Positions 1 to 64,000 of a DNA stretch of 64,000 bases are shown here, in pieces; within the stretch, counting starts at the first letter, position 1; every line of letters starts with the position of its first letter. Location: NCBI GenBank assembly GCA_009840595.1, contig VXNK01000051.1, forward strand, positions 1 through 64,000. Direction: 5' to 3'. Source of the DNA: Rhodospirillaceae bacterium (GTDB lineage: Bacteria; Pseudomonadota; Alphaproteobacteria; Bin65). Under the pieces are notes generated by a model. It saw nothing but the letters and a program-made list of their open reading frames with translations. It was not told where the DNA came from and searched no databases. Both the position numbers and the translations under genes were made by a program.

Positions 1-92
1 GTCTTGCCGACCTGCGGCGACGCCATTGCCGGGGCCGGGGCCGCCAGAGCGATTGCGGCCGCGGTGGCGAGATATTTCAGGCGCTTCGACAT
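1..92 (-). CDS. Exported protein, N-terminal fragment, probable redoxin (peroxiredoxin/thioredoxin-like)
   Basis: The first 30 codons of a minus-strand gene that leaves the window on the left. It opens at an ATG at 92 preceded by a purine-rich GAAGGGAAGAAGG. The translation starts MSKRLKYLATAAAIALAAPA and reads on to a plausible signal peptidase site (AMA-S), so the product is secreted. The mature start SPQVGK resembles the N-terminus of periplasmic redoxins, but no CxxC is in view. It lies 25 bases downstream of the DsbD-type gene on the same strand, which fits a thiol-redox partner in one operon. Export is seen; the redoxin identity is inferred from context and a short match. Confidence 0.5.
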   Translation of the reverse strand, partial: MSKRLKYLATAAAIALAAPAPAMASPQVGK

Positions 93-117
93 CCTTCTTC
101 CCTTCGATCGATAACGG

Positions 118-2409
118 TTACCGGGGCTCCGGCGGGGCGGCCCGGTCGCGCGGCCCCTCGGCCCGTCTCGTCTCCGCGGCCATGCTGCGGATCGCCGCGA
201 CCGTGCCGCCTTCGGTCAGGATCTGCGGCAGCACCATGGGCTCTTTCGGCGAACCCTCCGGCGGATAGATAACATACAGCGGCACGCCGGAGCGGCCGAA
301 TTTGGCCAGATGTTCGGTGATGACCGGGTCGCGCCGGGTCCAGTCGCCCTTGAGCGTCGCCATGCGCGCCGAATCGACGGCCTTCCGGACGCTTTCGAGC
401 CGCAGCACCACCTGCTCGTTGGCGATGCAGGTGATGCACCAGGCCGCCGTGAAGTTGATGAAGACCGGCCGGCCCTGCGCACGCAGCGCCGCCAGCCGCG
501 CTTCGCTGAACGGTTGCCAGGCGATGCCGGTAACCGCTGCGCCCCCGGAGTCCGCCGCGGCGTTCGGTCCGGGCGTTTCGGCAACCGGCGCGCCGCTTTC
601 GGCAAAGCGCACCATCGCGAGCGCAGCGACGATGGCGGCCGCGGCCAGACCGATCCCGGCGGGCCTCCAGCGCGGCGCGGCGCCTGCGCTGGCCTGCCAG
701 AGCCAGACCGCGAAGGCGATCAGAACGGCCCCGGCGAGCGCGCCGAGCAGCGCGGCGTCGCCGGCCTGCAGGGAGAGAACCCAGATCAGCCAGGCCGCCG
801 TTGCGAACATCGGGAAGGCGAGGAACTGCTTGAACCGGACCATCCACGGCCCCGGCTTCGGGATCAGCCGCAGCAGGGCCGGCGACAGGCTGAGCAGCAG
901 GAACGGCAGGGCGAGGCCGAAGCCGAGCGCCAGCATGACCGCCATGGCGACGGCGGCGGTCTGGCCCAGCGCGAAGCCGACCGCCGCGCCCATGAAGGGC
1001 GCCGTACAGGGCGTGGCCACGATCACCGCGAGCACGCCGGTGAAGAAGGAGCCGGAGAAGCCGGAGCGCCCGGCCAGCGCACCGCCGATCCCGGCGAAGC
1101 GGCCGCCGATCTCGAACAGGCCGGCGAAATTCAGCCCGATCAGCACCATGAGATACGCCATGAGCAGGACGAACACCGGCTCCTGGAGCTGGAAGCCCCA
1201 GCCGGCCGCGGCCCCGGCGCTGCGCACCGCCAGCAGGACCGCGCCGACGACGGCAAAGCTCGCCAGCACGCCGGCGGTGTAGGCCGCGCCGTGCCGCGCC
1301 ATGCCCCGGCCTTCACCCCGACCCGAATTGGCGTGGCGCGCGAAACTCAGCCCCTTGACCGCCAGCACCGGCAGGACGCAGGGCATCAGGTTCAGGATCA
1401 GGCCGCCGAGCAAAGCGAGCAGGACAGCCTCCCAGAAGCCGATGAGCGGCGCCGCGGCGGCCTTCGTCGCCGTCAGCCGGAAGGCCTGGGTCGCGACCAT
1501 GCCGTCGCCGAGCCGCTCCTTGACGACCAGCAGGCCGCCCACGTCCGTTATCGGTTTCGCCGCCTTGCCGCGCTGCGTTTCGAGGGTGAGCGAGCGGTCC
1601 GTCACCGTCAGCTTCTGCGGCGCGGCGTATTTCACGACGCCGTGGCCGTAGGGGTAGAACCAGACGTCCTCGATGACGCCGCGCTTCAAACCTGCCGCTG
1701 CAACATCGAGTCGGAACCCCTTGCCGTCAAAGCGGTATTCTGCGGTCCAGGGAGACGGTTTCGGCAGCGCGGCGCGCGCCTTCTCGAAGATCGGCCCGGC
1801 GCGGAAATCGGCGATCGGCGGGTCGCCGGCGACCGGCAGATCGAGCGTCAGCACCCCCACTTCCGGAATGCAGACCTCTTCGCACACCAGCCATGACACG
1901 CTCGCGTTCAGTGTCGCCGTCTCGCCGGGCCGCGCGTCCTTCGGCACCGAAATCGGCACCATGTGGATCGCCTCGCCGCTGTAGCCGTAGTTGACCAGCG
2001 GGCCGACCGGGATGCGCTTCGGCGGCAGCCAGACGATCCCGCCGGCGGCATAACCCTTCGGCAGATCCCAGTCGATCCGCGTCGCCTCGCCCGAATCGCC
2101 GGCGTTGCGCCAGTAGGTGTGCCACTTCGGGATGATCCTGAAGACGAGGGCGACCCAGGCGGTCGTGCCCGGCCGCAGGGTGACATGCTCGCTGAGCAGT
2201 TCGGCGGTGACGTGCTTGGTCCGGAAAACGCTGTCGGCCGGAGCGTCCTGCTGCACACCGCCCAGCGGCGTCAGGCCCGGCAGGTCGAGGCCGCGCAACG
2301 TCCCCGGCTGCGAGGTCTGCGCAACGGCCTGCCCCACGGCCTGTCCCACGGGCGCAAGTCCCGCGAGAAGCGCAGCGCACAGGGTCCAGCGAAGAAATCT
2401 GCCAATCAT
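118..2409 (-). CDS. dsbD: DsbD/ScsB-type thiol:disulfide interchange protein
   Basis: A 763-residue membrane protein that should pass electrons from cytoplasmic thioredoxin to periplasmic substrates. It has a signal peptide (about 1-30) and a periplasmic beta-rich domain with cysteines C176 and C180 (VCEEVCIPE). A multi-span core holds the two conserved intramembrane cysteines, C344 in LMPCVLPVL and C468 in TPCTAPF. The C-terminal thioredoxin fold carries C658-x-x-C661 (AAWCITC). The full three-module order alpha-beta-gamma is present. The long N-terminal domain is more like ScsB/alphaproteobacterial DsbD than E. coli DsbD. The exported redoxin-like gene follows downstream. Family is firm; specific partners are not shown. 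Confidence 0.9.
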   Translation of the reverse strand: MIGRFLRWTLCAALLAGLAPVGQAVGQAVAQTSQPGTLRGLDLPGLTPLGGVQQDAPADSVFRTKHVTAELLSEHVTLRPGTTAWVALVFRIIPKWHTYWRNAGDSGEATRIDWDLPKGYAAGGIVWLPPKRIPVGPLVNYGYSGEAIHMVPISVPKDARPGETATLNASVSWLVCEEVCIPEVGVLTLDLPVAGDPPIADFRAGPIFEKARAALPKPSPWTAEYRFDGKGFRLDVAAAGLKRGVIEDVWFYPYGHGVVKYAAPQKLTVTDRSLTLETQRGKAAKPITDVGGLLVVKERLGDGMVATQAFRLTATKAAAAPLIGFWEAVLLALLGGLILNLMPCVLPVLAVKGLSFARHANSGRGEGRGMARHGAAYTAGVLASFAVVGAVLLAVRSAGAAAGWGFQLQEPVFVLLMAYLMVLIGLNFAGLFEIGGRFAGIGGALAGRSGFSGSFFTGVLAVIVATPCTAPFMGAAVGFALGQTAAVAMAVMLALGFGLALPFLLLSLSPALLRLIPKPGPWMVRFKQFLAFPMFATAAWLIWVLSLQAGDAALLGALAGAVLIAFAVWLWQASAGAAPRWRPAGIGLAAAAIVAALAMVRFAESGAPVAETPGPNAAADSGGAAVTGIAWQPFSEARLAALRAQGRPVFINFTAAWCITCIANEQVVLRLESVRKAVDSARMATLKGDWTRRDPVITEHLAKFGRSGVPLYVIYPPEGSPKEPMVLPQILTEGGTVAAIRSMAAETRRAEGPRDRAAPPEPR

Positions 2410-2626
2410 TCCGGGGCGTTACCGGTCTGCCCGATCGTGTGCCGCAATATGGGTGGTCCAACGGGGCGAAAACAAGCGGGCGCGGCTTCGCGGACCATCA
2501 CGTTCGCGCCATTGCCGCCCATTCCGCCGCGGCGGCCGGCTACCGGCACTCCGGCCACTGGCAATCGGGCGCGGCGCTGGTGTAAACATCCGGCGACGGT
2601 TCCAGGCAGTTCGGGAGGTAAACGCC

Positions 2627-4270
2627 ATGGCCGGCTCGGTCGCCACCATCATGGATTATCCGCTCACCCTCAATCATCTGCTCGGGCGGATGCGCGAGGT
2701 CTATCCGACGCGCGAGATCGTCTCCCAGCGGCCCGACAAGTCCGTCCTGCGCCAGACCTACGCCGAGATCTGCGACCGGGCGGAAAAGCTGGCCCGGGCG
2801 CTCGTCCAGGCCGGCGTGAAGAAGGGCGACCGGGTGGCGACCCTGGCCTGGAACCACAGCGCGCATCTCGAATGCTATTACGGCATCCCGGCGGCCGGCG
2901 GCGTCATGCACACGCTGAACCTGCGGCTTGGCCCGGCCGACATCGGCTATATCGCGACTCACGCCGAGGACAGGATCGTCATCGTCGACGACGTTCTTTT
3001 GCCCCTTTACGACCAGTTCAAGGACCGGATGCCGGCGCATCGCACCGTCGTCATCCCGTTCGGCGGGCCGGTCCCCGACGGCATGGAGAGCTACGAGGAC
3101 TTCATCGCGACCGGCGACCCGGCAACCGAACTGCCGGAAATCGACGAAACCGACGGCTGCGCCATGTGCTACACCTCCGGCACGACCGGCGACCCCAAGG
3201 GCGTGATCTACTCGCACCGCGGAATGGTGCTCCATTCGATGGTCGGCGCCCAGCCCGACATGCTGAATTTCAGCATGAACGACTGCATCCTGCCGGTCGT
3301 GCCGATGTTCCACGCCAACGCCTGGGGCATCCCCTATGCCGCGACCATGACCGGCGCCAAGCTCGTCTTCCCCGGCCCGCATCTCGATCCCGACAGCCTG
3401 ATCGCCCAGTTCATCGATGAAGAGGTCACCTTCTCCGGCGGCGTGCCGACGGTCTGGCTCGGCATCATCCAGACCATAGAGAAGGACCCGGCGAAATATG
3501 AGGCGCTGCGCGGGCTGCGCACCGTGGTCGGCGGCTCGGCGGCGCCGCCGGCCCTGATCCGGCGCTTCCAGGATTTCGGCATCACCGTGCTCCACGCCTG
3601 GGGCATGACGGAGATGTCGCCGCTCGGCACGGTCGCCAACGTCAAGCCGCACCTCGCGACCCGGGGCGACGAGATCTATTTCGACTACCGCTCGAAGCAG
3701 GGCTACGCCGCGCCCTTCGTCGACCTGCGCCACCGCGACGGCGACGGCAACATCCTGCCCTGGGACGGCGAATCGATGGGCGAACTGGAGGTTCGCGGGC
3801 CGTGGATCGCCAGCAGCTATTTCAACTATCCCGAGGCCGGTGACCGCTGGAGCGACGACGGCTGGTTCCGCACCGGCGATATCGTGACCATGGACAGCGA
3901 AGGCTATGTCCAGATCACCGACCGCTCCAAGGACGTCATCAAGTCCGGCGGCGAATGGATCAGCTCGGTCGACCTGGAGAACGCCATCATGGGCCACCCA
4001 GCGGTCAAGGAGGCCGCGGTGATCGCCCTGCCCCACACGAAATGGGACGAGCGGCCGCTCGCCTGCATCGTGCTCAAGGACGGCGCGTCGCTCACCAAGG
4101 CGGAACTCGACGGCCACCTGCTCAACGACTTCGCCAAATGGCAGCTTCCCGACGACATCGTGGTGATCGACGAGGTGCCCAAGACCTCGACCGGCAAGTT
4201 CCAGAAACTCAGCCTGCGCAACCGCTTCGCCGACTGGCAGTGGGGCGCGGACGCGCGGATGGCGGGCTGA
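2627..4270 (+). CDS. Medium/long-chain fatty-acyl-CoA ligase (AMP-forming)
   Basis: A 547-residue acyl-adenylate-forming enzyme that activates a fatty acid with ATP and CoA. The ANL signatures are intact: the P-loop [11 protein letters not shown] near residue 182, [18 protein letters not shown], and the hinge [16 protein letters not shown]. The C-terminal lysine motif is [10 protein letters not shown]-like ([10 protein letters not shown]). The overall form resembles AlkK/FadD-type ligases. The ATG at 2627 is chosen because GGGAGG lies 9-14 bases upstream and the protein then starts at the family N-terminus. hpt begins 2 bases after the stop, so the two are probably cotranscribed. Chain-length preference cannot be read from sequence. 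Confidence 0.9.
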
Positions 4271-4272
4271 CC

Positions 4273-4821
4273 GTGGCGGCCTCCGAAGACGGCGCCGGCG
4301 CCCGCCCGACCGCGCTGTTCGCCGCCGGCGACATCTCGAAGCGGATCGAGTCGCTCGCCGGCGACATCGCCCGGGCGATGGGGCCGGACTTCGTCCTGCT
4401 CTGCGTCCTCAACGGCGCCTTCATCTTCACCGCGGACCTCGCTCGCGCCCTGGCGGCGCGCGGCTGCCGGCCGCGCATCGAGTTCGCCAGCTTCAAGAGC
4501 TACGGCAGCTCGACCGAGAGTTCCGGCCGGGTGCGGCTGGTCGGGGAGTTTCCCGGCAACCTGGCCGGCGAACGGGTGCTCCTGGTCGACGACATTCTCG
4601 ATACCGGCCGGACGCTGCTGACCGCGCGCATGATGGTCGAGGATGCCGGGGCGGAAACGGTCGCGACCTGCGTGCTGCTCGACAAGCCGGCGCGCCGCGA
4701 GGCGCCGGTCGAGGCCGACTATGTCGGCTTCGCCATCGACGACGTCTTCGTGGTCGGCTACGGCATCGACTACGCCGAAAAGTTCCGCTACCTGCCGGAC
4801 CTGGCGCACATTTCGGGGTAG
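4273..4821 (+). CDS. hpt: Hypoxanthine (guanine) phosphoribosyltransferase
   Basis: A 182-residue purine salvage enzyme that joins hypoxanthine or guanine to PRPP. The PRPP-binding loop VLLVDDILDTGRTL lies near residues 102-115. The base-binding C-terminal segment (YVGFAIDDVFVVGYGID, then EKFRYLPDL) is complete. The length matches bacterial HPRTs. The start is a GTG 2 bases past the acyl-CoA ligase stop; no ATG in this frame would keep the whole fold, so translational coupling with the ligase is likely. Placement behind a fatty-acid ligase looks incidental. Confidence 0.9.
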   Translation: MAASEDGAGARPTALFAAGDISKRIESLAGDIARAMGPDFVLLCVLNGAFIFTADLARALAARGCRPRIEFASFKSYGSSTESSGRVRLVGEFPGNLAGERVLLVDDILDTGRTLLTARMMVEDAGAETVATCVLLDKPARREAPVEADYVGFAIDDVFVVGYGIDYAEKFRYLPDLAHISG

Positions 4822-4869
4822 CGGCGGGGTTCCCGGCGCGCCGTAGCGACCGCGGAAGACGGCCGGCCG

Positions 4870-5337
4870 CTATCCCTCCGCCGCGGCTTCGACGATCAGC
4901 GTCGTCCCCTCGACATCGACGACCTCGATCCGGGTGCCTGCGGCGAGGTCGTGCCCCTGGGGCCGCACGGCGAACCGCCACACGCCGTCGCCGATCCGGA
5001 CCCGGCCGCGCCCGCCCGAGGTCGCCGCATCCAGCGTGTGCTGCGAGCCGAGCAGGGTCCGCCCGCGCCGGTTGAGCGTCGGGTGGTCGGTCGGCGCCTG
5101 GCGGGCCGAGACGACGCGCCGGCCGACGAAGATCGCCAGCACGGAGAGGACGGCGAACAGGACCGCCTGGATCTCCCAGCTCATCGAGGGGATCGCGGCG
5201 AAGGCGAGGCCGGTCAGGACCGCGGCGATGCCGAGCCACAGGAAAATGACGCCGGGCACCAGAACCTCGACCAGCATGACGAGCACGCCGAAAGCCAGCC
5301 AGTGCCAGTAGGAGAGGCTCTCGGGCCATTCGATCAT
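4870..5337 (-). CDS. NfeD-like membrane protein
   Basis: A 155-residue membrane protein with two to three hydrophobic segments in its first half (about 10-75), then a soluble OB-fold-like C-terminal domain from about residue 90 (GRTLLGSQHTL; GRVRIGDGVWRF; AAGTRIEVVDVEGTTLIVEA). This is the short NfeD1b arrangement without the ClpP-like protease domain. It lies 34 bases downstream of the stomatin-family gene on the same strand, the classic NfeD-stomatin pair. Family knowledge suggests the two form a membrane microdomain or quality-control complex. No catalytic role is expected. Confidence 0.9.
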   Translation of the reverse strand: MIEWPESLSYWHWLAFGVLVMLVEVLVPGVIFLWLGIAAVLTGLAFAAIPSMSWEIQAVLFAVLSVLAIFVGRRVVSARQAPTDHPTLNRRGRTLLGSQHTLDAATSGGRGRVRIGDGVWRFAVRPQGHDLAAGTRIEVVDVEGTTLIVEAAAEG

Positions 5338-5371
5338 CGGTCGTCCTCCCCCGTCTTCCCGAGCCCGCGCG

Positions 5372-6367
5372 CTAGTCCTTGCCGGCCTTGCTGCCGGCCC
5401 CGCTCCTGGACTGCGGCACCGATCCCCCAGCCGGTTTTCCGGACCCGCCGTCGCCGCCGAAAGCCTGGCGCGCGATTTCGGTGAGGCCGCTGACCGCGCC
5501 GATCACGCCGGAGGCTTCGAGCGGCATCAGGATCACCTTCTGGTTGCGCGCGCTGCCGATGGTCTCCAGCGCGCCGACATATTTCTGGGCGACGAAATAG
5601 TTGACCGCCTGGATGTTGCCCTCGCCGATCGCCTTGGAGACCATCTCGGTCGCCCGGGCTTCGGCCTCCGCCTCGCGTTCGCGCGCCTCGGCGTCGCGGA
5701 AGGCGGCTTCCCGGCGCCCCTCGGCGTCGAGGATCTGGGCCTGCTTCTGGCCTTCGGCGCGCAGGATTTCCGACTGGCGGACGCCCTCGGCCTCCAGAAT
5801 CGCCGCCCGCTTCTCCCGTTCCGCCTTCATCTGGCGCGCCATGGCGTCGACCAGTTCTGTGGGCGGCGTGATGTCCTTGATCTCGATGCGCGTGATCTTC
5901 ACGCCCCAGGGCGAGGTCGCCTCGTCGACGACCCGCAGCAGGTCGGCGTTGATCTTGTCGCGCTGGGACAGCAGCTCGTCGAGGTCCATGGAGCCCATGA
6001 CCGTCCGGATATTGGTCATGGTGAGATTGAGGATGGAAATCTCCAGGCGCCGGACTTCGTAGGACGCCTTCACCGCATCGAGCACCTGGTAGAACACCAC
6101 CCCGTCCACCGTCACCATGGCGTTGTCCCGGGTGATGATCTCCTGGGACGGAACGTCCGTGACCTGCTCCATCACGTTCTGGCGCCGGCCGATCCGGTCG
6201 ATCAGCGGCACGATCAGCGCCAGGCCGGGCGACAGGGTGCGCGTATAGCGGCCGAACCGCTCCACGGTGTACTCGAAGCCCTGCGGCACCGTCTTGACGC
6301 CCATGAAGACGAGCGCGATCGCCAGGACGATGACGACGACGACGAAGATCGAGAAGGGATCGAGCAT
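5372..6367 (-). CDS. SPFH/stomatin-family membrane protein (QmcA-like)
   Basis: A 331-residue protein with one N-terminal membrane anchor (about 5-27) followed by a Band 7/SPFH domain ([20 protein letters not shown] onward). A charged coiled coil rich in E, A and R covers about residues 180-255, and a Gly/Ser tail ends the protein. The ATG at 6367 ([10 protein letters not shown]) is preferred: GGGAGC precedes it, and the upstream 65 codons of open frame have no membrane-protein character. It pairs with the downstream NfeD gene. SPFH proteins form large ring scaffolds in the inner membrane, often with FtsH-type proteases. Family certain, precise role unknown. Confidence 0.9.
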
Positions 6368-6858
6368 GTCAGGAAGCTCCCGATAGCGGCCCGCCTTGCG
6401 CCGGGGACCGCGCCTCTCCGGTGTGCCAGAATATTGTCTGGCCCCCCGCCGATACAATAGCAGCCGGTACGACAGGCGCCCTTCCGGTCGCGGCGGCCGG
6501 GGCAAACGGCCCCTTCCGGAGCGCCCGGACCGGAAACCCCTTGACGGCGGTACTCGGAACATTATATGAACATACGGCGGCGGCGAGCCCTACCTGGCGG
6601 ATCTGGCTGCTGGTGCTGCCGCCGGAGCGGCCGTCCGGGTTTGCAATTCCCTTGAGTGCAAAAAAACAGGGTAGGAAGAACGGTCTGTCCAGGTTAGAAA
6701 AATCCCTCAATCCTTTGTTTTAGCGATATATATCGCAAAATTTCATGTAAAATGAGCGATCGTTAAATAAGGAATAATACCCTATACTCGCTATGGCCGC
6801 CCTCGATACGCAGCCGGATGGACGAGGGAAACAGCCGGCAGGCCGGGCACGGCGGGGT
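6368..6858. other. 491-base intergenic stretch, AT-rich in its right half, no convincing gene
   Basis: The longest stretch without a gene in the window. The left half is GC-rich like its surroundings. From about 6655 to 6790 the sequence becomes conspicuously AT-rich and contains the palindrome listed separately. A 100-codon open frame on the plus strand (6421-6723) has no recognisable domain, no clear ribosome site and poor codon character, so I do not call it. The stretch should contain the promoter of the minus-strand SPFH gene and the 3' end region of the Rieske gene. I see no tRNA, transposon end or clear intrinsic terminator. Confidence 0.6.
6723..6736. promoter_or_regulatory. Perfect 14-bp palindrome, possible operator
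   Basis: GCGATATATATCGC is a perfect inverted repeat without a spacer, flanked by TTTTA and AAAA. It sits in the AT-rich part of the intergenic stretch, about 360 bases upstream of the SPFH start. Its symmetry suits a dimeric DNA-binding protein, but the target gene and protein are unknown. The short stem with no GC-rich core makes an intrinsic terminator unlikely. Confidence 0.3.
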
Positions 6859-7923
6859 TCAGCTCCGCCAGCGCAGGACCGTCTCCGTCACCGGGTTGCG
6901 GAAGTCGCGGTCCTCGGCGCGGGCGGCGGCCAGCTCCTTCTTCAGCGCCATGTACCATTTCGCCGGCGTGTCGGCGTCGGGCAGCAGCATGGCGGCGTCG
7001 GACTTCTTGCGGCCCTCGCGCTGCCGGTTCATCGCCGTGCGGTCCTGGTTCAGGAAGTTGCGCGTCACCGGGACGACCAGCGGCTTGGCCAGCGTCATCA
7101 GCGGGTGCGACCAGTACATGACGTGATGCATCGCCGTGCGGTATTCGGAAACCGGCGTCATCGCCGTCACGCCGACATAGTAGTGCCGCGCGCCCAGGGT
7201 CATGTGCTCGACGCGCACGCCGGGCAGCCGGAAGCTTATCTCCACCGTCTTCTCGCCGCGCAGCAGGCGGATGATGCGGCTGTTGGCGCTCGGCGCGTGG
7301 CGCACCATGGTGAAGCCGAGCTCCGACGGCGCGTAGCGCTTGGCCTTTTCGGTCAGCGTCTTCGACGAGCGCCACCACCAGTTGCGGTGGACGTAGGCGC
7401 CGTGGGCCGGGTCGATCAGGCCGATCACGGCGTCGTCGAAATGGCATTCCAGATCCAGGGTTTCGGCGATGCCGGGCCGGCCGCGCGCCGGGATTTCGGG
7501 CGGCGTCGGCAGGTCTTCGGGCGGAGCGTCCGCCCCGTCGCCCATATAGACCCAGATCAGGTGCTGCGCCTCGCGGCAGGGATAGGATTTGACCCCGATC
7601 CGGTCGAGCCGGACCGAATCGCGGGTGTCCTCGACCAGCGAGGGAATGTTGCGGCACACGCCGTCGGTGCCGAACTGCCAGCCGTGATAGGCGCAGGTCA
7701 CCGTCTCGCCGTCGAACCGGCCGGCCGAGAGCGGCATGGCCCGGTGCGGGCAGATATCGCGCATGGCGAAGACCGCGCCGGCCTTGTCGCGGCCGATCAG
7801 GACCGGCTCGTCCAGCAGCGTCCGGTGCACCGCCGTGCCGCGCCGGAGCCGCGTGCCCGGCATGGCGAGATACCACAGGCCGCGCGGTGCGGCCGGAACG
7901 CCGCCCGCCTGCGCCTCGGCCAT
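6859..7923 (-). CDS. Rieske non-heme iron oxygenase, large (alpha-type) subunit
   Basis: A 354-residue oxygenase with an N-terminal Rieske [2Fe-2S] site, C58-x-H60 (CPHRAMPL) and C77-x2-H80 (CAYHGWQF). A C-terminal catalytic domain carries the mononuclear iron region DPAHGAYVH. The size and single-subunit arrangement resemble vanillate O-demethylase or other ring-hydroxylating/demethylating oxygenases rather than the alpha/beta dioxygenases. It starts 30 bases after the isocitrate dehydrogenase stop on the same strand. No ferredoxin or reductase partner lies beside it, so electrons must come from elsewhere. Substrate unknown. Confidence 0.85.
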   Translation of the reverse strand: MAEAQAGGVPAAPRGLWYLAMPGTRLRRGTAVHRTLLDEPVLIGRDKAGAVFAMRDICPHRAMPLSAGRFDGETVTCAYHGWQFGTDGVCRNIPSLVEDTRDSVRLDRIGVKSYPCREAQHLIWVYMGDGADAPPEDLPTPPEIPARGRPGIAETLDLECHFDDAVIGLIDPAHGAYVHRNWWWRSSKTLTEKAKRYAPSELGFTMVRHAPSANSRIIRLLRGEKTVEISFRLPGVRVEHMTLGARHYYVGVTAMTPVSEYRTAMHHVMYWSHPLMTLAKPLVVPVTRNFLNQDRTAMNRQREGRKKSDAAMLLPDADTPAKWYMALKKELAAARAEDRDFRNPVTETVLRWRS

Positions 7924-7953
7924 CCCGGTCTCCGCTTCCCGACGCGGCCCGGC

Positions 7954-9168
7954 CTAGGCGCCCATCCGCGCCTGCAGGCCCTCGTCCAGTTTCTCGAGGA
8001 AGCCGTTGGTGGTCAGCCATTCCTGATCCGGCCCGATCAGCAGGGCGAGATCCTTGGTCATGTGGCCGCTCTCGACGGTCTCGATGCAGACCTTTTCCAC
8101 CGTCTCGGCAAACTCCGAGACCGCCGGGGTCTCGTCCATCCGCCCGCGGAATTTCAGGCCGCGGGTCCAGGCGAAGATCGAGGCGATCGGGTTGGTCGAG
8201 GTCTCCCTGCCCTGCTGGTGCTGGCGGTAGTGGCGGGTCACGGTGCCGTGCGCCGCCTCGGCCTCCACGGTCTTGCCGTCGGCGGTCATCAGCACCGAAG
8301 TCATCAGGCCGAGCGAGCCGAAGCCCTGGGCCACCGTGTCGGACTGCACGTCGCCGTCGTAATTCTTGCACGCCCAGACGAAGCCGCCGGACCATTTGAG
8401 CGCCTGGGCGACCATGTCGTCGATCAGCCGGTGCTCGTAACCGATGCCGGCTTCCTTGAATTTATCGGCGAACTCGGCCTCGAAGACCTCCTGGAACAGG
8501 TCCTTGAAGCGGCCGTCATAGGCTTTCATGATCGTGTTCTTGGTCGACAGGTAGACGTCGCAGTTCCGGCTCAACCCGTAGTTGAGCGAGGCGCGGGCGA
8601 AGTCGCGGATCGAAGCGTCCAGGTTGTACATCGCCATCGTCACGCCGCCGCCGGGGAAGTCGTAGACCTCGCGCTCGATGGTCGTGCCGTCGTCGCCGTC
8701 GAAGCGGATCGTCAGCTTGCCGCTGCCCGGCACGACGAAATCGGTCGCGCGATACTGGTCGCCGAAGGCGTGGCGGCCGATGATGATCGGCTCGGTCCAG
8801 CCCGGCACCAGGCGCGGCACGTTGCGGCAGATGATCGGCTCGCGGAACACGGTGCCGCCCAGGATGTTGCGGATCGTGCCGTTGGGCGATTTCCACATCT
8901 GCTTGAGGCCGAATTCCTCGACCCTCGCCTCGTCCGGCGTGATGGTGGCGCATTTGACGCCGACGCCGTGCTCCCGGATCGCGTCGGCGGCATCGACGGT
9001 GATCCGGTCGTCGGTCGCGTCGCGCTTCTGGATGCTCAGGTCGTAATAGTGCAGGTCGATATCGAGATAGGGCAGGATCAGCTTGTCCTTGATGAACTGC
9101 CAGATGATCCGGGTCATCTCATCGCCGTCGATCTCGATGACCGGTTTCGCGACCTTGATTTTGCTCAT
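7954..9168 (-). CDS. icd: NADP-dependent isocitrate dehydrogenase
   Basis: A 404-residue TCA-cycle enzyme that converts isocitrate to 2-oxoglutarate and CO2 with NADP. It matches the eukaryotic-like homodimeric IDH subfamily common in Alphaproteobacteria: [20 protein letters not shown] at the start, then [16 protein letters not shown], and the [15 protein letters not shown] segment near the NADP site. Length is the family norm. The ATG at 9168 begins the family N-terminus; the same frame stays open far upstream as a shadow. The gene precedes the Rieske oxygenase by 30 bases. Confidence 0.95.
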
Positions 9169-9290
9169 GTGCTGGTGTCCGGAAGCGGGGGATTCGGGTT
9201 TATCGGAAGGTTGCGCGGCCGGCGCAAGGATGGCGGTGCCGCACGGTAGCGCGAAGGGGGCGCGCACGGCCGGGCCGGCCGGCCTGCGGT

Positions 9291-9956
9291 TCAGTCCTGC
9301 GGCTCGACCCAGCGCGACCAGGCGGCGCGCGCGCTGCGCTTGTCGCGCAGGCCGCCGGAAATGCGCTCGCCGCCGTCGTTCGGAAACACGAACACGGCGC
9401 CGAGCAGGATCTGTTCGGCCGGGATGCCGAGATGGTCGAACGTGGCGGCGTCGCGCAGATAGCCGCCGCTCGACCAGTAGGTCGTCAGCCCGCGTTCCGT
9501 CGCCGCCAGCAGGAAGGACTGCACGGCCGCGCTCGCCGCCGCGATATGCTCCATATTCGCCATCGTCGGCTCGAACAGGCCGTCGGAGCCGGCCGCGCCC
9601 GCTCCCTCCCCTTCCCTCTCCGGCGGGTTGGGCAGCCAGGTCGCCAGCACCAGGGCCTCGGCGGCTGCCAGCATCTGCGGTACCCGGCCGGGCTTTTCCG
9701 CGCCGGCCAGGACGAAGCCGATCAGGCGCCGGCAGGTCCGGGCGTCGGCGAGATAGAAGCGCCAGGGCTCGATGGTCCGGGTGCCGCGCCAGTGAACCCG
9801 GTGCGCCGGCTTGTGAAACGGCGCCCAGCCGGCCACCGCGATCAGGGATTCGATGGTATCCCGGTCGGTGTCCGGCGCCGCCGGATTGTCGGGATCGAAC
9901 ATGACCTTGGTGGTCTTGCGGGCGGTCAGGATGTCGGCGACGGGAAAGGAAGGCAT
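9291..9956 (-). CDS. Nitroreductase-family protein
   Basis: A 221-residue FMN-dependent oxidoreductase of the nitroreductase fold. An early arginine/threonine FMN-binding segment ([12 protein letters not shown]), the [21 protein letters not shown] region, and a late [14 protein letters not shown] segment match the compact minimal type (YdjA/malonic-semialdehyde-reductase-like). The ATG at 9956 ([10 protein letters not shown]) is preferred over an upstream in-frame start because it matches the family N-terminus, although its ribosome site is weak. It lies 90 bases after the LOG-type gene on the same strand. Natural substrate unknown. Confidence 0.75.
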
Positions 9957-10046
9957 GGCGTCTCGGCGATCGGGGGATTCGGAGGAACGTATACCGGCGT
10001 ATATCGGCCTCGGGGCCGGCATTTTCGAGGGACGGTTCGGCGCGGC

Positions 10047-10640
10047 TCAGGCCTTGTCGGCGGCAAAGCCCGCGGCGGAGTCTCCGGCGCCCTCCAGCGC
10101 CGCGAAAATCCCGTCCACCGAATTGGCGACCGTCATCAGCGCGCGGTGCGCAGGGTCGACGAAGCCGCAGGCGATCTGGGCTTCGACCAGGTCGAGCAGC
10201 GGCTGCCAGTATCCGGCGATGTCCGCCAGGACGATCGGCTTGTCGTGGAACCGCAACTGCCGCCAGGTCAGGATTTCGAAGGTCTCGTCGAGGGTGCCGA
10301 GGCCGCCGGGCAGCGCGACGAAGGCGTCGGACAAGTTGGCCATCAGCAGTTTGCGCTCGTGCATCGACTTCACGACATGCAGCTCGGACACCGCCCGGTG
10401 GCCCTGTTCGCGCGCCTCCAGGTCGCGCGGGATGACGCCGACCACCCGTCCGCCGGCGGCCATGGCGGCGTCGGCGGTCGCGCGCATCAGGCCGATATTG
10501 CCGCCGCCGTAGACCAGGCCGATGCCGCGCGCGGCCAGGCCGGCGCCCAATTCGACCGCCGCCGCCTGCCACGCGGGATTGCCGCCGCTGCGGGAGCCGC
10601 AATAAACGCAGACGGCGCGGGGATAGCGGCTCACGGGCAT
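10047..10640 (-). CDS. LOG-family protein (nucleoside 5'-monophosphate phosphoribohydrolase-like)
   Basis: A 197-residue Rossmann-like protein. The signature is complete: [27 protein letters not shown], and [12 protein letters not shown] (PGGxGTxxE). In plants and some bacteria this family cleaves cytokinin riboside monophosphates. In bacteria without cytokinins it probably hydrolyses AMP or a related nucleotide. Length and motif spacing are typical of the shorter TIGR00730 group. The reaction is inferred from family only. Confidence 0.88.
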
Positions 10641-10865
10641 ATTCCTTTCGGCGCGAAGAACGGGATGGCGGCGCGCGCGCCCGATTCACACGCCGCCCGC
10701 CGTCCTGTCAATGTCCCGCAGTCGCGCCGGTTGCGCCGCGCGGGTTTCGGCGCGCGGGGGCTCCCCGGCTTTTTTTCGTCCGGCGCCCGTGCGCTCCGCC
10801 GCGGTTGCGCCTATAGTAGCGGCGCATCGGCCTTTCGGCACAACGGACCGACCCTGGAGACGACG

Positions 10866-11348
10866 ATGGCGAAACTGTCCCATACGAAACGAACGATTGC
10901 CGGCATCGCGCTCGCCGGCGCGATCCTGTCCGGCGCGATCGTGTCCGCGCCCGCCCAGGCCCTCGATCCGGGCGACGCGATCCAGACCCGCAAGGCGGTC
11001 ATGGCGTCGATCGGCGCCCACATGAACGGCATCAAGGCCGGCCTCGGCGCAAAGAACGCCAAGCTCGTCGCCGGACACGCCGGCGCGATCGCCGCGCTGG
11101 CGCCCGTCCTGCCCGGCCTGTTCCCCAAGGGAAGCGGCCCCGAAGCCGGAGAAACCCGGGCGAAGGCGGAAATCTGGCAGCAGTGGGACACGTTCGTCGC
11201 CACGACAAAGGCGCTTCAGGAGACGGCCGTCGAACTGGCCGAGGTTGCGGAATTCGACGACATGGCCATGCTCGCCGCCCAGTTCGGCAAGATGGCGCGG
11301 GCCGGCTGCGGCGCCTGCCACCGCCCCTTCCGCGCGCCGGAGAAGTAG
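10866..11348 (+). CDS. Cytochrome c' (class II cytochrome c), exported
   Basis: A 160-residue periplasmic heme protein. A signal peptide covers about 1-33 (TIAGIALAGAILSGAIVSAP, cleavage near AQA-LD). A four-helix-bundle body follows with the heme motif C-G-A-C-H close to the C-terminus, the diagnostic position for class II cytochromes. The spacing between the early helix (TRKAVMASIGAHM) and the heme motif fits cytochrome c'. Family members bind NO or act in nitrosative stress and electron transfer. A TATAGT near 10812 could be the -10 of its promoter, without a clear -35. Confidence 0.88.
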   Translation: MAKLSHTKRTIAGIALAGAILSGAIVSAPAQALDPGDAIQTRKAVMASIGAHMNGIKAGLGAKNAKLVAGHAGAIAALAPVLPGLFPKGSGPEAGETRAKAEIWQQWDTFVATTKALQETAVELAEVAEFDDMAMLAAQFGKMARAGCGACHRPFRAPEK

Positions 11349-11354
11349 CCGCGG

Positions 11355-11948
11355 CTACAGCGTAAGGCTCGGATTCCGGACGTTGCGGTCGCAGTCGATC
11401 AGGTTGATCTGCTTGGCGAGGATCGAATAACCGTCCGCGGCCGTTTGCAGCCGGTGGCCGGCCCAGCCGGCCCAGTGGCGCAGGTCGCCGTCGAGCAGTT
11501 CGGCGATGTGGAAATTCGAGCGCGCCATGACGATGCCGGCGTCATCGGTCGCGAACAGCTCGACGTTGGAGACCGAGCGCACGGTCCTGCTTTCGGGGCT
11601 CTGCGACCAGGCATAGCCGGTGCGCAGCCGGTAGACCCGGTCCTCGAGCTGGCGGCGGTCGTGGAAGGCGACGGTGATTTCCCGCCGCGGGTCGCCGCGT
11701 TCCGGGGTGCCGGGAACCCAATAGGCGCATTCCGGCGCGAAGAGCGCGAGCCAGTCTTCGTATCTCTTCCGGTCGAGCAGCCGCGCTTCCCGTTCCAGAA
11801 AGGCGCGGGCGGCGTCGCGCCGGGCCGGGTCGGCGACCGCCAGCTCGTCCCGGTCCCAGTCGGTGAACGCTTCGACCAGTTCCCGGTAGAAAGCGTCGCC
11901 GACATAGTACGAGCTTGTCGACGGATCGCGTTCCGCCGCCGCCCCCAT
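11355..11948 (-). CDS. Aromatic-ring-hydroxylating dioxygenase, beta subunit
   Basis: A 197-residue small subunit with the SnoaL/NTF2-like cone fold. Typical features are the ARAFLEREARLLDRKRYEDW helix, FAPECAYWVPGTP, and VYRLRTGYAWSQSPESRTVR. It has no redox cofactor and serves to assemble the alpha3beta3 hexamer. Its ATG overlaps the TGA of the alpha subunit by one base (TGATG), so the two are translationally coupled. It is the last gene of the glutamine-synthetase-like/alpha/beta operon. The ferredoxin or reductase is not encoded beside it. Confidence 0.9.
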   Translation of the reverse strand: MGAAAERDPSTSSYYVGDAFYRELVEAFTDWDRDELAVADPARRDAARAFLEREARLLDRKRYEDWLALFAPECAYWVPGTPERGDPRREITVAFHDRRQLEDRVYRLRTGYAWSQSPESRTVRSVSNVELFATDDAGIVMARSNFHIAELLDGDLRHWAGWAGHRLQTAADGYSILAKQINLIDCDRNVRNPSLTL

Positions 11949-13312
11949 CAGGAAACGTCCCGGGTCGGCGCGATGTTCGGCTCGGTCTGCATCAGCCGCC
12001 GGTAGACCCGCATATAGTCGCGCATGAAGACCTCGTCGGTCGCCGGGCCGATCGTCGTACCGTCGCCGGCCGCGCTGTAGCGTTCGGGCAGGCCCAGGCC
12101 GCGGTGCATGTAGATCCACGCGTCTTCCTCGGCGGCGAGCCCGGCCTGGATCTGCTCGAAATTGGCCAGATCGTCGACCTCGCCGAAGGTCGGGAACTGT
12201 TCCTGGGTGCGCATGCGCAGGGCGTTGACCGGGCCGAGCGCATCGCCGAGCTCGCCGTCCGGATCGACCACGGCGGTGCCGTACCAGGTCGTCGCGGTCT
12301 CGGTGACCGACAGGGGCTCGCTGACCTGGATGTGGTTACCCAGGATATGCAGGTTCGGAAACACGTTGATGTTGACCGGCTCGGACGACGCCAGGTCGAG
12401 AAAGGCGTCCGCCCGGTCGGGGAAGTCCCGGCGCAGGGCCGCCTCGTAATGCTCCATGCCGGGATGCAGCCCCTCGATCGCCCACAGGGCGCCGGGGCGC
12501 TTCGGGATCGCGTCGCGCTTGTCCTTGAAATGGTGCGCGTTCGGGAAGGAATAGAGCTTCACCGGGCCGGTGTCCGGGCTGTCCTTGTAGTAGGACATGC
12601 CCTTGCCGTCGCCCTCCTGGAAGCGGTTCTCCATCATCAGCAGCGAGCGGTGGGAAAAGACGACGTGATAGCCGTCGGCCGAGTTGTCGTAGAGCAGCTT
12701 CCAGTTGCCGTTGAACTTCAGCCGGTTGGCCTCGCGCACCTCGAGCGCGCCGCCGGGATGGCGGTCGAGCCATTCGTCGAGCGGCCGCCGCACCGGGCCG
12801 AGATAATCGATCAGCCCGGGCGCGTCGGCGTTCAGGGTGGCGAAGATCAGGCCGCGGTAGCTCTCGACCCGCGGCACCTGCATCAGGTTGAATTCGGGCC
12901 GGGAAAAATCGCAGCTGTAGCCCTCGGGCCAGGGCACGCCGGATAGCTTGCCGGTGTTGAGATAGGTCCAGCCGTGATAGGGGCACTGGAACGCCTTGGC
13001 GGACCCCCTGTCCTGCCGGCAGACGGTGGCGCCGCGATGGGTGCAGCGGTTGTAGAGCGCGCGCAGCACGCCGTTCGAATCGCGCACCACGATGAGCGGG
13101 CGGCGCCCGAGCCGGGCGCGCACGAAATCGTTGGGCTGCGGCACCTGGCTCTCGTGGGCCAGATAGACCCAGACCGCGCCGAAGATGCGCGTCATCTCCA
13201 GGTCGAAGATCGCCGGGTCGGTGTAGAGCGACCGGTGCACCCTGTCCTCGTGGACCAGGGCATCGAAGTCGAAGACCCGCTCGGGCAGGATTGGTTTCTG
13301 CTGCGTCGTCAT
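11948..13312 (-). CDS. Aromatic-ring-hydroxylating dioxygenase, alpha (catalytic) subunit
   Basis: A 454-residue catalytic subunit. The Rieske [2Fe-2S] ligands are C90-x-H92 (CTHRGAT) and C110-x2-H113 (CPYHGWTY). The mononuclear iron motif is NSADGYHVVFSHRS near residue 215, with the bridging Asp and two His. The length is that of the naphthalene/benzoate/aniline class. It should insert both atoms of O2 into an aromatic substrate or hydroxylate a side group. The glutamine-synthetase-like gene lies 36 bases upstream and the beta subunit overlaps downstream. That order recalls tdn/atd aniline dioxygenase operons, so an aromatic amine is a possible substrate (inference). Confidence 0.92.
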   Translation of the reverse strand: MTTQQKPILPERVFDFDALVHEDRVHRSLYTDPAIFDLEMTRIFGAVWVYLAHESQVPQPNDFVRARLGRRPLIVVRDSNGVLRALYNRCTHRGATVCRQDRGSAKAFQCPYHGWTYLNTGKLSGVPWPEGYSCDFSRPEFNLMQVPRVESYRGLIFATLNADAPGLIDYLGPVRRPLDEWLDRHPGGALEVREANRLKFNGNWKLLYDNSADGYHVVFSHRSLLMMENRFQEGDGKGMSYYKDSPDTGPVKLYSFPNAHHFKDKRDAIPKRPGALWAIEGLHPGMEHYEAALRRDFPDRADAFLDLASSEPVNINVFPNLHILGNHIQVSEPLSVTETATTWYGTAVVDPDGELGDALGPVNALRMRTQEQFPTFGEVDDLANFEQIQAGLAAEEDAWIYMHRGLGLPERYSAAGDGTTIGPATDEVFMRDYMRVYRRLMQTEPNIAPTRDVS

Positions 13313-13348
13313 CGGCGCCTCCCCGGCTGTCCGCTAGCCCGATCCGGG

Positions 13349-14845
13349 CTAGAACGCATCGAAATACTCGTTGACCTCCCACTCGGTGACGCCGGCGGCG
13401 GGATCGACGCCGGTTTCGGAGAGGAAGGCGTCGAAGCGGGCCATCTCCGCCCGTTTCAGAGCCAGATAATAGCCGATATAGGCTTCGCCGAAAGCGTCGC
13501 GGTAGAGCGGCGACCGTTCCAGGGCTTCGAGCGCCGCCGGCAGGCCGGTCGGCAGCATCGGGCGGTCGGCGGTATAGGGCGCGTCGTCGGCGGGCCAGGG
13601 TTCGGCTTCCCGCGCCAGTCCGTCCAGCCCGGCGGCGACCTGCGCGGCGATGAAAAGATAGGGATTGGCCGCCGGCTCGCCGACCCGGTTTTCGTAGCGC
13701 GTCGCCGGATCGCCGGCGCCGCCGAGCACCCGCACCATCGTGCCGCGATGGTCGAAGCCCCAGGTCACGCGGTCGGGGGCGAGCGAAAACGGCCGGAACC
13801 GGCGATAGCCGTTGACCGTCGGCGACCCGAACACGACGCCGTCCAGCGCATGGTCCAGCAGGCCGGCGAGGAAACTGCGGCCGAGCGGCGACAGATGATC
13901 GGCCCCGGCCTCCGGCATGAGCGCATTGGCGCCGCTGCCGTCGCACAGGGAAAGATGCAGGTGCCAGCCGCTCGGATACAGGCCGCGCCGGCCGGGCGCC
14001 GCCATGAAGCTCGCCATGTGGCCAATCCGCCGGCAAATCTGCCGGGTCGCGGTGCGGAACAGGACATAGTCGTCCGCGGCGCGCAGGGCCTCCCTCGCCT
14101 CGAAGGTGCATTCGACCTGCCCCGCGCCCCACTCGTTCTCGACCGACCGCAGCCCCAGATCGAGCGCCTGGTAGTGTCCGGCGAGCGCGCTCAGCATCGG
14201 CTGCATCAGATCGAGGTTGCTCTCGCTGTGATAGGAGAAGCCGGAATCGTGCGGCGCGGCCGGAAGCGGGCTGCCGCGTTCCCCGAGTATGCCGATATTC
14301 TCCTCGCCGAGCGTGTCGTCGAGCAGCTTGAGGAGGTACCACTCCACCTCGACGCCGACGAACGCGCTCAGGCCGCGCGCCGCCAGCGCGTCGAGCGTCC
14401 GGCGCAGCACCCGGCGGGCCGAGAAGTGAAACGGCGCGCCGTCGCGGAAATACTCGTCGCACAGGACCCATCCGACTCCCGGCGCCCAGGGCAGGATGCG
14501 GAAGGTCGCCGGGTCGGGCACCGCGACCAGGTTGGGCGAGCCGGTCATTTCCGGCAAGTCCATGCCGCCGCCCGGCGTGAAGGAGGCGAAGACGCGGCTG
14601 CCGGAAGCGTCGAGCGTCCAGAGCGCCACGTTGATGTTATGCCCGTCGGCGAGCGCCGCCTCGAACGCCGGCAGGGTCAGCGCCTTGGCGCGGACATGGC
14701 CGTGGCTGTCGGACCAGGCGAGCCGCACCAGTTGCAGCTTCTCGGCCCGCGCCCGCGCGGCGATGTCCCGGGCGCAGCGCGCCTGGTCGTCGGTCCACAA
14801 GCCGTGGCGGGCGATGAAGCCTTCCGGTTCGGGTGCATCGGTCAT
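13349..14845 (-). CDS. Glutamine-synthetase-like gamma-glutamyl ligase
   Basis: A 498-residue member of the glutamine synthetase superfamily, outside the housekeeping GlnA group. The N-terminal beta-grasp (DSHGHVRAKAL) leads into the catalytic domain with VGVEVEWYLL, NEWGAGQVECTFE, and YPSGWHLHLSLCDGSG. Later come FSLAPDRVTWGFDHR and the glutamate-site segment YENRVGEPAANPYLF. Such paralogs ligate glutamate to amines other than ammonia, including aniline (TdnQ/AtdA1), isopropylamine and polyamines. It starts the operon with the ring-hydroxylating dioxygenase, which supports an amine-activating role. The ATG at 14845 gives the family start; a longer start would run into the divergent DUF4399 promoter region. 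Confidence 0.82.
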   Translation of the reverse strand: MTDAPEPEGFIARHGLWTDDQARCARDIAARARAEKLQLVRLAWSDSHGHVRAKALTLPAFEAALADGHNINVALWTLDASGSRVFASFTPGGGMDLPEMTGSPNLVAVPDPATFRILPWAPGVGWVLCDEYFRDGAPFHFSARRVLRRTLDALAARGLSAFVGVEVEWYLLKLLDDTLGEENIGILGERGSPLPAAPHDSGFSYHSESNLDLMQPMLSALAGHYQALDLGLRSVENEWGAGQVECTFEAREALRAADDYVLFRTATRQICRRIGHMASFMAAPGRRGLYPSGWHLHLSLCDGSGANALMPEAGADHLSPLGRSFLAGLLDHALDGVVFGSPTVNGYRRFRPFSLAPDRVTWGFDHRGTMVRVLGGAGDPATRYENRVGEPAANPYLFIAAQVAAGLDGLAREAEPWPADDAPYTADRPMLPTGLPAALEALERSPLYRDAFGEAYIGYYLALKRAEMARFDAFLSETGVDPAAGVTEWEVNEYFDAF

Positions 14846-14980
14846 TGCCGGCAAGACTAGGCGATTCCGGCTCGGGCTGAATACTGTTTTCGGCGGCGGG
14901 CCGGACAGCGGAATTCTTGCGTTCGAATCGGACTTTGGATATGCAGGCCGGCCATGTGCCATCGCAAAGGGATACGGTCG

Positions 14981-15421
14981 ATGAAAGTTGCGTTACTTGC
15001 CCTGCTGCTTGCGGTTTCCGCGGTCGGCCATGCCGTGGCGCAGGGCGCGCCGTCCAGTCCGGGCGCCAGGGTGTATTTCGTCAACCTTTCGGACGGCGAT
15101 ACGGTCACCGCTCCCTTCAAGGTCGTTTTCGGCCTGTCCGGCATGGGCGTGGCGCCGGCCGAAATCGAGAAGAAGGGCACCGGCCATCACCATCTGCTGA
15201 TCGACCGGCCGCCGCTCGGCAAGGGCGAGGACGGCGAGGACGAACTGGAACTCAGCCTTCCGACGGACGGGAACCACCTGCATTTCGGCAACGGCCAGAC
15301 CGAAACGACGCTGAATCTGGACGCCGGCACCCACACGCTCCAGCTTGTTCTGGGCGACCACGCGCATGTTCCGCATTCGCCGCCGGTCGTATCGAAGGTC
15401 ATTACGATCACGGTGAAATAG
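14981..15421 (+). CDS. Exported DUF4399 protein
   Basis: A 146-residue secreted protein. A signal peptide (about 1-21, MKVALLALLLAVSAVGHAVA) precedes a single beta-sandwich DUF4399 domain. That domain carries the histidine-rich signature GTGHHHLLID, then NHLHFGNGQTET, then HTLQLVLGDHAHVPHSPPV. The clustered His residues suggest metal binding, but the family has no established function. An AAGGGA sits about 10 bases before the ATG at 14981. It diverges from the glutamine-synthetase-like operon across about 135 bases. Confidence 0.85.
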   Translation: MKVALLALLLAVSAVGHAVAQGAPSSPGARVYFVNLSDGDTVTAPFKVVFGLSGMGVAPAEIEKKGTGHHHLLIDRPPLGKGEDGEDELELSLPTDGNHLHFGNGQTETTLNLDAGTHTLQLVLGDHAHVPHSPPVVSKVITITVK

Positions 15422-15491
15422 GCCGCCCGCCCCGGCCCGCTACGGCCGGCCGGTCGAACCGGAGCGGCCGCCCCGCTAGACGCCGTCCGCT

Positions 15492-16133
15492 TTACCGGTT
15501 CCCGTCTTTTGGCGGCGCCGGCAGCCAGTCGTCGACCATGGCCGCGCCCACCACCGGTACGTCCAGAGAGCGCTCGCCGTCGAACGGCCGGAACTCGCTG
15601 ATCGCAAACGGGCGATGGCGAGCGCCCGGCGTGGCGGCCGTCGCGATCAGGCGGATCCAGAGCGTGTCCGCCGGCCGCGACAGCGCGATCATCTGCATGC
15701 CGTTGCGCTCGACGAGGTCCACCCTGTCGGTCAGGCCGTCCGAGGTCTGGATCAGCGCCTGGCGCAGCCGCCCGTTCCCGGCCCAGGCCTTCGGCGACCG
15801 GCCGGCGCCGTTCCACAGGGCGAGATAGCGGATACGCCGGACTGCCGTGAAACGAAGCTCGATCAGGGTGCCGAGGTTGAGGCCGCGCTGGCCGGGCGAC
15901 CAGGCGGTCTTCGGGTCGCCGTCGGCGGCATGGCGCGGATGGAAGAAGACGGTCGTATCGCCCGGTTTCTCAGGGTAAAGGGGCAGCCGCACCGTCGACG
16001 CGCAGACCGTCCAGCCGCGCTCCGGCACCTGCTGGCAGGTCAAATTGCCCGGAAGTTCGTCGGTCGGCACCGCCGCCAATGCCGGCGCGGCCATCGACGC
16101 AATCAGCAATGCCGGCAATATCGGGCGTCTCAT
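15492..16133 (-). CDS. Exported protein with discoidin-like (NADase-type glycan-binding) domain
   Basis: A 213-residue secreted protein. The signal peptide is about 1-20 (MRRPILPALLIASMAAPALA). The rest resembles an F5/8 type C or NADase-type glycan-binding beta-sandwich: HAADGDPKTAWSPGQRG, a long strand LIELRFTAVRRIRYLALWNG, and a late ISEFRPFDG. Only two cysteines are visible in the mature part, near its start, perhaps a disulfide. No enzyme domain is attached. The ATG at 16133 is chosen because the signal peptide starts there. It stands alone, convergent with DUF4399. Domain assignment is by pattern only. Confidence 0.5.
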   Translation of the reverse strand: MRRPILPALLIASMAAPALAAVPTDELPGNLTCQQVPERGWTVCASTVRLPLYPEKPGDTTVFFHPRHAADGDPKTAWSPGQRGLNLGTLIELRFTAVRRIRYLALWNGAGRSPKAWAGNGRLRQALIQTSDGLTDRVDLVERNGMQMIALSRPADTLWIRLIATAATPGARHRPFAISEFRPFDGERSLDVPVVGAAMVDDWLPAPPKDGNR

Positions 16134-16237
16134 ATCGACCCGGCGATAGGCGGAATCGCCGGATCGCGCAAGCCCGTACGCACGCAAGCCCGTATATATC
16201 GGGGTGCGCTATCGGCCGGCGGGCCGGCCGGGCCGGT

Positions 16238-17155
16238 TCAGCGCGCCGGGCGGGTCTTCCGCAGCGGCAGGCCTTTCGGCAGCATCCATTCGGCGAAGAC
16301 TTCCGGCCCCGGCGTCCAGAGCTGGGGCTCCCAGTCCTCGGTCAGATAGTCCTCGTCCCAGAAATATTCGGCGAGGCCGCCGCAGGGATTGTGCACATAC
16401 CAGAAATAGCACGACGAGATACGGTGCCGGCCCGGCCCGACCGCGGTTTTCCAGCCGCACAGGGCGAGGTGCTGGCCGCCGGCGAACATCTCGTGGATGT
16501 CGCGCACGGCGAAGGCCAGATGGTTGATGCCCGGCCGGCCGGTCGGCGATTGCAGCAGGAACAGGTTGTGATGGCTGTGGCGCGGCGCGCAGCGCAGGAA
16601 CACGCTGCCATTGTCGTAGGCGTCGGACAGGTGGAAACCCAGAACCTCGCGATAGAAGGCCGAACAGGCGGCGGCGTCCGGCACGTTGAGCACGATATGG
16701 CCGATCTTCAGCGGCGCGGCCCGCTCGTAGAAGCCGGCGCGGGCGTCGATCCGGTTGACATCCTGCGGCGCATTGGCCGGCGACGGCGCGACCTCGGGCA
16801 TCCGGGTTCGGGACACGACGAACTCGAGGGCGAAGCCGGCCGGGTCGACCGTCCGCACACCCGGCCCGTCCGCAAGGCAGCCGGCGGCGGCCAGCCGTTG
16901 CCGCACCGCCTCGACATCTTCGGCGGTCTCCAGGCCCCAGGTCATCAGCCGGACCGAAGGCCCCGCCTCCACCGGCGGCGGCAGCGCCGTGTCGCTCCGG
17001 CGTTTGAGGATTACGCGCGCTCCGTTCGCCGCGGCGAAAACCGCGGACGCCTTGCCGGCCGGACGCTCCTCCAAGCCGAAATCGCTCCAGAAGCGCCGCG
17101 CCTTCGGCAGGTTGGTCACGCCGTAGGTGACCGCTTCGATTCCGACAAACCTCAC
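16238..17155 (-). CDS. Two-domain VOC protein, type I extradiol dioxygenase-like
   Basis: A 305-residue vicinal-oxygen-chelate protein with two tandem VOC modules (about 1-120 and 145-290). The C-terminal module has the three metal ligands of extradiol ring-cleaving dioxygenases: His in KIGHIVLNV, His in GINHLAFAV, and Glu in GGLAEYFWDED. The N-terminal module lacks them, as in BphC/catechol 2,3-dioxygenase enzymes. The start is taken as GTG at 17155, with GGAAGGGAAG just upstream and the family N-terminus (VRFVGIEAVTYGV) following. It diverges from a dehydrogenase gene across 86 bases. A meta-cleavage role is plausible; the catecholic substrate is unknown. Confidence 0.75.
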   Translation of the reverse strand: MRFVGIEAVTYGVTNLPKARRFWSDFGLEERPAGKASAVFAAANGARVILKRRSDTALPPPVEAGPSVRLMTWGLETAEDVEAVRQRLAAAGCLADGPGVRTVDPAGFALEFVVSRTRMPEVAPSPANAPQDVNRIDARAGFYERAAPLKIGHIVLNVPDAAACSAFYREVLGFHLSDAYDNGSVFLRCAPRHSHHNLFLLQSPTGRPGINHLAFAVRDIHEMFAGGQHLALCGWKTAVGPGRHRISSCYFWYVHNPCGGLAEYFWDEDYLTEDWEPQLWTPGPEVFAEWMLPKGLPLRKTRPAR

Positions 17156-17241
17156 GCCGATCTTCCCTTCCGACGGTTTCCCGAGCGGGCGCGCCGCCCT
17201 AGAGTAACGTGCTCCGGCATACCGAACGACAGGGTTATAGC

Positions 17242-18153
17242 ATGACGGCACGCATCGGCATCATCGGTTACGGCGAGGCCGGCCGCGCCTTCGGCGCCGG
17301 GCTGGCCGGGGCCGGCGCAACGGTCGCGACCTACGATATCCTCGTCCCGACGCCCGACGGCGCCGCCATCCGGGCGAATGCGGCGGCCGACGGCGTGGCG
17401 GTCTGCACTACGGCCGGAGACGCCATCGACGGCGCGGCGATCGTCCTGTCGCTGGTCCCGGCCGACGCGGCGCGCGCCGTCGCGGCGGAAGCGGCGAGCC
17501 ATCTGCGCTCCGGGCAGCTGTTCATGGACATGAACTCGGTCTCGCCGCGCGAGAAGGAGACCGGCGCCGCGCTCGTCGAAGCCTCCGGCGCCCGCTATGT
17601 CGAAGCGACGATCATGGCGCCGGTCATCGAGAACGGCGTGGCGAGCGAGGTGCTGCTGGCCGGCCCGGCGGCCCCCGAGGCGCTGCACCTGCTCCGCCCC
17701 TTCGGCATGGTCCTCGCCGTCGTCGGCGACCGGTTCGGCGCGGCGGCGGCGGTCAAGCTGTGCCGCAGCGTCATCGTCAAGGGGATCGAGGCGATCATGG
17801 TGGAGAGCATGCTGGCCGCCCGGCAATACGGCGCGGACGCCGCCGTGCTCGCCTCCCTGCAGAAGAGCGATCCGGAAATCGACTGGGCCGCCAGGGCCGA
17901 CTATGTGTTCGAGCGGGTCCTGCGCCACGGCCGGCGGCGCGCCGCCGAGATGCGCTTCGCCGGCGAGGCGGTGTCCGACGCCGGCTATCCGCCGCGGCTG
18001 AGCATGGCAATCGCAGAATTGCAGGACGCGATGGCCGACCATGCCGCGGCCGACCGCGCCCTGTTCGCGCTCGCCGACTACAGGGAAGCCGCCGACCGGA
18101 TCGGCGCGCTGCTGGCGAAAAACGAAGGAAAGGCCCGCGCGGTCAGCCGCTGA
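17242..18153 (+). CDS. NAD(P)-dependent dehydrogenase, 6-phosphogluconate/hydroxyisobutyrate-dehydrogenase type with DUF1932
   Basis: A 303-residue oxidoreductase. The N-terminal Rossmann fold opens with IGIIGYGEAGRAFGAGLA (GxGxxG-like). The conserved substrate-side segment (FMDMNSVSPREKE) and lysine helix (AAAVKLCRSVIVKGIEAIM) follow. The helical C-terminal half matches DUF1932. Such enzymes oxidise beta-hydroxy acids or related compounds. The ATG at 17242 is the only good start for the Rossmann glycine motif. Its 3' end overlaps the convergent PqqC-like gene by 11 bases. The divergent extradiol-like VOC gene suggests a shared pathway. Confidence 0.78.
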   Translation: MTARIGIIGYGEAGRAFGAGLAGAGATVATYDILVPTPDGAAIRANAAADGVAVCTTAGDAIDGAAIVLSLVPADAARAVAAEAASHLRSGQLFMDMNSVSPREKETGAALVEASGARYVEATIMAPVIENGVASEVLLAGPAAPEALHLLRPFGMVLAVVGDRFGAAAAVKLCRSVIVKGIEAIMVESMLAARQYGADAAVLASLQKSDPEIDWAARADYVFERVLRHGRRRAAEMRFAGEAVSDAGYPPRLSMAIAELQDAMADHAAADRALFALADYREAADRIGALLAKNEGKARAVSR

Positions 18154-18904
18154 CGCCGTCGGGCAGCATGTCGGTCTCGCCGAGCACCTCCAGGCGCCAG
18201 ATATCGTTGGTCGAGGCCCAGCGCAGGTGGACCGCGGTCTCGCAGACCTCGAGCGCGCGGGCGGCCTCTTCCGGCGTCCGGATATATTTCGCGCACAGAT
18301 CGAGCTGGCGCGTGGAATGTTCCAGGTCGGCCTCGGCATGCTCGACGAAGAAGGCGATTTCCGGGTCCTCTTTCCTCAGGCCGTAATGCTTGGCGAAGGA
18401 CGGGATGGTGATCTCGTTGTTCAGCGCGACCTGCTGGCCCTCCTGGGTCGAGGCCATGGCGAGCGCGACGCCGAGCGGCTCCTCCCGGTTGACGTGGCAG
18501 TAGAACAGGGTCCGCGCCCACCAGCCGGGCGTGGGTTTCGTATTCTCGATCTCCTCGTCCGACAGGCCGGCGTGGCGGCAGAAGTCCGAGATCATCTCGA
18601 AATGGTCGTGGGGCACATGGCCGGGCTTGGGAATGGCCATCAGGCCCTCTTCCTCCGCCATGTTTTCCGCAATCATGCGCCGGATGTCCGACGGGCCGCG
18701 CCAGTACAGGAACCCGAAGGACGGCACGACATAGTTCACGAACTTCAGATGCTGAGCCATGTAGACGCCGAGCGCGCGCAACGGCAGCGAACCGTCGAGC
18801 ATGGCCTGGAAAAACGGATGTTTCTTGGTGTGCCATTTCTCGCGGATGGCGACGACCTTGTCGGCAATGCCCTCCGGGCTGACGACGACGGATCCTTCCG
18901 GCAT
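18143..18904 (-). CDS. PqqC/TenA-fold iron-containing redox-enzyme-family protein
   Basis: A 253-residue all-helical protein of the heme-oxygenase-like fold shared by PqqC, TenA and CADD-type enzymes. Conserved stretches include WHTKKHPFFQAM, an acidic ENMAEEEGL helix, HFEMISDF, and AEADLEHSTRQLD. The Glu and His positions (E in ENMAEEEG, H in DHFE, E/H in EADLEHS) could form a di-iron site as in recently described family oxidases, or may be cofactor-free as in PqqC. No pqq genes lie nearby, so PQQ synthesis is unlikely. Function open. Confidence 0.7.
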   Translation of the reverse strand: MPEGSVVVSPEGIADKVVAIREKWHTKKHPFFQAMLDGSLPLRALGVYMAQHLKFVNYVVPSFGFLYWRGPSDIRRMIAENMAEEEGLMAIPKPGHVPHDHFEMISDFCRHAGLSDEEIENTKPTPGWWARTLFYCHVNREEPLGVALAMASTQEGQQVALNNEITIPSFAKHYGLRKEDPEIAFFVEHAEADLEHSTRQLDLCAKYIRTPEEAARALEVCETAVHLRWASTNDIWRLEVLGETDMLPDGVSG

Positions 18905-19018
18905 GGGGCGGGGCCTCCCTGTTGAATTGCCGCCGCAGTAAAGCCGCGTTCGGCGCGCCGTTCAACCGCGGCGTCGCGCCGCCCGAAAACGCTTCGGGTA
19001 GACGCTTCCGGTCCGGGG

Positions 19019-20398
19019 CTATTCGGCCGCCAGGGGCACCGGATCGGGAACCGGCTCGCGCATGGTCACCAGCTCCTCGGCGGCAGTCGGATGAATGCCG
19101 ATGGTGGCGTCGAAGTCGCGCTTGGTCGCGCCCATATTGATCGCGACGGCGAAGCCCTGGGTCATCTCGCCGGCGCCCGGGCCGACGACATGGAGGCCGA
19201 CCACCCGCTGGGTCTCACGCACGACGACCAGCTTCATCAGGCCGCGCTCGTCGCGGCCGGAGAGCGTGTGCTTCATGGGCCGGAAATCGGAACGGTAGAT
19301 GTCCAGAGCGCCGAATTTCGCCCGCGCCTCCGCTTCCGTGTAGCCCACCGTGCCGATTTCCGGCTGGCTGAAAACTGCCGATGGAACAAACTCGTAGCCC
19401 ACGGTCTTCCCGGACGGATTGAATAGCGCATCGGCCAGCGCGTGGCCTTCCTGGATCGCCACGGGCGTGAGCTGGATCCGGTCGGTGACGTCGCCGATGG
19501 CGTAGATATTGTCGACACTGGTGCGCCAGCCGGCATCGACGGCTACAGCCCCGTTCCGACCGGTCGCGACTCCGGTCGCCTCCAGGCCCAGGCCGCCGGT
19601 GTTCGGCACCCGGCCGGTCGCGTACATGACCAGGTCGGTCTCAACCGCGCCGCCGTCTTTCAGGGCGACCGAGAAACTGCCGTCGGACTGCCGCGCCACG
19701 CGCCCGACATCGGCGTTGAAGCGCAGGTCGACGCCTTTCTTGACCATCTCGCCGGCCAGGAATGCGCGGACGTCGTCGTCGAAACCGCGCAGGAAGGGAT
19801 TGCCGCGGTAGATCTGGGTTACTTGAGCGCCCAGCCCGGTGAAGATGCCGGCGAACTCGACCGCGATATAGCCGCCGCCGACCACGACGATCCGTTCCGG
19901 CAGGTCGGGCAGGAAAAAGGCGTCGTCCGACGTGATGACATGCTCGCGGCCCTCGATGTCGGGCACGAAGGGCCGGCCGCCGACGGCGATCAGGATCTTG
20001 TCGGCCGTCACGCGGCGGCCGCCGACATCCAGCGTATGCGGGTCGAGGAATGTGGCGCGGGCGTCGAAGATTTCGGCGCCCGGCCCTGTAATCAACCGCT
20101 CGTAGATGCCGTTCAGCCGGGCGATTTCGCGGTTCTTGTTGGCGATCAGCGCCGGCCAGGCGTGGCGGCGAGGCCCGACCGTCCAGCCGAAGCCCGCCGC
20201 GTCCTCGAAATCCTCGGCGAAATGGGCGGCGTAGGTGAACAGCTTCTTGGGCACGCAGCCGACGTTGACGCAGGTGCCGCCGAGATGGCGCTCCTCGGCG
20301 ACGCCGACCCGCGCGCCGTGCGCCGCCGCGATCCGGGACGCCCGCGTGCCGCCCGACCCCGCGCCGATGACGAAGAAATCGAAATCGTATCCGCTCAT
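19019..20398 (-). CDS. gor: Glutathione-disulfide reductase
   Basis: A 459-residue FAD/NADPH flavoenzyme that reduces GSSG. The FAD motif FVIGAGSGGTRASRIAA opens the protein. The redox disulfide motif is GGTCVNVGCVPKKL. The second Rossmann motif GGGYIAVEFAGIF is followed by IYRGNPFLR, with the arginines that select NADPH. The C-terminal dimer-interface HPTAAEE carries the catalytic His-Glu. These features match glutathione reductase of the alphaproteobacterial/plant type rather than lipoamide or mercuric reductase. It lies alone on the minus strand. Confidence 0.92.
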   Translation of the reverse strand: MSGYDFDFFVIGAGSGGTRASRIAAAHGARVGVAEERHLGGTCVNVGCVPKKLFTYAAHFAEDFEDAAGFGWTVGPRRHAWPALIANKNREIARLNGIYERLITGPGAEIFDARATFLDPHTLDVGGRRVTADKILIAVGGRPFVPDIEGREHVITSDDAFFLPDLPERIVVVGGGYIAVEFAGIFTGLGAQVTQIYRGNPFLRGFDDDVRAFLAGEMVKKGVDLRFNADVGRVARQSDGSFSVALKDGGAVETDLVMYATGRVPNTGGLGLEATGVATGRNGAVAVDAGWRTSVDNIYAIGDVTDRIQLTPVAIQEGHALADALFNPSGKTVGYEFVPSAVFSQPEIGTVGYTEAEARAKFGALDIYRSDFRPMKHTLSGRDERGLMKLVVVRETQRVVGLHVVGPGAGEMTQGFAVAINMGATKRDFDATIGIHPTAAEELVTMREPVPDPVPLAAE

Positions 20399-20553
20399 AT
20401 CCGCCTGCTGCTCCGTGCCGGGAACAGATGGGCCGGCTGTATCGCCGGATCAACCGGATGCGGCAGACGCGACGGGGGTGCCGCACCGGGGGCCTGACAT
20501 CCAGTTTTCGGCCAGAATGAAGGTCCCGACCAATTATCTTCGCGCGACGTATC

Positions 20554-20580
20554 TTGACATTATTCCGTCAATGGAATAAT
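20554..20580 (+). promoter_or_regulatory. higBA promoter with overlapping operator palindrome
   Basis: A TTGACA hexamer at 20554-20559 is followed by a perfect inverted repeat, ATTATTCC and GGAATAAT, separated by GTCAAT (20559-20580). The right arm contains AATAAT, a possible -10 with a short 15-base spacer. The toxin ATG lies 8 bases beyond. The arrangement fits autorepression by the HigA antitoxin, as known for higBA systems. Binding is inferred from position and symmetry. Confidence 0.55.
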
Positions 20581-20587
20581 TTTAAGT

Positions 20588-20950
20588 ATGGCTACCGATG
20601 TCGAATACACCGACGAGTTCGGGGCATGGTGGGCCGGGCTAAGGGAAGGCGAACGGGAAGATATAACAGCCACCGTCGAATTGCTGATGGAACATGGAGC
20701 GAATTTGCCCTTCCCCTACTCATCCGGCGTCGCGGGTTCTCGCCACGGCCATATGCGGGAACTTCGCATCCAGAGCAGCGGCAAACCGATACGCGTCTTC
20801 TATGCCTTCGATCCGAGGAGATCGGCGATTCTGCTGATTGGCGGCGACAAATCGGGAAACGACCGGTTCTACAGGCGATATGTGCCGATCGCCGACAGGC
20901 TCTACGACGAACATCTGGACGAGTTGAGAGAGGAAGGTCTGATCCGATGA
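20588..20950 (+). CDS. higB: RelE/HigB-type toxin (Gp49-like family)
   Basis: A 120-residue protein of the phage-derived Gp49-like/HigB toxin family (RelE superfamily ribonuclease). Motifs include EYTDEFGAWWAGL, SRHGHMRELRIQ, GKPIRVFYAFDPRR, and LLIGGDKSGNDRFYRRYVPIA. The ordering toxin first, antitoxin second is that of higBA. Its TGA overlaps the antitoxin ATG (ATGA). Family members cleave mRNA at the ribosome. The gene is lower in GC than its neighbours, compatible with acquisition by transfer. Confidence 0.85.
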   Translation: MATDVEYTDEFGAWWAGLREGEREDITATVELLMEHGANLPFPYSSGVAGSRHGHMRELRIQSSGKPIRVFYAFDPRRSAILLIGGDKSGNDRFYRRYVPIADRLYDEHLDELREEGLIR

Positions 20951-21282
20951 CCGGGCGCAGCGAATTTCGCGATCTGACGAAGGATTTCACGCCTGAGCAG
21001 CGGGCGCGGGTGGAGGCCCGCAAGGCGGAACTTCGGGCTGCCATGCCGCTTCACGAGCTTCGCAAGGCGCGGGCGATGACCCAGAAAGCACTCGGCGACG
21101 CCCTGAACGTGAACCAGCCCGCCGTCGCCAAACTGGAGCGACGGGCGGATATGTATGTTTCGAATCTCCGGGCCTATATCGAAGCGATGGGTGGAAAGCT
21201 CAACATCGTCGCCGAGTTTCCCCAGGGTACGGTCAAGATTACGAATTTTGCTGAAGATCCTACAAATGCTACTTCCGAATGA
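20947..21282 (+). CDS. higA: XRE-family HTH antitoxin (HigA-type)
   Basis: A 111-residue DNA-binding antitoxin. A basic helical N-terminus (DFTPEQRARVEARKAEL) precedes an XRE helix-turn-helix at about residues 35-75 (RAMTQKALGDALNVNQPAVAKLE). The tail ends with GGKLNIVAEFPQGTVKI, a segment typical of antitoxins paired with Gp49-like toxins. It begins inside the toxin stop codon, so the two are translationally coupled. It should neutralise the toxin and repress the promoter at 20554. Confidence 0.88.
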   Translation: MTGRSEFRDLTKDFTPEQRARVEARKAELRAAMPLHELRKARAMTQKALGDALNVNQPAVAKLERRADMYVSNLRAYIEAMGGKLNIVAEFPQGTVKITNFAEDPTNATSE

Positions 21283-21357
21283 GAACACGGCCTAGGCCAG
21301 CAGGCATTTGTCTGGTACCCTTTGAGTTACGAAAAATAAAAATCAGCAGCAGTCTCG

Positions 21358-21819
21358 ATGCATGCCATCCTTTTACTGAACGGCCCGAACCTTAATCTTC
21401 TCGGCAGCCGGGAGCCGGACATCTACGGCGCGGCGACCCTGGCGGAAATCGAGGAGAATTGCCGGGTCTGGGGTGCGGAGCTGGGGCTGGAGGTCGATTG
21501 CCGCCAGAGCAATCACGAAGGCGAACTGGTCGAACTGATCCACGGCGCCGCCGGCCGCTGCAGCGGCGTCGTCGTCAACGCCGGCGCCTTCACCCACACT
21601 TCGGTCGCCCTGCTCGATGCGGTCCGCGCGGTCGGCCTGCCGACGGTGGAGGTGCATCTGTCGAACGTCCACGCCCGTGAATCCTTCCGCCGCCGCTCCT
21701 ATATCGCCCAGGCGGCGCTCGGCGCGATTTCCGGCTTCGGTGCGGACAGTTACCGGCTTGCGCTTCAGGCGCTGGCGCTGCACTTATCGGCGACCGGTTC
21801 TTCGCCGGGGAAAGGGTGA
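21358..21819 (+). CDS. aroQ: Type II 3-dehydroquinate dehydratase
   Basis: A 153-residue shikimate-pathway enzyme that dehydrates 3-dehydroquinate. The type II signatures are intact: LNGPNLNLLGSREPDIYG with the catalytic Tyr23, QSNHEGELVELIH, VVNAGAFTHTSVALLDA, and VEVHLSNVHARESFR with the catalytic His. It leads directly into accB (57-base gap) and accC, the usual alphaproteobacterial order. Confidence 0.95.
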   Translation: MHAILLLNGPNLNLLGSREPDIYGAATLAEIEENCRVWGAELGLEVDCRQSNHEGELVELIHGAAGRCSGVVVNAGAFTHTSVALLDAVRAVGLPTVEVHLSNVHARESFRRRSYIAQAALGAISGFGADSYRLALQALALHLSATGSSPGKG

Positions 21820-21876
21820 GCCGGCCCGCGGCGCCCCTCCGCCCGGCCGCCCCGCCTTTCCGCACGGAGCCCCTTC

Positions 21877-22344
21877 ATGTCCAAGACGATCGACGACGAC
21901 AGCGTGCGCCGCCTCGCGGAGCTGCTCGACGAAACGGGGCTGACGGAAATCGAGTACGATGACGGCGACCTCCGGATCCGCGTCGCTCGCCAGCAGTCGG
22001 GCGCGATCGCCTACGCCGCCCCGCCGCCGTCCGGCAGACCGGCCGGGGACGGCGCGCCGGCGCCCCCGCCCGGCGGGCCCGAAGCGCCGGCGCCGGTAGC
22101 GGCGGACCATCCCGGCGCCGTTACCTCGCCGATGGTCGGCACCGTCTATCTCTCGCCCGAACCGGGCGCGGCGGCCTTCATCGGCGTCGGCGACACGGTG
22201 AGCGTCGGCCAGACCCTGATGCTGGTCGAGGCCATGAAGACCTTCAACGAGATCAAGGCGCCCCACGCCGGCACCGTCACGCAGATCGTCGTCGAAAACG
22301 GCGTGCCGGTTGAGTTCGGCGACGTCCTGGCGATCGTCGAATAG
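21877..22344 (+). CDS. accB: Acetyl-CoA carboxylase biotin carboxyl carrier protein
   Basis: A 155-residue carrier subunit. An N-terminal helical region ([20 protein letters not shown]) is followed by a Pro/Ala-rich linker at about 50-80. A biotinyl domain then carries EAMKTFNEI with the modified Lys at about residue 121. It shuttles carboxybiotin between AccC and the carboxyltransferase for malonyl-CoA synthesis. accC begins 52 bases downstream. Confidence 0.95.
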
Positions 22345-22396
22345 CCCGGGAGGCCGCCCTGACCCGCCACCCGGACCGATCGGAAGCCGCAAACCC

Positions 22397-23749
22397 GTGT
22401 TCGACAAAGTCCTGATCGCCAACCGCGGCGAGATCGCCCTGCGCATCCATCGCGCCTGCCGCGAAATGGGCATCCACACGGTCGCGGTGCATTCGACGGC
22501 CGACGAAAACGCCATGCATGTCCGGCTCGCCGACGAGAGCGTCTGCATCGGCCCGGCGCCGTCGGCCCAGTCCTACCTCAACATTCCGAATATCGTCAGC
22601 GCCGCGATGATCACCGGCGCCGAGGCGATCCATCCCGGATACGGCTTCCTCTCCGAGAACGCGGATTTCGCGGAAATCGTCGAAGCCCACGGCATCGCCT
22701 TCATCGGGCCGTCGCCGCAGCATATCCAGACCATGGGCGACAAGGTCGCCGCGAAGCAGACGATGATCGAGGCCGGCGTGCCGGTCGTCCCCGGCAGCGA
22801 CGGCGCCGTCGGCTCCCTCGACGAGGCGCAGCAGAACGCCGGGAACATCGGCTATCCCGTGCTCATCAAGGCGTCCGGCGGCGGCGGGGGCAAGGGCATG
22901 AAGGTCGCCGAAACGCCGGACGTGCTGGCGGAGCAAATCAACCTCGCCCGGCGCGAAGCCAAGGCGAATTTCGGCGACGACAGCGTCTATCTGGAAAAAT
23001 ACCTGGCCAACCCGCGCCATATCGAATTGCAGATTATCGCCGACGAGCAGGGCAACGTCGTCCATCTCGGCGAGCGCGACTGTTCGCTCCAGCGCAAGCA
23101 CCAGAAAGTGCTGGAGGAGGCGCCCTCCCCGGCGCTGAACGCCGAGGAGCGCCGGCGGCTCGGCGAGATCGGCTGCACCGCCATCCGCCGGCTCGGCTAC
23201 CGCAACGCCGGGACGCTCGAATTCCTCTACGAAAACGGCGAGTTCTATTTCATCGAGATGAACACGCGCCTCCAGGTCGAACATCCGGTCTCGGAAGCGA
23301 TCAGCGGCATCGACATCGTGCGCGAGCAGATCCGCATCGCCGCCGGCGCGCCGCTCTCCTTCCGCCAGGAGGATGTCGATTTCTACGGCCACGCCATCGA
23401 ATGCCGGATCAATGCCGAGGACCCCGAGACCTTCGCGCCCTGGCCGGGCCGGATCGTCGAATACCATCCGCCGGGCGGCCTGGGCGTCCGCGTCGATTCC
23501 GGCCTCTACGCCGGCTATTCCGTGCCGCCCCATTACGACAGCATGATCGCCAAGCTGATCGTCCACGGCGCAACGCGCAACGAGTGCCTGATGCGGCTGC
23601 GCCGCGCCCTGGAGGAGTTCGTCATCACCGGCGTGCGCACGACCATCCCGCTGCACCAGCGGCTGACGTCCCAGAGCGATTTCATCAACGGCCGCTACGA
23701 CATCCGCTGGCTCGAGGACTATGTCGCGGAGCAGGCCGCGACGGGCTGA
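22397..23749 (+). CDS. accC: Acetyl-CoA carboxylase biotin carboxylase subunit
   Basis: A 450-residue ATP-grasp enzyme that carboxylates the biotin on AccB. It opens with [19 protein letters not shown]. The glycine-rich ATP loop is [12 protein letters not shown], followed by [26 protein letters not shown], and the active-site [14 protein letters not shown]. Length is normal. A GTG at 22397 is the start, as no ATG precedes the conserved N-terminus closely. aat begins 24 bases downstream. Confidence 0.95.
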
Positions 23750-23773
23750 TATCCTCCCAACAGGTTACCGGCG

Positions 23774-24427
23774 ATGGAATACCGCCTGACGCCCGAACTG
23801 CTGCTCCGCGCCTATACCAGCGGCCTGTTTCCCATGGGCGAGGCGCGCGGCGACTCCGATATCGTCTGGGTCGATCCCGAATGGCGCGGCGTCATTCCGC
23901 TCGACGACTTCCGCATTTCGCGGCGGCTGCGCCGGAGAGTGCGCAACGCAGGCTTCGACGTGCGGACCGATACGGCCTTCGAACGGGTGATGGAGGCCTG
24001 CGCTGCGCCGCGCCGCGGCCGGCGCGAGACCTGGATCAACCGCGACATCCTGCGCGCCTATGCCGAACTGCACCGGGCCGGCTACGCCCATTCGGTCGAA
24101 TGCTGGCGGGGCGACTCGCTGGCCGGGGGCCTCTACGGCGTGGCGATCGCCGGGGCGTTCTTCGGCGAGAGCATGTTCGCCGCAGAGACCGACGCCAGCA
24201 AGGTTGCGCTGGTCCATCTGGTCGCCCGGCTCGACCATGCCGGCTACCGGTTGCTCGATACCCAGTTCCTGACCGACCATCTGGCGCAGTTCGGTGCGGT
24301 TGAGGTGGCGCGCCGGGAATACCGCCTTCTGCTCCAGCGCGCGCTGTCGGTCGAGGTCGAGTTTCCGCCGGCGCTGCCGGAAAGCGAATTCGAACGCTAT
24401 GTGCAGTCCTTCACCCAGACATCGTAG
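23774..24427 (+). CDS. aat: Leucyl/phenylalanyl-tRNA-protein transferase
   Basis: A 217-residue N-end-rule enzyme that adds Leu or Phe to proteins with basic N-termini, marking them for ClpS/ClpAP. Conserved segments: LLLRAYTSGLFPMGEARG, ETWINRDILRAYAELH, HSVECWRGDSLAGGLYGVA, GAFFGESMFAAETDASK, and LLDTQFLTDHLAQFGA. It closes the plus-strand aroQ-accB-accC-aat group. Its last 31 bases overlap the convergent DUF2155 gene. Confidence 0.95.
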   Translation: MEYRLTPELLLRAYTSGLFPMGEARGDSDIVWVDPEWRGVIPLDDFRISRRLRRRVRNAGFDVRTDTAFERVMEACAAPRRGRRETWINRDILRAYAELHRAGYAHSVECWRGDSLAGGLYGVAIAGAFFGESMFAAETDASKVALVHLVARLDHAGYRLLDTQFLTDHLAQFGAVEVARREYRLLLQRALSVEVEFPPALPESEFERYVQSFTQTS

Positions 24428-24864
24428 ATCGGGTGGTCCATCGCTGAGAGCGCCGGCCTGGATTTGAACATCCAGCCGCTGAACACCATCGCCCGTTTGC
24501 CGGTTTCCGCGTCGATATCGTAAATCTGTAGGAAGGCGGCCCGCTCCGGCGGCTGGTCCGGCGGCGTCCGCTGGCACCGGCGGATGACGATGTCGAGCGT
24601 CCGGAACCGGACGGTCTCGCCGACCTTGCCGCCGAAGGTGAGGATGCGCGCGGTTTCCTTGTCGAGGCCCTGCAAGACGACATTCCGAAGATCGGGCTCG
24701 AACGGCGCTTCCGGGGCGCCGTCCTCCGTCTGCTTCGGCTGAACGGCCGCGGGGTCCTGCCCGGTCTGCTGGGCGCCGGCAGGACCGGATCCCAGGGCGA
24801 GCGCCAGCGAAACGGCCAGAAGCGGGCGGAAAACACCGGCCCCGAAGAGTCGCGGAATAGTCAT
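24397..24864 (-). CDS. Exported DUF2155 protein
   Basis: A 155-residue secreted protein with a signal peptide (about 1-31) and one DUF2155 domain (ETARILTFGGKVGETVRF, then FLQIYDIDAETGKRAMVFSG, then MDHPIYDVWVKDC). Two cysteines, one mid-domain (IRRCQR) and one at the C-terminus, could form a disulfide. The family is almost confined to Alphaproteobacteria and is usually found beside aat, accBC and NDUFA12, as here. Function unknown. Confidence 0.88.
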   Translation of the reverse strand: MTIPRLFGAGVFRPLLAVSLALALGSGPAGAQQTGQDPAAVQPKQTEDGAPEAPFEPDLRNVVLQGLDKETARILTFGGKVGETVRFRTLDIVIRRCQRTPPDQPPERAAFLQIYDIDAETGKRAMVFSGWMFKSRPALSAMDHPIYDVWVKDCT

Positions 24865-24909
24865 TTCGAACAGGGCGCCGGCAGCCTCGGTTTCGCCATC
24901 TGTCCGCGG

Positions 24910-25707
24910 CTACTGCGGCTTGTCGGCGGCGAAGCGCAGCCGGACATAGTCTGCGGTCCATACGCCGTCCGCGTCGCGCAGCGTCGGCGCCACCGCGCGC
25001 GCCACCTCGGCCTTGACCGCCTCGGCCTCGGCCGGCTCCAGCGCCGCCAGCCAGCTTTCCGCGAAGGTGTCGAGCCACCCGCCCAGTTCGCCGGGCAGCC
25101 GGGTCATGCGGTCGATCAGCCGGATATCGCGCACCGCAAAACCGGCATTTTCGAGCCGCACCCGGTATTCGTCGGGCTCCGGGAAATACCAGGGATTGTA
25201 CCGGTCGGGGTCCAGGCCGCGCCGGCGGAAGGCGGCCTCGACCGCCCGGCGGATGCGCCCGACATTGTCGCCGCCGCCCATTTCGGCGACGAATCGGCCG
25301 CCGGGCTTCAGCGCCTGCCAGACGCCGCGGATCACGGCGTCCGGATCCTCGTCCATCCAGTGCAGCGCGGCGTTGGAGAAGACCGCATCGAAGGCTTCCG
25401 CCGGCAGGTCGAGCCTCTGGCCGTCCATGACCCGGGCATCGAGGCCGAGCGCCCGGGCGGCTTCGATCTGCGGCGCGCTGGCGTCGACGCCGGTCACGTC
25501 GCAGCCCATGTCCCGGAGCTTGAGGGTGAGCGCGCCGTCGCCGCAGCCCAGGTCGAGGATCGTCTCGCCCTTCTGCGGCGCCAGCAGCTCGACGACCGGC
25601 ATCCCGAGATCGGCCACGAAGCGGGCCTGCCGGGCGTAGCGGTCCGGGTCCCAAGCCTGCTCGCCGGGCCGCGAGCCGGAGTCCATGGCGCGGTGCGCGT
25701 CGGTCAT
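24910..25707 (-). CDS. SAM-dependent methyltransferase (trans-aconitate methyltransferase-like)
   Basis: A 265-residue class I methyltransferase. Motif I is ILDLGCGDGALTLKL, followed by CDVTGVDASAPQIEAARA, FDAVFSNAALHWM (motif IV with the tam-like HWM), and LKPGGRFVAEMGGG. The C-terminal helical insert (RIRRAVEAAFRRRGLDP) is also tam-like. Its ATG overlaps the stop of the MlaD gene by 4 bases. The substrate is not established; a small carboxylic acid is likely from family resemblance. Confidence 0.82.
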   Translation of the reverse strand: MTDAHRAMDSGSRPGEQAWDPDRYARQARFVADLGMPVVELLAPQKGETILDLGCGDGALTLKLRDMGCDVTGVDASAPQIEAARALGLDARVMDGQRLDLPAEAFDAVFSNAALHWMDEDPDAVIRGVWQALKPGGRFVAEMGGGDNVGRIRRAVEAAFRRRGLDPDRYNPWYFPEPDEYRVRLENAGFAVRDIRLIDRMTRLPGELGGWLDTFAESWLAALEPAEAEAVKAEVARAVAPTLRDADGVWTADYVRLRFAADKPQ

Positions 25708-26228
25708 TGTGCGCCCTCTTTTCCGGTCCCGCCGCGGGCGTCCGCCCCGCCGGGTGGATCGGTACTCGGCGGATCGGTACGCGGCGGCTCGGCGAGCAGG
25801 AAGATCGCGCGCGCCAGCAATTCTTCCAGCGCCAGCGCGTCGCGCGTTTTCGCAAGCGTATCGCCCGGCGCCAGGCGCCGCTTCGACGCGCCGGGGACGA
25901 GCCGCAGATACTTGCCGCCGAGCAGCCCGTCGCTGGTCACCGACGCCTCGGTATCCGCCGGCAGGGCAAGGCCGGACCGCACCGTGAAGTCGATTTCGGC
26001 GCGATAGCTCTCCGGGTCGATGCGCTGGCCGGTCACCGAACCCACCTTGACCCCGCCGATCCGCACGTCGCTGCCCGGCGCGAGCCCGCCGACCGAGGCG
26101 AAGCCGGCCTTGAGCGTGTAGCCCTCGACCGGGCGCAGATCGGCGGTGTTCCAGGCGAAGACCAGGAACAGGGCGGCGACCGCCAGGACCACCGCGCCCA
26201 TCGCCGTTTCGATCAGCCTCTGTCCCAC
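25704..26228 (-). CDS. mlaD: MlaD-family (MCE) lipid-transport protein
   Basis: A 174-residue protein with one N-terminal membrane anchor (about 7-26) and a single MCE domain (VGGLAPGSDVRIGGVKVGSV, then TSDGLLGGKYLRLVPG). A Pro/Gly-rich tail ends the protein. In the Mla system MlaD forms a hexameric periplasmic ring on the MlaFE transporter and moves phospholipids to keep outer-membrane asymmetry. The start is GTG at 26228, with GGGAGG 7 bases before it. A second MCE gene lies 13 bases upstream. The ATPase and permease are not in this window. Confidence 0.88.
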   Translation of the reverse strand: MGQRLIETAMGAVVLAVAALFLVFAWNTADLRPVEGYTLKAGFASVGGLAPGSDVRIGGVKVGSVTGQRIDPESYRAEIDFTVRSGLALPADTEASVTSDGLLGGKYLRLVPGASKRRLAPGDTLAKTRDALALEELLARAIFLLAEPPRTDPPSTDPPGGADARGGTGKEGAQ

Positions 26229-26241
26229 GGCAACGCCTCCC

Positions 26242-26706
26242 TCACCTGCCGGCGCCGGTCCGGCGCGCCGCGGCGGCCTCGACGATCCGCTCGAGCAGGC
26301 TCTCGACGATCACGGCGTCCTGCACCAGCTCGAATTCGCTGCCCTTCGCCATCATGTTCTCGCCGGAGCCCGGCTCGATCTTGACGGATTTGCCGCCCAG
26401 TACGCCGTCGCTGACGATCATGGCGGCGCTCTCTTCCGGAACGCCCACGGCCTCGTCGATGCGCAGGGCGACGCGCGCCCTCAAGCGCCGCGGATCGAGG
26501 CTCATGCGCTCGACCACCCCGACCCTGACGCCGGCGAGATAGACCGGCGCGCCGACGGCCAGCCCGTCGGCCTGGTCGTAGGTCGCGTGGAGCAGATAGC
26601 CGCGGCGCGCGCCGTCGCCGGCCGCCAGCCCGAAGACCATGCCGAGCAGGATCAGCGCGATGGCGAGCGCGCCGGTGAGCGCAAGGACGGTGCGGTTTTC
26701 CCTCAT
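26242..26706 (-). CDS. Second MlaD-family (MCE) protein
   Basis: A 154-residue paralog of the following gene, with a membrane anchor (about 7-29) and one MCE domain (ADGLAVGAPVYLAGVRVGVV, then VSDGVLGGKSVKIEPG). It lacks the proline-rich tail. Two adjacent short MCE proteins could build a mixed ring or act with one MlaFE transporter. They are only moderately alike, so the duplication is not recent. Confidence 0.85.
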   Translation of the reverse strand: MRENRTVLALTGALAIALILLGMVFGLAAGDGARRGYLLHATYDQADGLAVGAPVYLAGVRVGVVERMSLDPRRLRARVALRIDEAVGVPEESAAMIVSDGVLGGKSVKIEPGSGENMMAKGSEFELVQDAVIVESLLERIVEAAAARRTGAGR

Positions 26707-26832
26707 GGGCGCGGCCTGTGTCGACCCGGGCGTTCCCTATGTAGGGAGAATTGCGGCGATTGCACGGCGCCCCTTCCGGTTGGATGCGGGTGTTTCGGCG
26801 CGACCGCTACGCAACCGTCTCCGGGCCCGCCC

Positions 26833-27195
26833 TTACGAAGGCCGCCACGGTTCGTAGTCGCCGGTCGCGGCGTCGCGCCGGCCGCCCTCGTATTCGCTGC
26901 CCGGCGGGTGCCAGGCCTCGGGCGTGCCGGTCAGGTTGGGTTGGTGCTCGGCCTGCCAGGGCCGGCGCCCGACCGGCGCCTGGTCGGGCGTCTCGTCGAC
27001 CGTGTAGTGCAGCCAGCCGTGCCATTCCGGCGGCACCCGCGACGCCTCGCGTTCGCCCCGGTAGATGACCCAGCGCTTGCGCCGGCGGCCCTTCGGTTCG
27101 TGCTTCTCCACGAAATACCGGTTGCCCTGGTCGTCTTCGCCGACCTGCAGGCCGTTCAGGGCGGTATAGATGCGGGTGCCGATATGCGTGCCCAA
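26833..27195 (-). CDS. NDUFA12-family complex I accessory subunit
   Basis: A 120-residue soluble protein of the NDUFA12/B17.2 family, an accessory subunit of NADH:ubiquinone oxidoreductase kept in Alphaproteobacteria and mitochondria. The sequence has GTRIYTALNGLQVGEDDQGN then RYFVEKHE, RKRWVIYRGEREASRVPPEW, and HYTVDETP. The best start is TTG at 27195: AGGAGG precedes it at a suitable distance and the family N-terminus follows, with no ATG available. It heads the minus-strand group MlaD-MlaD-methyltransferase-DUF2155. Confidence 0.92.
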   Translation of the reverse strand: MGTHIGTRIYTALNGLQVGEDDQGNRYFVEKHEPKGRRRKRWVIYRGEREASRVPPEWHGWLHYTVDETPDQAPVGRRPWQAEHQPNLTGTPEAWHPPGSEYEGGRRDAATGDYEPWRPS

Positions 27196-27296
27196 GGCGG
27201 GATGCCCTCCTGTCGCGGCAAAGGCGGTGATGCTTGCGCCGCAGTATATGGCAAAGCGTGGGGGCGGCGTCCAGCGGTGGCGGGGCGGCGGGCCCT

Positions 27297-27593
27297 CTAG
27301 GCGGCGTCCGCCGGGCGCACATGCCCGGCGATCTCGGCGCCGCGGTCCCGTTCGACCCGCGCGATGCCGTACTGACTCTGGAGTCCGGACCAGAACGACG
27401 CGCCGTTGCCGAAATACAAGCCGAGGCGAACCGCAGTATCGGCAGTGATCGAACGGCGGCCGTTCAGAATATCTGTCACGCGGCCCGGCGATACGCCGAG
27501 CGCGCGCGCAAACCGGTTTGCGCTCAAGCCTCGGGCATCGAGTTCGCGTCTCAACAACCTGCCGGGATGTGAAACCGGAAGCATCGCGTTCAT
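27297..27593 (-). CDS. higA: HigA-family antitoxin, partner of a decayed higB
   Basis: A 98-residue antitoxin of the plasmid-maintenance HigA (VapI-type XRE) family: SHPGRLLRRELDARGLSANR, the helix-turn-helix FARALGVSPGRVTDILNGRR, then TADTAVRLGLYFGNGASFW. It is complete. Its ATG overlaps the TGA of the higB remnant upstream, the normal coupling for this family. With the toxin truncated it is probably an orphan, or may still regulate other promoters. The ATG at 27593 gives the family N-terminus. Confidence 0.88.
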   Translation of the reverse strand: MNAMLPVSHPGRLLRRELDARGLSANRFARALGVSPGRVTDILNGRRSITADTAVRLGLYFGNGASFWSGLQSQYGIARVERDRGAEIAGHVRPADAA

Positions 27594-27679
27594 CCCCTGT
27601 GGTAGTCGACGATTTCGACTTCGTAGGCGTCGCCCGCCCGGAACTCGAAACATATCCGCCACGGCTCGTTCACCGTCAT
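27590..27679 (-). pseudogene. higB: Truncated HigB toxin remnant (C-terminal end only)
   Basis: Directly upstream of higA, and ending in the TGA that overlaps its start, the minus strand encodes MTVNEPWRICFEFRAGDAYE followed by VEIVDYHRG and a stop. This is the recognisable C-terminal third of RelE-superfamily HigB (the NxxWRICF...GDAYxVEIVDYH motif). The frame continues upstream only as RAPTKKWA and then loses resemblance. The first 55-60 residues of a normal 90-residue toxin are missing. The boundary lies near 27700, just before the hicB stop. It was too short to stand out as an ORF. I read it as an inactivated toxin. Confidence 0.75.
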
Positions 27680-27733
27680 GGCCCATTTTTTGGTTGGCGC
27701 GCGCGCCCGCGCCGACCGGCGGCAGCGCCCGTT

Positions 27734-28123
27734 TCAGGCAGGGTCGAGTATCTCTCGCGCGGCCGCCTTCTGAACGAACGCGGAGCGCGTCATGCCGCGC
27801 AGGCGCGCCGCCTCGTCGAGGGTATCGAGAAACCCCTTCTCCAGGCTCAAATTCACCCGCACGACCCGCTTCCGGTCCTGCACATAGGGAATCATCATCA
27901 GCACCGCGCCCTCCGCGATGCTGTCGGCAACCTGCTCGCGCACCGCTTCGATGCCGCGCGGCGGCGCCGGCTCGCTGTCCTCGAAGAACAGGCTCAACGC
28001 CTCGATCGCGTTGGGAACGATGTCATCGAAGCTGTCGGCAGCCGAATAGCATCCCGGCGCCTCGGGAAACCGGATTCCGTAGGCGCTTCCGGGATCCTTG
28101 TCGATGACGGCGACATAGTGCAT
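27734..28123 (-). CDS. hicB: HicB-family antitoxin
   Basis: A 129-residue antitoxin. The N-terminal partially degraded RNase-H-like fold is diagnostic (YVAVIDKDPGSAYGIRFPEA, PGCYSAADSFDDIVPNAIEA). The C-terminal part resembles a ribbon-helix-helix (RVVRVNLSLEKGFLDTLDEA), likely for autoregulation. The ATG at 28123 is chosen because the conserved YVAVI segment follows at once. It lies 10 bases behind hicA, so toxin precedes antitoxin as usual for hicAB. Confidence 0.9.
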   Translation of the reverse strand: MHYVAVIDKDPGSAYGIRFPEAPGCYSAADSFDDIVPNAIEALSLFFEDSEPAPPRGIEAVREQVADSIAEGAVLMMIPYVQDRKRVVRVNLSLEKGFLDTLDEAARLRGMTRSAFVQKAAAREILDPA

Positions 28124-28133
28124 GGCTGCCTCC

Positions 28134-28316
28134 TCAGTTCCAGCCCACCTGCCTGGCGATGCTCCCGGCCGTGCCGACGGGCAGGTCCTTCTTCGGATGC
28201 GGAACGACCACAACGATCGCGCCCTTTCTGAACTTGTGGTGCGACCCCTTCACGCTCACCAGTTCGAAGCCCTCGGCCTTGAGGCGCCTGACGATGTCCC
28301 GGCTGTTGCGCAACAT
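28134..28316 (-). CDS. hicA: HicA-family mRNA interferase toxin
   Basis: A 60-residue double-stranded-RNA-binding-fold toxin. The sequence NSRDIVRRLKAEGFELVSVK then GSHHKFRKG contains the catalytic His of the family (G-S-H-H), and HPKKDLPVGTAGSIARQVG is the typical end. It should cleave mRNA and tmRNA when free of HicB. The ATG at 28316 is preferred over a TTG two codons upstream. All key residues are present, so this pair looks functional, unlike the neighbouring higB. Confidence 0.9.
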   Translation of the reverse strand: MLRNSRDIVRRLKAEGFELVSVKGSHHKFRKGAIVVVVPHPKKDLPVGTAGSIARQVGWN

Positions 28317-28411
28317 GCGCAATTAAATACACACCAAGGCGGCCGATACAAGATACTTGACCGCCGAAAAACCTTGCCCGCGCGCCGCGCCCTTGGCACA
28401 GGTGGCGGCCC

Positions 28412-29374
28412 ATGAATGCGCCCGCCGACCCGCCGCCCGATACCCCGATGGCCGACGCCCCACCGGCCGGAAATCCGCCGCGCCGCTCGCCGGCCGCCCG
28501 CCTGCTGGGCGACCGGGCGACGCTCGGCTATCTGCTGGTCGCGCTCTCGACGGTCTGTTTCGCCGCCAACAACAATCTGGCCAAGGAGAGCTACCAGCAC
28601 GGCGCCTCGGTCGATACGGTGCTGGTCGGGCGCTCCTGGTTCCTGGCCCTGCTGCTCGCCCTGTGGTTCGCGGCGCTGCGCAGCCGCCCGTCGTTTCCGC
28701 GGGGCATGGGGCGATGGGTCCTGTTCGCGGTCATGCTGTTCTCGCTGAACGGCTGGGCGCTGATGTCCGCCTTCGACCGGATGTCGGTCAGCCTGTCGAT
28801 CCTGATCTTCTACCTGTTTCCCTTCATCGTCGGCCTGCTGGCCGCCGCCCTGCGGATCGAGCGGTTGCGGCCGGCCATGCTGGTCGGCCTTGCCGTCGCC
28901 TTTTTCGGACTCTTCCTCGCGCTCGACACCGAGGGCGAGCTCGATCTGCTGGGCGTCGCGCTGGCCGCGCTGTCCGCGCTGGCGATTTCCGGCAACATCC
29001 TGGTCAGCGGCAAGCTGTTCCGCCGCGGCATGTCGCCGGTCTCGCTGGCGCTCTGGGTGATGATCGGGGCGTCCGTCGTGTTTGCAATCACGCTGGCGTC
29101 TTCCGGCGGCTTCCGGTGGCCGGACAGCGGCACCGGCTGGTGGGCGTACTGGGGCTCGGTCGTCTTCGTCGGCATCGCCTTCATCATGTTTTACGCCGCG
29201 CTCGATCTGCTGCGCGAATCGCGCACCGCGCTGGTCATGAACCTGGAGCCGATCGCCACCATCGTCATGGCGGTCGCCCTGTTCGGCGAGGCCTTCGGGG
29301 CGACCCAGTGGGCCGGCGCGGTCCTGGTCGTCCTGGCGATCATCGGCGTGACGCTGGCGGGGCGGAAGGCGTAG
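28412..29374 (+). CDS. DMT-family (EamA) transporter
   Basis: A 320-residue integral membrane protein with about ten predicted helices after a proline-rich cytoplasmic N-terminus of about 35 residues. Two EamA repeats are visible: the first from TLGYLLVALSTVCFAANNNL to LGLFLAL-like FFGLFLALDT, the second from LLGVALAALSALAISGNILV to the end, with ESRTALVMNLEPIATIVMAV near its close. Such proteins export amino acids, nucleobases or other small metabolites. No substrate clue is nearby. Confidence 0.85.
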   Translation: MNAPADPPPDTPMADAPPAGNPPRRSPAARLLGDRATLGYLLVALSTVCFAANNNLAKESYQHGASVDTVLVGRSWFLALLLALWFAALRSRPSFPRGMGRWVLFAVMLFSLNGWALMSAFDRMSVSLSILIFYLFPFIVGLLAAALRIERLRPAMLVGLAVAFFGLFLALDTEGELDLLGVALAALSALAISGNILVSGKLFRRGMSPVSLALWVMIGASVVFAITLASSGGFRWPDSGTGWWAYWGSVVFVGIAFIMFYAALDLLRESRTALVMNLEPIATIVMAVALFGEAFGATQWAGAVLVVLAIIGVTLAGRKA

Positions 29375-29543
29375 GCGGCGGCGCTGGAACGATCCGTTGC
29401 GATTCTGTCAATCGCGGGCAAACGCGAGATCCCGGCCGGTTCCGGCGATTTCATCCGGTTATGACGTCTTTAAGCGGCATACGCTATATCTTGAAGTCCC
29501 TTCCAGATTCTGTGGTAGTATAAATTCCAAATACAACATTTAG

Positions 29544-29608
29544 TTGACACGCCCCCTCCTTTCGCAATATCTTGATCCAAGTGGGCGACGATCCACAAGA
29601 TACGGGAT
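29544..29608 (+). promoter_or_regulatory. nrdJ promoter with probable NrdR boxes
   Basis: A consensus TTGACA lies at 29544-29549. The likely -10 lies within 29565-29572 (AATATC/ATATCT, spacer 16-17). Two 16-bp segments centred 31 bp apart, 29562-29577 and 29593-29608, each match the NrdR box ACACWATATATWGTGT at 10 of 16 positions. One has core CAATATCTTG and the other core CAAGATACGG. Paired boxes three helical turns apart over the promoter are the known NrdR arrangement, so ATP/dATP-sensitive repression is likely. A further CTATATCTTG sits at 29484-29493. Confidence 0.55.
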
Positions 29609-29656
29609 TGAGGAGTCGGCGCCGGCCGGGCGCCCGACTGACAGGGGGAGATGCCA

Positions 29657-32600
29657 ATGAAAATCCGGCGCCATTTTACGGTCGAGGGCCGGGATGCCTA
29701 TGACGGCATCGCCTTCCGGAACGCGACGAGCGAGATCCGCAATCCGGACGGGTCCGTCGTGTTCAGCAACGACCGGGTGGAGGCGCCGGAGGACTGGTCC
29801 CAGGTCGCCATCGACATCCTGGCGCAGAAGTATTTCCGCAAGGCCGGCGTCGCCGACGCCGCGGACCTGAAGCCGGTCGCCGAACGGGGCGTGCCCGCCT
29901 GGCTGCGGCGCCACAAGCCGAAGAAAGGCGCCCGGACCGGCGGCGAGACCGGCGCGAAGCAGGTGTTCGACCGGCTCGCCGGCACCTGGACCTACTGGGG
30001 CTGGAAGGGCGGCTATTTCGACGGCGAGGCCGACGCCCGCGCCTATTTCGACGAGATGCGCGTCATGCTGGCGCGCCAGATGGCGGCGCCGAACTCGCCG
30101 CAATGGTTCAACACCGGGCTGCACTGGGCCTACGGCATCGACGGCCCCGGCCAGGGCCACCACTATGTCGACCACAGGACCGAGGCGCTGACCGAAGCGG
30201 CGTCGGCCTACGAGCGGCCGCAGCCCCATGCCTGCTTCATCCAGTCGATCGCCGACGACCTGGTCAACGACGGCGGCATCATGGACCTGTGGGTGCGCGA
30301 GGCGCGGCTGTTCAAATACGGCTCGGGCACCGGCACCAACTTCTCGAACCTGCGCGGCGCGAACGAGCCGCTGTCGGGCGGCGGCAAGTCCAGCGGCCTG
30401 ATGAGCTTCCTCAAGATCGGCGACCGGGCGGCCGGCGCGATCAAGTCCGGCGGCACGACCCGGCGCGCCGCCAAGATGGTCATCGTCGACGTCGACCACC
30501 CGGACATCCTGGACTTCGTCTCCTGGAAGGTGAGGGAGGAGCAGAAGGTCGCCGCGCTGGTCGCCGGCTCGAAGCTCGCGCGCAAGCATCTCAACGACAT
30601 CATGCGGGCCTGCCGCGAGTTCGACGGCGCCGAGCCCTTCAACCCGCGCGCCAATCCCAGCCTGAAGAAGGCGATCCGCGCCGCGCGCAAGGCGATGCTG
30701 CCGCAGAACTATATCCAGCGGGTCATCCAGTTCGCCGAGCAGGGCTTCGAGACGATCGAATTCGCGACCTACGACACCGACTGGGATTCCGAGGCCTACC
30801 TGACCGTCTCGGGCCAGAATTCCAACAATTCGGTGCGCGTCACCAACGAATTCCTCAACGCCGCGATGGCGAACGGCGAATGGACCCTGTTCAAGCGCAC
30901 GACCGGAGAAGAGCACGGCACGGTGAATGCCGGCGAACTGTGGCGGCAGATCGCCGAGGCCGCCTGGCAGTCGGCCGATCCGGGCGTCCAGTTCGATTCG
31001 ACGATCAACGAATGGCACACCTGCCCGGCCGGCGGGCGCATCAACGCCTCCAACCCGTGCTCGGAATACATGTTCCTCGACGACACGGCGTGCAACCTGG
31101 CGTCGCTCAACCTGCTCGCCTTCCGGCAGCCCGACGGTTCGTTCGACGTGCCGGGCTTCGAGCATGCCGTGCGCCTGTGGACGCTGACGCTGGAAATCTC
31201 GGTGCTGATGGCGCAGTTCCCGTCGCGCCGGATTGCTGAGCTGTCCTACCGCTACCGCACGCTGGGCCTCGGCTTCGCCAATGTCGGCGGCTACCTGATG
31301 GCCTCGGGCCTGCCCTACGACAGCGACGCCGGCCGGGCCTTCTGCGGCGCGGTGAGCGCGCTGATGACGGGCGCGGCCTACGAGACCTCGGCCGACATGG
31401 CCGCCGAACTCGGCCCCTTCCCCGGCCATGCCGACAATGCCGACGCCATGCTGCGGGTGATGCGCAACCATCGCCGCGCCGCCCGGGGCGAGACCGACGG
31501 CTATGAGGACCTGACCGTGCTGCCGGTGCCGCTCGACGGCGCGGCCTGCCCGGATGCGGCCCTGCTCGACGCCGCCCGCGCGGCCTGGGACCGGGCGCTC
31601 GATAAGGGCTCGGCGTCGGGCTACCGCAACGCCCAGGCGACGGTGATCGCGCCGACCGGCACCATCGGGCTGGTCATGGACTGCGACACCACCGGGATCG
31701 AGCCCGATTTCGCCCTGGTCAAGTTCAAGAAGCTGGCCGGCGGCGGCTATTTCAAGATCATCAACCGGCTCGCGCCGCTCGCCCTGGAGACGCTGGGCTA
31801 CAGCCAGGCGCAGATCGACGAGATGATCCGCTACGCCGTCGGCCACGGCACCCTGAAGGGCTCGCCGGCGATCGGCCACGACGCGTTGCGCGAGGCCGGC
31901 TTTACCGACGCCATGATCGAGCGCGCCGAACAGGCGCTCGGCCAGGCCTTCGACATCAAGTTCGTCTTCAACAAATGGACGCTCGGCGAAGGTTTCTGCG
32001 TCCGGCATCTCGGCCTCGACGCCGACGCGCTCAACGATCCGGAATTCGACATGCTCGCCGCCCTCGGCTTCCAGCGCAGCGAGATCGAGGCGGCGAACGC
32101 CTGGGTCTGCGGGGCGATGACCCTGGAAGGCGCGCCGCACATGAAGGACGCGCACCTGCCGGTGTTCGACTGCGCCTCGCCGTGCGGGCGGACCGGCAAG
32201 CGCTTCCTGAACTGGGAGAGCCACATCCGCATGATGGCGGCGGCCCAGCCCTTCGTCTCCGGCGCGATCTCCAAGACGATCAACATGCCGAACGCGGCGA
32301 CGGTCGAGGACTGCCGCAAGGCCTATGAACTGTCGTGGAAGCTGGGCGTGAAGGCCAACGCGCTCTACCGCGACGGCTCCAAGCTCAGCCAGCCGCTTTC
32401 GGCCACCGTGTTCGACGATCTGGGCGACGAGGACGCCGCCGAAGACGCCAAGGAGGCCGTCGTGCAGGCCCCGGCAGCGGAACAGGCCGCCCAGGTCGCC
32501 AGCCACGCCGCGATGAAGGTCGCCGAGAAGATGGCGCAGCGCGCCTGGCGCGAGCGCCTGCCCGACCGGCGCCGCGGCTATACCCAGAAGGCCATCGTCG

Positions 32601-33481
32601 GCGGCCACAAGGTCTATCTGCGCACCGGCGAATACGAGGACGGCACGCTGGGCGAGATCTTCATCGACATGCACAAGGAGGGCAGCGCCTTCCGCAGCAT
32701 CATGGACAGCTTCGCCATCGCCGTCTCGATGGGCCTGCAATACGGCGTGCCGCTGGAAGAGTTCGTCGACGCCTTCACCTTCACCCGCTTCGAGCCCCAG
32801 GGGCTGGTCGAGGGCAACGACGCGATCAAGATGGCGACCTCGGTGGTCGACTACATCTTCCGCGAGCTGGCGGTGTCCTATCTCGGCCGGGACGACCTGG
32901 CCCACGCCACCGGCACCGACCTGCTGCCCGACATCATCGGCAGCGGCGTCGAGGAAACCGCCCTGCCCGACGACGAAGCCGCCCACGCCGCCGCCGCCCG
33001 GGTGCTCGACGGCATGCAGCGCGTGACCAGCAAGGGCTTCGTGCGCAACAAGTTCGCCGTGCTGGAAGGCGGCCTGTCGCTCGGCGGCGCCGGCAACGGA
33101 TCCGGCGACGGCGCGAACGGCAAGGGCAACGGCGCCGCCAACGCGGCAGCAAACGGAACCGGCAACGGGACCGCTAACGGTTCCGGCAACGGTTCGGGCC
33201 AACAGTCTTCGGTCGGCAAGCCCGCCGGCCTTACCGCCGTATCCTCCTCCGGCGGCGGTAACGGCGGCTTGCAGACCGCGGAGCTCGGGAGCGGGTCAGC
33301 GGCTCTCGAGGTAACTCCCGCGATCGCCGAGGCGGTCGACCACAAGCTCGACATGATCCGCGAGGCGCGGATGAAGGGCTATGAGGGCGATCCCTGCGGC
33401 GAGTGCGGGAACTTCACCCTGGTGCGCAACGGAACGTGTCTCAAGTGCGACACCTGCGGGGCGACGAGCGGGTGCAGCTGA
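29657..33481 (+). CDS. nrdJ: Vitamin B12-dependent (class II) ribonucleoside-diphosphate reductase
   Basis: A 1274-residue adenosylcobalamin-dependent reductase that makes deoxyribonucleotides with or without oxygen. Conserved core segments: [69 protein letters not shown], and [20 protein letters not shown]. The C-terminal zinc-ribbon-like tail has CGECGNF...CLKCDTCG (about 1247-1270), which carries the redox cysteines. The ATG at 29657 is preferred to one two codons earlier because GGGGGAG then lies at a proper distance. Residues about 1145-1187 are a Gly/Asn/Ser-rich low-complexity insert. The size fits alphaproteobacterial NrdJ. Confidence 0.95.
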
Positions 33482-33482
33482 C

Positions 33483-33556
33483 CGGGCATTACTGCCCGTC
33501 CGTTACTCCTCCCTGAAACTGCGGGGCGCGCCCGAAGGGGCCGCCCCGATTTTCTT
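33483..33556 (+). terminator. Probable intrinsic terminator of nrdJ (tandem hairpins)
   Basis: Two hairpins follow the nrdJ stop. The first is CGGGCA-TTAC-TGCCCG (33483-33498) with no U-run. The second pairs CGGGGCG (33522-33528) with CGCCCCG (33542-33548) and is followed directly by ATTTTCTT. The second has the stem and T-run expected of a Rho-independent terminator and separates nrdJ from the convergent SH3 gene. Confidence 0.6.
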
Positions 33557-33593
33557 GCAGGTGCGGAATTTGGGCGGCGGGCGTTTCCGCCCG

Positions 33594-34577
33594 TCACCGT
33601 CCGGATGCGCGCTTCAATTGCATTCTCAATTGATGGAGATCGATCCGGGCCGAACCGACGTCAGATCCTGCCTTATTGCGGTCTTTCCGTCGACTGCGAA
33701 GAGCACTGGAATGTGCCCTCGCAAGGTTTTTTGCTCTTTTCCAACATAAATCCGCTCTTATGCCGCTACAGCTCCGTTGGCATGAATTGGCTACGTCGGC
33801 AATATGCGGGCGGCCCCGAAGATTATCGCATGCAATTCGACTGGCGGCGGCGGCGTAAGCCTGCATAGCATTGTCATGTGCCCGTTCGGCAGCCCTGTAA
33901 CGGGATCGCGCGGCGTCAAGTTTTCGTTCAGCGACCGCTATGGCTTTTCTCAGGCGGTCCGTTTCTGCCGTGCCCCCTCTCGCCGGAGTCCGGTCCTGCC
34001 CAGCCACACCGACCATGAACTGCCCATGCACGAAGGCGGTGCGGCCTTGCAGAGAGATGCGCAGCCAGTCGCCGGCCCGGCCGGTCGCCTGCACCGCCTG
34101 CCCGGCAGCGAGCGACCCGACGACGCGATGGTTCGTGCCCGGCCCGGCGCGCAGGTTGACCCGGGTGCGCGCCGTCATCCGCCGGTCCAGCGGGGAAATG
34201 TCCGGCCCGCCGTCCTCCTCGACCACTGTCCTCGTCGCCTCGCAGCCGAAGCCGGTGAAATCGGTAATCCGCGCCGCGCCCGACAGGTTGCACTTGCCCA
34301 TCTGGTGCCGGAAATGGACGACGCAACTCTGCGCCTGCCTTCTGAAGATCGGCAGGCAGCCCTTGTATTTGCGGTTTTTCGTATTGCTCTCGAAATTCGT
34401 ATTCTGCCGGCACAGGGCGATCTTGTTCTTTATGGCCTGGCGGCAGGCGTCGCGGTTGCTTGCAACGTCGGAATAGTAGACCCCGTCGATGTTGCCGAAT
34501 TTGGGCTTCAGCTCCTTGGCCCCGGCCGTTCCCGAAATCAGAACGGCCGCAGCCAGCGCGGCGCAAGTTCGCAGCAT
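33594..34577 (-). CDS. Exported SH3-domain protein with C-terminal coiled coil
   Basis: A 327-residue secreted protein. A signal peptide (about 1-19, MLRTCAALAAAVLISGTAGA) precedes a Cys-containing region (about 40-115, CRQAIKNKIALCRQN, KGCLPIFRRQAQSC). A bacterial SH3 domain at about 135-190 follows (RVNLRAGPGTNHRVVGSLAA). Next come a charged helical segment likely to form a coiled coil (about 205-240) and a second cysteine cluster near 255-280. Even cysteine numbers suggest disulfides in the periplasm. The ATG at 34577 has GGGAG at good spacing. It may bind cell wall; no enzyme domain is visible. Confidence 0.7.
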   Translation of the reverse strand: MLRTCAALAAAVLISGTAGAKELKPKFGNIDGVYYSDVASNRDACRQAIKNKIALCRQNTNFESNTKNRKYKGCLPIFRRQAQSCVVHFRHQMGKCNLSGAARITDFTGFGCEATRTVVEEDGGPDISPLDRRMTARTRVNLRAGPGTNHRVVGSLAAGQAVQATGRAGDWLRISLQGRTAFVHGQFMVGVAGQDRTPARGGTAETDRLRKAIAVAERKLDAARSRYRAAERAHDNAMQAYAAAASRIACDNLRGRPHIADVANSCQRSCSGIRADLCWKRAKNLARAHSSALRSRRKDRNKAGSDVGSARIDLHQLRMQLKRASGR

Positions 34578-34759
34578 CGTCATCTCCCGCGTCAATCGAT
34601 TGGTGTTTCCGCTGCGGCAACCCTACCGGCACCGGCGCCGGCGATGCAACGGGGCCACCGTCGGCTGCGCTGCGCAACGGCGGCGGCGTATCCGACGCAT
34701 GACAAAACATCACGTATCGTGACAGACTCGCCCGACGCCGCCTGCCGGAGACTCCCCCC

Positions 34760-35800
34760 ATGCCCCTCACCTGCGCCCACCTCGTCGGCAGCCTGCCCTA
34801 TGCGGATGCCGACACGACCTTCCGCGAGATCGCCGGCCGGCTCGGCGGGCATCTGAAGCGCATCCCGGACGGCGAGACCGGCGAGCGGGCGCGCTGGATC
34901 TTCTGGCAACGCGCCAAGGTGGCGGAGCATCCGGCGATGGAGGTCGCCGCCGACGAAGACATGCAGCGCATCCACCAGTGGGACGGCAAGCTGATCCGCG
35001 AGTGGGAGCTGTTCCGCTTCAAGCCCGGCGTCGACCCGGCGACGGTCGAGTTCGACCCCGGCTACGCGCCCGAGGCCATCGCCTCCTACGCCCGCTTCGT
35101 TGCCCTGCGCGAGGCCGGGACGCTGCCGGCGGACGTGCGCTTCCAGGTCTGCCTGCCGACGCCGATGGCGATCGGCTACTGGTTCGTCTCGCCGTCGGCG
35201 CGGCCGGACTTCTTCGCCGCCTACGAGCGCGCCTTCAAGGCCGACCTGGCGAAGATCTGCGCCGCCATTCCCCCCGATGACCTGGCGATCCAGTGGGACG
35301 TCTGCCAGGAGGTGCTGGCCTGGGAGGGCTATTTCCCGAACCGGCCGGCGAGCTACAAGGCGGACATCACCGGGATGCTCGCCCGCCTCGGCAACGCCGT
35401 GCCGGAACCGGCGGAACTCGGCTACCATCTGTGCTACGGCACGCCGAACGACGAGCATGTCGTGATGCCGGCCGATCTCGCCAACGCGGTCGAGATGATC
35501 CACGGCATCCTGGCCGGGCTGGCGCGCCCGCTGCAGTTCGTCCACGTCCCGGCGCCCAAACACCGGGACGATGCGGCCTACTACGCGCCGCTTTCGGCGA
35601 TGAGCCTCCCGGAGGGCTGCGAGCTTTACCTGGGCGTCGTCCATCACGACGACCGCGACGGCGACCGGCGCCGCATCGCCGCCGCGGCGCAGACCGTGGC
35701 CGATTTCGGCATCGCCACCGAATGCGGCTGGGGCCGAGGCGACCCGGGCCGCGCGCCCGGCCTGCTCGACAGCCACCGCATCGCGCTGGAGGGCGGCTGA
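34760..35800 (+). CDS. MetE/UROD-superfamily protein, function unknown
   Basis: A 346-residue protein with a TIM-barrel architecture resembling the C-terminal half of cobalamin-independent methionine synthase and related uroporphyrinogen decarboxylase-fold proteins. Clues are HLVGSLPYADADTTFREIAG at the start, IQWDVCQEVLAWEG mid-protein, LGYHLCYGTPNDEHVVM, and TECGWGRGDPGR near the end, the last like the zinc-binding Cys region of MetE. A shorter MetE-like group of this size occurs in several catabolic contexts without a known reaction. It stands alone between the SH3 gene and pyrG. I do not assign a reaction. Confidence 0.6.
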   Translation: MPLTCAHLVGSLPYADADTTFREIAGRLGGHLKRIPDGETGERARWIFWQRAKVAEHPAMEVAADEDMQRIHQWDGKLIREWELFRFKPGVDPATVEFDPGYAPEAIASYARFVALREAGTLPADVRFQVCLPTPMAIGYWFVSPSARPDFFAAYERAFKADLAKICAAIPPDDLAIQWDVCQEVLAWEGYFPNRPASYKADITGMLARLGNAVPEPAELGYHLCYGTPNDEHVVMPADLANAVEMIHGILAGLARPLQFVHVPAPKHRDDAAYYAPLSAMSLPEGCELYLGVVHHDDRDGDRRRIAAAAQTVADFGIATECGWGRGDPGRAPGLLDSHRIALEGG

Positions 35801-35844
35801 TCCGGAGGCGCTGTCCCTAGGGCCGCGCCGGGCCGCCGCGCCCG

Positions 35845-37536
<1,692 letters not shown>

Positions 37537-37615
37537 CTAGACCCGGATCGGGCCGGTTCTGCGAGACAGTGGGGGTATCGGGGCCGACGGCTCGGAAAGC
37601 GCGCCGCCGCCACCG

Positions 37616-37966
37616 CTATTGCTTCGGGGCCGTCGGCGCCGCGGGCGCCTTGTCCGCCGGCGCATTCGCGCTGCCCTGCTGCGTTGCGGGCGCGCCGTTG
37701 CCGGCGCCGGTCACCACGCTGGTCGGCGCGCGCTTGTTGCTCGACATGATCGCGAGGCCCATGCTGGTCGCGATGAAGAGCGCCGCGATCACGGCCGTCG
37801 CCCGGGTCAGCAGGTTGGCCGTCGCCGCACCGGTCAGGAAGCCGCTCATGCCGCCGCCCCCGCCGCCGCCGATACCGAGCGCCCCGCCCTCGCTGCGCTG
37901 GAGCAGCACCACGCCGATCAGCGCGACGGCGAGAACCAGGTGAACGATCAGGAGGATGAGTTCCAT
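37616..37966 (-). CDS. secG: Preprotein translocase subunit SecG
   Basis: A 116-residue inner-membrane subunit of SecYEG with two membrane helices (about 2-22 and 54-74). They are joined by the conserved SecG loop LLQRSEGGALGIGGGGGGGM. An Ala/Pro/Thr-rich cytoplasmic tail follows, as in many Alphaproteobacteria. The ATG at 37966 starts directly before helix one. The tail is low complexity and probably disordered. Confidence 0.93.
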   Translation of the reverse strand: MELILLIVHLVLAVALIGVVLLQRSEGGALGIGGGGGGGMSGFLTGAATANLLTRATAVIAALFIATSMGLAIMSSNKRAPTSVVTGAGNGAPATQQGSANAPADKAPAAPTAPKQ

Positions 37967-38108
37967 ATCCGGACTGCGGCGGTTCGGTGCGGCGCTGCCC
38001 GCGTGCGGGCGGCGCGCAGGATGGCGGGCATATAGGCGTTTGCCGGCGAAAAATCCATATGCGACGGCGCCGCCGGCTGCGGTAAGCAGCCGCGCTCCTG
38101 TTGGTCCG

Positions 38109-39014
38109 CTACGGCGCCTCGCCCAGTTCGCGCACGACATTCTCCAGCCCGGTCGTGCCCCTGTTCAGCCCGGCCTTCTGGAGGAAGCGGCAGTTCTCGC
38201 CCAGGCCCCAGATGTTGCTGCTGTTGGCCATGACGCCGCCGTCGACGGTGACGGTCTCGCCGGTGATGAAGCCGGCGTCGTCCGAGGCGAGGAAGGCCGC
38301 GGTGGCGGCGATGTCCTCCGGCCGGCCGCGGTCCGGCCAGGGCTGGCGCTCGCGCATGTCCGGCAGGCGCGAGGGATCGCCGCCATGGGCGAGCGGCGTG
38401 TCGATCAGGCCGGGCGCGACGCCGTTCACCCGGATGCGGTAGGACGCCAGTTCGAGCGCCAGGCTGCGCACCAGGTTGATCACCGCCGCCTTGGCCGCCG
38501 AATAGGCGTGCGGCCCGCCGCCGCCGGACAGGCCGGCGACGCTGCCGGTCGCGACGATGGCCCCGCCCGCCGGAGCGCCGTCTGACCCGGTCGGATTGGC
38601 GCGCATCGTCGGCACGGCGTGTTTCGCGCCGAGGAACACGCTGCGCACCAGGAAGGCGAAGCTGGTGTCCCATTCCTCCACCGTGGTCTCGGTGACCGGT
38701 CCGATGGCGCCGCCGACGCCGGCGTTGAGGAAGGCCACGTCGAGGCGGCCCCAGCGGGCGGCGGCGCCCTCAAAGCAGTTCCGGACCGCCGCTTCGTCGG
38801 TGACGTTCGCCCGGACACAGGCGACACGGTCGCCATGCCCGGCGGCGCGCGCCAGCGCCAGGGTCTCTTCGGCATTGGCGGCGTTCAGGTCGGCGAAGGT
38901 GACGCTTGCGCCCTCCGCCAGAAACCGCAGCACCGCCGCCCGGCCGATGCCGCTCGCCCCGCCGGTGACGACCGCCGCCCGCCCGTCGAATCTGCTGCCG
39001 GACCCGTTCGCCAT
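38109..39014 (-). CDS. Short-chain dehydrogenase/reductase (SDR)
   Basis: A 301-residue classical SDR with all catalytic elements: TGGASGIGRAA (cofactor), LNAGVGG in place of NNAG, the serine in ATGSVAGLSGG, and YSAAK with Tyr and Lys. The C-terminal end (TVDGGVMANSSNIWGLGENC) is longer than average. It uses NAD(P)(H) to interconvert an alcohol and a ketone. It diverges from cysS across 146 bases. No partner gene suggests the substrate. Confidence 0.85.
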   Translation of the reverse strand: MANGSGSRFDGRAAVVTGGASGIGRAAVLRFLAEGASVTFADLNAANAEETLALARAAGHGDRVACVRANVTDEAAVRNCFEGAAARWGRLDVAFLNAGVGGAIGPVTETTVEEWDTSFAFLVRSVFLGAKHAVPTMRANPTGSDGAPAGGAIVATGSVAGLSGGGGPHAYSAAKAAVINLVRSLALELASYRIRVNGVAPGLIDTPLAHGGDPSRLPDMRERQPWPDRGRPEDIAATAAFLASDDAGFITGETVTVDGGVMANSSNIWGLGENCRFLQKAGLNRGTTGLENVVRELGEAP

Positions 39015-39160
39015 GTTCCGCTCCGCCTGTCTCGCTCCAACTCGGGAATTTTCCGCCACCAAGCCCGAAAGTTGCCGCGGGTCAAGGCTTGCCCTTGCCG
39101 AACCGGCGCTTCCGGGGCCACTTTGCGGCCGACATCGTTTTCGACCGGTCCTTTCCCGCG

Positions 39161-40576
39161 ATGCCCGAGCCCCTTCCGCTGCGCTTCTTCAATACGCGAA
39201 CCCGCCGGGTCGAGCCGTTCGCGCCGGCGGCGCCGCCGAAGGTGACGCTCTATTGCTGCGGGCCGACGGTCTACAACCATGCCCATATCGGCAACCTGCG
39301 GACCTATGTGTTCGAGGACCTGTTACGGCGCACGCTGCGCATGGCGGGCTACGACCTGCACCATGTGATGAACGTCACCGATGTCGGCCATCTCGAATCC
39401 GACGCCGACGAGGGCGACGACAAGATGATGCTGGCGGCGGCGCGCGAGCGCAAATCGCCCTGGGACATCGCCCGCTTCTACGAGGACGAGTTCTTCCGCC
39501 ACACCGACATGATGAATATCCGCCGGCCGGACACGGTCTGCCGGGCGACCGAGCACATCCCGCAGATGATCGCCATGGTCGAACGACTGGTCGAACGCGG
39601 CCACGCCTATGAGGCCGGCGGCAACGTCTACTACGACACGGCGACCTTCCCGGCCTACCCGGATTTCGCCCGGCTGCAGATGGACGCCCAGGAGGCGACC
39701 GAGCGGGTCGACGCCGACGACCGCAAGCGCAACCCGGCGGATTTCGTGCTCTGGTTCAGCCAGTCGAAATATCCCAACCAGATCATGAAATGGGACTCGC
39801 CCTGGGGCACCGGCTTCCCCGGCTGGCACATCGAATGCTCGGCAATGGCGAGCGCATATCTCGGCGAGACCATCGACCTGCATTGCGGCGGCATCGACCA
39901 TGTGCCGGTCCACCACACCAACGAGATCGCCCAGTCCGAGGGCTGCTTCGGCCACCGCTGGGTCGAGACCTGGCTGCACGGCGAGTTCCTGGTGGTCGAC
40001 GACGCGAAGATGGCGAAATCGAGCGGCGACTTCCTGCATCTCGACCGGCTGGTCGAGGCCGGCTACGACCCGATGGACTACCGCTACCTGCTGCTCACCG
40101 GCCACTACCGGGCGCGGCTCAGCTTCAGTTTCGAGGCGCTGGACGGCGCGCGCCAGTCGCTGAAGACCCTGCGCAACCTGGCCCACGACTGGAGCTATGC
40201 GGCGCGGGACGAAAGCGGCGTGCGCGACGGCGAGACGGCCCGGTGGTGGGCGCGCTTCCGCGACACGCTGGCCAACGACCTGCATGTGCCGAACGCGCTG
40301 GCGGTCGCCTGGAAAATGGCGCGGGACCCGGAACTCCGGCCGGCCGAGAAGCTCGCCCTGATCCTCGAATTCGACGCGATCTTCGGCCTCGACCTCGCCG
40401 CCGCGACGCAGAGCCGGTCGCTGCCCGACGACCTGATGGACCTGATCGCCCGCCGCGAAAAGGCGCGGGCCGACAAGGACTGGGCGGCCGCCGACGCCCT
40501 GCGCGACGAATTGCGGGCGAAAGGCGTCGCGATCAAGGACCGCCCCGGCGGCACCGACTGGGAGCTTGTCGGCTGA
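39161..40576 (+). CDS. cysS: Cysteinyl-tRNA synthetase
   Basis: A 471-residue class I aminoacyl-tRNA synthetase. The zinc/cysteine-binding start is LYCCGPTVYNHAHIGNLRTY, which includes the HIGH-type signature HIGN. The zinc-ligand segments GWHIECSAM and CGGIDHVPVHHTNE follow, and the KMSKS loop is KMAKSSGDF. The C-terminal helical anticodon-binding region ends with ALRDELRAKGVAIKDRPGGT. Length is normal. The ATG at 39161 gives the family N-terminus (MPEPLPLRFFNT). Confidence 0.96.
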   Translation: MPEPLPLRFFNTRTRRVEPFAPAAPPKVTLYCCGPTVYNHAHIGNLRTYVFEDLLRRTLRMAGYDLHHVMNVTDVGHLESDADEGDDKMMLAAARERKSPWDIARFYEDEFFRHTDMMNIRRPDTVCRATEHIPQMIAMVERLVERGHAYEAGGNVYYDTATFPAYPDFARLQMDAQEATERVDADDRKRNPADFVLWFSQSKYPNQIMKWDSPWGTGFPGWHIECSAMASAYLGETIDLHCGGIDHVPVHHTNEIAQSEGCFGHRWVETWLHGEFLVVDDAKMAKSSGDFLHLDRLVEAGYDPMDYRYLLLTGHYRARLSFSFEALDGARQSLKTLRNLAHDWSYAARDESGVRDGETARWWARFRDTLANDLHVPNALAVAWKMARDPELRPAEKLALILEFDAIFGLDLAAATQSRSLPDDLMDLIARREKARADKDWAAADALRDELRAKGVAIKDRPGGTDWELVG

Positions 40577-40605
40577 GAGCGTCCCGAAGTCCGCAAGCCG
40601 GCCGA

Positions 40606-41799
40606 TCAGCAGAACGGGCAGCCCGGACTGTCGAAAATCATCTGTGCCGGTGTCGCCGGCGGCGGCGTCTGCCGGCTTCGGCTCTCCACCGCCACTTTTC
40701 CGTCGATCAGGACGAAGGAAATGCCCGGCAGGTCCCCGTGGGCGATCGCGTCGGCGAGGGTCGAGCCGGCCGAGCCCTCGACCGGCCCGGCGATGACGAT
40801 GTCGGCCGGGGCGCCGGGCCGCAGGACCCCGACATCGAGGCCGTGGGCGCGCGCCGTGTTGCCGGTGGCGACCGCGATCGCCTCTCCCGGCGTCAATTCC
40901 GCGACCGACGACAGCAGCAGGACGTTGCGCAACATGCCGCGCGGGATGACGCCGGTCCCGCCCGGGGTGTCGGTGCCCAGGGTCAGCCGGTCGAGCCGGC
41001 CCTGCTCCCTGAGCCGGCCGGCGACCCGCAGGGTGGAGCGGTAATTTCCCGACGAGCAGATCTCGAGCGTGAACGCGGTGTCGTCGACCAGCCTGTCGAG
41101 GTCGTCGTCGCTCATCGGGATCGGCCCGCCGGAAACGTGGGCGGCGATGTCGGGCTGCAGCCACGACAGCGTCTCGTAGCCGCAGACCCGGCTTGAGCCC
41201 GAGCGCGACACGCCGCCGGTATGAACCTTGGTCCGGATGCCGCGTTCCCGGCACCATGCGGTATAGCGCAGCGCCTCGGCGCGGTTTTCCTCCAGCGGAA
41301 AGAAGATGAACTTGGCGAGGATGATTCCGGCTTCGGCCAGGCGGTCGAAATGCCGCTCCGTCATTCCGGGGACCAGCAGGGGCGTGCCGGCGTGAAGCTT
41401 GACCCCGGACCACCGTACCCTGCCCGTCGTCGCGCGCGTCACCTCGGAAAGCGACGTCACCAGACCGGGCGAGAGGTTGGCATAGTCGAGGCCCGGCGTG
41501 TGCAGTTCGCCCGCCGAAACCATGGTCGTGGTGCCGCCGTGCAGATAGTTCCCGATCCATCCCAGCGAGTCCTGCGTCGGGGTCCATTCGCCGAACACCG
41601 GATGGACATGACCGTCCACGAGGCCCGGCAGAACGGCCGCGCCGCCGGCATCGATCGCGATGTCGTGGGCGGCGTCGGGCGCCGGGTCGAACGCCGCGAT
41701 GCGCCCGTCTTCGATCAGCAGGCTGGAAACCGGCGCCGTCGGCGAATCGAGGTCGCCGGTGAAGAATTCGCCGATATTGCCGATGAGCGTCGTTGGCAT
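40606..41799 (-). CDS. Amidohydrolase-superfamily protein (enamidase/imidazolonepropionase-like)
   Basis: A 397-residue metal-dependent hydrolase. The N-terminal small beta domain leads into VLPGLVDGHVHPVFGEW (HxH metal motif). A TIM barrel follows with HAGTPLLVPGMTERHFD, TKVHTGGVS (metal His), HVSGG, and LTLGTDTPGGTGV (catalytic Asp). The beta-domain return is VLRPGAPADIVIAGPVEGSA. The arrangement resembles enamidase of nicotinate catabolism and related amide hydrolases. No other nicotinate genes are near, so the substrate is open. It ends with a Cys-containing tail (SPGCPFC). Confidence 0.75.
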   Translation of the reverse strand: MPTTLIGNIGEFFTGDLDSPTAPVSSLLIEDGRIAAFDPAPDAAHDIAIDAGGAAVLPGLVDGHVHPVFGEWTPTQDSLGWIGNYLHGGTTTMVSAGELHTPGLDYANLSPGLVTSLSEVTRATTGRVRWSGVKLHAGTPLLVPGMTERHFDRLAEAGIILAKFIFFPLEENRAEALRYTAWCRERGIRTKVHTGGVSRSGSSRVCGYETLSWLQPDIAAHVSGGPIPMSDDDLDRLVDDTAFTLEICSSGNYRSTLRVAGRLREQGRLDRLTLGTDTPGGTGVIPRGMLRNVLLLSSVAELTPGEAIAVATGNTARAHGLDVGVLRPGAPADIVIAGPVEGSAGSTLADAIAHGDLPGISFVLIDGKVAVESRSRQTPPPATPAQMIFDSPGCPFC

Positions 41800-41941
41800 G
41801 TGCCGTCTCCAGCCGGTCCGCGTAACATAGGGGAAATGCCCGCCCCGGTCGAAGGTATGGACGTGGGCGCCGGCATAGCGCTCGACGACGCCCCGGCGCC
41901 GCCGGGCCGCGCCTTCGGGCCCGGCAACCGCGAGGTCCGGA

Positions 41942-42274
41942 TCAGGCCGCGGGCGTTGCGGTGGTCAGGCGCAGGCCGACGGCGCCGACGACGATCAGCG
42001 CGATGCACGCCAGCTGAACGAGGCCGAGATGTTCGTCGAACAGGACGAACCCGATCAGCGTTATGGCAAGAATGCCGAGACCGGCCCAGATCGCGTAGGC
42101 GACTCCGACCGGGATGACCTTGAGGGCGGGCGCCATGACCCAGAAGCAGGCGCTGTAGCTGACGATGGCAAGCACGCCCCAATGCCACTTTTCGAAACCG
42201 TTCGACAGTTTCAGCAGCAATGTTCCCGCCACCTCAAGCGCGATGGCGCAAGCCAGGAGAAACCAGGCGCTCAT
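41942..42274 (-). CDS. Small multidrug resistance (SMR) family transporter
   Basis: A 110-residue four-helix drug/proton antiporter subunit. The essential glutamate E14 lies in CAIALEVAGTLLLKLS. The WHWGVLAIVSYSACFWVMA helix and the VGVAYAIWAGLGI signature, then LFDEHLGLVQLACIALIVVG, complete the EmrE-type pattern. It should work as an antiparallel dimer that exports quaternary ammonium or guanidinium compounds. The ATG at 42274 gives the normal family start. It seems monocistronic. Confidence 0.92.
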   Translation of the reverse strand: MSAWFLLACAIALEVAGTLLLKLSNGFEKWHWGVLAIVSYSACFWVMAPALKVIPVGVAYAIWAGLGILAITLIGFVLFDEHLGLVQLACIALIVVGAVGLRLTTATPAA

Positions 42275-42424
42275 TAAATCGTCCTTCCCGTGCCGGAGAT
42301 CGGAAGGGGGCGTGCCGCCGGCCCTTCGGGCTTCCCGTCTACCACAGCGCCGCCGCAAGGCAATATACGCGCCGAGCGGACGCGAACCGTCGCTCCCCCC
42401 GGCGCCGGCGCACCCGGCCCGGAG

Positions 42425-42952
42425 TCAGGGCGCCCCGGGGGCGGTCCGTTCCGCTTCGATCCGGCGCCGGGCCTCCGCTGTCATCGCCTCCAGCAGCAGG
42501 TCGAGCGCCGCGCGGGCGAAGGCGCGCATGTTCTCCGGACGGTCGTTGTGGCCGGTTTCGACGGTGCGGGTCAGGTCCACCGGGCCGCTGACCGCGAGGC
42601 AGGTCGTGCCCGCCGCCGGTCCGTAGGGGCTGTCGGAAGGTCCGGCGGCGCCGGATTCGGCAACGGCGAAGGTCGTTTCCAGTTGCCGGCGGATTTGCGC
42701 CGCGGCGATCAGGGCGTAGTCCTCGGTCGCCCCGCGCACTCGAACGTCCGCATCGGCCAGTTGCAGCAATTCGCGCCGCGCATCGCGCGTATAGATGACG
42801 CCGCCGCCGCGGAAATAGGCCGACGCGCCCGGCACCGCGAGCAGGGCCGCCGAAACCAGCCCGCCGGACGACGATTCCGAGACGGCGACCGTCCAGCCGT
42901 GTTCCTTCAGAATGGCGGCGCAGTCCCGCGCCGGCGCCAGCAGCGCATCCAT
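42425..42952 (-). CDS. CinA-family (PncC-type) amidohydrolase
   Basis: A 175-residue protein equal to the C-terminal domain of CinA, known in PncC as nicotinamide-mononucleotide deamidase. Motifs: TVAVSESSSGGLVSAALLAV (catalytic Ser region), GASAYFRGGGVIYTRDAR, VAESGAAGPS, and GTTCLAVSGP. The N-terminal MoCF domain of full CinA is absent. The third conserved Thr segment of NMN-specific enzymes is less clear, so the exact substrate is uncertain. An ARPP-1-like gene lies 91 bases upstream. Confidence 0.8.
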   Translation of the reverse strand: MDALLAPARDCAAILKEHGWTVAVSESSSGGLVSAALLAVPGASAYFRGGGVIYTRDARRELLQLADADVRVRGATEDYALIAAAQIRRQLETTFAVAESGAAGPSDSPYGPAAGTTCLAVSGPVDLTRTVETGHNDRPENMRAFARAALDLLLEAMTAEARRRIEAERTAPGAP

Positions 42953-43043
42953 GGCCCCGTTCTCCGTCCGGTCCGCAAACCGGACTGCTGTAGCGGACCC
43001 TCTGCACGCCCGCAAGGCGGCCCGCTGCGAGCGCGCGGCCCGG

Positions 43044-44159
43044 TCATTCGACGCTGATCATGCGCCGGTGAACCCAGCTGCCGTCGCCGCGCCGCGCTTC
43101 GGTGTAAAGCGACGTCGCGGTTTCGCGGGTAATCAGGACCATGTTGCCCGGCATCGCCTTCGAGACCGCCGCGGCAGCGCCGGCCCGGCCGAAGAACGCG
43201 GCGACCTCGGCCGACGTGGGCGGCGTGGGCGGCGTGCGCTCCATCTGCGCCGTTGCCGCCAGCGCTTCGGTGGCCGCCGCCCTCAACTGGCGCCGCCACA
43301 ACTTGCGGAACAGGCCGGCGCTTTCGAACTCGTCGCCGCTGTTGATCCGACCGTTCACGGCGAAAACGAAACCGACGGCGTCCGGATGCCGCGTCGGCAG
43401 GTCCCCGAGCGATGTCCCGAAACCCGCGAGGGCCGTGGCGAGGTCTTCACTCTCGAGGGAAAGTTGCAGGCTGGAGCGCGAGCGCCGGTCGGCAACCTGC
43501 CGGTTCACGGACGAACTCAGCCGCCTCTGCATCGTGCGCACCGAACGCCACACCGACTCCTGCCGGCCGGAAGCGCGCGAGCGCCGGACCATCAGCGATC
43601 TGCTGGCCGCGGGCGGGCTGCCGCGCCCGGATTGCGGCCGGTCCGCCTGCGCCATGATGGCAAACTTTACCGTTCTGGACGGTATCAGCGCTGTCGACGC
43701 GGAGAATTTCGCAACATTTTCGCTGCCGCGCAGCCCCCAGCGGCCCTGCTCGACACAAAAGGCGCCGATCGGGATGTCGCCGGAATTCGGCGGGACGATC
43801 ATGCTCGCGGTCAGTACGCGGTCCTGCTTGCCGCCTTTCACGATGTCGCCCGCCTGAATGAAGATATCCCGGTCGCCGGGATTGTTGACGATCAGTTCCC
43901 CGACGTTGCCGGTTTCGACAACCCTGATCGCGCCCGTCCGCATTGCCTCGTCCAGGGTAAGCGGCGGTGTGCCGGCGTCCCGGCCCCGGCGGTGAATCGG
44001 GCGGTGGATCAGGTAGATCGAGAGGTTCCGGTGGGTGTAGGGCCCGGTCAGACGATGGCCCTCGTCGCCCGCCGCCAGGGCCGGCGCCCAGGGCGTCGTC
44101 CCCATCGCAACAATGCCGGCCGTCGCCAGCCCGGCCGAAAGAAATTCGCGTCGGTACAT
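43044..44159 (-). CDS. Exported ARPP-1-like protein with Tat-type signal
   Basis: A 371-residue protein that opens MYRREFLSAGLATAGIVAMG, a twin-arginine-like signal (RREFL). The body matches the ARPP-1/DUF6569 domain: YTHRNLSIYLIHR, LTLDEAMRTGAI, VGELIVNNPGDRDIFIQAGD, IVKGGKQDRVL, and IPIGAFCVEQGRW. A Ser/Arg-rich mid region (about 185-235) looks like a disordered or helical linker ([20 protein letters not shown]). The family accompanies stress and redox genes in some genomes but has no known activity. A Tat signal suggests it folds, perhaps with a cofactor, before export. Confidence 0.6.
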   Translation of the reverse strand: MYRREFLSAGLATAGIVAMGTTPWAPALAAGDEGHRLTGPYTHRNLSIYLIHRPIHRRGRDAGTPPLTLDEAMRTGAIRVVETGNVGELIVNNPGDRDIFIQAGDIVKGGKQDRVLTASMIVPPNSGDIPIGAFCVEQGRWGLRGSENVAKFSASTALIPSRTVKFAIMAQADRPQSGRGSPPAASRSLMVRRSRASGRQESVWRSVRTMQRRLSSSVNRQVADRRSRSSLQLSLESEDLATALAGFGTSLGDLPTRHPDAVGFVFAVNGRINSGDEFESAGLFRKLWRRQLRAAATEALAATAQMERTPPTPPTSAEVAAFFGRAGAAAAVSKAMPGNMVLITRETATSLYTEARRGDGSWVHRRMISVE

Positions 44160-44291
44160 GATGGCTTTTCCCTTTCCGCAAACGGTTTCCGCGGAACCGG
44201 GTTAAGCCGCCTTATTGGCCTGGGTTTGACGCGAATCGGGCAAATCGAGCGGGATTACGGCGACTTTCGGGGAGAGTGCGGCGCGCCGGCC

Positions 44292-45077
44292 CTATTCGCC
44301 GGTGAATTTCGCCGGCCGCTTTTCCAGGAAGGAGCGGACGCCTTCCTCGAAATCGCCGCTGCTCTGGGACAGGATGAACTGGTCGCGGTCGATGGCGGCG
44401 GTGGCGCGGCCGAGAGCGTGGGCGTTGGCGTCGATCAGTTCCTTGATCATGCGGACCTGCGCCGGTGGCAGTTCAGCGGCCCGCTCGGCGATCCGGCGCG
44501 CCGCGGCGAGAGCTTCGCCATCCTCCGCCTTTTCGTCGGCCAGGCCCCAGTCGAGCGCCCGGTCGGCATCCAGCCGCTCGGCCAGGATCAGCAGACGCTT
44601 GGCCCGCGCCGGCCCGATCAGCGCGACCGTGCGCGGCACCGAGCCCCAGCTCATGCTCATGCCGCGCTCGATCTCCGGCGTGTAGAGCGTCGCCGAGCGG
44701 CCGACGACCCGGAAATCGCACGCCACCGCGAGCGCGACGCCGCCGCCAATGCACCAGCCTTCGATGGCGGCGATCGTCAACGGTTCGATATCCTGCCACG
44801 CCTGGCACATGCGCGGCCCCGCGGCGAGCCGCTGGCGCCGCTCGGCCAGCCCCAGGGCGCGCACTTCGCCGGATTCGGCGTCGCGCAGGTCGAAGCCCAT
44901 CGAGAAATTCGCGCCGCCGGCAAGGATGACGGCCGAAGTCTCATGGTCGTTTTCGAAGCGGCGCGCGGCCTCGGTCAGTTCGCGCATCGCGGAGAGCGAC
45001 AGCGCGTTGGCCGCGTTGCCGCGGTCCAGGGTGACGGTCGCGATCCGGCCGTCCCGTTCGATCCTGACATGCTTCAT
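44292..45077 (-). CDS. Enoyl-CoA hydratase/isomerase-family protein
   Basis: A 261-residue crotonase-fold enzyme. The oxyanion-hole segments are GGANFSMGFDLRDAE and EGWCIGGGVALAVACDFRVV. The active-site region TPEIERGMSMSWGSVPRTVA keeps one acidic residue at the second catalytic position. It should hydrate or isomerise an enoyl-CoA. The ATG at 45077 gives the family start (MKHVRIERDGRIATVTLDRG). It diverges from an unrecognised gene across 101 bases, and may belong functionally with the catabolic island to its right. Confidence 0.85.
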   Translation of the reverse strand: MKHVRIERDGRIATVTLDRGNAANALSLSAMRELTEAARRFENDHETSAVILAGGANFSMGFDLRDAESGEVRALGLAERRQRLAAGPRMCQAWQDIEPLTIAAIEGWCIGGGVALAVACDFRVVGRSATLYTPEIERGMSMSWGSVPRTVALIGPARAKRLLILAERLDADRALDWGLADEKAEDGEALAAARRIAERAAELPPAQVRMIKELIDANAHALGRATAAIDRDQFILSQSSGDFEEGVRSFLEKRPAKFTGE

Positions 45078-45178
45078 CGGTAAACCGGTCCTGTCTTTCG
45101 CTTCGGATGGAACCCCGCGGGCCCGACAGCGCCGCGCAGGCCATGGTCGCGGTGAGAAATCCGGGCTAAGCCATAGCC

Positions 45179-46246
45179 ATGAACACCGCAATAGCCCCGA
45201 TGTCCGCGGCCGTTTCGGCCCAGGCCGAATGCCATCACCAGTTTCTGCTCGGGCTCCAGCTCATGGTCGCAACCCGCGAAGGGCCGGCCGCGGTCGGCGA
45301 CTGGATGTTCCGGCTGTTCCGCCGCCAGCACGAAGCGAGCTTCCTTCCCGGCTTGCGGAAACTGGGCCTGGACGGCCTGCCCCATGCCGTGGCCTGCGCC
45401 AAATATCACGTCCTGTCCAACGGCATCGGCGGCGTCGCCGTCGACTATATGGAGGACTCTCCCGCCAAAGCCTGGGTGCGCTTCCGCTATCCGCGCTGGA
45501 TGTATGACGGGCCGGCGATCTGCGGCGTGCCGATCGAGGCGAGCCGCGGCTTCCTGCGCGGCTGGTACGCGCACAACGGCGTATCGCTGAACAACCCGCG
45601 GCTCGGCTTCGTCTGCGTGTCGGAGGACATGAGCGGCCAGTACGGGCTGTGCGGCTATTTCAGGGAATACGACCGCGAGCTCGGCGCGGACGAACGGCTG
45701 GTCTTTGCGCCCGGCGAACGCCCGCCGCCCTGGGACCCGGCCCGGCAGCCGGCGTTGCCGGCGGACGAATGGAGCGAAGAACGCCTCGCGAAGGCCAGGC
45801 GGAACTACGCGGTCGCCTATATCCGGAACGGCATCGGCGCCCTGGTTCCGGCGATCGGCGCGGACAAGGCGCTGGAGCATGGCAGGCTCGCCGCGCGGCT
45901 GACGGGCCTGCAGCACTACCGCCGGATGGCCGACGCCGTGGGCGCGGCGGACGGCGGCCCGCAGGATGCGGCCGGCTTCCTGCAAGCGATGTTTCGCGGT
46001 ATGGGCGACGGCGCCGTGCGGGAAGAGCCCGGAACCGACTCCGGCCCGGATACCGCCGTTCTCCGCCAGAGCGGGCTGCGCATCGTGCGCGGCCTGTCCG
46101 GCGCCGAACGCGAGACCCTGCTGGCCTGCTGGATCGAACTCTGGCGGGGGGCCGTCGCCTCCCACCGCCGGTTCATGCGCGTCGCGGTCGAGGTCGGGGC
46201 CGAAGCCGAAGGCGATTGCCTGCTCTGGACGATCCGCCCGGACTGA
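45179..46246 (+). CDS. Protein of unknown function, 355 residues
   Basis: I do not recognise this protein. It has no signal peptide or membrane helix, so it is probably cytoplasmic. The N-terminal half is rich in aromatic residues and cysteine (AWVRFRYPRWMYDGPAICGV, GFVCVSEDMSGQYGLCGYF). It looks like a compact alpha/beta domain, loosely reminiscent of the L-2-amino-thiazoline-4-carboxylate hydrolase family. The C-terminal half is helical. Base composition and codon use match the neighbours. It is divergent from an enoyl-CoA hydratase and convergent with a hotdog thioesterase, both CoA-related. Confidence 0.6.
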   Translation: MNTAIAPMSAAVSAQAECHHQFLLGLQLMVATREGPAAVGDWMFRLFRRQHEASFLPGLRKLGLDGLPHAVACAKYHVLSNGIGGVAVDYMEDSPAKAWVRFRYPRWMYDGPAICGVPIEASRGFLRGWYAHNGVSLNNPRLGFVCVSEDMSGQYGLCGYFREYDRELGADERLVFAPGERPPPWDPARQPALPADEWSEERLAKARRNYAVAYIRNGIGALVPAIGADKALEHGRLAARLTGLQHYRRMADAVGAADGGPQDAAGFLQAMFRGMGDGAVREEPGTDSGPDTAVLRQSGLRIVRGLSGAERETLLACWIELWRGAVASHRRFMRVAVEVGAEAEGDCLLWTIRPD

Positions 46247-46266
46247 CAGCCGCGGACCGTTGCTGG

Positions 46267-46725
46267 CTACGCCCCGGCCGCCAGCTTCGCCTCCAGCAGG
46301 GCGCGGACGTCATCCGGGATCGGCGCGGCCCGGCGCTCGACCTTGTCGAAGAACACCTCGACCAGATCGGCGGTGGCGTGGACGACGCCGCTGTGGGTGT
46401 CGCGCATCCGCTCGCGGTAGGTGAAGCTTTTGGTGCCGACGCGGACGATGGCGCTTTCGACGACCCAGAGCTGGCCGACCCGCATCTCCTGCAGGAAATC
46501 GATCTTGAGCGACGCTACGACGCCGATCAGGCCCAGCTTCTCCTCCATCTCGAGGATCGGCACGCCGATCGCCGACCAGATGTGGAAGCTCGCATCGTCG
46601 AACGCCTCGGCATAGAAGCGCACGTTCATATGGCCGAAATGATCGCACTTCCAGGGCACCACCACCCCGCGGCCGGTCTCGTACCAGCCCTCTTCCGCTG
46701 CAACCGTCACCGGCGTCTCCCGCAT
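46267..46725 (-). CDS. Hotdog-fold acyl-CoA thioesterase (4HBT type)
   Basis: A 152-residue single-hotdog protein. The 4-hydroxybenzoyl-CoA thioesterase-like signature is VPWKCDHFGHMNVRFYAEAF, with the catalytic Asp followed by HxxHMN. Later strands are SLKIDFLQEMRVGQLWVVES and KSFTYRERMRDTHSG. It should hydrolyse an acyl-CoA or aroyl-CoA thioester. The ATG at 46725 is chosen over an upstream start as the fold begins soon after. It sits at the left edge of the catabolic island. Confidence 0.85.
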   Translation of the reverse strand: MRETPVTVAAEEGWYETGRGVVVPWKCDHFGHMNVRFYAEAFDDASFHIWSAIGVPILEMEEKLGLIGVVASLKIDFLQEMRVGQLWVVESAIVRVGTKSFTYRERMRDTHSGVVHATADLVEVFFDKVERRAAPIPDDVRALLEAKLAAGA

Positions 46726-46841
46726 CCGTTCATGCGCCGGTGATAGAGCAGGAGCCGGGTTGCGGATAAGGGGCAATTTGGCCCCGTCTGTTGAATGGCG
46801 CCGCTTGAGCGAGTCCTGCGGCTACTGGCGCCGGCCTTCAC

Positions 46842-48287
46842 TCAGGCGCCGATCCGGATGGCGATGTCCTTGACCTGGGTGTAGTTGGCCAGGGCGATCA
46901 TGCCCTGCTCCCGGCCGATGCCGCTCATCTTGACGCCGCCATGGGGCACCTGGACCGGGCTCTGGAACCATTCGTTGACCCAGACCATGCCGGCCTTCAG
47001 GTCGCGCGCCACGCGCATCGCCCGGTCGATGTCGCGGGTGAACACGCCGGACGTCAGCCCGAATTCGAGGCCGTTGGCGATGGCCACGGCCTCGGCCTCC
47101 GTGTCGAACGGAATGACGGCGAGCACCGGGCCGAATATCTCCTCGCGCGCCAGCGTGGACGCCGGGTCGACCCGGTCGAACAGGGCGGGCCGGATGAAAT
47201 AGCCGCGGTCCAGCCCCTCGGGCCGCCGGCCGCCGGTCAGCAGCCGCGCGCCCTCCCGCTCCCCGGCGCCGACGAAGCCGGCGGTCTGTTCCAGATGGCT
47301 GGCGCTGACCAGCGGTCCGAGATCGGGATTGTCCAGACCGGGCGCGACCGTGAGTGCCGCGGTCTTCTCGGCCAGCGCCTCGACATAGGCATCGTGCAGG
47401 GACCGCTCGACCAGGACGCGGGACACGGACGTGCAGACCTGGCCGGCATTGGTGAACGCGCCGCGCATCGTCTGGGCGATGGCCTTCTCCGTATCGCAGT
47501 CGGCGAACACGATCTGGGGGTTCTTGCCGCCCAGTTCGAGCACGACCGGCCTGATGCCCTCGGCCGCGTAGCCCATGATCCGGCGTCCGGTGTCGATCGA
47601 GCCCGTAAAGGCGATGCCGCGGACGAGCGGATGCCGCGCCAGCGCCGCGCCGGTTTCGCCGCCGCTGCCGGTCACGACGTTCACGACCCCCGCCGGCAGG
47701 CCCGCCTCGCGGCAGATCTCGCCGAGCATCAGCGTCGTCACGCTGGTGTGCGAGGCCGGCTTCACCACGGCGGTGCAGCCGGCGGCGAGCGCGGGCGGCA
47801 CCGAGCGGCAGGCGTTGGCGAAGGGATAGTTCCAGGGCGTGATGTGCGCGGTGACGCCGAGCGGTTCGTGCAGCGTGAAGTTGAAGCCGTCGGGGCCGAC
47901 CGGCGGCGCCTCGCCCGCCAGCTTGTCGACCGCGCCGGCGTAGAAGCGGAAGGTGCGCGACGAGCGCGCGACGTTGCCGTAGGATTCGCGCAGCGGCTTG
48001 CCCATGTCGCGGGTCTCGGCAAGGGCGATCTCGTCCTTCCGGGCGTCGATCAGATCGGCGATCCGGTTGAGCAGCGCGCCACGGTCCTCCGGCGCCGTCC
48101 GGCCCCAGCCGTCTTCGAAAGCCCGCGCGGCCGACCGCGCGGCCCGGTCGACATCGTCGGCGTCCGCGCGCGGGACCCTGCCGATCTCTTCCTCGCTGGC
48201 CGGATCGACGACCGGCATCCATTTGCCGGATGCCGGCGCACACCATTCGTTGTCGATGAACAGCCTGTCGGGCCATGTCGGGGTCAT
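46842..48287 (-). CDS. NAD(P)-dependent aldehyde dehydrogenase
   Basis: A 481-residue aldehyde dehydrogenase. Key parts are FTLHEPLGVTAHITPWNYPF, GIAFTGSIDTGRRIM (cofactor), VVLELGGKNPQIVFADCD with the general-base Glu, and NAGQVCTSVSRVLVERS with the catalytic C285. EEIFGPVLAVIPF follows. Family resemblance is to the betaine/4-hydroxymuconic-type ALDHs, but substrate is not determined. It faces the cupin/ThDP operon across a region holding the 21-bp operator, so the aldehyde is probably made by that operon's enzymes. Confidence 0.92.
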   Translation of the reverse strand: MTPTWPDRLFIDNEWCAPASGKWMPVVDPASEEEIGRVPRADADDVDRAARSAARAFEDGWGRTAPEDRGALLNRIADLIDARKDEIALAETRDMGKPLRESYGNVARSSRTFRFYAGAVDKLAGEAPPVGPDGFNFTLHEPLGVTAHITPWNYPFANACRSVPPALAAGCTAVVKPASHTSVTTLMLGEICREAGLPAGVVNVVTGSGGETGAALARHPLVRGIAFTGSIDTGRRIMGYAAEGIRPVVLELGGKNPQIVFADCDTEKAIAQTMRGAFTNAGQVCTSVSRVLVERSLHDAYVEALAEKTAALTVAPGLDNPDLGPLVSASHLEQTAGFVGAGEREGARLLTGGRRPEGLDRGYFIRPALFDRVDPASTLAREEIFGPVLAVIPFDTEAEAVAIANGLEFGLTSGVFTRDIDRAMRVARDLKAGMVWVNEWFQSPVQVPHGGVKMSGIGREQGMIALANYTQVKDIAIRIGA

Positions 48288-48363
48288 GGACCGTATTCTC
48301 CGGTTACGGGCCGATGCCGAGGCGAAGCGGAGTCGAGAAACACGCTTGTTACGTCCGCCGGTC

Positions 48364-48384
48364 TTAATGTTAAAGTAATGATAA
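48364..48384. promoter_or_regulatory. 21-bp operator-like inverted repeat, copy 1 (ALDH/cupin intergenic)
   Basis: Arms TTAATGTTA and TAATGATAA flank the spacer AAG. Relative to the perfect copy at 55426 the arms match at 8 and 7 of 9 positions and the spacer is identical. It lies between divergent genes, 62 bases from the cupin ATG and 87 from the aldehyde dehydrogenase ATG (centre to start). A TTGACC on the minus strand (48396-48391) could be a -35 with the repeat inside its spacer. Confidence 0.55.
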
Positions 48385-48435
48385 CATATTGGTCAATTGC
48401 CCGGCCTTTATCGCGGGCATAGGCTGGAGGCCTCG

Positions 48436-48867
48436 ATGGAAGAGCCGAGAATCGTCCGGGGTCCGGAGGCGGAGGTCCATCCCCTCCACGGGGAAGGCAG
48501 TATCAAGCGACTGATCTATCCGCAGACCGTCGGATCGCAGAAGCTGTTCGTCGGGATCGCCGAGGTCGGCCCCGGCGAGGCGCCGCACGTGTTCCACCGG
48601 CACGGCGTCGAGCGGATCGGGAACCTTGAGCTGACCTACGCCGACGACTTCGAGGAATTCTATTTCGTCGTCGAGGGGAGCGCGCTGATGCAGTGGCGGG
48701 AGGCCGACGGCGTCGGGCACGAAGTCCCGGTCTCGGCCGGCGACGCGATCTACATGCCGGTCGGTGCCGCCGAACACCGGATTTTCAACAACGGCACCGG
48801 CACGCTCAGGGTGCTGTACGGCGGCACGCCTCCGGCCGCGATCCGCCGGCTTTCCGACGACGCCTGA
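48436..48867 (+). CDS. Cupin-domain protein
   Basis: A 143-residue single-cupin protein. Motif one is GEAPHVFHRHGVERIGN plus the glutamate-bearing DDFEEFYFVVEG. Motif two is DAIYMPVGAAEHRIFNNGTG. His and Glu ligands for a divalent metal are present (H-x-H...E...H). Small cupins beside catabolic genes can be isomerases, decarboxylases or small dioxygenases. It is the first gene of the operon, 14 bases before the ThDP enzyme, and follows the operator at 48364. Confidence 0.8.
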   Translation: MEEPRIVRGPEAEVHPLHGEGSIKRLIYPQTVGSQKLFVGIAEVGPGEAPHVFHRHGVERIGNLELTYADDFEEFYFVVEGSALMQWREADGVGHEVPVSAGDAIYMPVGAAEHRIFNNGTGTLRVLYGGTPPAAIRRLSDDA

Positions 48868-48881
48868 GAAAGGAACCGACA

Positions 48882-50660
48882 ATGGCGAAAATGACGGCCG
48901 CGCAGGCCATTGCCCGCTTCCTGAAGTCGGTCGGGACCGAGCGCTACTACTTCTATAACGGCCACGCCAACTGGGGGCTGCTCGACGCGCTGGAATACGA
49001 TGCCGAAATCAGGGGCATCCGCACGCGCCACGAGGTTCACGCCGTGCATATGGCCGATACCGACTGGCGGATGCGGCGCAGGCTGCCGATCCCCGTGACC
49101 TGCACGACGGTCGGGCCGGGCAATTTCAACACCATTCCGGCGATCGCCGAGGCGTTTTTCGATTCGACGCCGATGCTGTGCCTGATGGCCGGCGGGGCGA
49201 CCAAGTGGTTCGGGCGCGGCGGGATCCAGGAGGTCTACCGCAACGGCGAGGACGAATTCATCCAGATATTCAAGAATATCGCCAAACATGCGGTCATGAC
49301 GATTCGGCCGGATACCGCGCTGTCGAGCGTCATGCGGGCGTACAAGACCGCCATCACCGGGCGGCCCGGCCCGGTGGTCGTCTATCTGCCGCTCGATGTC
49401 CAGAACACGGAAATCGACATCGAATTGCCGGCCGAGCCGCGCGCATGGATCGAAATGTCGGCGCCGGGGCCCGATCCGCAGGCGGTCGCCCGGGCGGTCG
49501 ATCTCATCGCCCGGGCGGAACGGCCGATCGTCTACCTTTCGACCGGCGTCCACAATGCGCGCGCCTGGGATGCCCTGCGCACCTTCGCCGAGACCGCGCA
49601 AATTCCGGTCGCAACGACCTTCGGCGGCAAGGGCAGCATCCCGGAGGATCATCCGCTCAGCCTCGGCGTCTGCAACCGGTCCGGCACCGGCCACGCGGTC
49701 AACGCGGCGACCCATGCCGATGTCGTGATCGGGGTCGGCACGCATTTCAACGACCTGAACACGGCCGGTTGGAGCTTCTTCGACTTCGACGGGAAGCAGA
49801 AGCTGATCCATATCGATATCGACCCCGGCGAGATCGGCCGGGTCTATCCGAACGCGGTCGGCATCGTGTCTGACGCCCGTCTCGGCCTCGAAGCGCTGAC
49901 CGGGCGATGGAAAGCGCAAGGCCTGGAGCCGCCGGACCGGCAGGCCTGGCTCGACCGGATCGCCGGTTGGCGGCGGGAGTGGCTCGCGGAGGTCGAGCCC
50001 GCCGTCACCTCCGACCGCGCGCCGCTGCACTATGCCCGGCTCGTCAAGGATGCCTCCGACGCGATCAACGCGTTCGACCCGCAAACGTCCATCGTCTGCG
50101 ACACCGGCTTCGTGATGAATTACCTGCCGGCCTTCTACACGCTGAAACATCCGTATTTTTCGACCAACAACCAGCAGTTCGGCCAGATGGGCTTCGGCCC
50201 GCCCGGCGTCGTCGGGGCCGGCCTGGCGCGGCCCGACCATCCGGTGGTCGTGTTCTGCGGCGACCAGTCGTTCATCCACACCGGGCTGTCGCTGGCCACG
50301 GCGACGGAGTACGGCATTCCCGGCGTCGTGATCGTGCTGGATAACAAAACGATCCAGGCGGAGATCGAGGGCGCGCAGCGCCGCTACGGCCGCTCGGTCG
50401 GCGACCACTACCGGATCGAAGCGACCGGCGAGTTGTGGAACCCGGACCTGGACCGGATCGGGGAAGCCCTGCGGGCGCGGGTGTTCCGGGTCTCGAGCCC
50501 GGACCGGATGAAGCAGGCGGTGAGCGACGCCCTGGCGACAGGCGAACTCTGCATCGTGACGGTCGAGTGCGCGACCGATATCGAGCGATATGCCGTGCCC
50601 CTGATCGTCCAGCATGGCACGATGCCGTTTCCCTACGACTGGAACCAGACGACAGGCTGA
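48882..50660 (+). CDS. Thiamine-diphosphate-dependent enzyme, acetolactate synthase/cyclic-dione hydrolase superfamily
   Basis: A 592-residue enzyme with the three ThDP domains in order. The PYR domain has RTRHEVHAVHMAD, whose Glu is the catalytic position, and VTCTTVGPGNFNTIPAIAEA. The central domain follows (ERPIVYLSTGVHNARAWDAL). The PP domain has QMGFGPPGVVGAGLA and VVVFCGDQSFIHTGLSLATA, ending in the cofactor Asn (VLDNKTIQAEIEG). The canonical GDG appears as GDQ. The length and N-terminus differ from housekeeping acetolactate synthase. IolD and cyclohexane-1,2-dione hydrolase are of similar size, so C-C cleavage of a cyclic diketone is one option; a 2-keto acid decarboxylase is another. 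Confidence 0.8.
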   Translation: MAKMTAAQAIARFLKSVGTERYYFYNGHANWGLLDALEYDAEIRGIRTRHEVHAVHMADTDWRMRRRLPIPVTCTTVGPGNFNTIPAIAEAFFDSTPMLCLMAGGATKWFGRGGIQEVYRNGEDEFIQIFKNIAKHAVMTIRPDTALSSVMRAYKTAITGRPGPVVVYLPLDVQNTEIDIELPAEPRAWIEMSAPGPDPQAVARAVDLIARAERPIVYLSTGVHNARAWDALRTFAETAQIPVATTFGGKGSIPEDHPLSLGVCNRSGTGHAVNAATHADVVIGVGTHFNDLNTAGWSFFDFDGKQKLIHIDIDPGEIGRVYPNAVGIVSDARLGLEALTGRWKAQGLEPPDRQAWLDRIAGWRREWLAEVEPAVTSDRAPLHYARLVKDASDAINAFDPQTSIVCDTGFVMNYLPAFYTLKHPYFSTNNQQFGQMGFGPPGVVGAGLARPDHPVVVFCGDQSFIHTGLSLATATEYGIPGVVIVLDNKTIQAEIEGAQRRYGRSVGDHYRIEATGELWNPDLDRIGEALRARVFRVSSPDRMKQAVSDALATGELCIVTVECATDIERYAVPLIVQHGTMPFPYDWNQTTG

Positions 50661-50670
50661 GCTGCGATCC

Positions 50671-52083
50671 GTGCCGGACGCCCTGTTCAATCCACAATCG
50701 GTCGCCGTGATCGGCGCCACGGAGGGCGCCTCCGCGACCGGGGCGCCGCGCCTCGGCGCCGCGGCGCTGGCGCACCTGGTCGAGCACGGATTTCCCGGCG
50801 CCGTCTACCCGGTCAACCCCAATCGGGCCGAGATCATGGGGCTCCGGGCCTATGCCGGTATCGAGGCGGTGCCCGGTCCCGTCGATCTGGCGCTGATCGT
50901 CCTGCCGGCCGCGGCGTGCGTCGAAGCGATGGCGGCGTGCGCGCGCAGCAACGTCGAGGCGGCCGTCGTCTTTTCCTCCGGGTTCGGCGAGGCCGGCGAT
51001 ACGGCGCTGGAGGCCGCGCTCGTCTCCGCGGCCGGCGGCCGGGTGCGGTTCTGCGGCCCGAACACGGCCGGCCTCGTCTCCGTCCATGCCCGGCTGGCGG
51101 CCAGCATCTCCATGGTGTGCCAGTTCAATCCGTTCCGGGCCGGCGATATCGCCTTCGTCACCCAGAGCGGCGCGCTCGGCGGCTCGATGCTCGGACGGGG
51201 CATGGAAGAGGGCGTGGGCTTTTCGCACTGGGTCTCGACCGGGAACGAAGCCGATCTCGACCTCGCGGACTATGTCGATGCCCTTGCCGGCGATCCCGGG
51301 GTCGGCCTCTTTGCGCTGTTCGTGGAGGGCCTGCGCGACGTCGGAAAATTCCGCGCCGCCTGCCGCAAGGCGGCGGATGCGGGCAAGCCGGTCCTCGTCT
51401 ACAAGACCGGTCGGTCCGACGTTGCGGCCGCCGCCGCGGCGTCCCACACCGGGGCGCTCGCCGGCTCGGACCGGGCCTTCGACGCGCTGTGCCGCCAGGA
51501 CGGCCTGATCAGGGTCGACGACGCCGCGGACCTGCTGCCGACCGCGCTGGCCTTCAGCCGGCTCCGGCACAAGCTGCCGGAGGGACGGCGCATCGGCATC
51601 GTGTCCGCATCCGGCGGGATCTGCGGCGTCGCCGCCGACGACTGCGCCCGCTTCGGCCTCGACGTCCCGGAACTGTCGGGCGAAACCCAGGCCCGCCTGA
51701 GAAGCGTCCTGCCGGACTTCGCCGCCGTGCGCAATCCGGTCGACGTCACCGGGCAGGTCCGGTCGTCCCCGACCGGATACCAGGATACCGTCCGGGCGGT
51801 TCTGGACGACGACCGGATCGACGGCGTGCTGCTCCTGGTCACGATGGCCGGCGAACCGCGCGCGAGTTTCTACGGCCGGGAAATCCCCATGCTGGCGGCA
51901 GACAGCAACAAGCCGCTCCTCGTCGGGTGGACCGGCGCGGTCTCGCTGGCGCAGGAAGGCCATCCGATGCTCAAGGCCAGCGGGGTGCCGACCTTCCCGT
52001 CGAGTTCGGCCGCGGTGAAGGCGATGCGGGCCCTTGCTGACTATGCCGCCTTTCAGGGCCGTTCCGGAGCAAATCGCCGATGA
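50671..52083 (+). CDS. ADP-forming acyl-CoA synthetase, alpha-type (CoA-binding) subunit
   Basis: A 470-residue protein matching the alpha half of ADP-forming acetate-CoA ligase. A CoA-binding Rossmann domain opens it (NPQSVAVIGATEGASATGAP, AVYPVNPNRAEIMG). Succinyl-CoA-ligase-like domains follow, with ITFVTQSGALGG-like IAFVTQSGALGGSMLGRG, VSTGNEADLDLADYV, and ASHTGALAGSDRAFDAL. It makes an acyl-CoA from acid, ATP and CoA with ADP release via a phosphohistidine. The start is GTG at 50671, 10 bases after the ThDP gene. It overlaps the beta subunit by 4 bases. Confidence 0.85.
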   Translation: MPDALFNPQSVAVIGATEGASATGAPRLGAAALAHLVEHGFPGAVYPVNPNRAEIMGLRAYAGIEAVPGPVDLALIVLPAAACVEAMAACARSNVEAAVVFSSGFGEAGDTALEAALVSAAGGRVRFCGPNTAGLVSVHARLAASISMVCQFNPFRAGDIAFVTQSGALGGSMLGRGMEEGVGFSHWVSTGNEADLDLADYVDALAGDPGVGLFALFVEGLRDVGKFRAACRKAADAGKPVLVYKTGRSDVAAAAAASHTGALAGSDRAFDALCRQDGLIRVDDAADLLPTALAFSRLRHKLPEGRRIGIVSASGGICGVAADDCARFGLDVPELSGETQARLRSVLPDFAAVRNPVDVTGQVRSSPTGYQDTVRAVLDDDRIDGVLLLVTMAGEPRASFYGREIPMLAADSNKPLLVGWTGAVSLAQEGHPMLKASGVPTFPSSSAAVKAMRALADYAAFQGRSGANRR

Positions 52084-52763
52084 CGGCGCCGGACCTGCTG
52101 GCGCAAGCGCAGGCGGCAGGCCGGCAGGCCCTGTCCGAATTCGAGGCGAAAAGGCTCCTCTCCGGCTACGATATTCCATTCGCTGCCGAGCGCGAGGCGG
52201 CCGACCCGGCGGCGGCCTGCGCCGCTGCGCGGAAGATCGGCTTTCCGGTCGCGGTCAAGGGGTGCGGCGAGGCTTTCACACACAAGACCGAACTGGCGCT
52301 GGTGGCGCTTGACCTCGCAGACACCGACGCTGTCGCCAAGGCCGCCGAAGCCGTTCTCGGGCGGATGCAGGGCCGGGGCAGCCTGCTGGTCCAGGCGATG
52401 GTTCCCGGACGGCGCGAATTCCTGCTCGGCATGCACCGCGATCCGCAATACGGCCCGCTGGTGACCTTCGGCCTGGGCGGCGTGTTCGCGGAAGCAATCG
52501 ACGATGTCGCCCTGCGCCTGGCGCCGCTCGGCGAGCGCGATGCGCACGCGATGCTCGCGGAAACGCGGGCGGGCGCACTGCTCGACGATGTGCGCGGCAT
52601 GGCGCGCGTCGATCGACCGGCTCTGGTCGCGGCAATTCTCGGCATGTCCAGGCTGGGCGTCGAGCGCGCGGAGGTCGCCGCTGTCGACGTCAACCCGCTG
52701 ATCGCAACCGACGACGGCCGGATCGTCGGCGTCGATGCGCTCGTCCTGCTGGCCCGGCCGTAG
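52080..52763 (+). CDS. ADP-forming acyl-CoA synthetase, beta-type (ATP-grasp) subunit
   Basis: A 227-residue ATP-grasp protein that supplies the nucleotide-binding half of the same ligase: LSEFEAKRLLSGYDIPFAAE, IGFPVAVKGCGEAFTHKTEL, MVPGRREFLLGMHRDPQYGP, FGLGGVFAEAIDDVALRLAP, and AAVDVNPLIA. Its ATG lies in the alpha stop (ATGA), so the two are made together. Family members act on acetate, aryl acids and other carboxylates. It is the last gene of the operon that starts with the cupin. Confidence 0.88.
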   Translation: MTAPDLLAQAQAAGRQALSEFEAKRLLSGYDIPFAAEREAADPAAACAAARKIGFPVAVKGCGEAFTHKTELALVALDLADTDAVAKAAEAVLGRMQGRGSLLVQAMVPGRREFLLGMHRDPQYGPLVTFGLGGVFAEAIDDVALRLAPLGERDAHAMLAETRAGALLDDVRGMARVDRPALVAAILGMSRLGVERAEVAAVDVNPLIATDDGRIVGVDALVLLARP

Positions 52764-52808
52764 CGCCGGCTTCCGGCACCGGGACAGAAGCCGGCAATTC
52801 GCGCCGGG

Positions 52809-53981
52809 CTAGCTCCGACCGCTCTCCCACCGCCGGTACAGGCCGGCGGCAATCCGGTTGCGGAGAATCTCGTTGGTCCCGCCGCCGAGCTGGAAGGCGC
52901 GGACGTCGCGCAGCATGCGCTCGAGCGGGAACTCCGTCGAATAGCCGTAGCCGCCGTGAATCTGCATGGCCTTGTTGACGACGTCGAACGCCGTTTCGCC
53001 GGCGAACAATTTGGCCGTTGCGGCGCGGTGAGGGCCGTCCGGGTCGCCGGCCGCCAGCATTTCCGCGGCCCGGTAAATCATCAGCCGCATCGCTTCGACC
53101 CCGGTCTCCATATCGGCGAACATCCACTGGATGCCCTGAAACCGGGCGATATTGCGTCCGAACGCCTGGCGCTCATGCGCATAGCGGACCGCCAGGTCGA
53201 GCGCCTCGGCGGCGATTCCGAGGCAGATCGCAGGGTTCAGCACGCGGGCCTGATTGAGACCCCGCATGACCTTTGCCAGCGTGCCGGGCGCGACGATCAT
53301 CTGCTCGCCGGATACGCGGCACTCCTGCGCGATCACCTCCGCCGATGCGCCGCCGCGCAGGCCCATATGCAGATCGCGGGCGCCCAGTTCGAGCCCCGCC
53401 GTGCCCTTGTCGATCAGGAAGGCGGCCACAGCCTTCGAGCCGGGCGCGTCGCCGACGCGGGCGAAGAAGATGAAGAAATCCGCAATCGCGGCGCGGGTGA
53501 TGAAACACTTCGTTCCGGTAATAACGTAATCGTCGCCGTCCGGATGCGCCGTCGCGCGCATTTCGCCGGCATCGGAACCGGCGCCGGCTTCGGTCATCGC
53601 CCAGGCGCCCAGGATGTCGCCGGCGGCCAGCGGCGGCAGGTATTTGCGGCGCTGCGCTTCGGTGCCGAAGGCCTGCAGAATCTCGGCGCTGACGCAATTC
53701 GCCAGAATGAGCGCCGCGGTCACGGGACAGGCCCGGGCCACTTCCTCGGCGGCGACGACGGCGTGAACGATGGTCGCGCCGCTGCCGCCATACTCTTCGG
53801 CAACGGTTATGCCGGCGAGCCCGTTTTCAGCCAGCGTCCTGAGATTGGGCAGAGGCGGTTTCGCTTCGCGGTCCCACTCCGCTGCGCGCGGCCGGAAGGC
53901 GGAATTCGCCAGCCGCCTGGCGGAGTCGCGCATCAGCGCCAGCTCTTCCGGATCCGTGTTCAGTGGCGCGCTTGGCGGCAT
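52809..53981 (-). CDS. Acyl-CoA dehydrogenase
   Basis: A 390-residue FAD enzyme that forms the alpha-beta double bond of an acyl-CoA. Domains in order: helical N-terminus (PEELALMRDSARRLANSAFR), a beta barrel with WAMTEAGAGSDAGEMR and DYVITGTKCFITRAAIADFF, and a helical C-terminus. The C-terminus has ERQAFGRNIARFQGIQWMFA, QIHGGYGYSTEFPLERMLRD, and LGGGTNEILRNRIA. The catalytic base is likely the Glu of GGGTNEI (short-chain position). The ATG at 53981 is used; the frame extends three codons to a TTG. It converges on the ligase operon. Confidence 0.92.
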   Translation of the reverse strand: MPPSAPLNTDPEELALMRDSARRLANSAFRPRAAEWDREAKPPLPNLRTLAENGLAGITVAEEYGGSGATIVHAVVAAEEVARACPVTAALILANCVSAEILQAFGTEAQRRKYLPPLAAGDILGAWAMTEAGAGSDAGEMRATAHPDGDDYVITGTKCFITRAAIADFFIFFARVGDAPGSKAVAAFLIDKGTAGLELGARDLHMGLRGGASAEVIAQECRVSGEQMIVAPGTLAKVMRGLNQARVLNPAICLGIAAEALDLAVRYAHERQAFGRNIARFQGIQWMFADMETGVEAMRLMIYRAAEMLAAGDPDGPHRAATAKLFAGETAFDVVNKAMQIHGGYGYSTEFPLERMLRDVRAFQLGGGTNEILRNRIAAGLYRRWESGRS

Positions 53982-54056
53982 GGCGGTCAAGATCGGAGCG
54001 AAATGTTATTCAATCCATAGCAATTCCGGGCCGGCCTGCAAAGCGGACGGCAGCCC

Positions 54057-54467
54057 TCAGGCCCTGCCGAGCATGTCGCTCAAGCGGTAGGTGCCCAGTT
54101 GATCGAGGGCCCGTTCGTGGATCGTATCGTGAAGCCGCTCGAAATTCGGATGGACGTGGCACCGGTTGGCCCAGGTCGGAACCGGCTCTTTCCAGGCGAT
54201 GGAGACCAGCGGCTGGTCGGCGACGGCATCGTAGATCTGGCGCAAGTCGATGTCCTCGGCGGCGCGGGCCAGCCTGATTCCGCCGTTGGCGCCGCGCACA
54301 GATTCGACCAGGCCCGCCTTGACCAGCGCAGCGACGAGCTGGCGGACCCGCGCCGGATGATCTTCGATTTTCCGGGCGATCTCGTCGGTCGTGACCAGGT
54401 CCGGCCCCCGCGCGGCCACGCAGGAGAGAATGTATGTGGCTGAGGCGAGCCGCGTCGATTTCGACAT
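54057..54467 (-). CDS. Rrf2-family transcriptional regulator, probably without an Fe-S cluster
   Basis: A 136-residue winged-helix regulator: TRLASATYILSCVAARG, the recognition-helix segment EDHPARVRQLVAALVKAGLV, the wing ESVRGANGGIRLARAAEDID, and a dimerisation helix near the end. Cluster-binding Rrf2 proteins (IscR, NsrR) have three cysteines around residues 90-106. Here only NRCHVH near 105 offers one, plus a Cys at about 16, so a small-molecule sensor is more likely. It diverges from an SDR gene across about 120 bases, in the middle of the island. It is a candidate regulator of the operators at 48364, 55426 and 62123. Confidence 0.85.
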   Translation of the reverse strand: MSKSTRLASATYILSCVAARGPDLVTTDEIARKIEDHPARVRQLVAALVKAGLVESVRGANGGIRLARAAEDIDLRQIYDAVADQPLVSIAWKEPVPTWANRCHVHPNFERLHDTIHERALDQLGTYRLSDMLGRA

Positions 54468-54589
54468 GAGCAGAAGACAGAGTTGCGACCGATCCGGGCC
54501 GGCATAGTTTTGCACTACCGGCGGGACCGTGTCAGCCTGTAGGTGTAAGGGGCGATGCCGTCACCGTCCCAAAAGAAAAGGCGCCGGAC

Positions 54590-55366
54590 ATGAAAGGCAA
54601 GACCGCGATCGTAACGGGAGCGTCTTCCGGTATCGGGCGCGCGACCGCCGTCAAGTTTGCCGAGCGGGGCGCCACCGTCGTCGTGGCGGACGTCGATGCG
54701 GAAGGCGGCACCGAAGTTGCCGAGGCCTGTTCGGCGCTCAGCCCGTCTTCGCTGTTTCGCGATCACGACGTGGCGCAGGAAGAGTCCTGGATCGAGCTGA
54801 TCGAGGCCGTCACCGATGCGTTCGGCGGCGTGGACATCCTCGTCAACAATGCCGGCGTGGCGCTCGGCGGGCCGCTCGTCGATACGACGATCGAAGACTG
54901 GCGCTGGGTCATGGGCATCAATCTGGACGGCGTCTTTCTCGGCACCAAGCACGGCATAAGGGCGATGCGCAATCGCGGCGGCGGCGCCATCGTCAACGTC
55001 TCGTCCGCGACCGGCATCGTCGGCCGCACCCTTGCGGGCGCGGTATCCGCCAGCAAGGGCGGCGTGCGCATTCTCACCAAGACCGCCGCCCTGGAATGCG
55101 CGGCGCGCTACCCGAACATCCGGGTGAACTCGGTCCATCCGGGCGGCGTCGAAAGCAATATCTGGGAAGGCCAGGCGTGGTGGCCGAACAAGAGCCGCAG
55201 CGGGCGCGAGGAAGAAGCGCGCGCCGGCATCATCAAGGACACGCCGCTGGGGCGCATGGCCGCGCCCGAGGAGATCGCCGAAGCGATCCTGTTTCTCGCC
55301 TCGGACGCCGCCAGCTTCGTCACCGGCGCCGAACTGGTCGTCGACGGCGGCTTCACCGCGGCCTGA
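54590..55366 (+). CDS. SDR-family protein lacking the catalytic tyrosine
   Basis: A 258-residue short-chain dehydrogenase with a normal cofactor motif (VTGASSGIGRATAVKFAERG), NNAGVALGG and the active-site serines IVNVSSATGIVG. The YxxxK motif reads VSASK: the Tyr position is Val (GTA) while Lys is kept. The end is a usual AAGADLVVDGG-type (AELVVDGGFTAA). Activity may be lost, changed or supported by another residue. It diverges from the Rrf2 regulator and precedes the operator-controlled operon at 55480. Confidence 0.82.
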   Translation: MKGKTAIVTGASSGIGRATAVKFAERGATVVVADVDAEGGTEVAEACSALSPSSLFRDHDVAQEESWIELIEAVTDAFGGVDILVNNAGVALGGPLVDTTIEDWRWVMGINLDGVFLGTKHGIRAMRNRGGGAIVNVSSATGIVGRTLAGAVSASKGGVRILTKTAALECAARYPNIRVNSVHPGGVESNIWEGQAWWPNKSRSGREEEARAGIIKDTPLGRMAAPEEIAEAILFLASDAASFVTGAELVVDGGFTAA

Positions 55367-55401
55367 ATCCGACAGGCTCAGCCCGGTGCCGAGGGGTCCG
55401 G

Positions 55402-55446
55402 TTGACAAGCCGTGCGCCAAAATCTTTATTGTTAAAGTAACAATAA
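55402..55446 (+). promoter_or_regulatory. Promoter overlapped by the perfect 21-bp inverted repeat, copy 2
   Basis: TTGACA at 55402-55407, a 17-base spacer, and TTTATT at 55425-55430 form a sigma70-type promoter. The perfect inverted repeat TTATTGTTA-AAG-TAACAATAA occupies 55426-55446 and so covers the -10 and start region. A bound protein would block transcription, so repression is expected. The eight-gene operon starts at 55480. Confidence 0.65.
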
Positions 55447-55479
55447 CGATTTTCGATCGGCGGTAGCAGCGCGAACCGG

Positions 55480-55923
55480 ATGAGAGACGGCGAAAACCCA
55501 CAGGAGCAAGGGTCCGTGCCGCTGCGCGACGGCCTGTTCGTCGACGGCGCCGGGGGCCGCGCGCCGAAACTTTTGGGAAGCCGCTGCCGGGAAACCGGGG
55601 CCGTCTATTTTCCGGCCGAGATCATGAATCCGGACACGCATCGCACCGGCACGATGGAGCAGGTCGAGATCGACGGCCGCGGACGCCTGGTGAGTTACAC
55701 CGTCGTCGCCCGCGGCCTGCCCGGGTTCGAGTCACCCTACGCGCTCGGCGTCATCGCGCTCGACGCCGGACCGTCGATGATCGCGCAGCTTGCCGACTGG
55801 GACGCCGATAATCTGAAGTGCGGCATGCCGGTCGAGATGACGATCGGCACGATCAAGACCGGCAAGGACGGCACCCGCTATGTCGGGCCGAAATTCCGGC
55901 CCCTGGACGAGAGGACGGCGTGA
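55480..55923 (+). CDS. DUF35/OB-fold acyl-CoA-associated protein
   Basis: A 147-residue protein of the DUF35 family that partners SCPx-type thiolases. The OB-fold part reads RGRLVSYTVVARGLPGFESP, ALGVIALDAG, and CGMPVEMTIGTIK. The N-terminal rubredoxin-like zinc ribbon of the family is degraded here: one Cys (SRCRETGAVYFPAE) instead of four. It overlaps the thiolase start by 4 bases (GTGA). In benzylsuccinate and steroid catabolism such proteins form a complex needed for thiolase activity, so the same is likely here. Confidence 0.82.
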   Translation: MRDGENPQEQGSVPLRDGLFVDGAGGRAPKLLGSRCRETGAVYFPAEIMNPDTHRTGTMEQVEIDGRGRLVSYTVVARGLPGFESPYALGVIALDAGPSMIAQLADWDADNLKCGMPVEMTIGTIKTGKDGTRYVGPKFRPLDERTA

Positions 55924-57062
55924 GCGCCCGGGTCTTCGTCGTCGCCGCCGGCGCCACCAGCTTCGGCCCGATGCCGGATGTCGACGGCCACGAGCTGGCC
56001 CGGCAGGCCGTCTGTGCGGCGCTTGAGAGCAGCGGCATCGACCCGGCGGAAATCGGCATCGCCTGCGCCGGCCATGCCTATCAGGGCCCGTGCTTCGGCC
56101 AGAAAGCCCTGATGAAGATCGGCCTCACCGGCATGCCGATCGTCAATGTCGAGAATGCGTGCGCCAGCGGCGCGACGGCGGTGCAGACGGTCGTCAATGC
56201 CATCCGCGCGGGCCAGGCGGAGGTCGGACTGGCACTCGGCGCGGAGAAGCTGACCAAACCCGGCGGCGGCTTCCTGCCGATCGTCGCGGACGATCTGGAA
56301 AGCTCGATGGGCCGGGTCATGCCGGCCGCCTTCGCGATGATCGCCCGCCTGCATATGGAGCGCTACGGCACCACGCCGGAACAGATGGCCGGGGTCGCGG
56401 TCAAGAACCGGCGCAACGCCCTGCGCAATCCGCGCTGCCACCTGCAGAAGGCGGTGTCCGTCGAGGAGGTCCTGGACGCGCCGATGATCGCCGATCCGCT
56501 GACGCGATATTCCTGCTGCCCGGTTTCCGACGGCGCCGCGGCGATCCTGATCGCGAGCGAAGGCGCCGCCCGCCGGCTCTGCGATGCGCCGGTCGAAATC
56601 GCCGCCAGCGTCCTCAATTCCGGGTTGCGCACGCCATACGGCATCGTCGACGACCGTTCGGAGATGTCGATCCGGGCGGCGAACCGGGCCTACGAGGCCG
56701 CCGGAGTCGGCCCGGAGGATGTCGATGTCTGCGAGATGCACGATCCCTTCACGATCGCCGAACTCGTGCACTACGAGGATCTCGGTTTCTGCGCGCCGGG
56801 AGAAGCGGGCCGGATGATCGAAGAAGGGCGTACGGAGATCGGCGGCGATGTCGCCGTATCGCCCTCCGGCGGCCTGCTGGCCAAGGGCCATCCGCTCGGT
56901 GCCACCGGCGTGGCCCAGATTGCCGAACTGTTCTGGCAGCTTCGCGGCGAAGCCGGCGAGTACCAGGTTCCGGGCGCCAGGGTGGGTCTCGCCCACACGG
57001 TCGGCGGCGGCGTGACCAAACTGGAGAGCGGCGCCTGTGCCGTTCACATTCTCACGGCCTGA
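55920..57062 (+). CDS. SCPx-type thiolase (acetyl-CoA acyltransferase-like)
   Basis: A 380-residue thiolase. The nucleophile C81 lies in VNVENACASGATAV. HDPFTIAELVHYEDLGF carries the SCPx-type histidine, and the final active-site region is SGGLLAKGHPLGATGVAQIA. The HDPF form rather than NEAF marks the SCPx/lipid-transfer branch, which usually needs a DUF35 partner, encoded just upstream. The GTG start overlaps that gene by 4 bases. It should carry out the thiolytic or retro-Claisen step on a 3-ketoacyl-CoA. Confidence 0.9.
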   Translation: MSARVFVVAAGATSFGPMPDVDGHELARQAVCAALESSGIDPAEIGIACAGHAYQGPCFGQKALMKIGLTGMPIVNVENACASGATAVQTVVNAIRAGQAEVGLALGAEKLTKPGGGFLPIVADDLESSMGRVMPAAFAMIARLHMERYGTTPEQMAGVAVKNRRNALRNPRCHLQKAVSVEEVLDAPMIADPLTRYSCCPVSDGAAAILIASEGAARRLCDAPVEIAASVLNSGLRTPYGIVDDRSEMSIRAANRAYEAAGVGPEDVDVCEMHDPFTIAELVHYEDLGFCAPGEAGRMIEEGRTEIGGDVAVSPSGGLLAKGHPLGATGVAQIAELFWQLRGEAGEYQVPGARVGLAHTVGGGVTKLESGACAVHILTA

Positions 57063-57069
57063 GCCGGCG

Positions 57070-57861
57070 ATGAGCTACGAAACGATAGACCTCAGCGTCG
57101 CCGACGGCGTTGCCCTCGTGACCCTGAACCGGCCGGAGGCGATGAACGCCCTGAGCCGCCGACTCAAGGAAGAGCTCGAAGACGCGTTCGAAAACCGGCT
57201 GGCGGCGGACGACGATGTGCGCGCCGTTATCGTGACGGGCGCGGGCGAGCGGGCCTTCTGCGCCGGCGCCGACCTCAAGGAACGGTCGGGCGAAACACCG
57301 CCGCCCGCTGCGTTTTTCCGCGCCCAGCAGGCGACGCATCGCCTGTTCGGCCGGATCGCCGCCTTCGACCGGCCGGTCATTGCGGCGATCAACGGCGTCG
57401 CGCTCGGCGGCGGCGCCGAGCTCGCCCTGTGCTGCGACGTGCGGCTGATGGCCGATACGGCGCGCATCGGCCTGACCGAGGTCCGGCTCGGCGCCATCCC
57501 GGCGGGCGGCGGCACCCAGCGCCTGCCGCGCCTGGTCGGCGCGTCCCGGGCGAAGGAACTGATCTTCAGCGGCGCCGTGCTCACAGCTGAGGAAGCCTGC
57601 GACGCCGGACTGGCGAGCCGGACCGTTGCCGCTGCCGAATTGATGGATGAGGCGCGCTCCCTGGCCGACAAAATCGCCGCGCAGCCGCCGCTGGCGGTCC
57701 GGTTCGCCAAGCGGGTGATCGATCGGGGCCTGGACGGACCGCTGGAAGCCGGCCTGGAATACGAGCTCTACGCCGCCTCGATCCTGTTCGATACCGAAGA
57801 CCGGAAGGAAGGCATGGCCGCCTTCGTCGAGAAGCGGCTGCCGCGCTTCATGGGCGCCTAG
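57070..57861 (+). CDS. Enoyl-CoA hydratase/isomerase
   Basis: A 263-residue crotonase. The oxyanion-hole segments are AGERAFCAGADLKERSG and NGVALGGGAELALCCDVRLM. The active-site stretch IGLTEVRLGAIPAGGGTQRL contains both glutamate positions expected of a hydratase (E in TEVRLG region and the following loop). Seven bases follow the thiolase stop. With the neighbouring acyl-CoA dehydrogenase and thiolase it completes most of a beta-oxidation cycle. Confidence 0.9.
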   Translation: MSYETIDLSVADGVALVTLNRPEAMNALSRRLKEELEDAFENRLAADDDVRAVIVTGAGERAFCAGADLKERSGETPPPAAFFRAQQATHRLFGRIAAFDRPVIAAINGVALGGGAELALCCDVRLMADTARIGLTEVRLGAIPAGGGTQRLPRLVGASRAKELIFSGAVLTAEEACDAGLASRTVAAAELMDEARSLADKIAAQPPLAVRFAKRVIDRGLDGPLEAGLEYELYAASILFDTEDRKEGMAAFVEKRLPRFMGA

Positions 57862-57881
57862 AACGATACGGAACCGAAAAG

Positions 57882-58694
57882 ATGGATCTGCTACTGAACG
57901 GCAAGGCGGCGCTGGTCACCGGCGGGGGCCAGGGAGTCGGGCGGCGGATCTGCCTGAAACTGGCCGAGGAAGGCGCTGCCGTCGTCGTCAACGATCTGGT
58001 CGAGGCGCGGGCGGCTGCGGTTGCCGACGAGATCCGCGCTGTCGGAGGGACGGCGCTTCCGGTCGCCGCCGACGTTACAGACCTGACTTCGGTCGGCGCG
58101 ATGGTCGAGGCGGCGACCGGCGAGGTCGGGCCGATCGCGATCCTGGTCAACAATGCCGGCATCATCCCGGAGCGGCGCACGGGCGAGGTCGGATTGCCGT
58201 TCTTTCCGGACTCCGATCCCGGCCACTGGCGCAAGATCGTCGATCTGAACCTGTTCGGCGCGATGAACTGCACCTATGCGGTGCTGCCCGGCATGATCGA
58301 GCAGCGGCGCGGCCACATCGTCAGCATGATCTCCGACGCCGGCCGCATCGGCGAGGCGCGCTATGCGGTGTACGGTGGCGCGAAAGCCGGCGTCCTCGGT
58401 TTCACCCGCTCGCTCGCCCGCGAGGTCGGCGCCGATTGCATCACGGTCAACTGCGTGTCGCTGGCGGCGGTTTCGCACGAGGTGCCGATGGCGCCGTTTC
58501 TCAGCGAGGAGGCGACGGCCGAGAACAACGAAACGCTCGCCAAGATGCTGCGCGCCTATCCGCTGGGCAAGGGACTGGGCCGGCTGACCACGCCGCAGGA
58601 CGCGGCGAACGCGGTGGCGTTCCTCGCGTCCGACGCCGCGGCCTACATCACGGGGCAGTGCCTGTCGGTCAACGGCGGATACGCCATGGTGTAG
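57882..58694 (+). CDS. Short-chain dehydrogenase/reductase with intact catalytic triad
   Basis: A 270-residue SDR with VTGGGQGVGRRICLKLAEEG, NNAGIIPERR, the Ser in VSMISDAGRIG, and YGGAK with Tyr and Lys. A long loop (GLPFFPDSDPGHWRKIVDLN) is typical of SDRs that act on bulky or CoA-linked substrates. It could supply the 3-hydroxyacyl-CoA dehydrogenase step, the only beta-oxidation activity otherwise missing here. It is 20 bases behind the enoyl-CoA hydratase. Confidence 0.88.
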   Translation: MDLLLNGKAALVTGGGQGVGRRICLKLAEEGAAVVVNDLVEARAAAVADEIRAVGGTALPVAADVTDLTSVGAMVEAATGEVGPIAILVNNAGIIPERRTGEVGLPFFPDSDPGHWRKIVDLNLFGAMNCTYAVLPGMIEQRRGHIVSMISDAGRIGEARYAVYGGAKAGVLGFTRSLAREVGADCITVNCVSLAAVSHEVPMAPFLSEEATAENNETLAKMLRAYPLGKGLGRLTTPQDAANAVAFLASDAAAYITGQCLSVNGGYAMV

Positions 58695-58696
58695 CC

Positions 58697-59740
58697 ATGT
58701 CGCGGGCCGTGCGCTTTTACGAAACCGGCGGGCCGGAGGTGCTCCGCCTCGAAGACCTGGCCGACGACGCGCTTCGGGACGGCGAGGTGCGGCTCCGGAT
58801 CCTCGCGTTCGGCCTGAACCGGTCGGAGTGTCAGCTCCGGGACGGCAGCTACCCGATGATGGGCGCCCGCTTCCCGACCCGCCTCGGCCGCGAGGCGTGC
58901 GGCATCGTGGAGGAAGTCGCCGCGAACGCTCCGGCGGACCTGGTCGGCCGGCGGGTGACGACGATCCCGAAGGTCGTGGATGTGCAGCGCTATGGTGTAT
59001 ACGGCGAGCGGGCGATCGTCCCTCTTGCGGCCCTCGCGCCGTGGCCGGAGCCGCTCGATCCGATCGGCGCGACGGCGGTCTGGCAGCAATATCTGACCGC
59101 CTACGGCCCCCTGGTCGAACTCGGCCGGCTCGAAGCGGGGCAATGGGTGCTCGTCACGGCGGCAGCGTCGAGCGTGGGTCATGCGGCGCTGCAGATCGTC
59201 AATGCGCTCGGCGGACAGGCGATCGCGACGACCCGCGACGCCGCCAAGGCCGCTCATCTCCGGGCTGCGGGCGCGGCCCATGTCATCGTCGTCGGCGCCG
59301 ATACGGACATCGCGGCCGAAGCGATGAAAATTACCGGCGACGCCGGCGTCTCCTTGGTGCTCGATCCGGTCGCCGGGCCGGGGCTGGAACGCCTCGCCGC
59401 TGCGGCCGCGCCCGGGGCGACGATCTTCCTCTACGGACAGCTCGACCCAACGCCGGCGCCGTTCCCGGTCGTTCCGGTCCTGCGCAAGGGGCTGGCGTTC
59501 CGCGGCTACACGCTCTGGGAGATCGTGCTCGACGAGGCGCTCCTGGCGCGGGCGCAGGACTGGATCCTGACGCGAATCGCGGACGGGACGCTCAGGCCGA
59601 AGATCGACCGGGTGTTCGAGCTCGACGAGATCGTCGAGGCGCATCGCTACATGGAGTCCAACCGGCAGATGGGCAAAATCGTCGTCCGGGTCGACCGGGA
59701 CGCGGCAGGGGCGCGCAACGCGACCGGGGAGCGGCCATGA
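58697..59740 (+). CDS. Zinc-independent MDR (quinone oxidoreductase-like) reductase
   Basis: A 347-residue medium-chain reductase. It opens RAVRFYETGGPEVLRLEDLA and has the GroES-like domain without the zinc Cys/His ligands. The Rossmann segment is GQWVLVTAAASSVGHAALQI (AxxGxxG-type), and the end is FELDEIVEAHRYMESNRQMG. It should use NADPH on a quinone, enone or 2-enoyl thioester. Two bases separate it from the SDR stop, and the next gene overlaps it by 4 bases. Confidence 0.88.
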   Translation: MSRAVRFYETGGPEVLRLEDLADDALRDGEVRLRILAFGLNRSECQLRDGSYPMMGARFPTRLGREACGIVEEVAANAPADLVGRRVTTIPKVVDVQRYGVYGERAIVPLAALAPWPEPLDPIGATAVWQQYLTAYGPLVELGRLEAGQWVLVTAAASSVGHAALQIVNALGGQAIATTRDAAKAAHLRAAGAAHVIVVGADTDIAAEAMKITGDAGVSLVLDPVAGPGLERLAAAAAPGATIFLYGQLDPTPAPFPVVPVLRKGLAFRGYTLWEIVLDEALLARAQDWILTRIADGTLRPKIDRVFELDEIVEAHRYMESNRQMGKIVVRVDRDAAGARNATGERP

Positions 59741-60039
59741 AGATTCTCGCGATTTCGAAGCGCCCGCCCGGCGCAACGGCCGACCGGCTCGCCGCGCTTG
59801 CGGTCGACGAGGCGGCGCGGGTCTGGGCGCTCCAGTGCGCGGGCACGATCAGGGAAATCTACTTCTGCGCGGAGCGGCCCGCCGCGGTCGTGATCCTCGA
59901 ATGCGCGGACGGCGACGAGGCCCGGGACATTCTCGCCACGCTGCCCATGGTCGAGGCCGGCGTGCTCGACTTCGACATTCTGCCGCTCCAGCCGTTCGAT
60001 CACTACGAGCGGCTGTTCCGCGACGAGTTCAAGCGCTGA
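59737..60039 (+). CDS. Small dimeric alpha/beta-barrel protein (YCII/muconolactone-isomerase-like)
   Basis: A 100-residue protein with the beta-alpha-beta pattern of ferredoxin-like dimeric barrels: ILAISKRPPGATADRLAALA, VWALQCAGTIREIYFCAERP, AAVVILECADGDEARDILAT, LPMVEAGVLDFDILPLQPF. It resembles a diverged relative of the next two genes and may act with them. No catalytic residue is recognised. It starts within the MDR stop codon. Confidence 0.6.
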   Translation: MKILAISKRPPGATADRLAALAVDEAARVWALQCAGTIREIYFCAERPAAVVILECADGDEARDILATLPMVEAGVLDFDILPLQPFDHYERLFRDEFKR

Positions 60040-60046
60040 GGCGGCG

Positions 60047-60358
60047 ATGCTGTATCACATCGACGTCGATATCGACTACGGCGCGCTGGGCGACGCGCGG
60101 GACGCCGTCCTGAAAGCGGAATGGGAGCGCACCGCCGCCCTGAAGGAACAAGGCGTCGTCATCGCCGAGTATCGCCGCGCCGACGCCACGGGCGTCATCG
60201 CCGTGTGGAACTGCCGCTCGCACGACCACCTCGCCGAGTTGCTGCGCGGGCTGCCGATCTATCCGTATCTTTCGGACATCCGGATCGCGCCGCTGGTCGA
60301 CCATCCGCTGTTCCCGCACCCGCCGGCGCCCGACCCGCACAAGGAGACGCCATCGTGA
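60047..60358 (+). CDS. Muconolactone delta-isomerase-like protein, copy 1
   Basis: A 103-residue dimeric alpha/beta-barrel protein. The family signatures are VLKAEWERTAALKEQGVVIA, AVWNCRSHDHLAELLRGLPI, and YPYLSDIRIAPLVDHPLFPH. Muconolactone isomerase shifts a double bond in the ortho-cleavage pathway, but no catABC genes lie here, so the substrate may be another lactone or enol. It overlaps copy 2 by 4 bases (GTGA). Confidence 0.82.
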   Translation: MLYHIDVDIDYGALGDARDAVLKAEWERTAALKEQGVVIAEYRRADATGVIAVWNCRSHDHLAELLRGLPIYPYLSDIRIAPLVDHPLFPHPPAPDPHKETPS

Positions 60359-60660
60359 TCTACATGATCGAAGCCAAGATCGACTACAACCTGATCGACC
60401 AGGAGGCACTGCCGGCGATTCTCGAGGCCGAATGGAAGATCTCCGACGAACTGCACGCGAGCGGCAGGATGCTGGGCATCTGGCGCAAGGCGAACGCCAA
60501 GGGCGTGGTGGCGATCTGGAACATGCCGGACCACGATGCCGTTTCGGACCAGATCCGGGCGATGCCGCTCTATCCCTATTTCAGCGAAGTCGCGGTGACG
60601 CCGCTGGTCGCCCATCCGCGCTTCCCGCAATATTGCGAGCCGCCGCAGGACGCAGACTGA
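60355..60660 (+). CDS. Muconolactone delta-isomerase-like protein, copy 2
   Basis: A 101-residue paralog of the preceding gene: MIYMIEAKIDYNLIDQEALP, ILEAEWKISDELHASGRMLG, VAIWNMPDHDAVSDQIRAMP, and LYPYFSEVAVTPLVAHPRFP. The two share the EAEW, WN, LP/MP-YPY and PLV-HP blocks but differ elsewhere, so they are old duplicates and may form a heteromer. The start is GTG at 60355. It is the last gene of the eight-gene operon. Confidence 0.82.
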   Translation: MIYMIEAKIDYNLIDQEALPAILEAEWKISDELHASGRMLGIWRKANAKGVVAIWNMPDHDAVSDQIRAMPLYPYFSEVAVTPLVAHPRFPQYCEPPQDAD

Positions 60661-60702
60661 GCGCGGGAGAAAGGCGGCCGGTGAGGCAGACGGCGCCGGC
60701 CG

Positions 60703-61290
60703 TCAGAAATGCTCTTTGACGAGGGCGTGCACGTCCTCGACCCAAGAGTCGACCATGCCGTCTTTGGTGCGCGAGCCGACCGGCGCAAAATGCTTGTGGG
60801 CAAGCATTGCGAACGAACAGAACTCCAGGGTGCCCAGTTGGATCGCGGTGTTCACCGCGTTCATCTTGCCGCTCTCGTCGAAATGCTCCGGCGTCGATCC
60901 GGAGCTGGTAAACACGATCGCCTTCTTGCCCGGCAGCAGGCCCTGCACGCCTTGCGGCGAATGTCCGTAGGTGAAGCCCAGGGTGAAGACCCGGTCGACA
61001 TAGCCCTTGATCATCGCGGGCAGGGAAATCCACCAGACCGGATAAAAGAAGGCGATCACCTCGGCCCAGCGCATGTGTTCGTGCTCGACGGCAACGTCCT
61101 TCGGCGCTTCCAGGCCGTCGCGGATCCAGTACAGGTCTTCGTAGGACGCGACCGGGTTGAAGTTCATGCGGTACAGGTCGCGGACTACGACGTCGTGGCC
61201 GCGCGCGGCGACGGCGTCGACATAGGTCCGCATCATATTCATCGTGAAACTGTCTTCGCGGGGGTGGGAGACGACGACCAGGTGATTCAT
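60703..61290 (-). CDS. Flavodoxin-fold NAD(P)H oxidoreductase (quinone-reductase type)
   Basis: A 195-residue FMN/FAD protein of the NQO1/MdaB/kefF-type family: LVVVSHPREDSFTMNMMRTY, VVVRDLYRMNFNPVAS, AFFYPVWWISLPAMIKGYVD, RVFTLGFTYG, and LLPGKKAIVFTSSGSTPEHF. These are the flavin and dimer-interface motifs. It should reduce quinones or similar substrates with NAD(P)H. It is followed on the same strand by no other gene and is preceded by the minus-strand SDR with a 56-base gap, so these two form an operon. Confidence 0.88.
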   Translation of the reverse strand: MNHLVVVSHPREDSFTMNMMRTYVDAVAARGHDVVVRDLYRMNFNPVASYEDLYWIRDGLEAPKDVAVEHEHMRWAEVIAFFYPVWWISLPAMIKGYVDRVFTLGFTYGHSPQGVQGLLPGKKAIVFTSSGSTPEHFDESGKMNAVNTAIQLGTLEFCSFAMLAHKHFAPVGSRTKDGMVDSWVEDVHALVKEHF

Positions 61291-61346
61291 GTGCGGCGCT
61301 CGGCTGGCGGTGTTTTCGGCTGGCGGAAGGCAGGCGGCGGACGGGC

Positions 61347-62069
61347 TTACAGGACCTGGCGGCCGCCGTCGACATCGAGGACGGCGCCGGTCAGGAAGCG
61401 GTTGCCCAGGGCGAACAGGGCGGCGTCGGCGATATCCTGCACGGTTCCGATCCGGCCGACCGGCAGGCTCGCGCCGGCGGCGGCGTACATCTCGTTGCGC
61501 CGGGCTTCCGGGATGGCGTCGTAGGCGGAGGTATCGACCAGGCCGGGCGAGATCACGTTGACGCGGATCGGCGCGATTTCCTTCGCCAGTTGTTTGGCGA
61601 ACGCCTCAACGGCGCCGTTGGTTGCGGCAATGGCGGTGTGGCCGGGCAGCGACCGGCCCGCCGCCGCGCCGGAGAAGAACAGGAGCGATCCGCCCTCCCG
61701 CAGCGTCTTCGGCGCATGGCGGGCGACATGGTAAGGACCCCAGAATTTGGTGCGCATGAACTGGTCGGCCGCCGCCAGGTCGATATCCGAGGCCGGCCGT
61801 ATCGCGCCCGGGACGGTGGCCGCGGCGTTGGCCGTCACCACGACATGGTCGACCGGGCCCAATCGCTCGAACAGCGCACCGACCGCGGCTTCGTCCCCGA
61901 TATCGATCGTGACTCCCTCGTCAATGCCGAGCGCATTGACCGCGGCATCGACCCGCGCCTGCGTGCGCGACGCGACGACCACGGCCGCGCCGGCGGCCAC
62001 GGCGGCCTCCGCGATCGCCAGTCCCATGCCGGCGGTGCCGCCGATCACCACGATACGCTGACCCTTCAT
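61347..62069 (-). CDS. Atypical SDR lacking catalytic Tyr and Lys, copy 1
   Basis: A 240-residue SDR-fold protein with an intact dinucleotide motif (VVIGGTAGMGLAIAEAAVAA) and active-site serine (LLFFSGAAAGRS). In place of YxxxK it has IAATN (TAIAATNGAVEAF), and NNAG is replaced by TANAA. The C-terminal PGLVDTSAY and VLDVDGG segments are normal. The fold probably still binds NAD(P). It is a close paralog of the divergent gene at 62195 and shares the operator between them. Confidence 0.85.
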   Translation of the reverse strand: MKGQRIVVIGGTAGMGLAIAEAAVAAGAAVVVASRTQARVDAAVNALGIDEGVTIDIGDEAAVGALFERLGPVDHVVVTANAAATVPGAIRPASDIDLAAADQFMRTKFWGPYHVARHAPKTLREGGSLLFFSGAAAGRSLPGHTAIAATNGAVEAFAKQLAKEIAPIRVNVISPGLVDTSAYDAIPEARRNEMYAAAGASLPVGRIGTVQDIADAALFALGNRFLTGAVLDVDGGRQVL

Positions 62070-62122
62070 CGAATCGCTCCTTGCCGGCCGGGCCTGCACC
62101 CGCGCCCTTCCGGCTTGCGTTT

Positions 62123-62143
62123 CTGTATTGTTATGATAACAAT
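62123..62143. promoter_or_regulatory. 21-bp operator-like inverted repeat, copy 3 (between divergent SDRs)
   Basis: Arms GTATTGTTA and TAACAATAA flank the spacer TGA; the arms match the perfect copy at 8 and 9 of 9 positions. A further TAACAATAA-like run follows (62143-62149). The centre is 64 bases from the minus-strand SDR start and 62 bases from the plus-strand SDR start, so a single site can control both. Confidence 0.6.
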
Positions 62144-62194
62144 AACAATAATTCAATCGGCGGTCGCCGGGAGAGCGCAGAAGACGCGGCAGGA

Positions 62195-62932
62195 ATGATT
62201 CCCAGTCTCGAAAAACGCCGGGTCGTCGTCATCGGCGGCAGCAAGGGGATGGGCCGGGCCGTTGCCGAAACGGCGGCGCAGGCCGGCGCATCGGTCGTCG
62301 TTGCCGCCCGCGGCCGGGCGGAGCTGGAGGCGGTGGCGCGGTCAATCGGCGACGCCGCCAGCGCGATACCGCTGGATATTCTCGACGAAGCGGCGGTCGC
62401 CGGGTTCTTCGAGACGCTCGGCCGCTTCGATCATCTGGCCGTTACCGCCCACTACTCGTCTTCCGGCGTTTCCGCCGTGGGTGCGATCGGCGATCTTGCC
62501 GTGAGCAGCGGCAGGAAGTTCATGGACGGCAAGTTCTGGGGGCCGTTCGTCGCCGTGAAGCACGCCGCGCGCACGATCGCGCAGGATGGATCGATCGTCC
62601 TGTTTTCCGGGGTCGCAAGCCAGGTGACCCTCGACGGTCACGGCGTCATTGCCGCCGTCAACGGCGCGGTCGAAGCCTTCGGCCGCCAGATGGCGCGGGA
62701 ACTCGCGCCGGTCCGGGTCAATGTCCTGTCGCCGGGCCTGGTCGATACCCCGACCTACGATCCGATGCCCGAGGAGCGCCGGCGCAGGATGTTCGATGCC
62801 CGCGCCGCCGCGCAGCCCGTGGGCCGGACCGGGCTGCCCGGCGACATCGCGAACGCCGCGCTCTTCCTGATGACCAACGGCTACGTCACCGGCCAGACGG
62901 TGGTCGTCGACGGCGGCCACTCGGTCGAGTGA
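62195..62932 (+). CDS. Atypical SDR lacking catalytic Tyr and Lys, copy 2
   Basis: A 245-residue paralog of the divergent gene. The cofactor motif is VVIGGSKGMGRAVAETAAQA and the serine region is SIVLFSGVASQV. YxxxK is replaced by IAAVN (GVIAAVNGAVEAF), and NNAG by TAHYS. The pair share the block FMxxKFWGP (KFWGPFVAVKHAARTI here), the N at the Lys position and the PGLVDTPTYD segment. The ATG at 62195 has AGG just upstream. Their paired loss of the same residues argues for a distinct SDR subfamily rather than random decay. Confidence 0.85.
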   Translation: MIPSLEKRRVVVIGGSKGMGRAVAETAAQAGASVVVAARGRAELEAVARSIGDAASAIPLDILDEAAVAGFFETLGRFDHLAVTAHYSSSGVSAVGAIGDLAVSSGRKFMDGKFWGPFVAVKHAARTIAQDGSIVLFSGVASQVTLDGHGVIAAVNGAVEAFGRQMARELAPVRVNVLSPGLVDTPTYDPMPEERRRRMFDARAAAQPVGRTGLPGDIANAALFLMTNGYVTGQTVVVDGGHSVE

Positions 62933-62960
62933 CGGCGCGACGGTTTCGGCAGGGCATCCC

Positions 62961-63005
62961 TTGCAGCGGACGGAGACCCTGATAGAATCGTAACGGTACC
63001 GATAA
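62961..63005 (+). promoter_or_regulatory. Possible promoter and palindromic operator of the TRAP gene
   Basis: TTGCAG (62961-62966) and TAGAAT (62983-62988) are spaced by 16 bases. Right at the expected start of transcription lies the perfect palindrome CGGTACCG (62994-63001) within TAACGGTACCGATA, symmetric but for one pair. Such centres are usual for LacI-family operators. The sequence differs from the 21-bp repeats elsewhere in the island. Confidence 0.4.
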
Positions 63006-63085
63006 CAATTGAATCCGGGGCGTTGCCGCTGTCCGCCTCGCCCCGGTGCAGCCGGGCAAACAATGCGACCTGAGGAGGAAGAGTT

Positions 63086-64000
63086 ATGCACAAAGAGACG
63101 AAACAACGGGCGTCGGCCGGCAGGGTACGGCGCATCTGCACGGGGGCCGTGCTCGTCGCCGGAATCTGGCTGGTCGGTTCGGCTGCCGTGGCGCAGACCT
63201 GGATCGTCGGCACGCCGGTCCCGAAGCGCAACATCATGGCGACCTTCATCTTCCAGCTCCAGAAGGGCGTGAAGGACCGGACCGGCGGCAAGATGGAGGT
63301 GCGCTACAAGCACGATTTCAACGAGCAGCGCATCGTCGACCAGATGCAGCGCGGACGGCTTCAGATGGCCTATGTGTCCGCGACGGGCGTCGGCGTGGCG
63401 GTGCCGGAAGCCGCGGTGCTCAACATACCGTTTCTGTGGAAGAGCGCCGAAGAGCGCAACTATGTCACCGACAACCATGTCGTGCCGCTGCTCGGCCAGA
63501 TCATGGAGAAGAATCGCCTGAAGCTCGTGCGGTTCGGCGAGGCCGGCTGGACCAGCTTCTACTGCAAGAACGACAAGTGCACCGATCCCGCCGTCTTCAA
63601 GGGCATGAAGGTGCGTGTCTCGCCGAACGCGGCGTCGCGTGCATTCTGGGGGGCGCTCGGCGTCAACGGGGTGACCCTGCCGCTGACCGAGACCTGGCCG
63701 GCGCTGCAGACCGGCGTCGTCAATGCCGGGGACCTGACCTTCGGCTTCTATCTGGTGACGCCGGCGTCGAAGATCGCACCGCACTACTTCTTCTCGCGTC
63801 ATTCGCACCAGCCGGCGATGTTCCTGGCCAACCTCGAACAGTGGAACGCGCTGTCGAAGGCGAACAAGGATGCGGTGCTCGCGTCGTTGCCGACGACCGA
63901 CTACATGCGGCAGGCGATCATCAACGACAACAAGCCCAAGGAAAAGGCGTTCCTGGCCAAGGGCGGGAAGACCCATCACCTGTCGGAAGCGCAGCTGAAC
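63086..64000 (+). CDS. TRAP transporter substrate-binding protein (DctP family), N-terminal 305 residues
   Basis: A coding frame that runs off the right end without a stop. It opens MHKETKQRASAGRVRRICTG with GAGGAGGAAGAG just before the ATG. A signal peptide (cleavage near AVAQ-TW) follows. The mature part has the DctP-type pattern: PFLWKSAEERNYV, VRFGEAGWTSFYCKNDKC, FKGMKVRVSPNAASRAFWGA (the substrate-carboxylate Arg region VRVSPN), and LPLTETWPALQTGVVNAGDL. It binds an organic acid in the periplasm; the two membrane subunits should lie to the right. It is probably the uptake system for the island's substrate. Confidence 0.9.
   Translation, partial: MHKETKQRASAGRVRRICTGAVLVAGIWLVGSAAVAQTWIVGTPVPKRNIMATFIFQLQKGVKDRTGGKMEVRYKHDFNEQRIVDQMQRGRLQMAYVSATGVGVAVPEAAVLNIPFLWKSAEERNYVTDNHVVPLLGQIMEKNRLKLVRFGEAGWTSFYCKNDKCTDPAVFKGMKVRVSPNAASRAFWGALGVNGVTLPLTETWPALQTGVVNAGDLTFGFYLVTPASKIAPHYFFSRHSHQPAMFLANLEQWNALSKANKDAVLASLPTTDYMRQAIINDNKPKEKAFLAKGGKTHHLSEAQLN

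Follow-up and report, generated by a model that had tools for sequence, protein, structure and literature searches.

What does a glutamine synthetase (GS)-like gene do beside the genes of a two-subunit Rieske oxygenase? The question is posed by three reverse-strand genes of the window, the 64,000-nucleotide stretch of Rhodospirillaceae bacterium DNA analyzed here. A preliminary description had proposed that they oxidize an aromatic or other amine through a gamma-glutamyl conjugate, possibly as a reduced version of the aniline system. The features are as follows.

13349..14845, minus strand: GS-like gamma-glutamyl (aromatic) amine synthetase, 498 aa (Pfam Gln-synt_C 2e-69)
11948..13312, minus strand: Rieske ring-hydroxylating oxygenase alpha subunit, 454 aa (Rieske 3e-20, Ring_hydroxyl_A 1e-14)
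11355..11948, minus strand: oxygenase beta subunit, 197 aa (Pfam Ring_hydroxyl_B 4e-32)
14846..14953, no strand: divergent intergenic region of 108 bases, flanked by the GS gene and by a DUF4399-like gene (from the gene layout)

The gene layout given in the preliminary description was exact in coordinates and strand: 36 bases separate the GS-like gene from the alpha gene, and the beta ATG overlaps the alpha TGA by one base. GS, alpha, and beta are one unit. All three are under purifying selection, with dN/dS of about 0.01-0.22 when species of the window's genus are compared. The intergenic region is likely a promoter region; a promoter scan found no sigma-70-like match there, and a terminator scan gave nothing informative.

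We analyzed the family placement of the GS-like protein. Its best solved match is NpaA1 (8wwu, E 1.8e-128), 80 orders of magnitude ahead of the next solved relative (E 3.5e-47), and it is 41-47% identical to aniline/1-naphthylamine-type synthetases. In the GS tree, it groups with the NpaA1/Dca/Tdn-type gamma-glutamyl arylamine synthetases (support 99), outside PuuA, GlnT, and GlnA, and forms a clade of its own with its close relatives (support 100). The protein is not GlnA, GlnT, or PuuA. A GlnA or GlnT identity was ruled out by model scores, tree, and approximately unbiased (AU) test; the NCBIfam scores for GS III and GS I (206 of 470 and 184 of 429) were far under the cut-offs. The E. coli gamma-glutamylputrescine synthetase PuuA is likewise a GS-fold ligase that makes gamma-glutamyl amides, but it is only 26% identical and lies on a separate branch. 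The NCBIfam GGputSyn model scored 222 bits against a cut-off of 650, and a clade uniting the window's protein with PuuA-type rows was rejected (AU p = 0.025). The ENEW, GWHLH, NGYRRF, and ENR substrate/metal motifs are retained. Where GlnA has its flap Glu, the window's protein has Leu (GFEAP in the genome's own GlnA versus FSLAP), and it carries an extra N-terminal loop at the amine entrance ("motif 15") that is missing from that GlnA. These features suggest that the protein is probably a gamma-glutamyl organic amine synthetase (GoaS) of the arylamine type. The AU test neither established nor rejected a common origin for all GS proteins paired with alpha and beta (p = 0.35).

The oxygenase subunits point the same way. 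Alpha is 44.5% and beta 44% identical to their counterparts in the GS/GAT/dioxygenase cluster of pNB8c (GAT, glutamine amidotransferase). Alpha is 42-51% identical to aniline-type oxygenases versus 29-34%, over full length, to the other alpha/beta oxygenases of the genome, and the alpha tree splits these two sets with support of 100. The nearest plasmid relatives of alpha and beta are aniline-type operons in which a GS gene adjoins alpha or lies near it. The Rieske ligands (CxH, CPYHGW) are intact, as are, by alignment, the mononuclear-iron ligands H216, H221, and D381. Because the GS groups with arylamine synthetases and alpha and beta are nearest to aniline-type subunits, homology gives good support to the trio as a gamma-glutamyl-amine dioxygenase.

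Is the gene arrangement meaningful? Alpha comes next after the GS gene in 25/25 independent loci of the clade whose downstream sequence is long enough, and in all 22 that have room for both subunits, alpha and beta follow, so the trio is not a chance neighborhood. The preliminary description had named a PuuA or GlnA grouping with an unconserved operon as the outcome that would speak against it; we found an arylamine grouping and the constant GS-alpha order. These results bear on the idea of a ligase for an aliphatic amine or a polyamine whose place beside the oxygenase is incidental. Proteins of the wider GS-like family do use putrescine and isopropylamine (PMC11335346). However, the synteny largely refutes this idea, the PuuA-type grouping is rejected, and the oxygenase itself belongs to the aniline lineage in the alpha tree; we regard it as highly improbable.

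The trio, present in many uncultured bacteria, is monophyletic in the GS tree and in the alpha tree (support 100 in each), apart from the aniline clade. Outside the window's genus its flanks are unrelated (polA, argG/folD, an amidase, and phoD, among others), and clustering of open reading frames over the loci found nothing beyond GS, alpha, and beta common to the clade. The window's neighbors (an extradiol-dioxygenase-like VOC protein, HIBADH-like, TenA-like, and F5/8-type proteins) are common to the genus only. Detoxification or biosynthesis by the same chemistry, acting on a host amine or on a natural-product amine of the bacterium's own, for example in a sponge-associated setting, would suit several of these observations: at least one close relative is, by its record title, from a sponge MAG (Spongia_Bin9), the trio has no transporter or lower-pathway gene as a conserved companion in the clade loci, and the trio sits among housekeeping genes. 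Yet soil-type and betaproteobacterial MAGs carry members of the clade as well, and no biosynthetic gene cluster was recognized near the trio. In two MAGs (L010 and L041), moreover, the genes after the trio look catabolic: in both they encode an isochorismatase-like hydrolase and a PcaB-like lyase, and L010 adds an SDR. We consider this explanation unlikely.

We also analyzed the partners that accompany such genes elsewhere. A GAT and a reductase were found in 9/9 aniline-type or Shinella plasmid loci, whereas neither a GAT nor an adjoining reductase was found in the window's neighborhood, as first described, or in 28 clade loci. A candidate local reductase at 19-20 kb proved to be a glutathione-reductase-like gene and not an oxygenase reductase. 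The genome-wide search that had been suggested for the missing partners gave three candidate reductases (two FNR-type and one ferredoxin reductase; contigs C16, C90, and C158), all unlinked to the trio; for the GAT, the best hit was remote and partial (34%) and lay on a different contig. The reductase must act in trans; with six beta-subunit genes in the genome versus three candidate reductases, it would be shared with other oxygenases. The amidotransferase of aniline clusters hydrolyzes surplus conjugate. None of the clade loci seen carries it. Experiments on the npa system show that this step can be omitted there: NpaA1A3A4A5 suffice without NpaA2 (PMC11335346).

Taken together, these data make it probable that the trio is a self-contained chromosomal module of three genes for the oxidation of an amine, which is most likely aromatic, via a gamma-glutamyl conjugate. 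What speaks against this reading is that some actinobacterial relatives of the GS adjoin amidases with no Rieske gene nearby, so that members of the family also occur apart from oxygenases. By homology to NpaA1 and AtdA1, the ligase would couple the amine to the gamma-carboxyl of glutamate at the expense of ATP. An alpha3beta3 Rieske oxygenase, drawing electrons from the reductase encoded elsewhere, would then dioxygenate the conjugate at the amide-bearing carbon. The expected outcome is a catechol-type product, the nitrogen leaving with the glutamyl group. The amine oxidation proposed in the preliminary description is supported by the homology of GS, alpha, and beta and by the conservation of the operon; its reduced aniline system, if read as an aniline operon that lost genes, is not supported, because the trio is a separate lineage, lacks GAT and adjoining reductase throughout, and differs in its tunnel residues.

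Which amine might be the substrate? We assigned the tunnel positions from the alignment to NpaA1, whose F75, M81, F86, and W235 have a functional role in the enzyme and whose tunnel mutations change or nearly abolish aniline activity (PMC11335346). The pocket of the ligase is formed between subunits. The loop in question is:

14594..14632, minus strand: amine-entrance loop of the GS, residues 72-84, NVALWTLDASGSR, corresponding to NpaA1 positions 69-81

Position 75, aromatic in NpaA1, is L78 in the window's GS and Leu throughout the clade. Position 81, hydrophobic in NpaA1 and Ile, Met, Val, or Phe in aniline-type enzymes, is R84, an Arg invariant throughout the clade. The window's GS therefore does not have the hydrophobic/aromatic set of NpaA1 and AtdA1 at positions 75, 81, 86, and 235, a set that reflects the substrate and does not define the family. 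The Leu and the invariant Arg make aniline unlikely as the native substrate. On the other side, F86 is kept in the window and the clade, W235 in the window and most clade rows, and the E232/E234 pair is also kept, so that on residues alone aniline is no more than unlikely.

This evidence weighs on the view that the trio is a true aniline or chloroaniline dioxygenase operon minus amidotransferase and reductase, converting aniline to catechol. Besides the retained residues, this view can draw on the kinship of all three proteins to the pNB8c/JS3066 enzymes and on intradiol dioxygenases, including a tandem pair, elsewhere in the genome. Against it, the clade stands apart from the aniline clade in both trees, the GAT and reductase are absent clade-wide rather than lost recently, and the tunnel is altered where NpaA1 mutations hit aniline activity. 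No mobile elements were recognized and no catechol operon was found beside the trio. We judge this view quite unlikely: by trees and gene content, the alpha/beta trio is its own lineage and not an aniline operon that lost genes. An aromatic amine remains the most likely substrate class, from homology at 41-47% identity. Our best guess, to which the tunnel points weakly, is a polar or carboxylated/anionic aromatic amine such as an aminobenzoate. A GS-like gene in the 3-aminobenzoate mab cluster of Comamonas QT12 was unsupported, as its paper never mentions glutamine, and a literature search on 4-aminobenzoate degradation via a gamma-glutamyl conjugate gave nothing usable.

Only a few pollutant degraders are known to use gamma-glutamylation ahead of ring oxidation. 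If the trio acts likewise on a natural amine, this chemistry is older and commoner than the aniline story suggests. Tentatively, the trio might represent a widespread chromosomal gamma-glutamyl-amine dioxygenase lineage acting on a natural carboxylated or polar aromatic amine; the pollutant-degrading aniline operons would then be a single offshoot of an older and general strategy, whereby glutamate masks the amine and a Rieske oxygenase can attack the ring. The origin of the plasmid aniline operons would become traceable, and new ligases with altered amine tunnels would be open to testing. That this GS family is found repeatedly next to Rieske oxygenases, here of two different classes and with both pairs in one genome, offers a simple genome-mining rule for such pathways.

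Single-subunit (phthalate-type) Rieske and GS pairs occur in Burkholderia, Novosphingobium, and Methylobacterium; the second GS-Rieske pair of the window's genome, on contig C28, is also of this class. Their GS is of the same wider family, but the oxygenase is of another class, without beta, and NpaA1 positions 75 and 81 are an invariant Lys and Thr in the GS; some pairs come with a ferredoxin, a reductase, and a PuuD-like hydrolase. The highest alpha identities outside the trio clade are to Nostoc and actinobacterial plasmid clusters. Plasmid pn1 of Nostoc sp. UHCC 0926 (alpha 51%) also has beta, alpha, and GS with no GAT or reductase found in a 15-kb stretch; unlike the trio, it is a cyanobacterial plasmid with the order beta-alpha-GS and a hydrophobic tunnel loop. 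The actinobacterial alpha-beta-GAT-GS-ferredoxin-reductase clusters (Dietzia, Rhodococcus gordoniae, and Corynebacterium occultum plasmids; alpha 49-51%) differ in having a GAT, a ferredoxin, and an FAD reductase, with catechol 1,2-dioxygenase (catA) nearby. The aniline/1-naphthylamine systems (Tdn, Atd, Dca, and NpaA1-A5; pNB8c and pJS3066) share the operon of GS-like synthetase, alpha, and beta, at 41-47%, 42-45%, and 35-44% identity, respectively. In contrast to them, the trio has other tunnel residues, forms a separate clade and, in the loci seen, comes without GAT, adjoining reductase, catechol operon, or recognized plasmid. The trio is related to the aniline-degradation system but stripped down and borne on the chromosome, and it appears to be adapted to another amine.

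We examined the gene trio at 11355-14845 on the minus strand, whose members all have unambiguous domains:

13349-14845, minus strand: glutamine-synthetase-like (GS) ligase gene
11948-13312, minus strand: Rieske oxygenase alpha subunit gene, 36-base gap to the GS gene
11355-11948, minus strand: oxygenase beta subunit gene, one-base overlap with alpha

The positions, gap, and overlap claimed in the preliminary description were all exact. A divergent DUF4399-like gene lies 108 bases upstream of GS and a convergent cytochrome c'-like gene lies downstream; from this layout, the trio is thus probably one closed transcription unit. A VanA-like Rieske oxygenase gene without an adjoining reductase (6859-7923) is located ~3.4 kb from the trio end. 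On the trio's strand, ~1.4 kb upstream of GS, a gene at 16238-17251 encodes a two-domain, extradiol-dioxygenase-like VOC protein. It scored 74 bits against HpaD, below the cut-off, its His, His, and Glu metal-ligand positions are apparently present by eye, and it is kept beside the trio only inside the window's genus. Also conserved within the genus is a TenA/PqqC/haem-oxygenase-like gene (18143-18904; weak CADD family match, 54 of 200 bits).

The best solved-structure match of the window GS was 8wwu/8wwv/8x6z (E 1.8e-128; next match 3.5e-47). These entries carry only the name "glutamine synthetase" in the structure list; from the loop and the E232/E234/W235 residues described in PMC11335346, we identify them as NpaA1 of Pseudomonas JS3066, which glutamylates 1-naphthylamine. 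A tree of the sort proposed in the preliminary description placed the ligase with the aniline kind: among 56 rows, its group (support 99) also holds the GS proteins of pNB8c, pJS3066, and further plasmids of the aniline type, leaving GlnA, GlnT, and PuuA outside. A forced grouping with PuuA-type rows was rejected (AU p = 0.025, one of two tests made, with long branches involved), and the window GS fell far short of the cut-offs of the gamma-glutamylputrescine synthetase, GS III, and GS I models of NCBIfam. Substrate and metal motifs are retained in the alignment. The flap Glu of the genome's own GlnA (GFEAP) is replaced by Leu (FSLAP), as it is in most of the compared rows of arylamine type; one single-Rieske-type row has Asn there. 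Loss of this Glu is a feature of glutamyl-organic-amine synthetases (PMC11335346).

The oxygenase gave a similar picture. The alpha and beta subunits are 44.5% and 44% identical to those of pNB8c, versus 29-34% over full length to the genome's other alpha/beta oxygenases, from which the aniline-type alpha family split with full support in the alpha tree. The alpha Fe-S and iron ligands are intact in the alignment. Within this family, the window's clade, a lineage apart from the plasmid aniline-type operons, forms its own branch (support 100). On plasmids, alpha has its closest relatives in operons of Nostoc (51%), actinobacteria (49-51%), and Shinella/Rhizobium (48%); wherever such an operon was examined or cross-listed, a GS gene of the same family adjoins alpha or sits a few kb off.

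One scan of species genomes yielded 35 loci, about two dozen with a GS 56-93% identical to the window's. When loci from whole genomes were added, alpha directly followed GS in 25/25 non-duplicate loci having sequence past GS, and beta followed alpha in 22/22 with room for it. Close copies (86-95%) occur in five genomes of the same genus, and a sixth, G006, has a 57% copy; a class-wide draw of 385 genomes found the clade in four outside the genus. In clade loci from beyond the window's genus, the trio lies among unrelated genes (DNA polymerase I, argininosuccinate synthase and folD, N-acetylmuramoyl-L-alanine amidase, phoD, others). Judged from constant gene order and unrelated flanks, the trio is thus a portable or anciently placed module without obligatory neighbouring partners. 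Between some species of the genus, alpha is closer than GS and beta, synonymous sites included (dS against locus L009: alpha 0.21, GS 0.50, beta 0.64). Alpha alone may have recombined within the genus; the pattern is not repeated against locus L025. A 95% identical same-genus GS copy (G002:C50:391527-393020) has one in-frame TAG, either a pseudogene or an assembly error.

The preliminary description noted that the amidotransferase and reductase of aniline clusters are missing locally. Taking amidotransferases, reductases, ferredoxins, and ferredoxin reductases of annotated clusters as queries against the clade loci, we found neither an amidotransferase nor an adjoining reductase by the trio or across 28 clade loci (some short; flanks 2-9 kb in most). 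Weak matches were a gene of the genus resembling glutathione reductase and a 30% reductase-like match ~4 kb from one trio (L114). The same queries detected an amidotransferase in 9/9 aniline-type or Shinella loci, each of which also had a reductase or ferredoxin pair, a result partly by construction because several queries came from those loci; their own annotation agrees. The npa system works with GS, alpha, beta, and reductase alone and can do without the amidotransferase (PMC11335346), so the trio retains three of four essential parts. Genome-wide, two FNR-type reductases and a single ferredoxin reductase stand against six beta-subunit genes; thus, reductases are likely shared among oxygenases. 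With an assembly of 168 contigs at 98% completeness, a gene may have been missed.

By analogy with the npa work, GS would glutamylate an amine by ATP-dependent ligation, and alpha3beta3 would dioxygenate the conjugate, supplied with electrons by a reductase acting in trans. The glutamyl-nitrogen would then be lost, leaving a catechol-type product, which could be cleaved because the genome has four intradiol-dioxygenase matches, two in tandem.

Which amine might be used? In NpaA1, the amine passes W235 and three residues of the neighbouring subunit, F75, M81, and F86, on its way in. The F75A and F86A mutants retain almost no activity on aniline, M81W has a shifted preference, and W235A is dead (PMC11335346). 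The aligned clade keeps F86, and W235 in most rows. Its residue 75 is Leu and its residue 81 an invariant Arg, at a position that is Ile, Met, Val, or Phe in every aniline-type sequence compared. This positive charge at the amine entrance suggests a polar or carboxylated native substrate. In two MAGs (L010 and L041), genes for an isochorismatase-like hydrolase and a PcaB-like lyase, the latter scoring 359 and 356 bits against a cut-off of 356, come after the trio, with an SDR in L010; these neighbours would fit a protocatechuate-type product, a lead only, as such genes are common in soil bacteria.

The window's genome has a second GS-Rieske pair. At C28:1120-3930 (L066, L103), a phthalate-type single-subunit Rieske gene directly precedes a GS that belongs to this wider family, is 46-48% identical to the window GS, and is of a type with an invariant tunnel Lys; in the single-Rieske GS clade, this Lys stands at 75, the position of Leu in the window's clade. 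Many Alphaproteobacteria and Burkholderiaceae have pairs of this kind, several of the latter also with ferredoxin, reductase, and PuuD-like hydrolase. A single origin of all alpha/beta-paired GS proteins was neither supported nor rejected (AU p = 0.35).

Taken together, homology indicates that the earlier reading was right in kind: the trio would be a gamma-glutamyl amine dioxygenase of a kind already known, in a new version. Aniline as its substrate is unproven or unlikely, given Arg at 81 and Leu at 75. A cyanobacterium has a comparable arrangement: plasmid pn1 of Nostoc sp. UHCC 0926 carries, in an unannotated locus (6152-9802), a beta-alpha-GS trio that, like the window's, is without a nearby amidotransferase or reductase.
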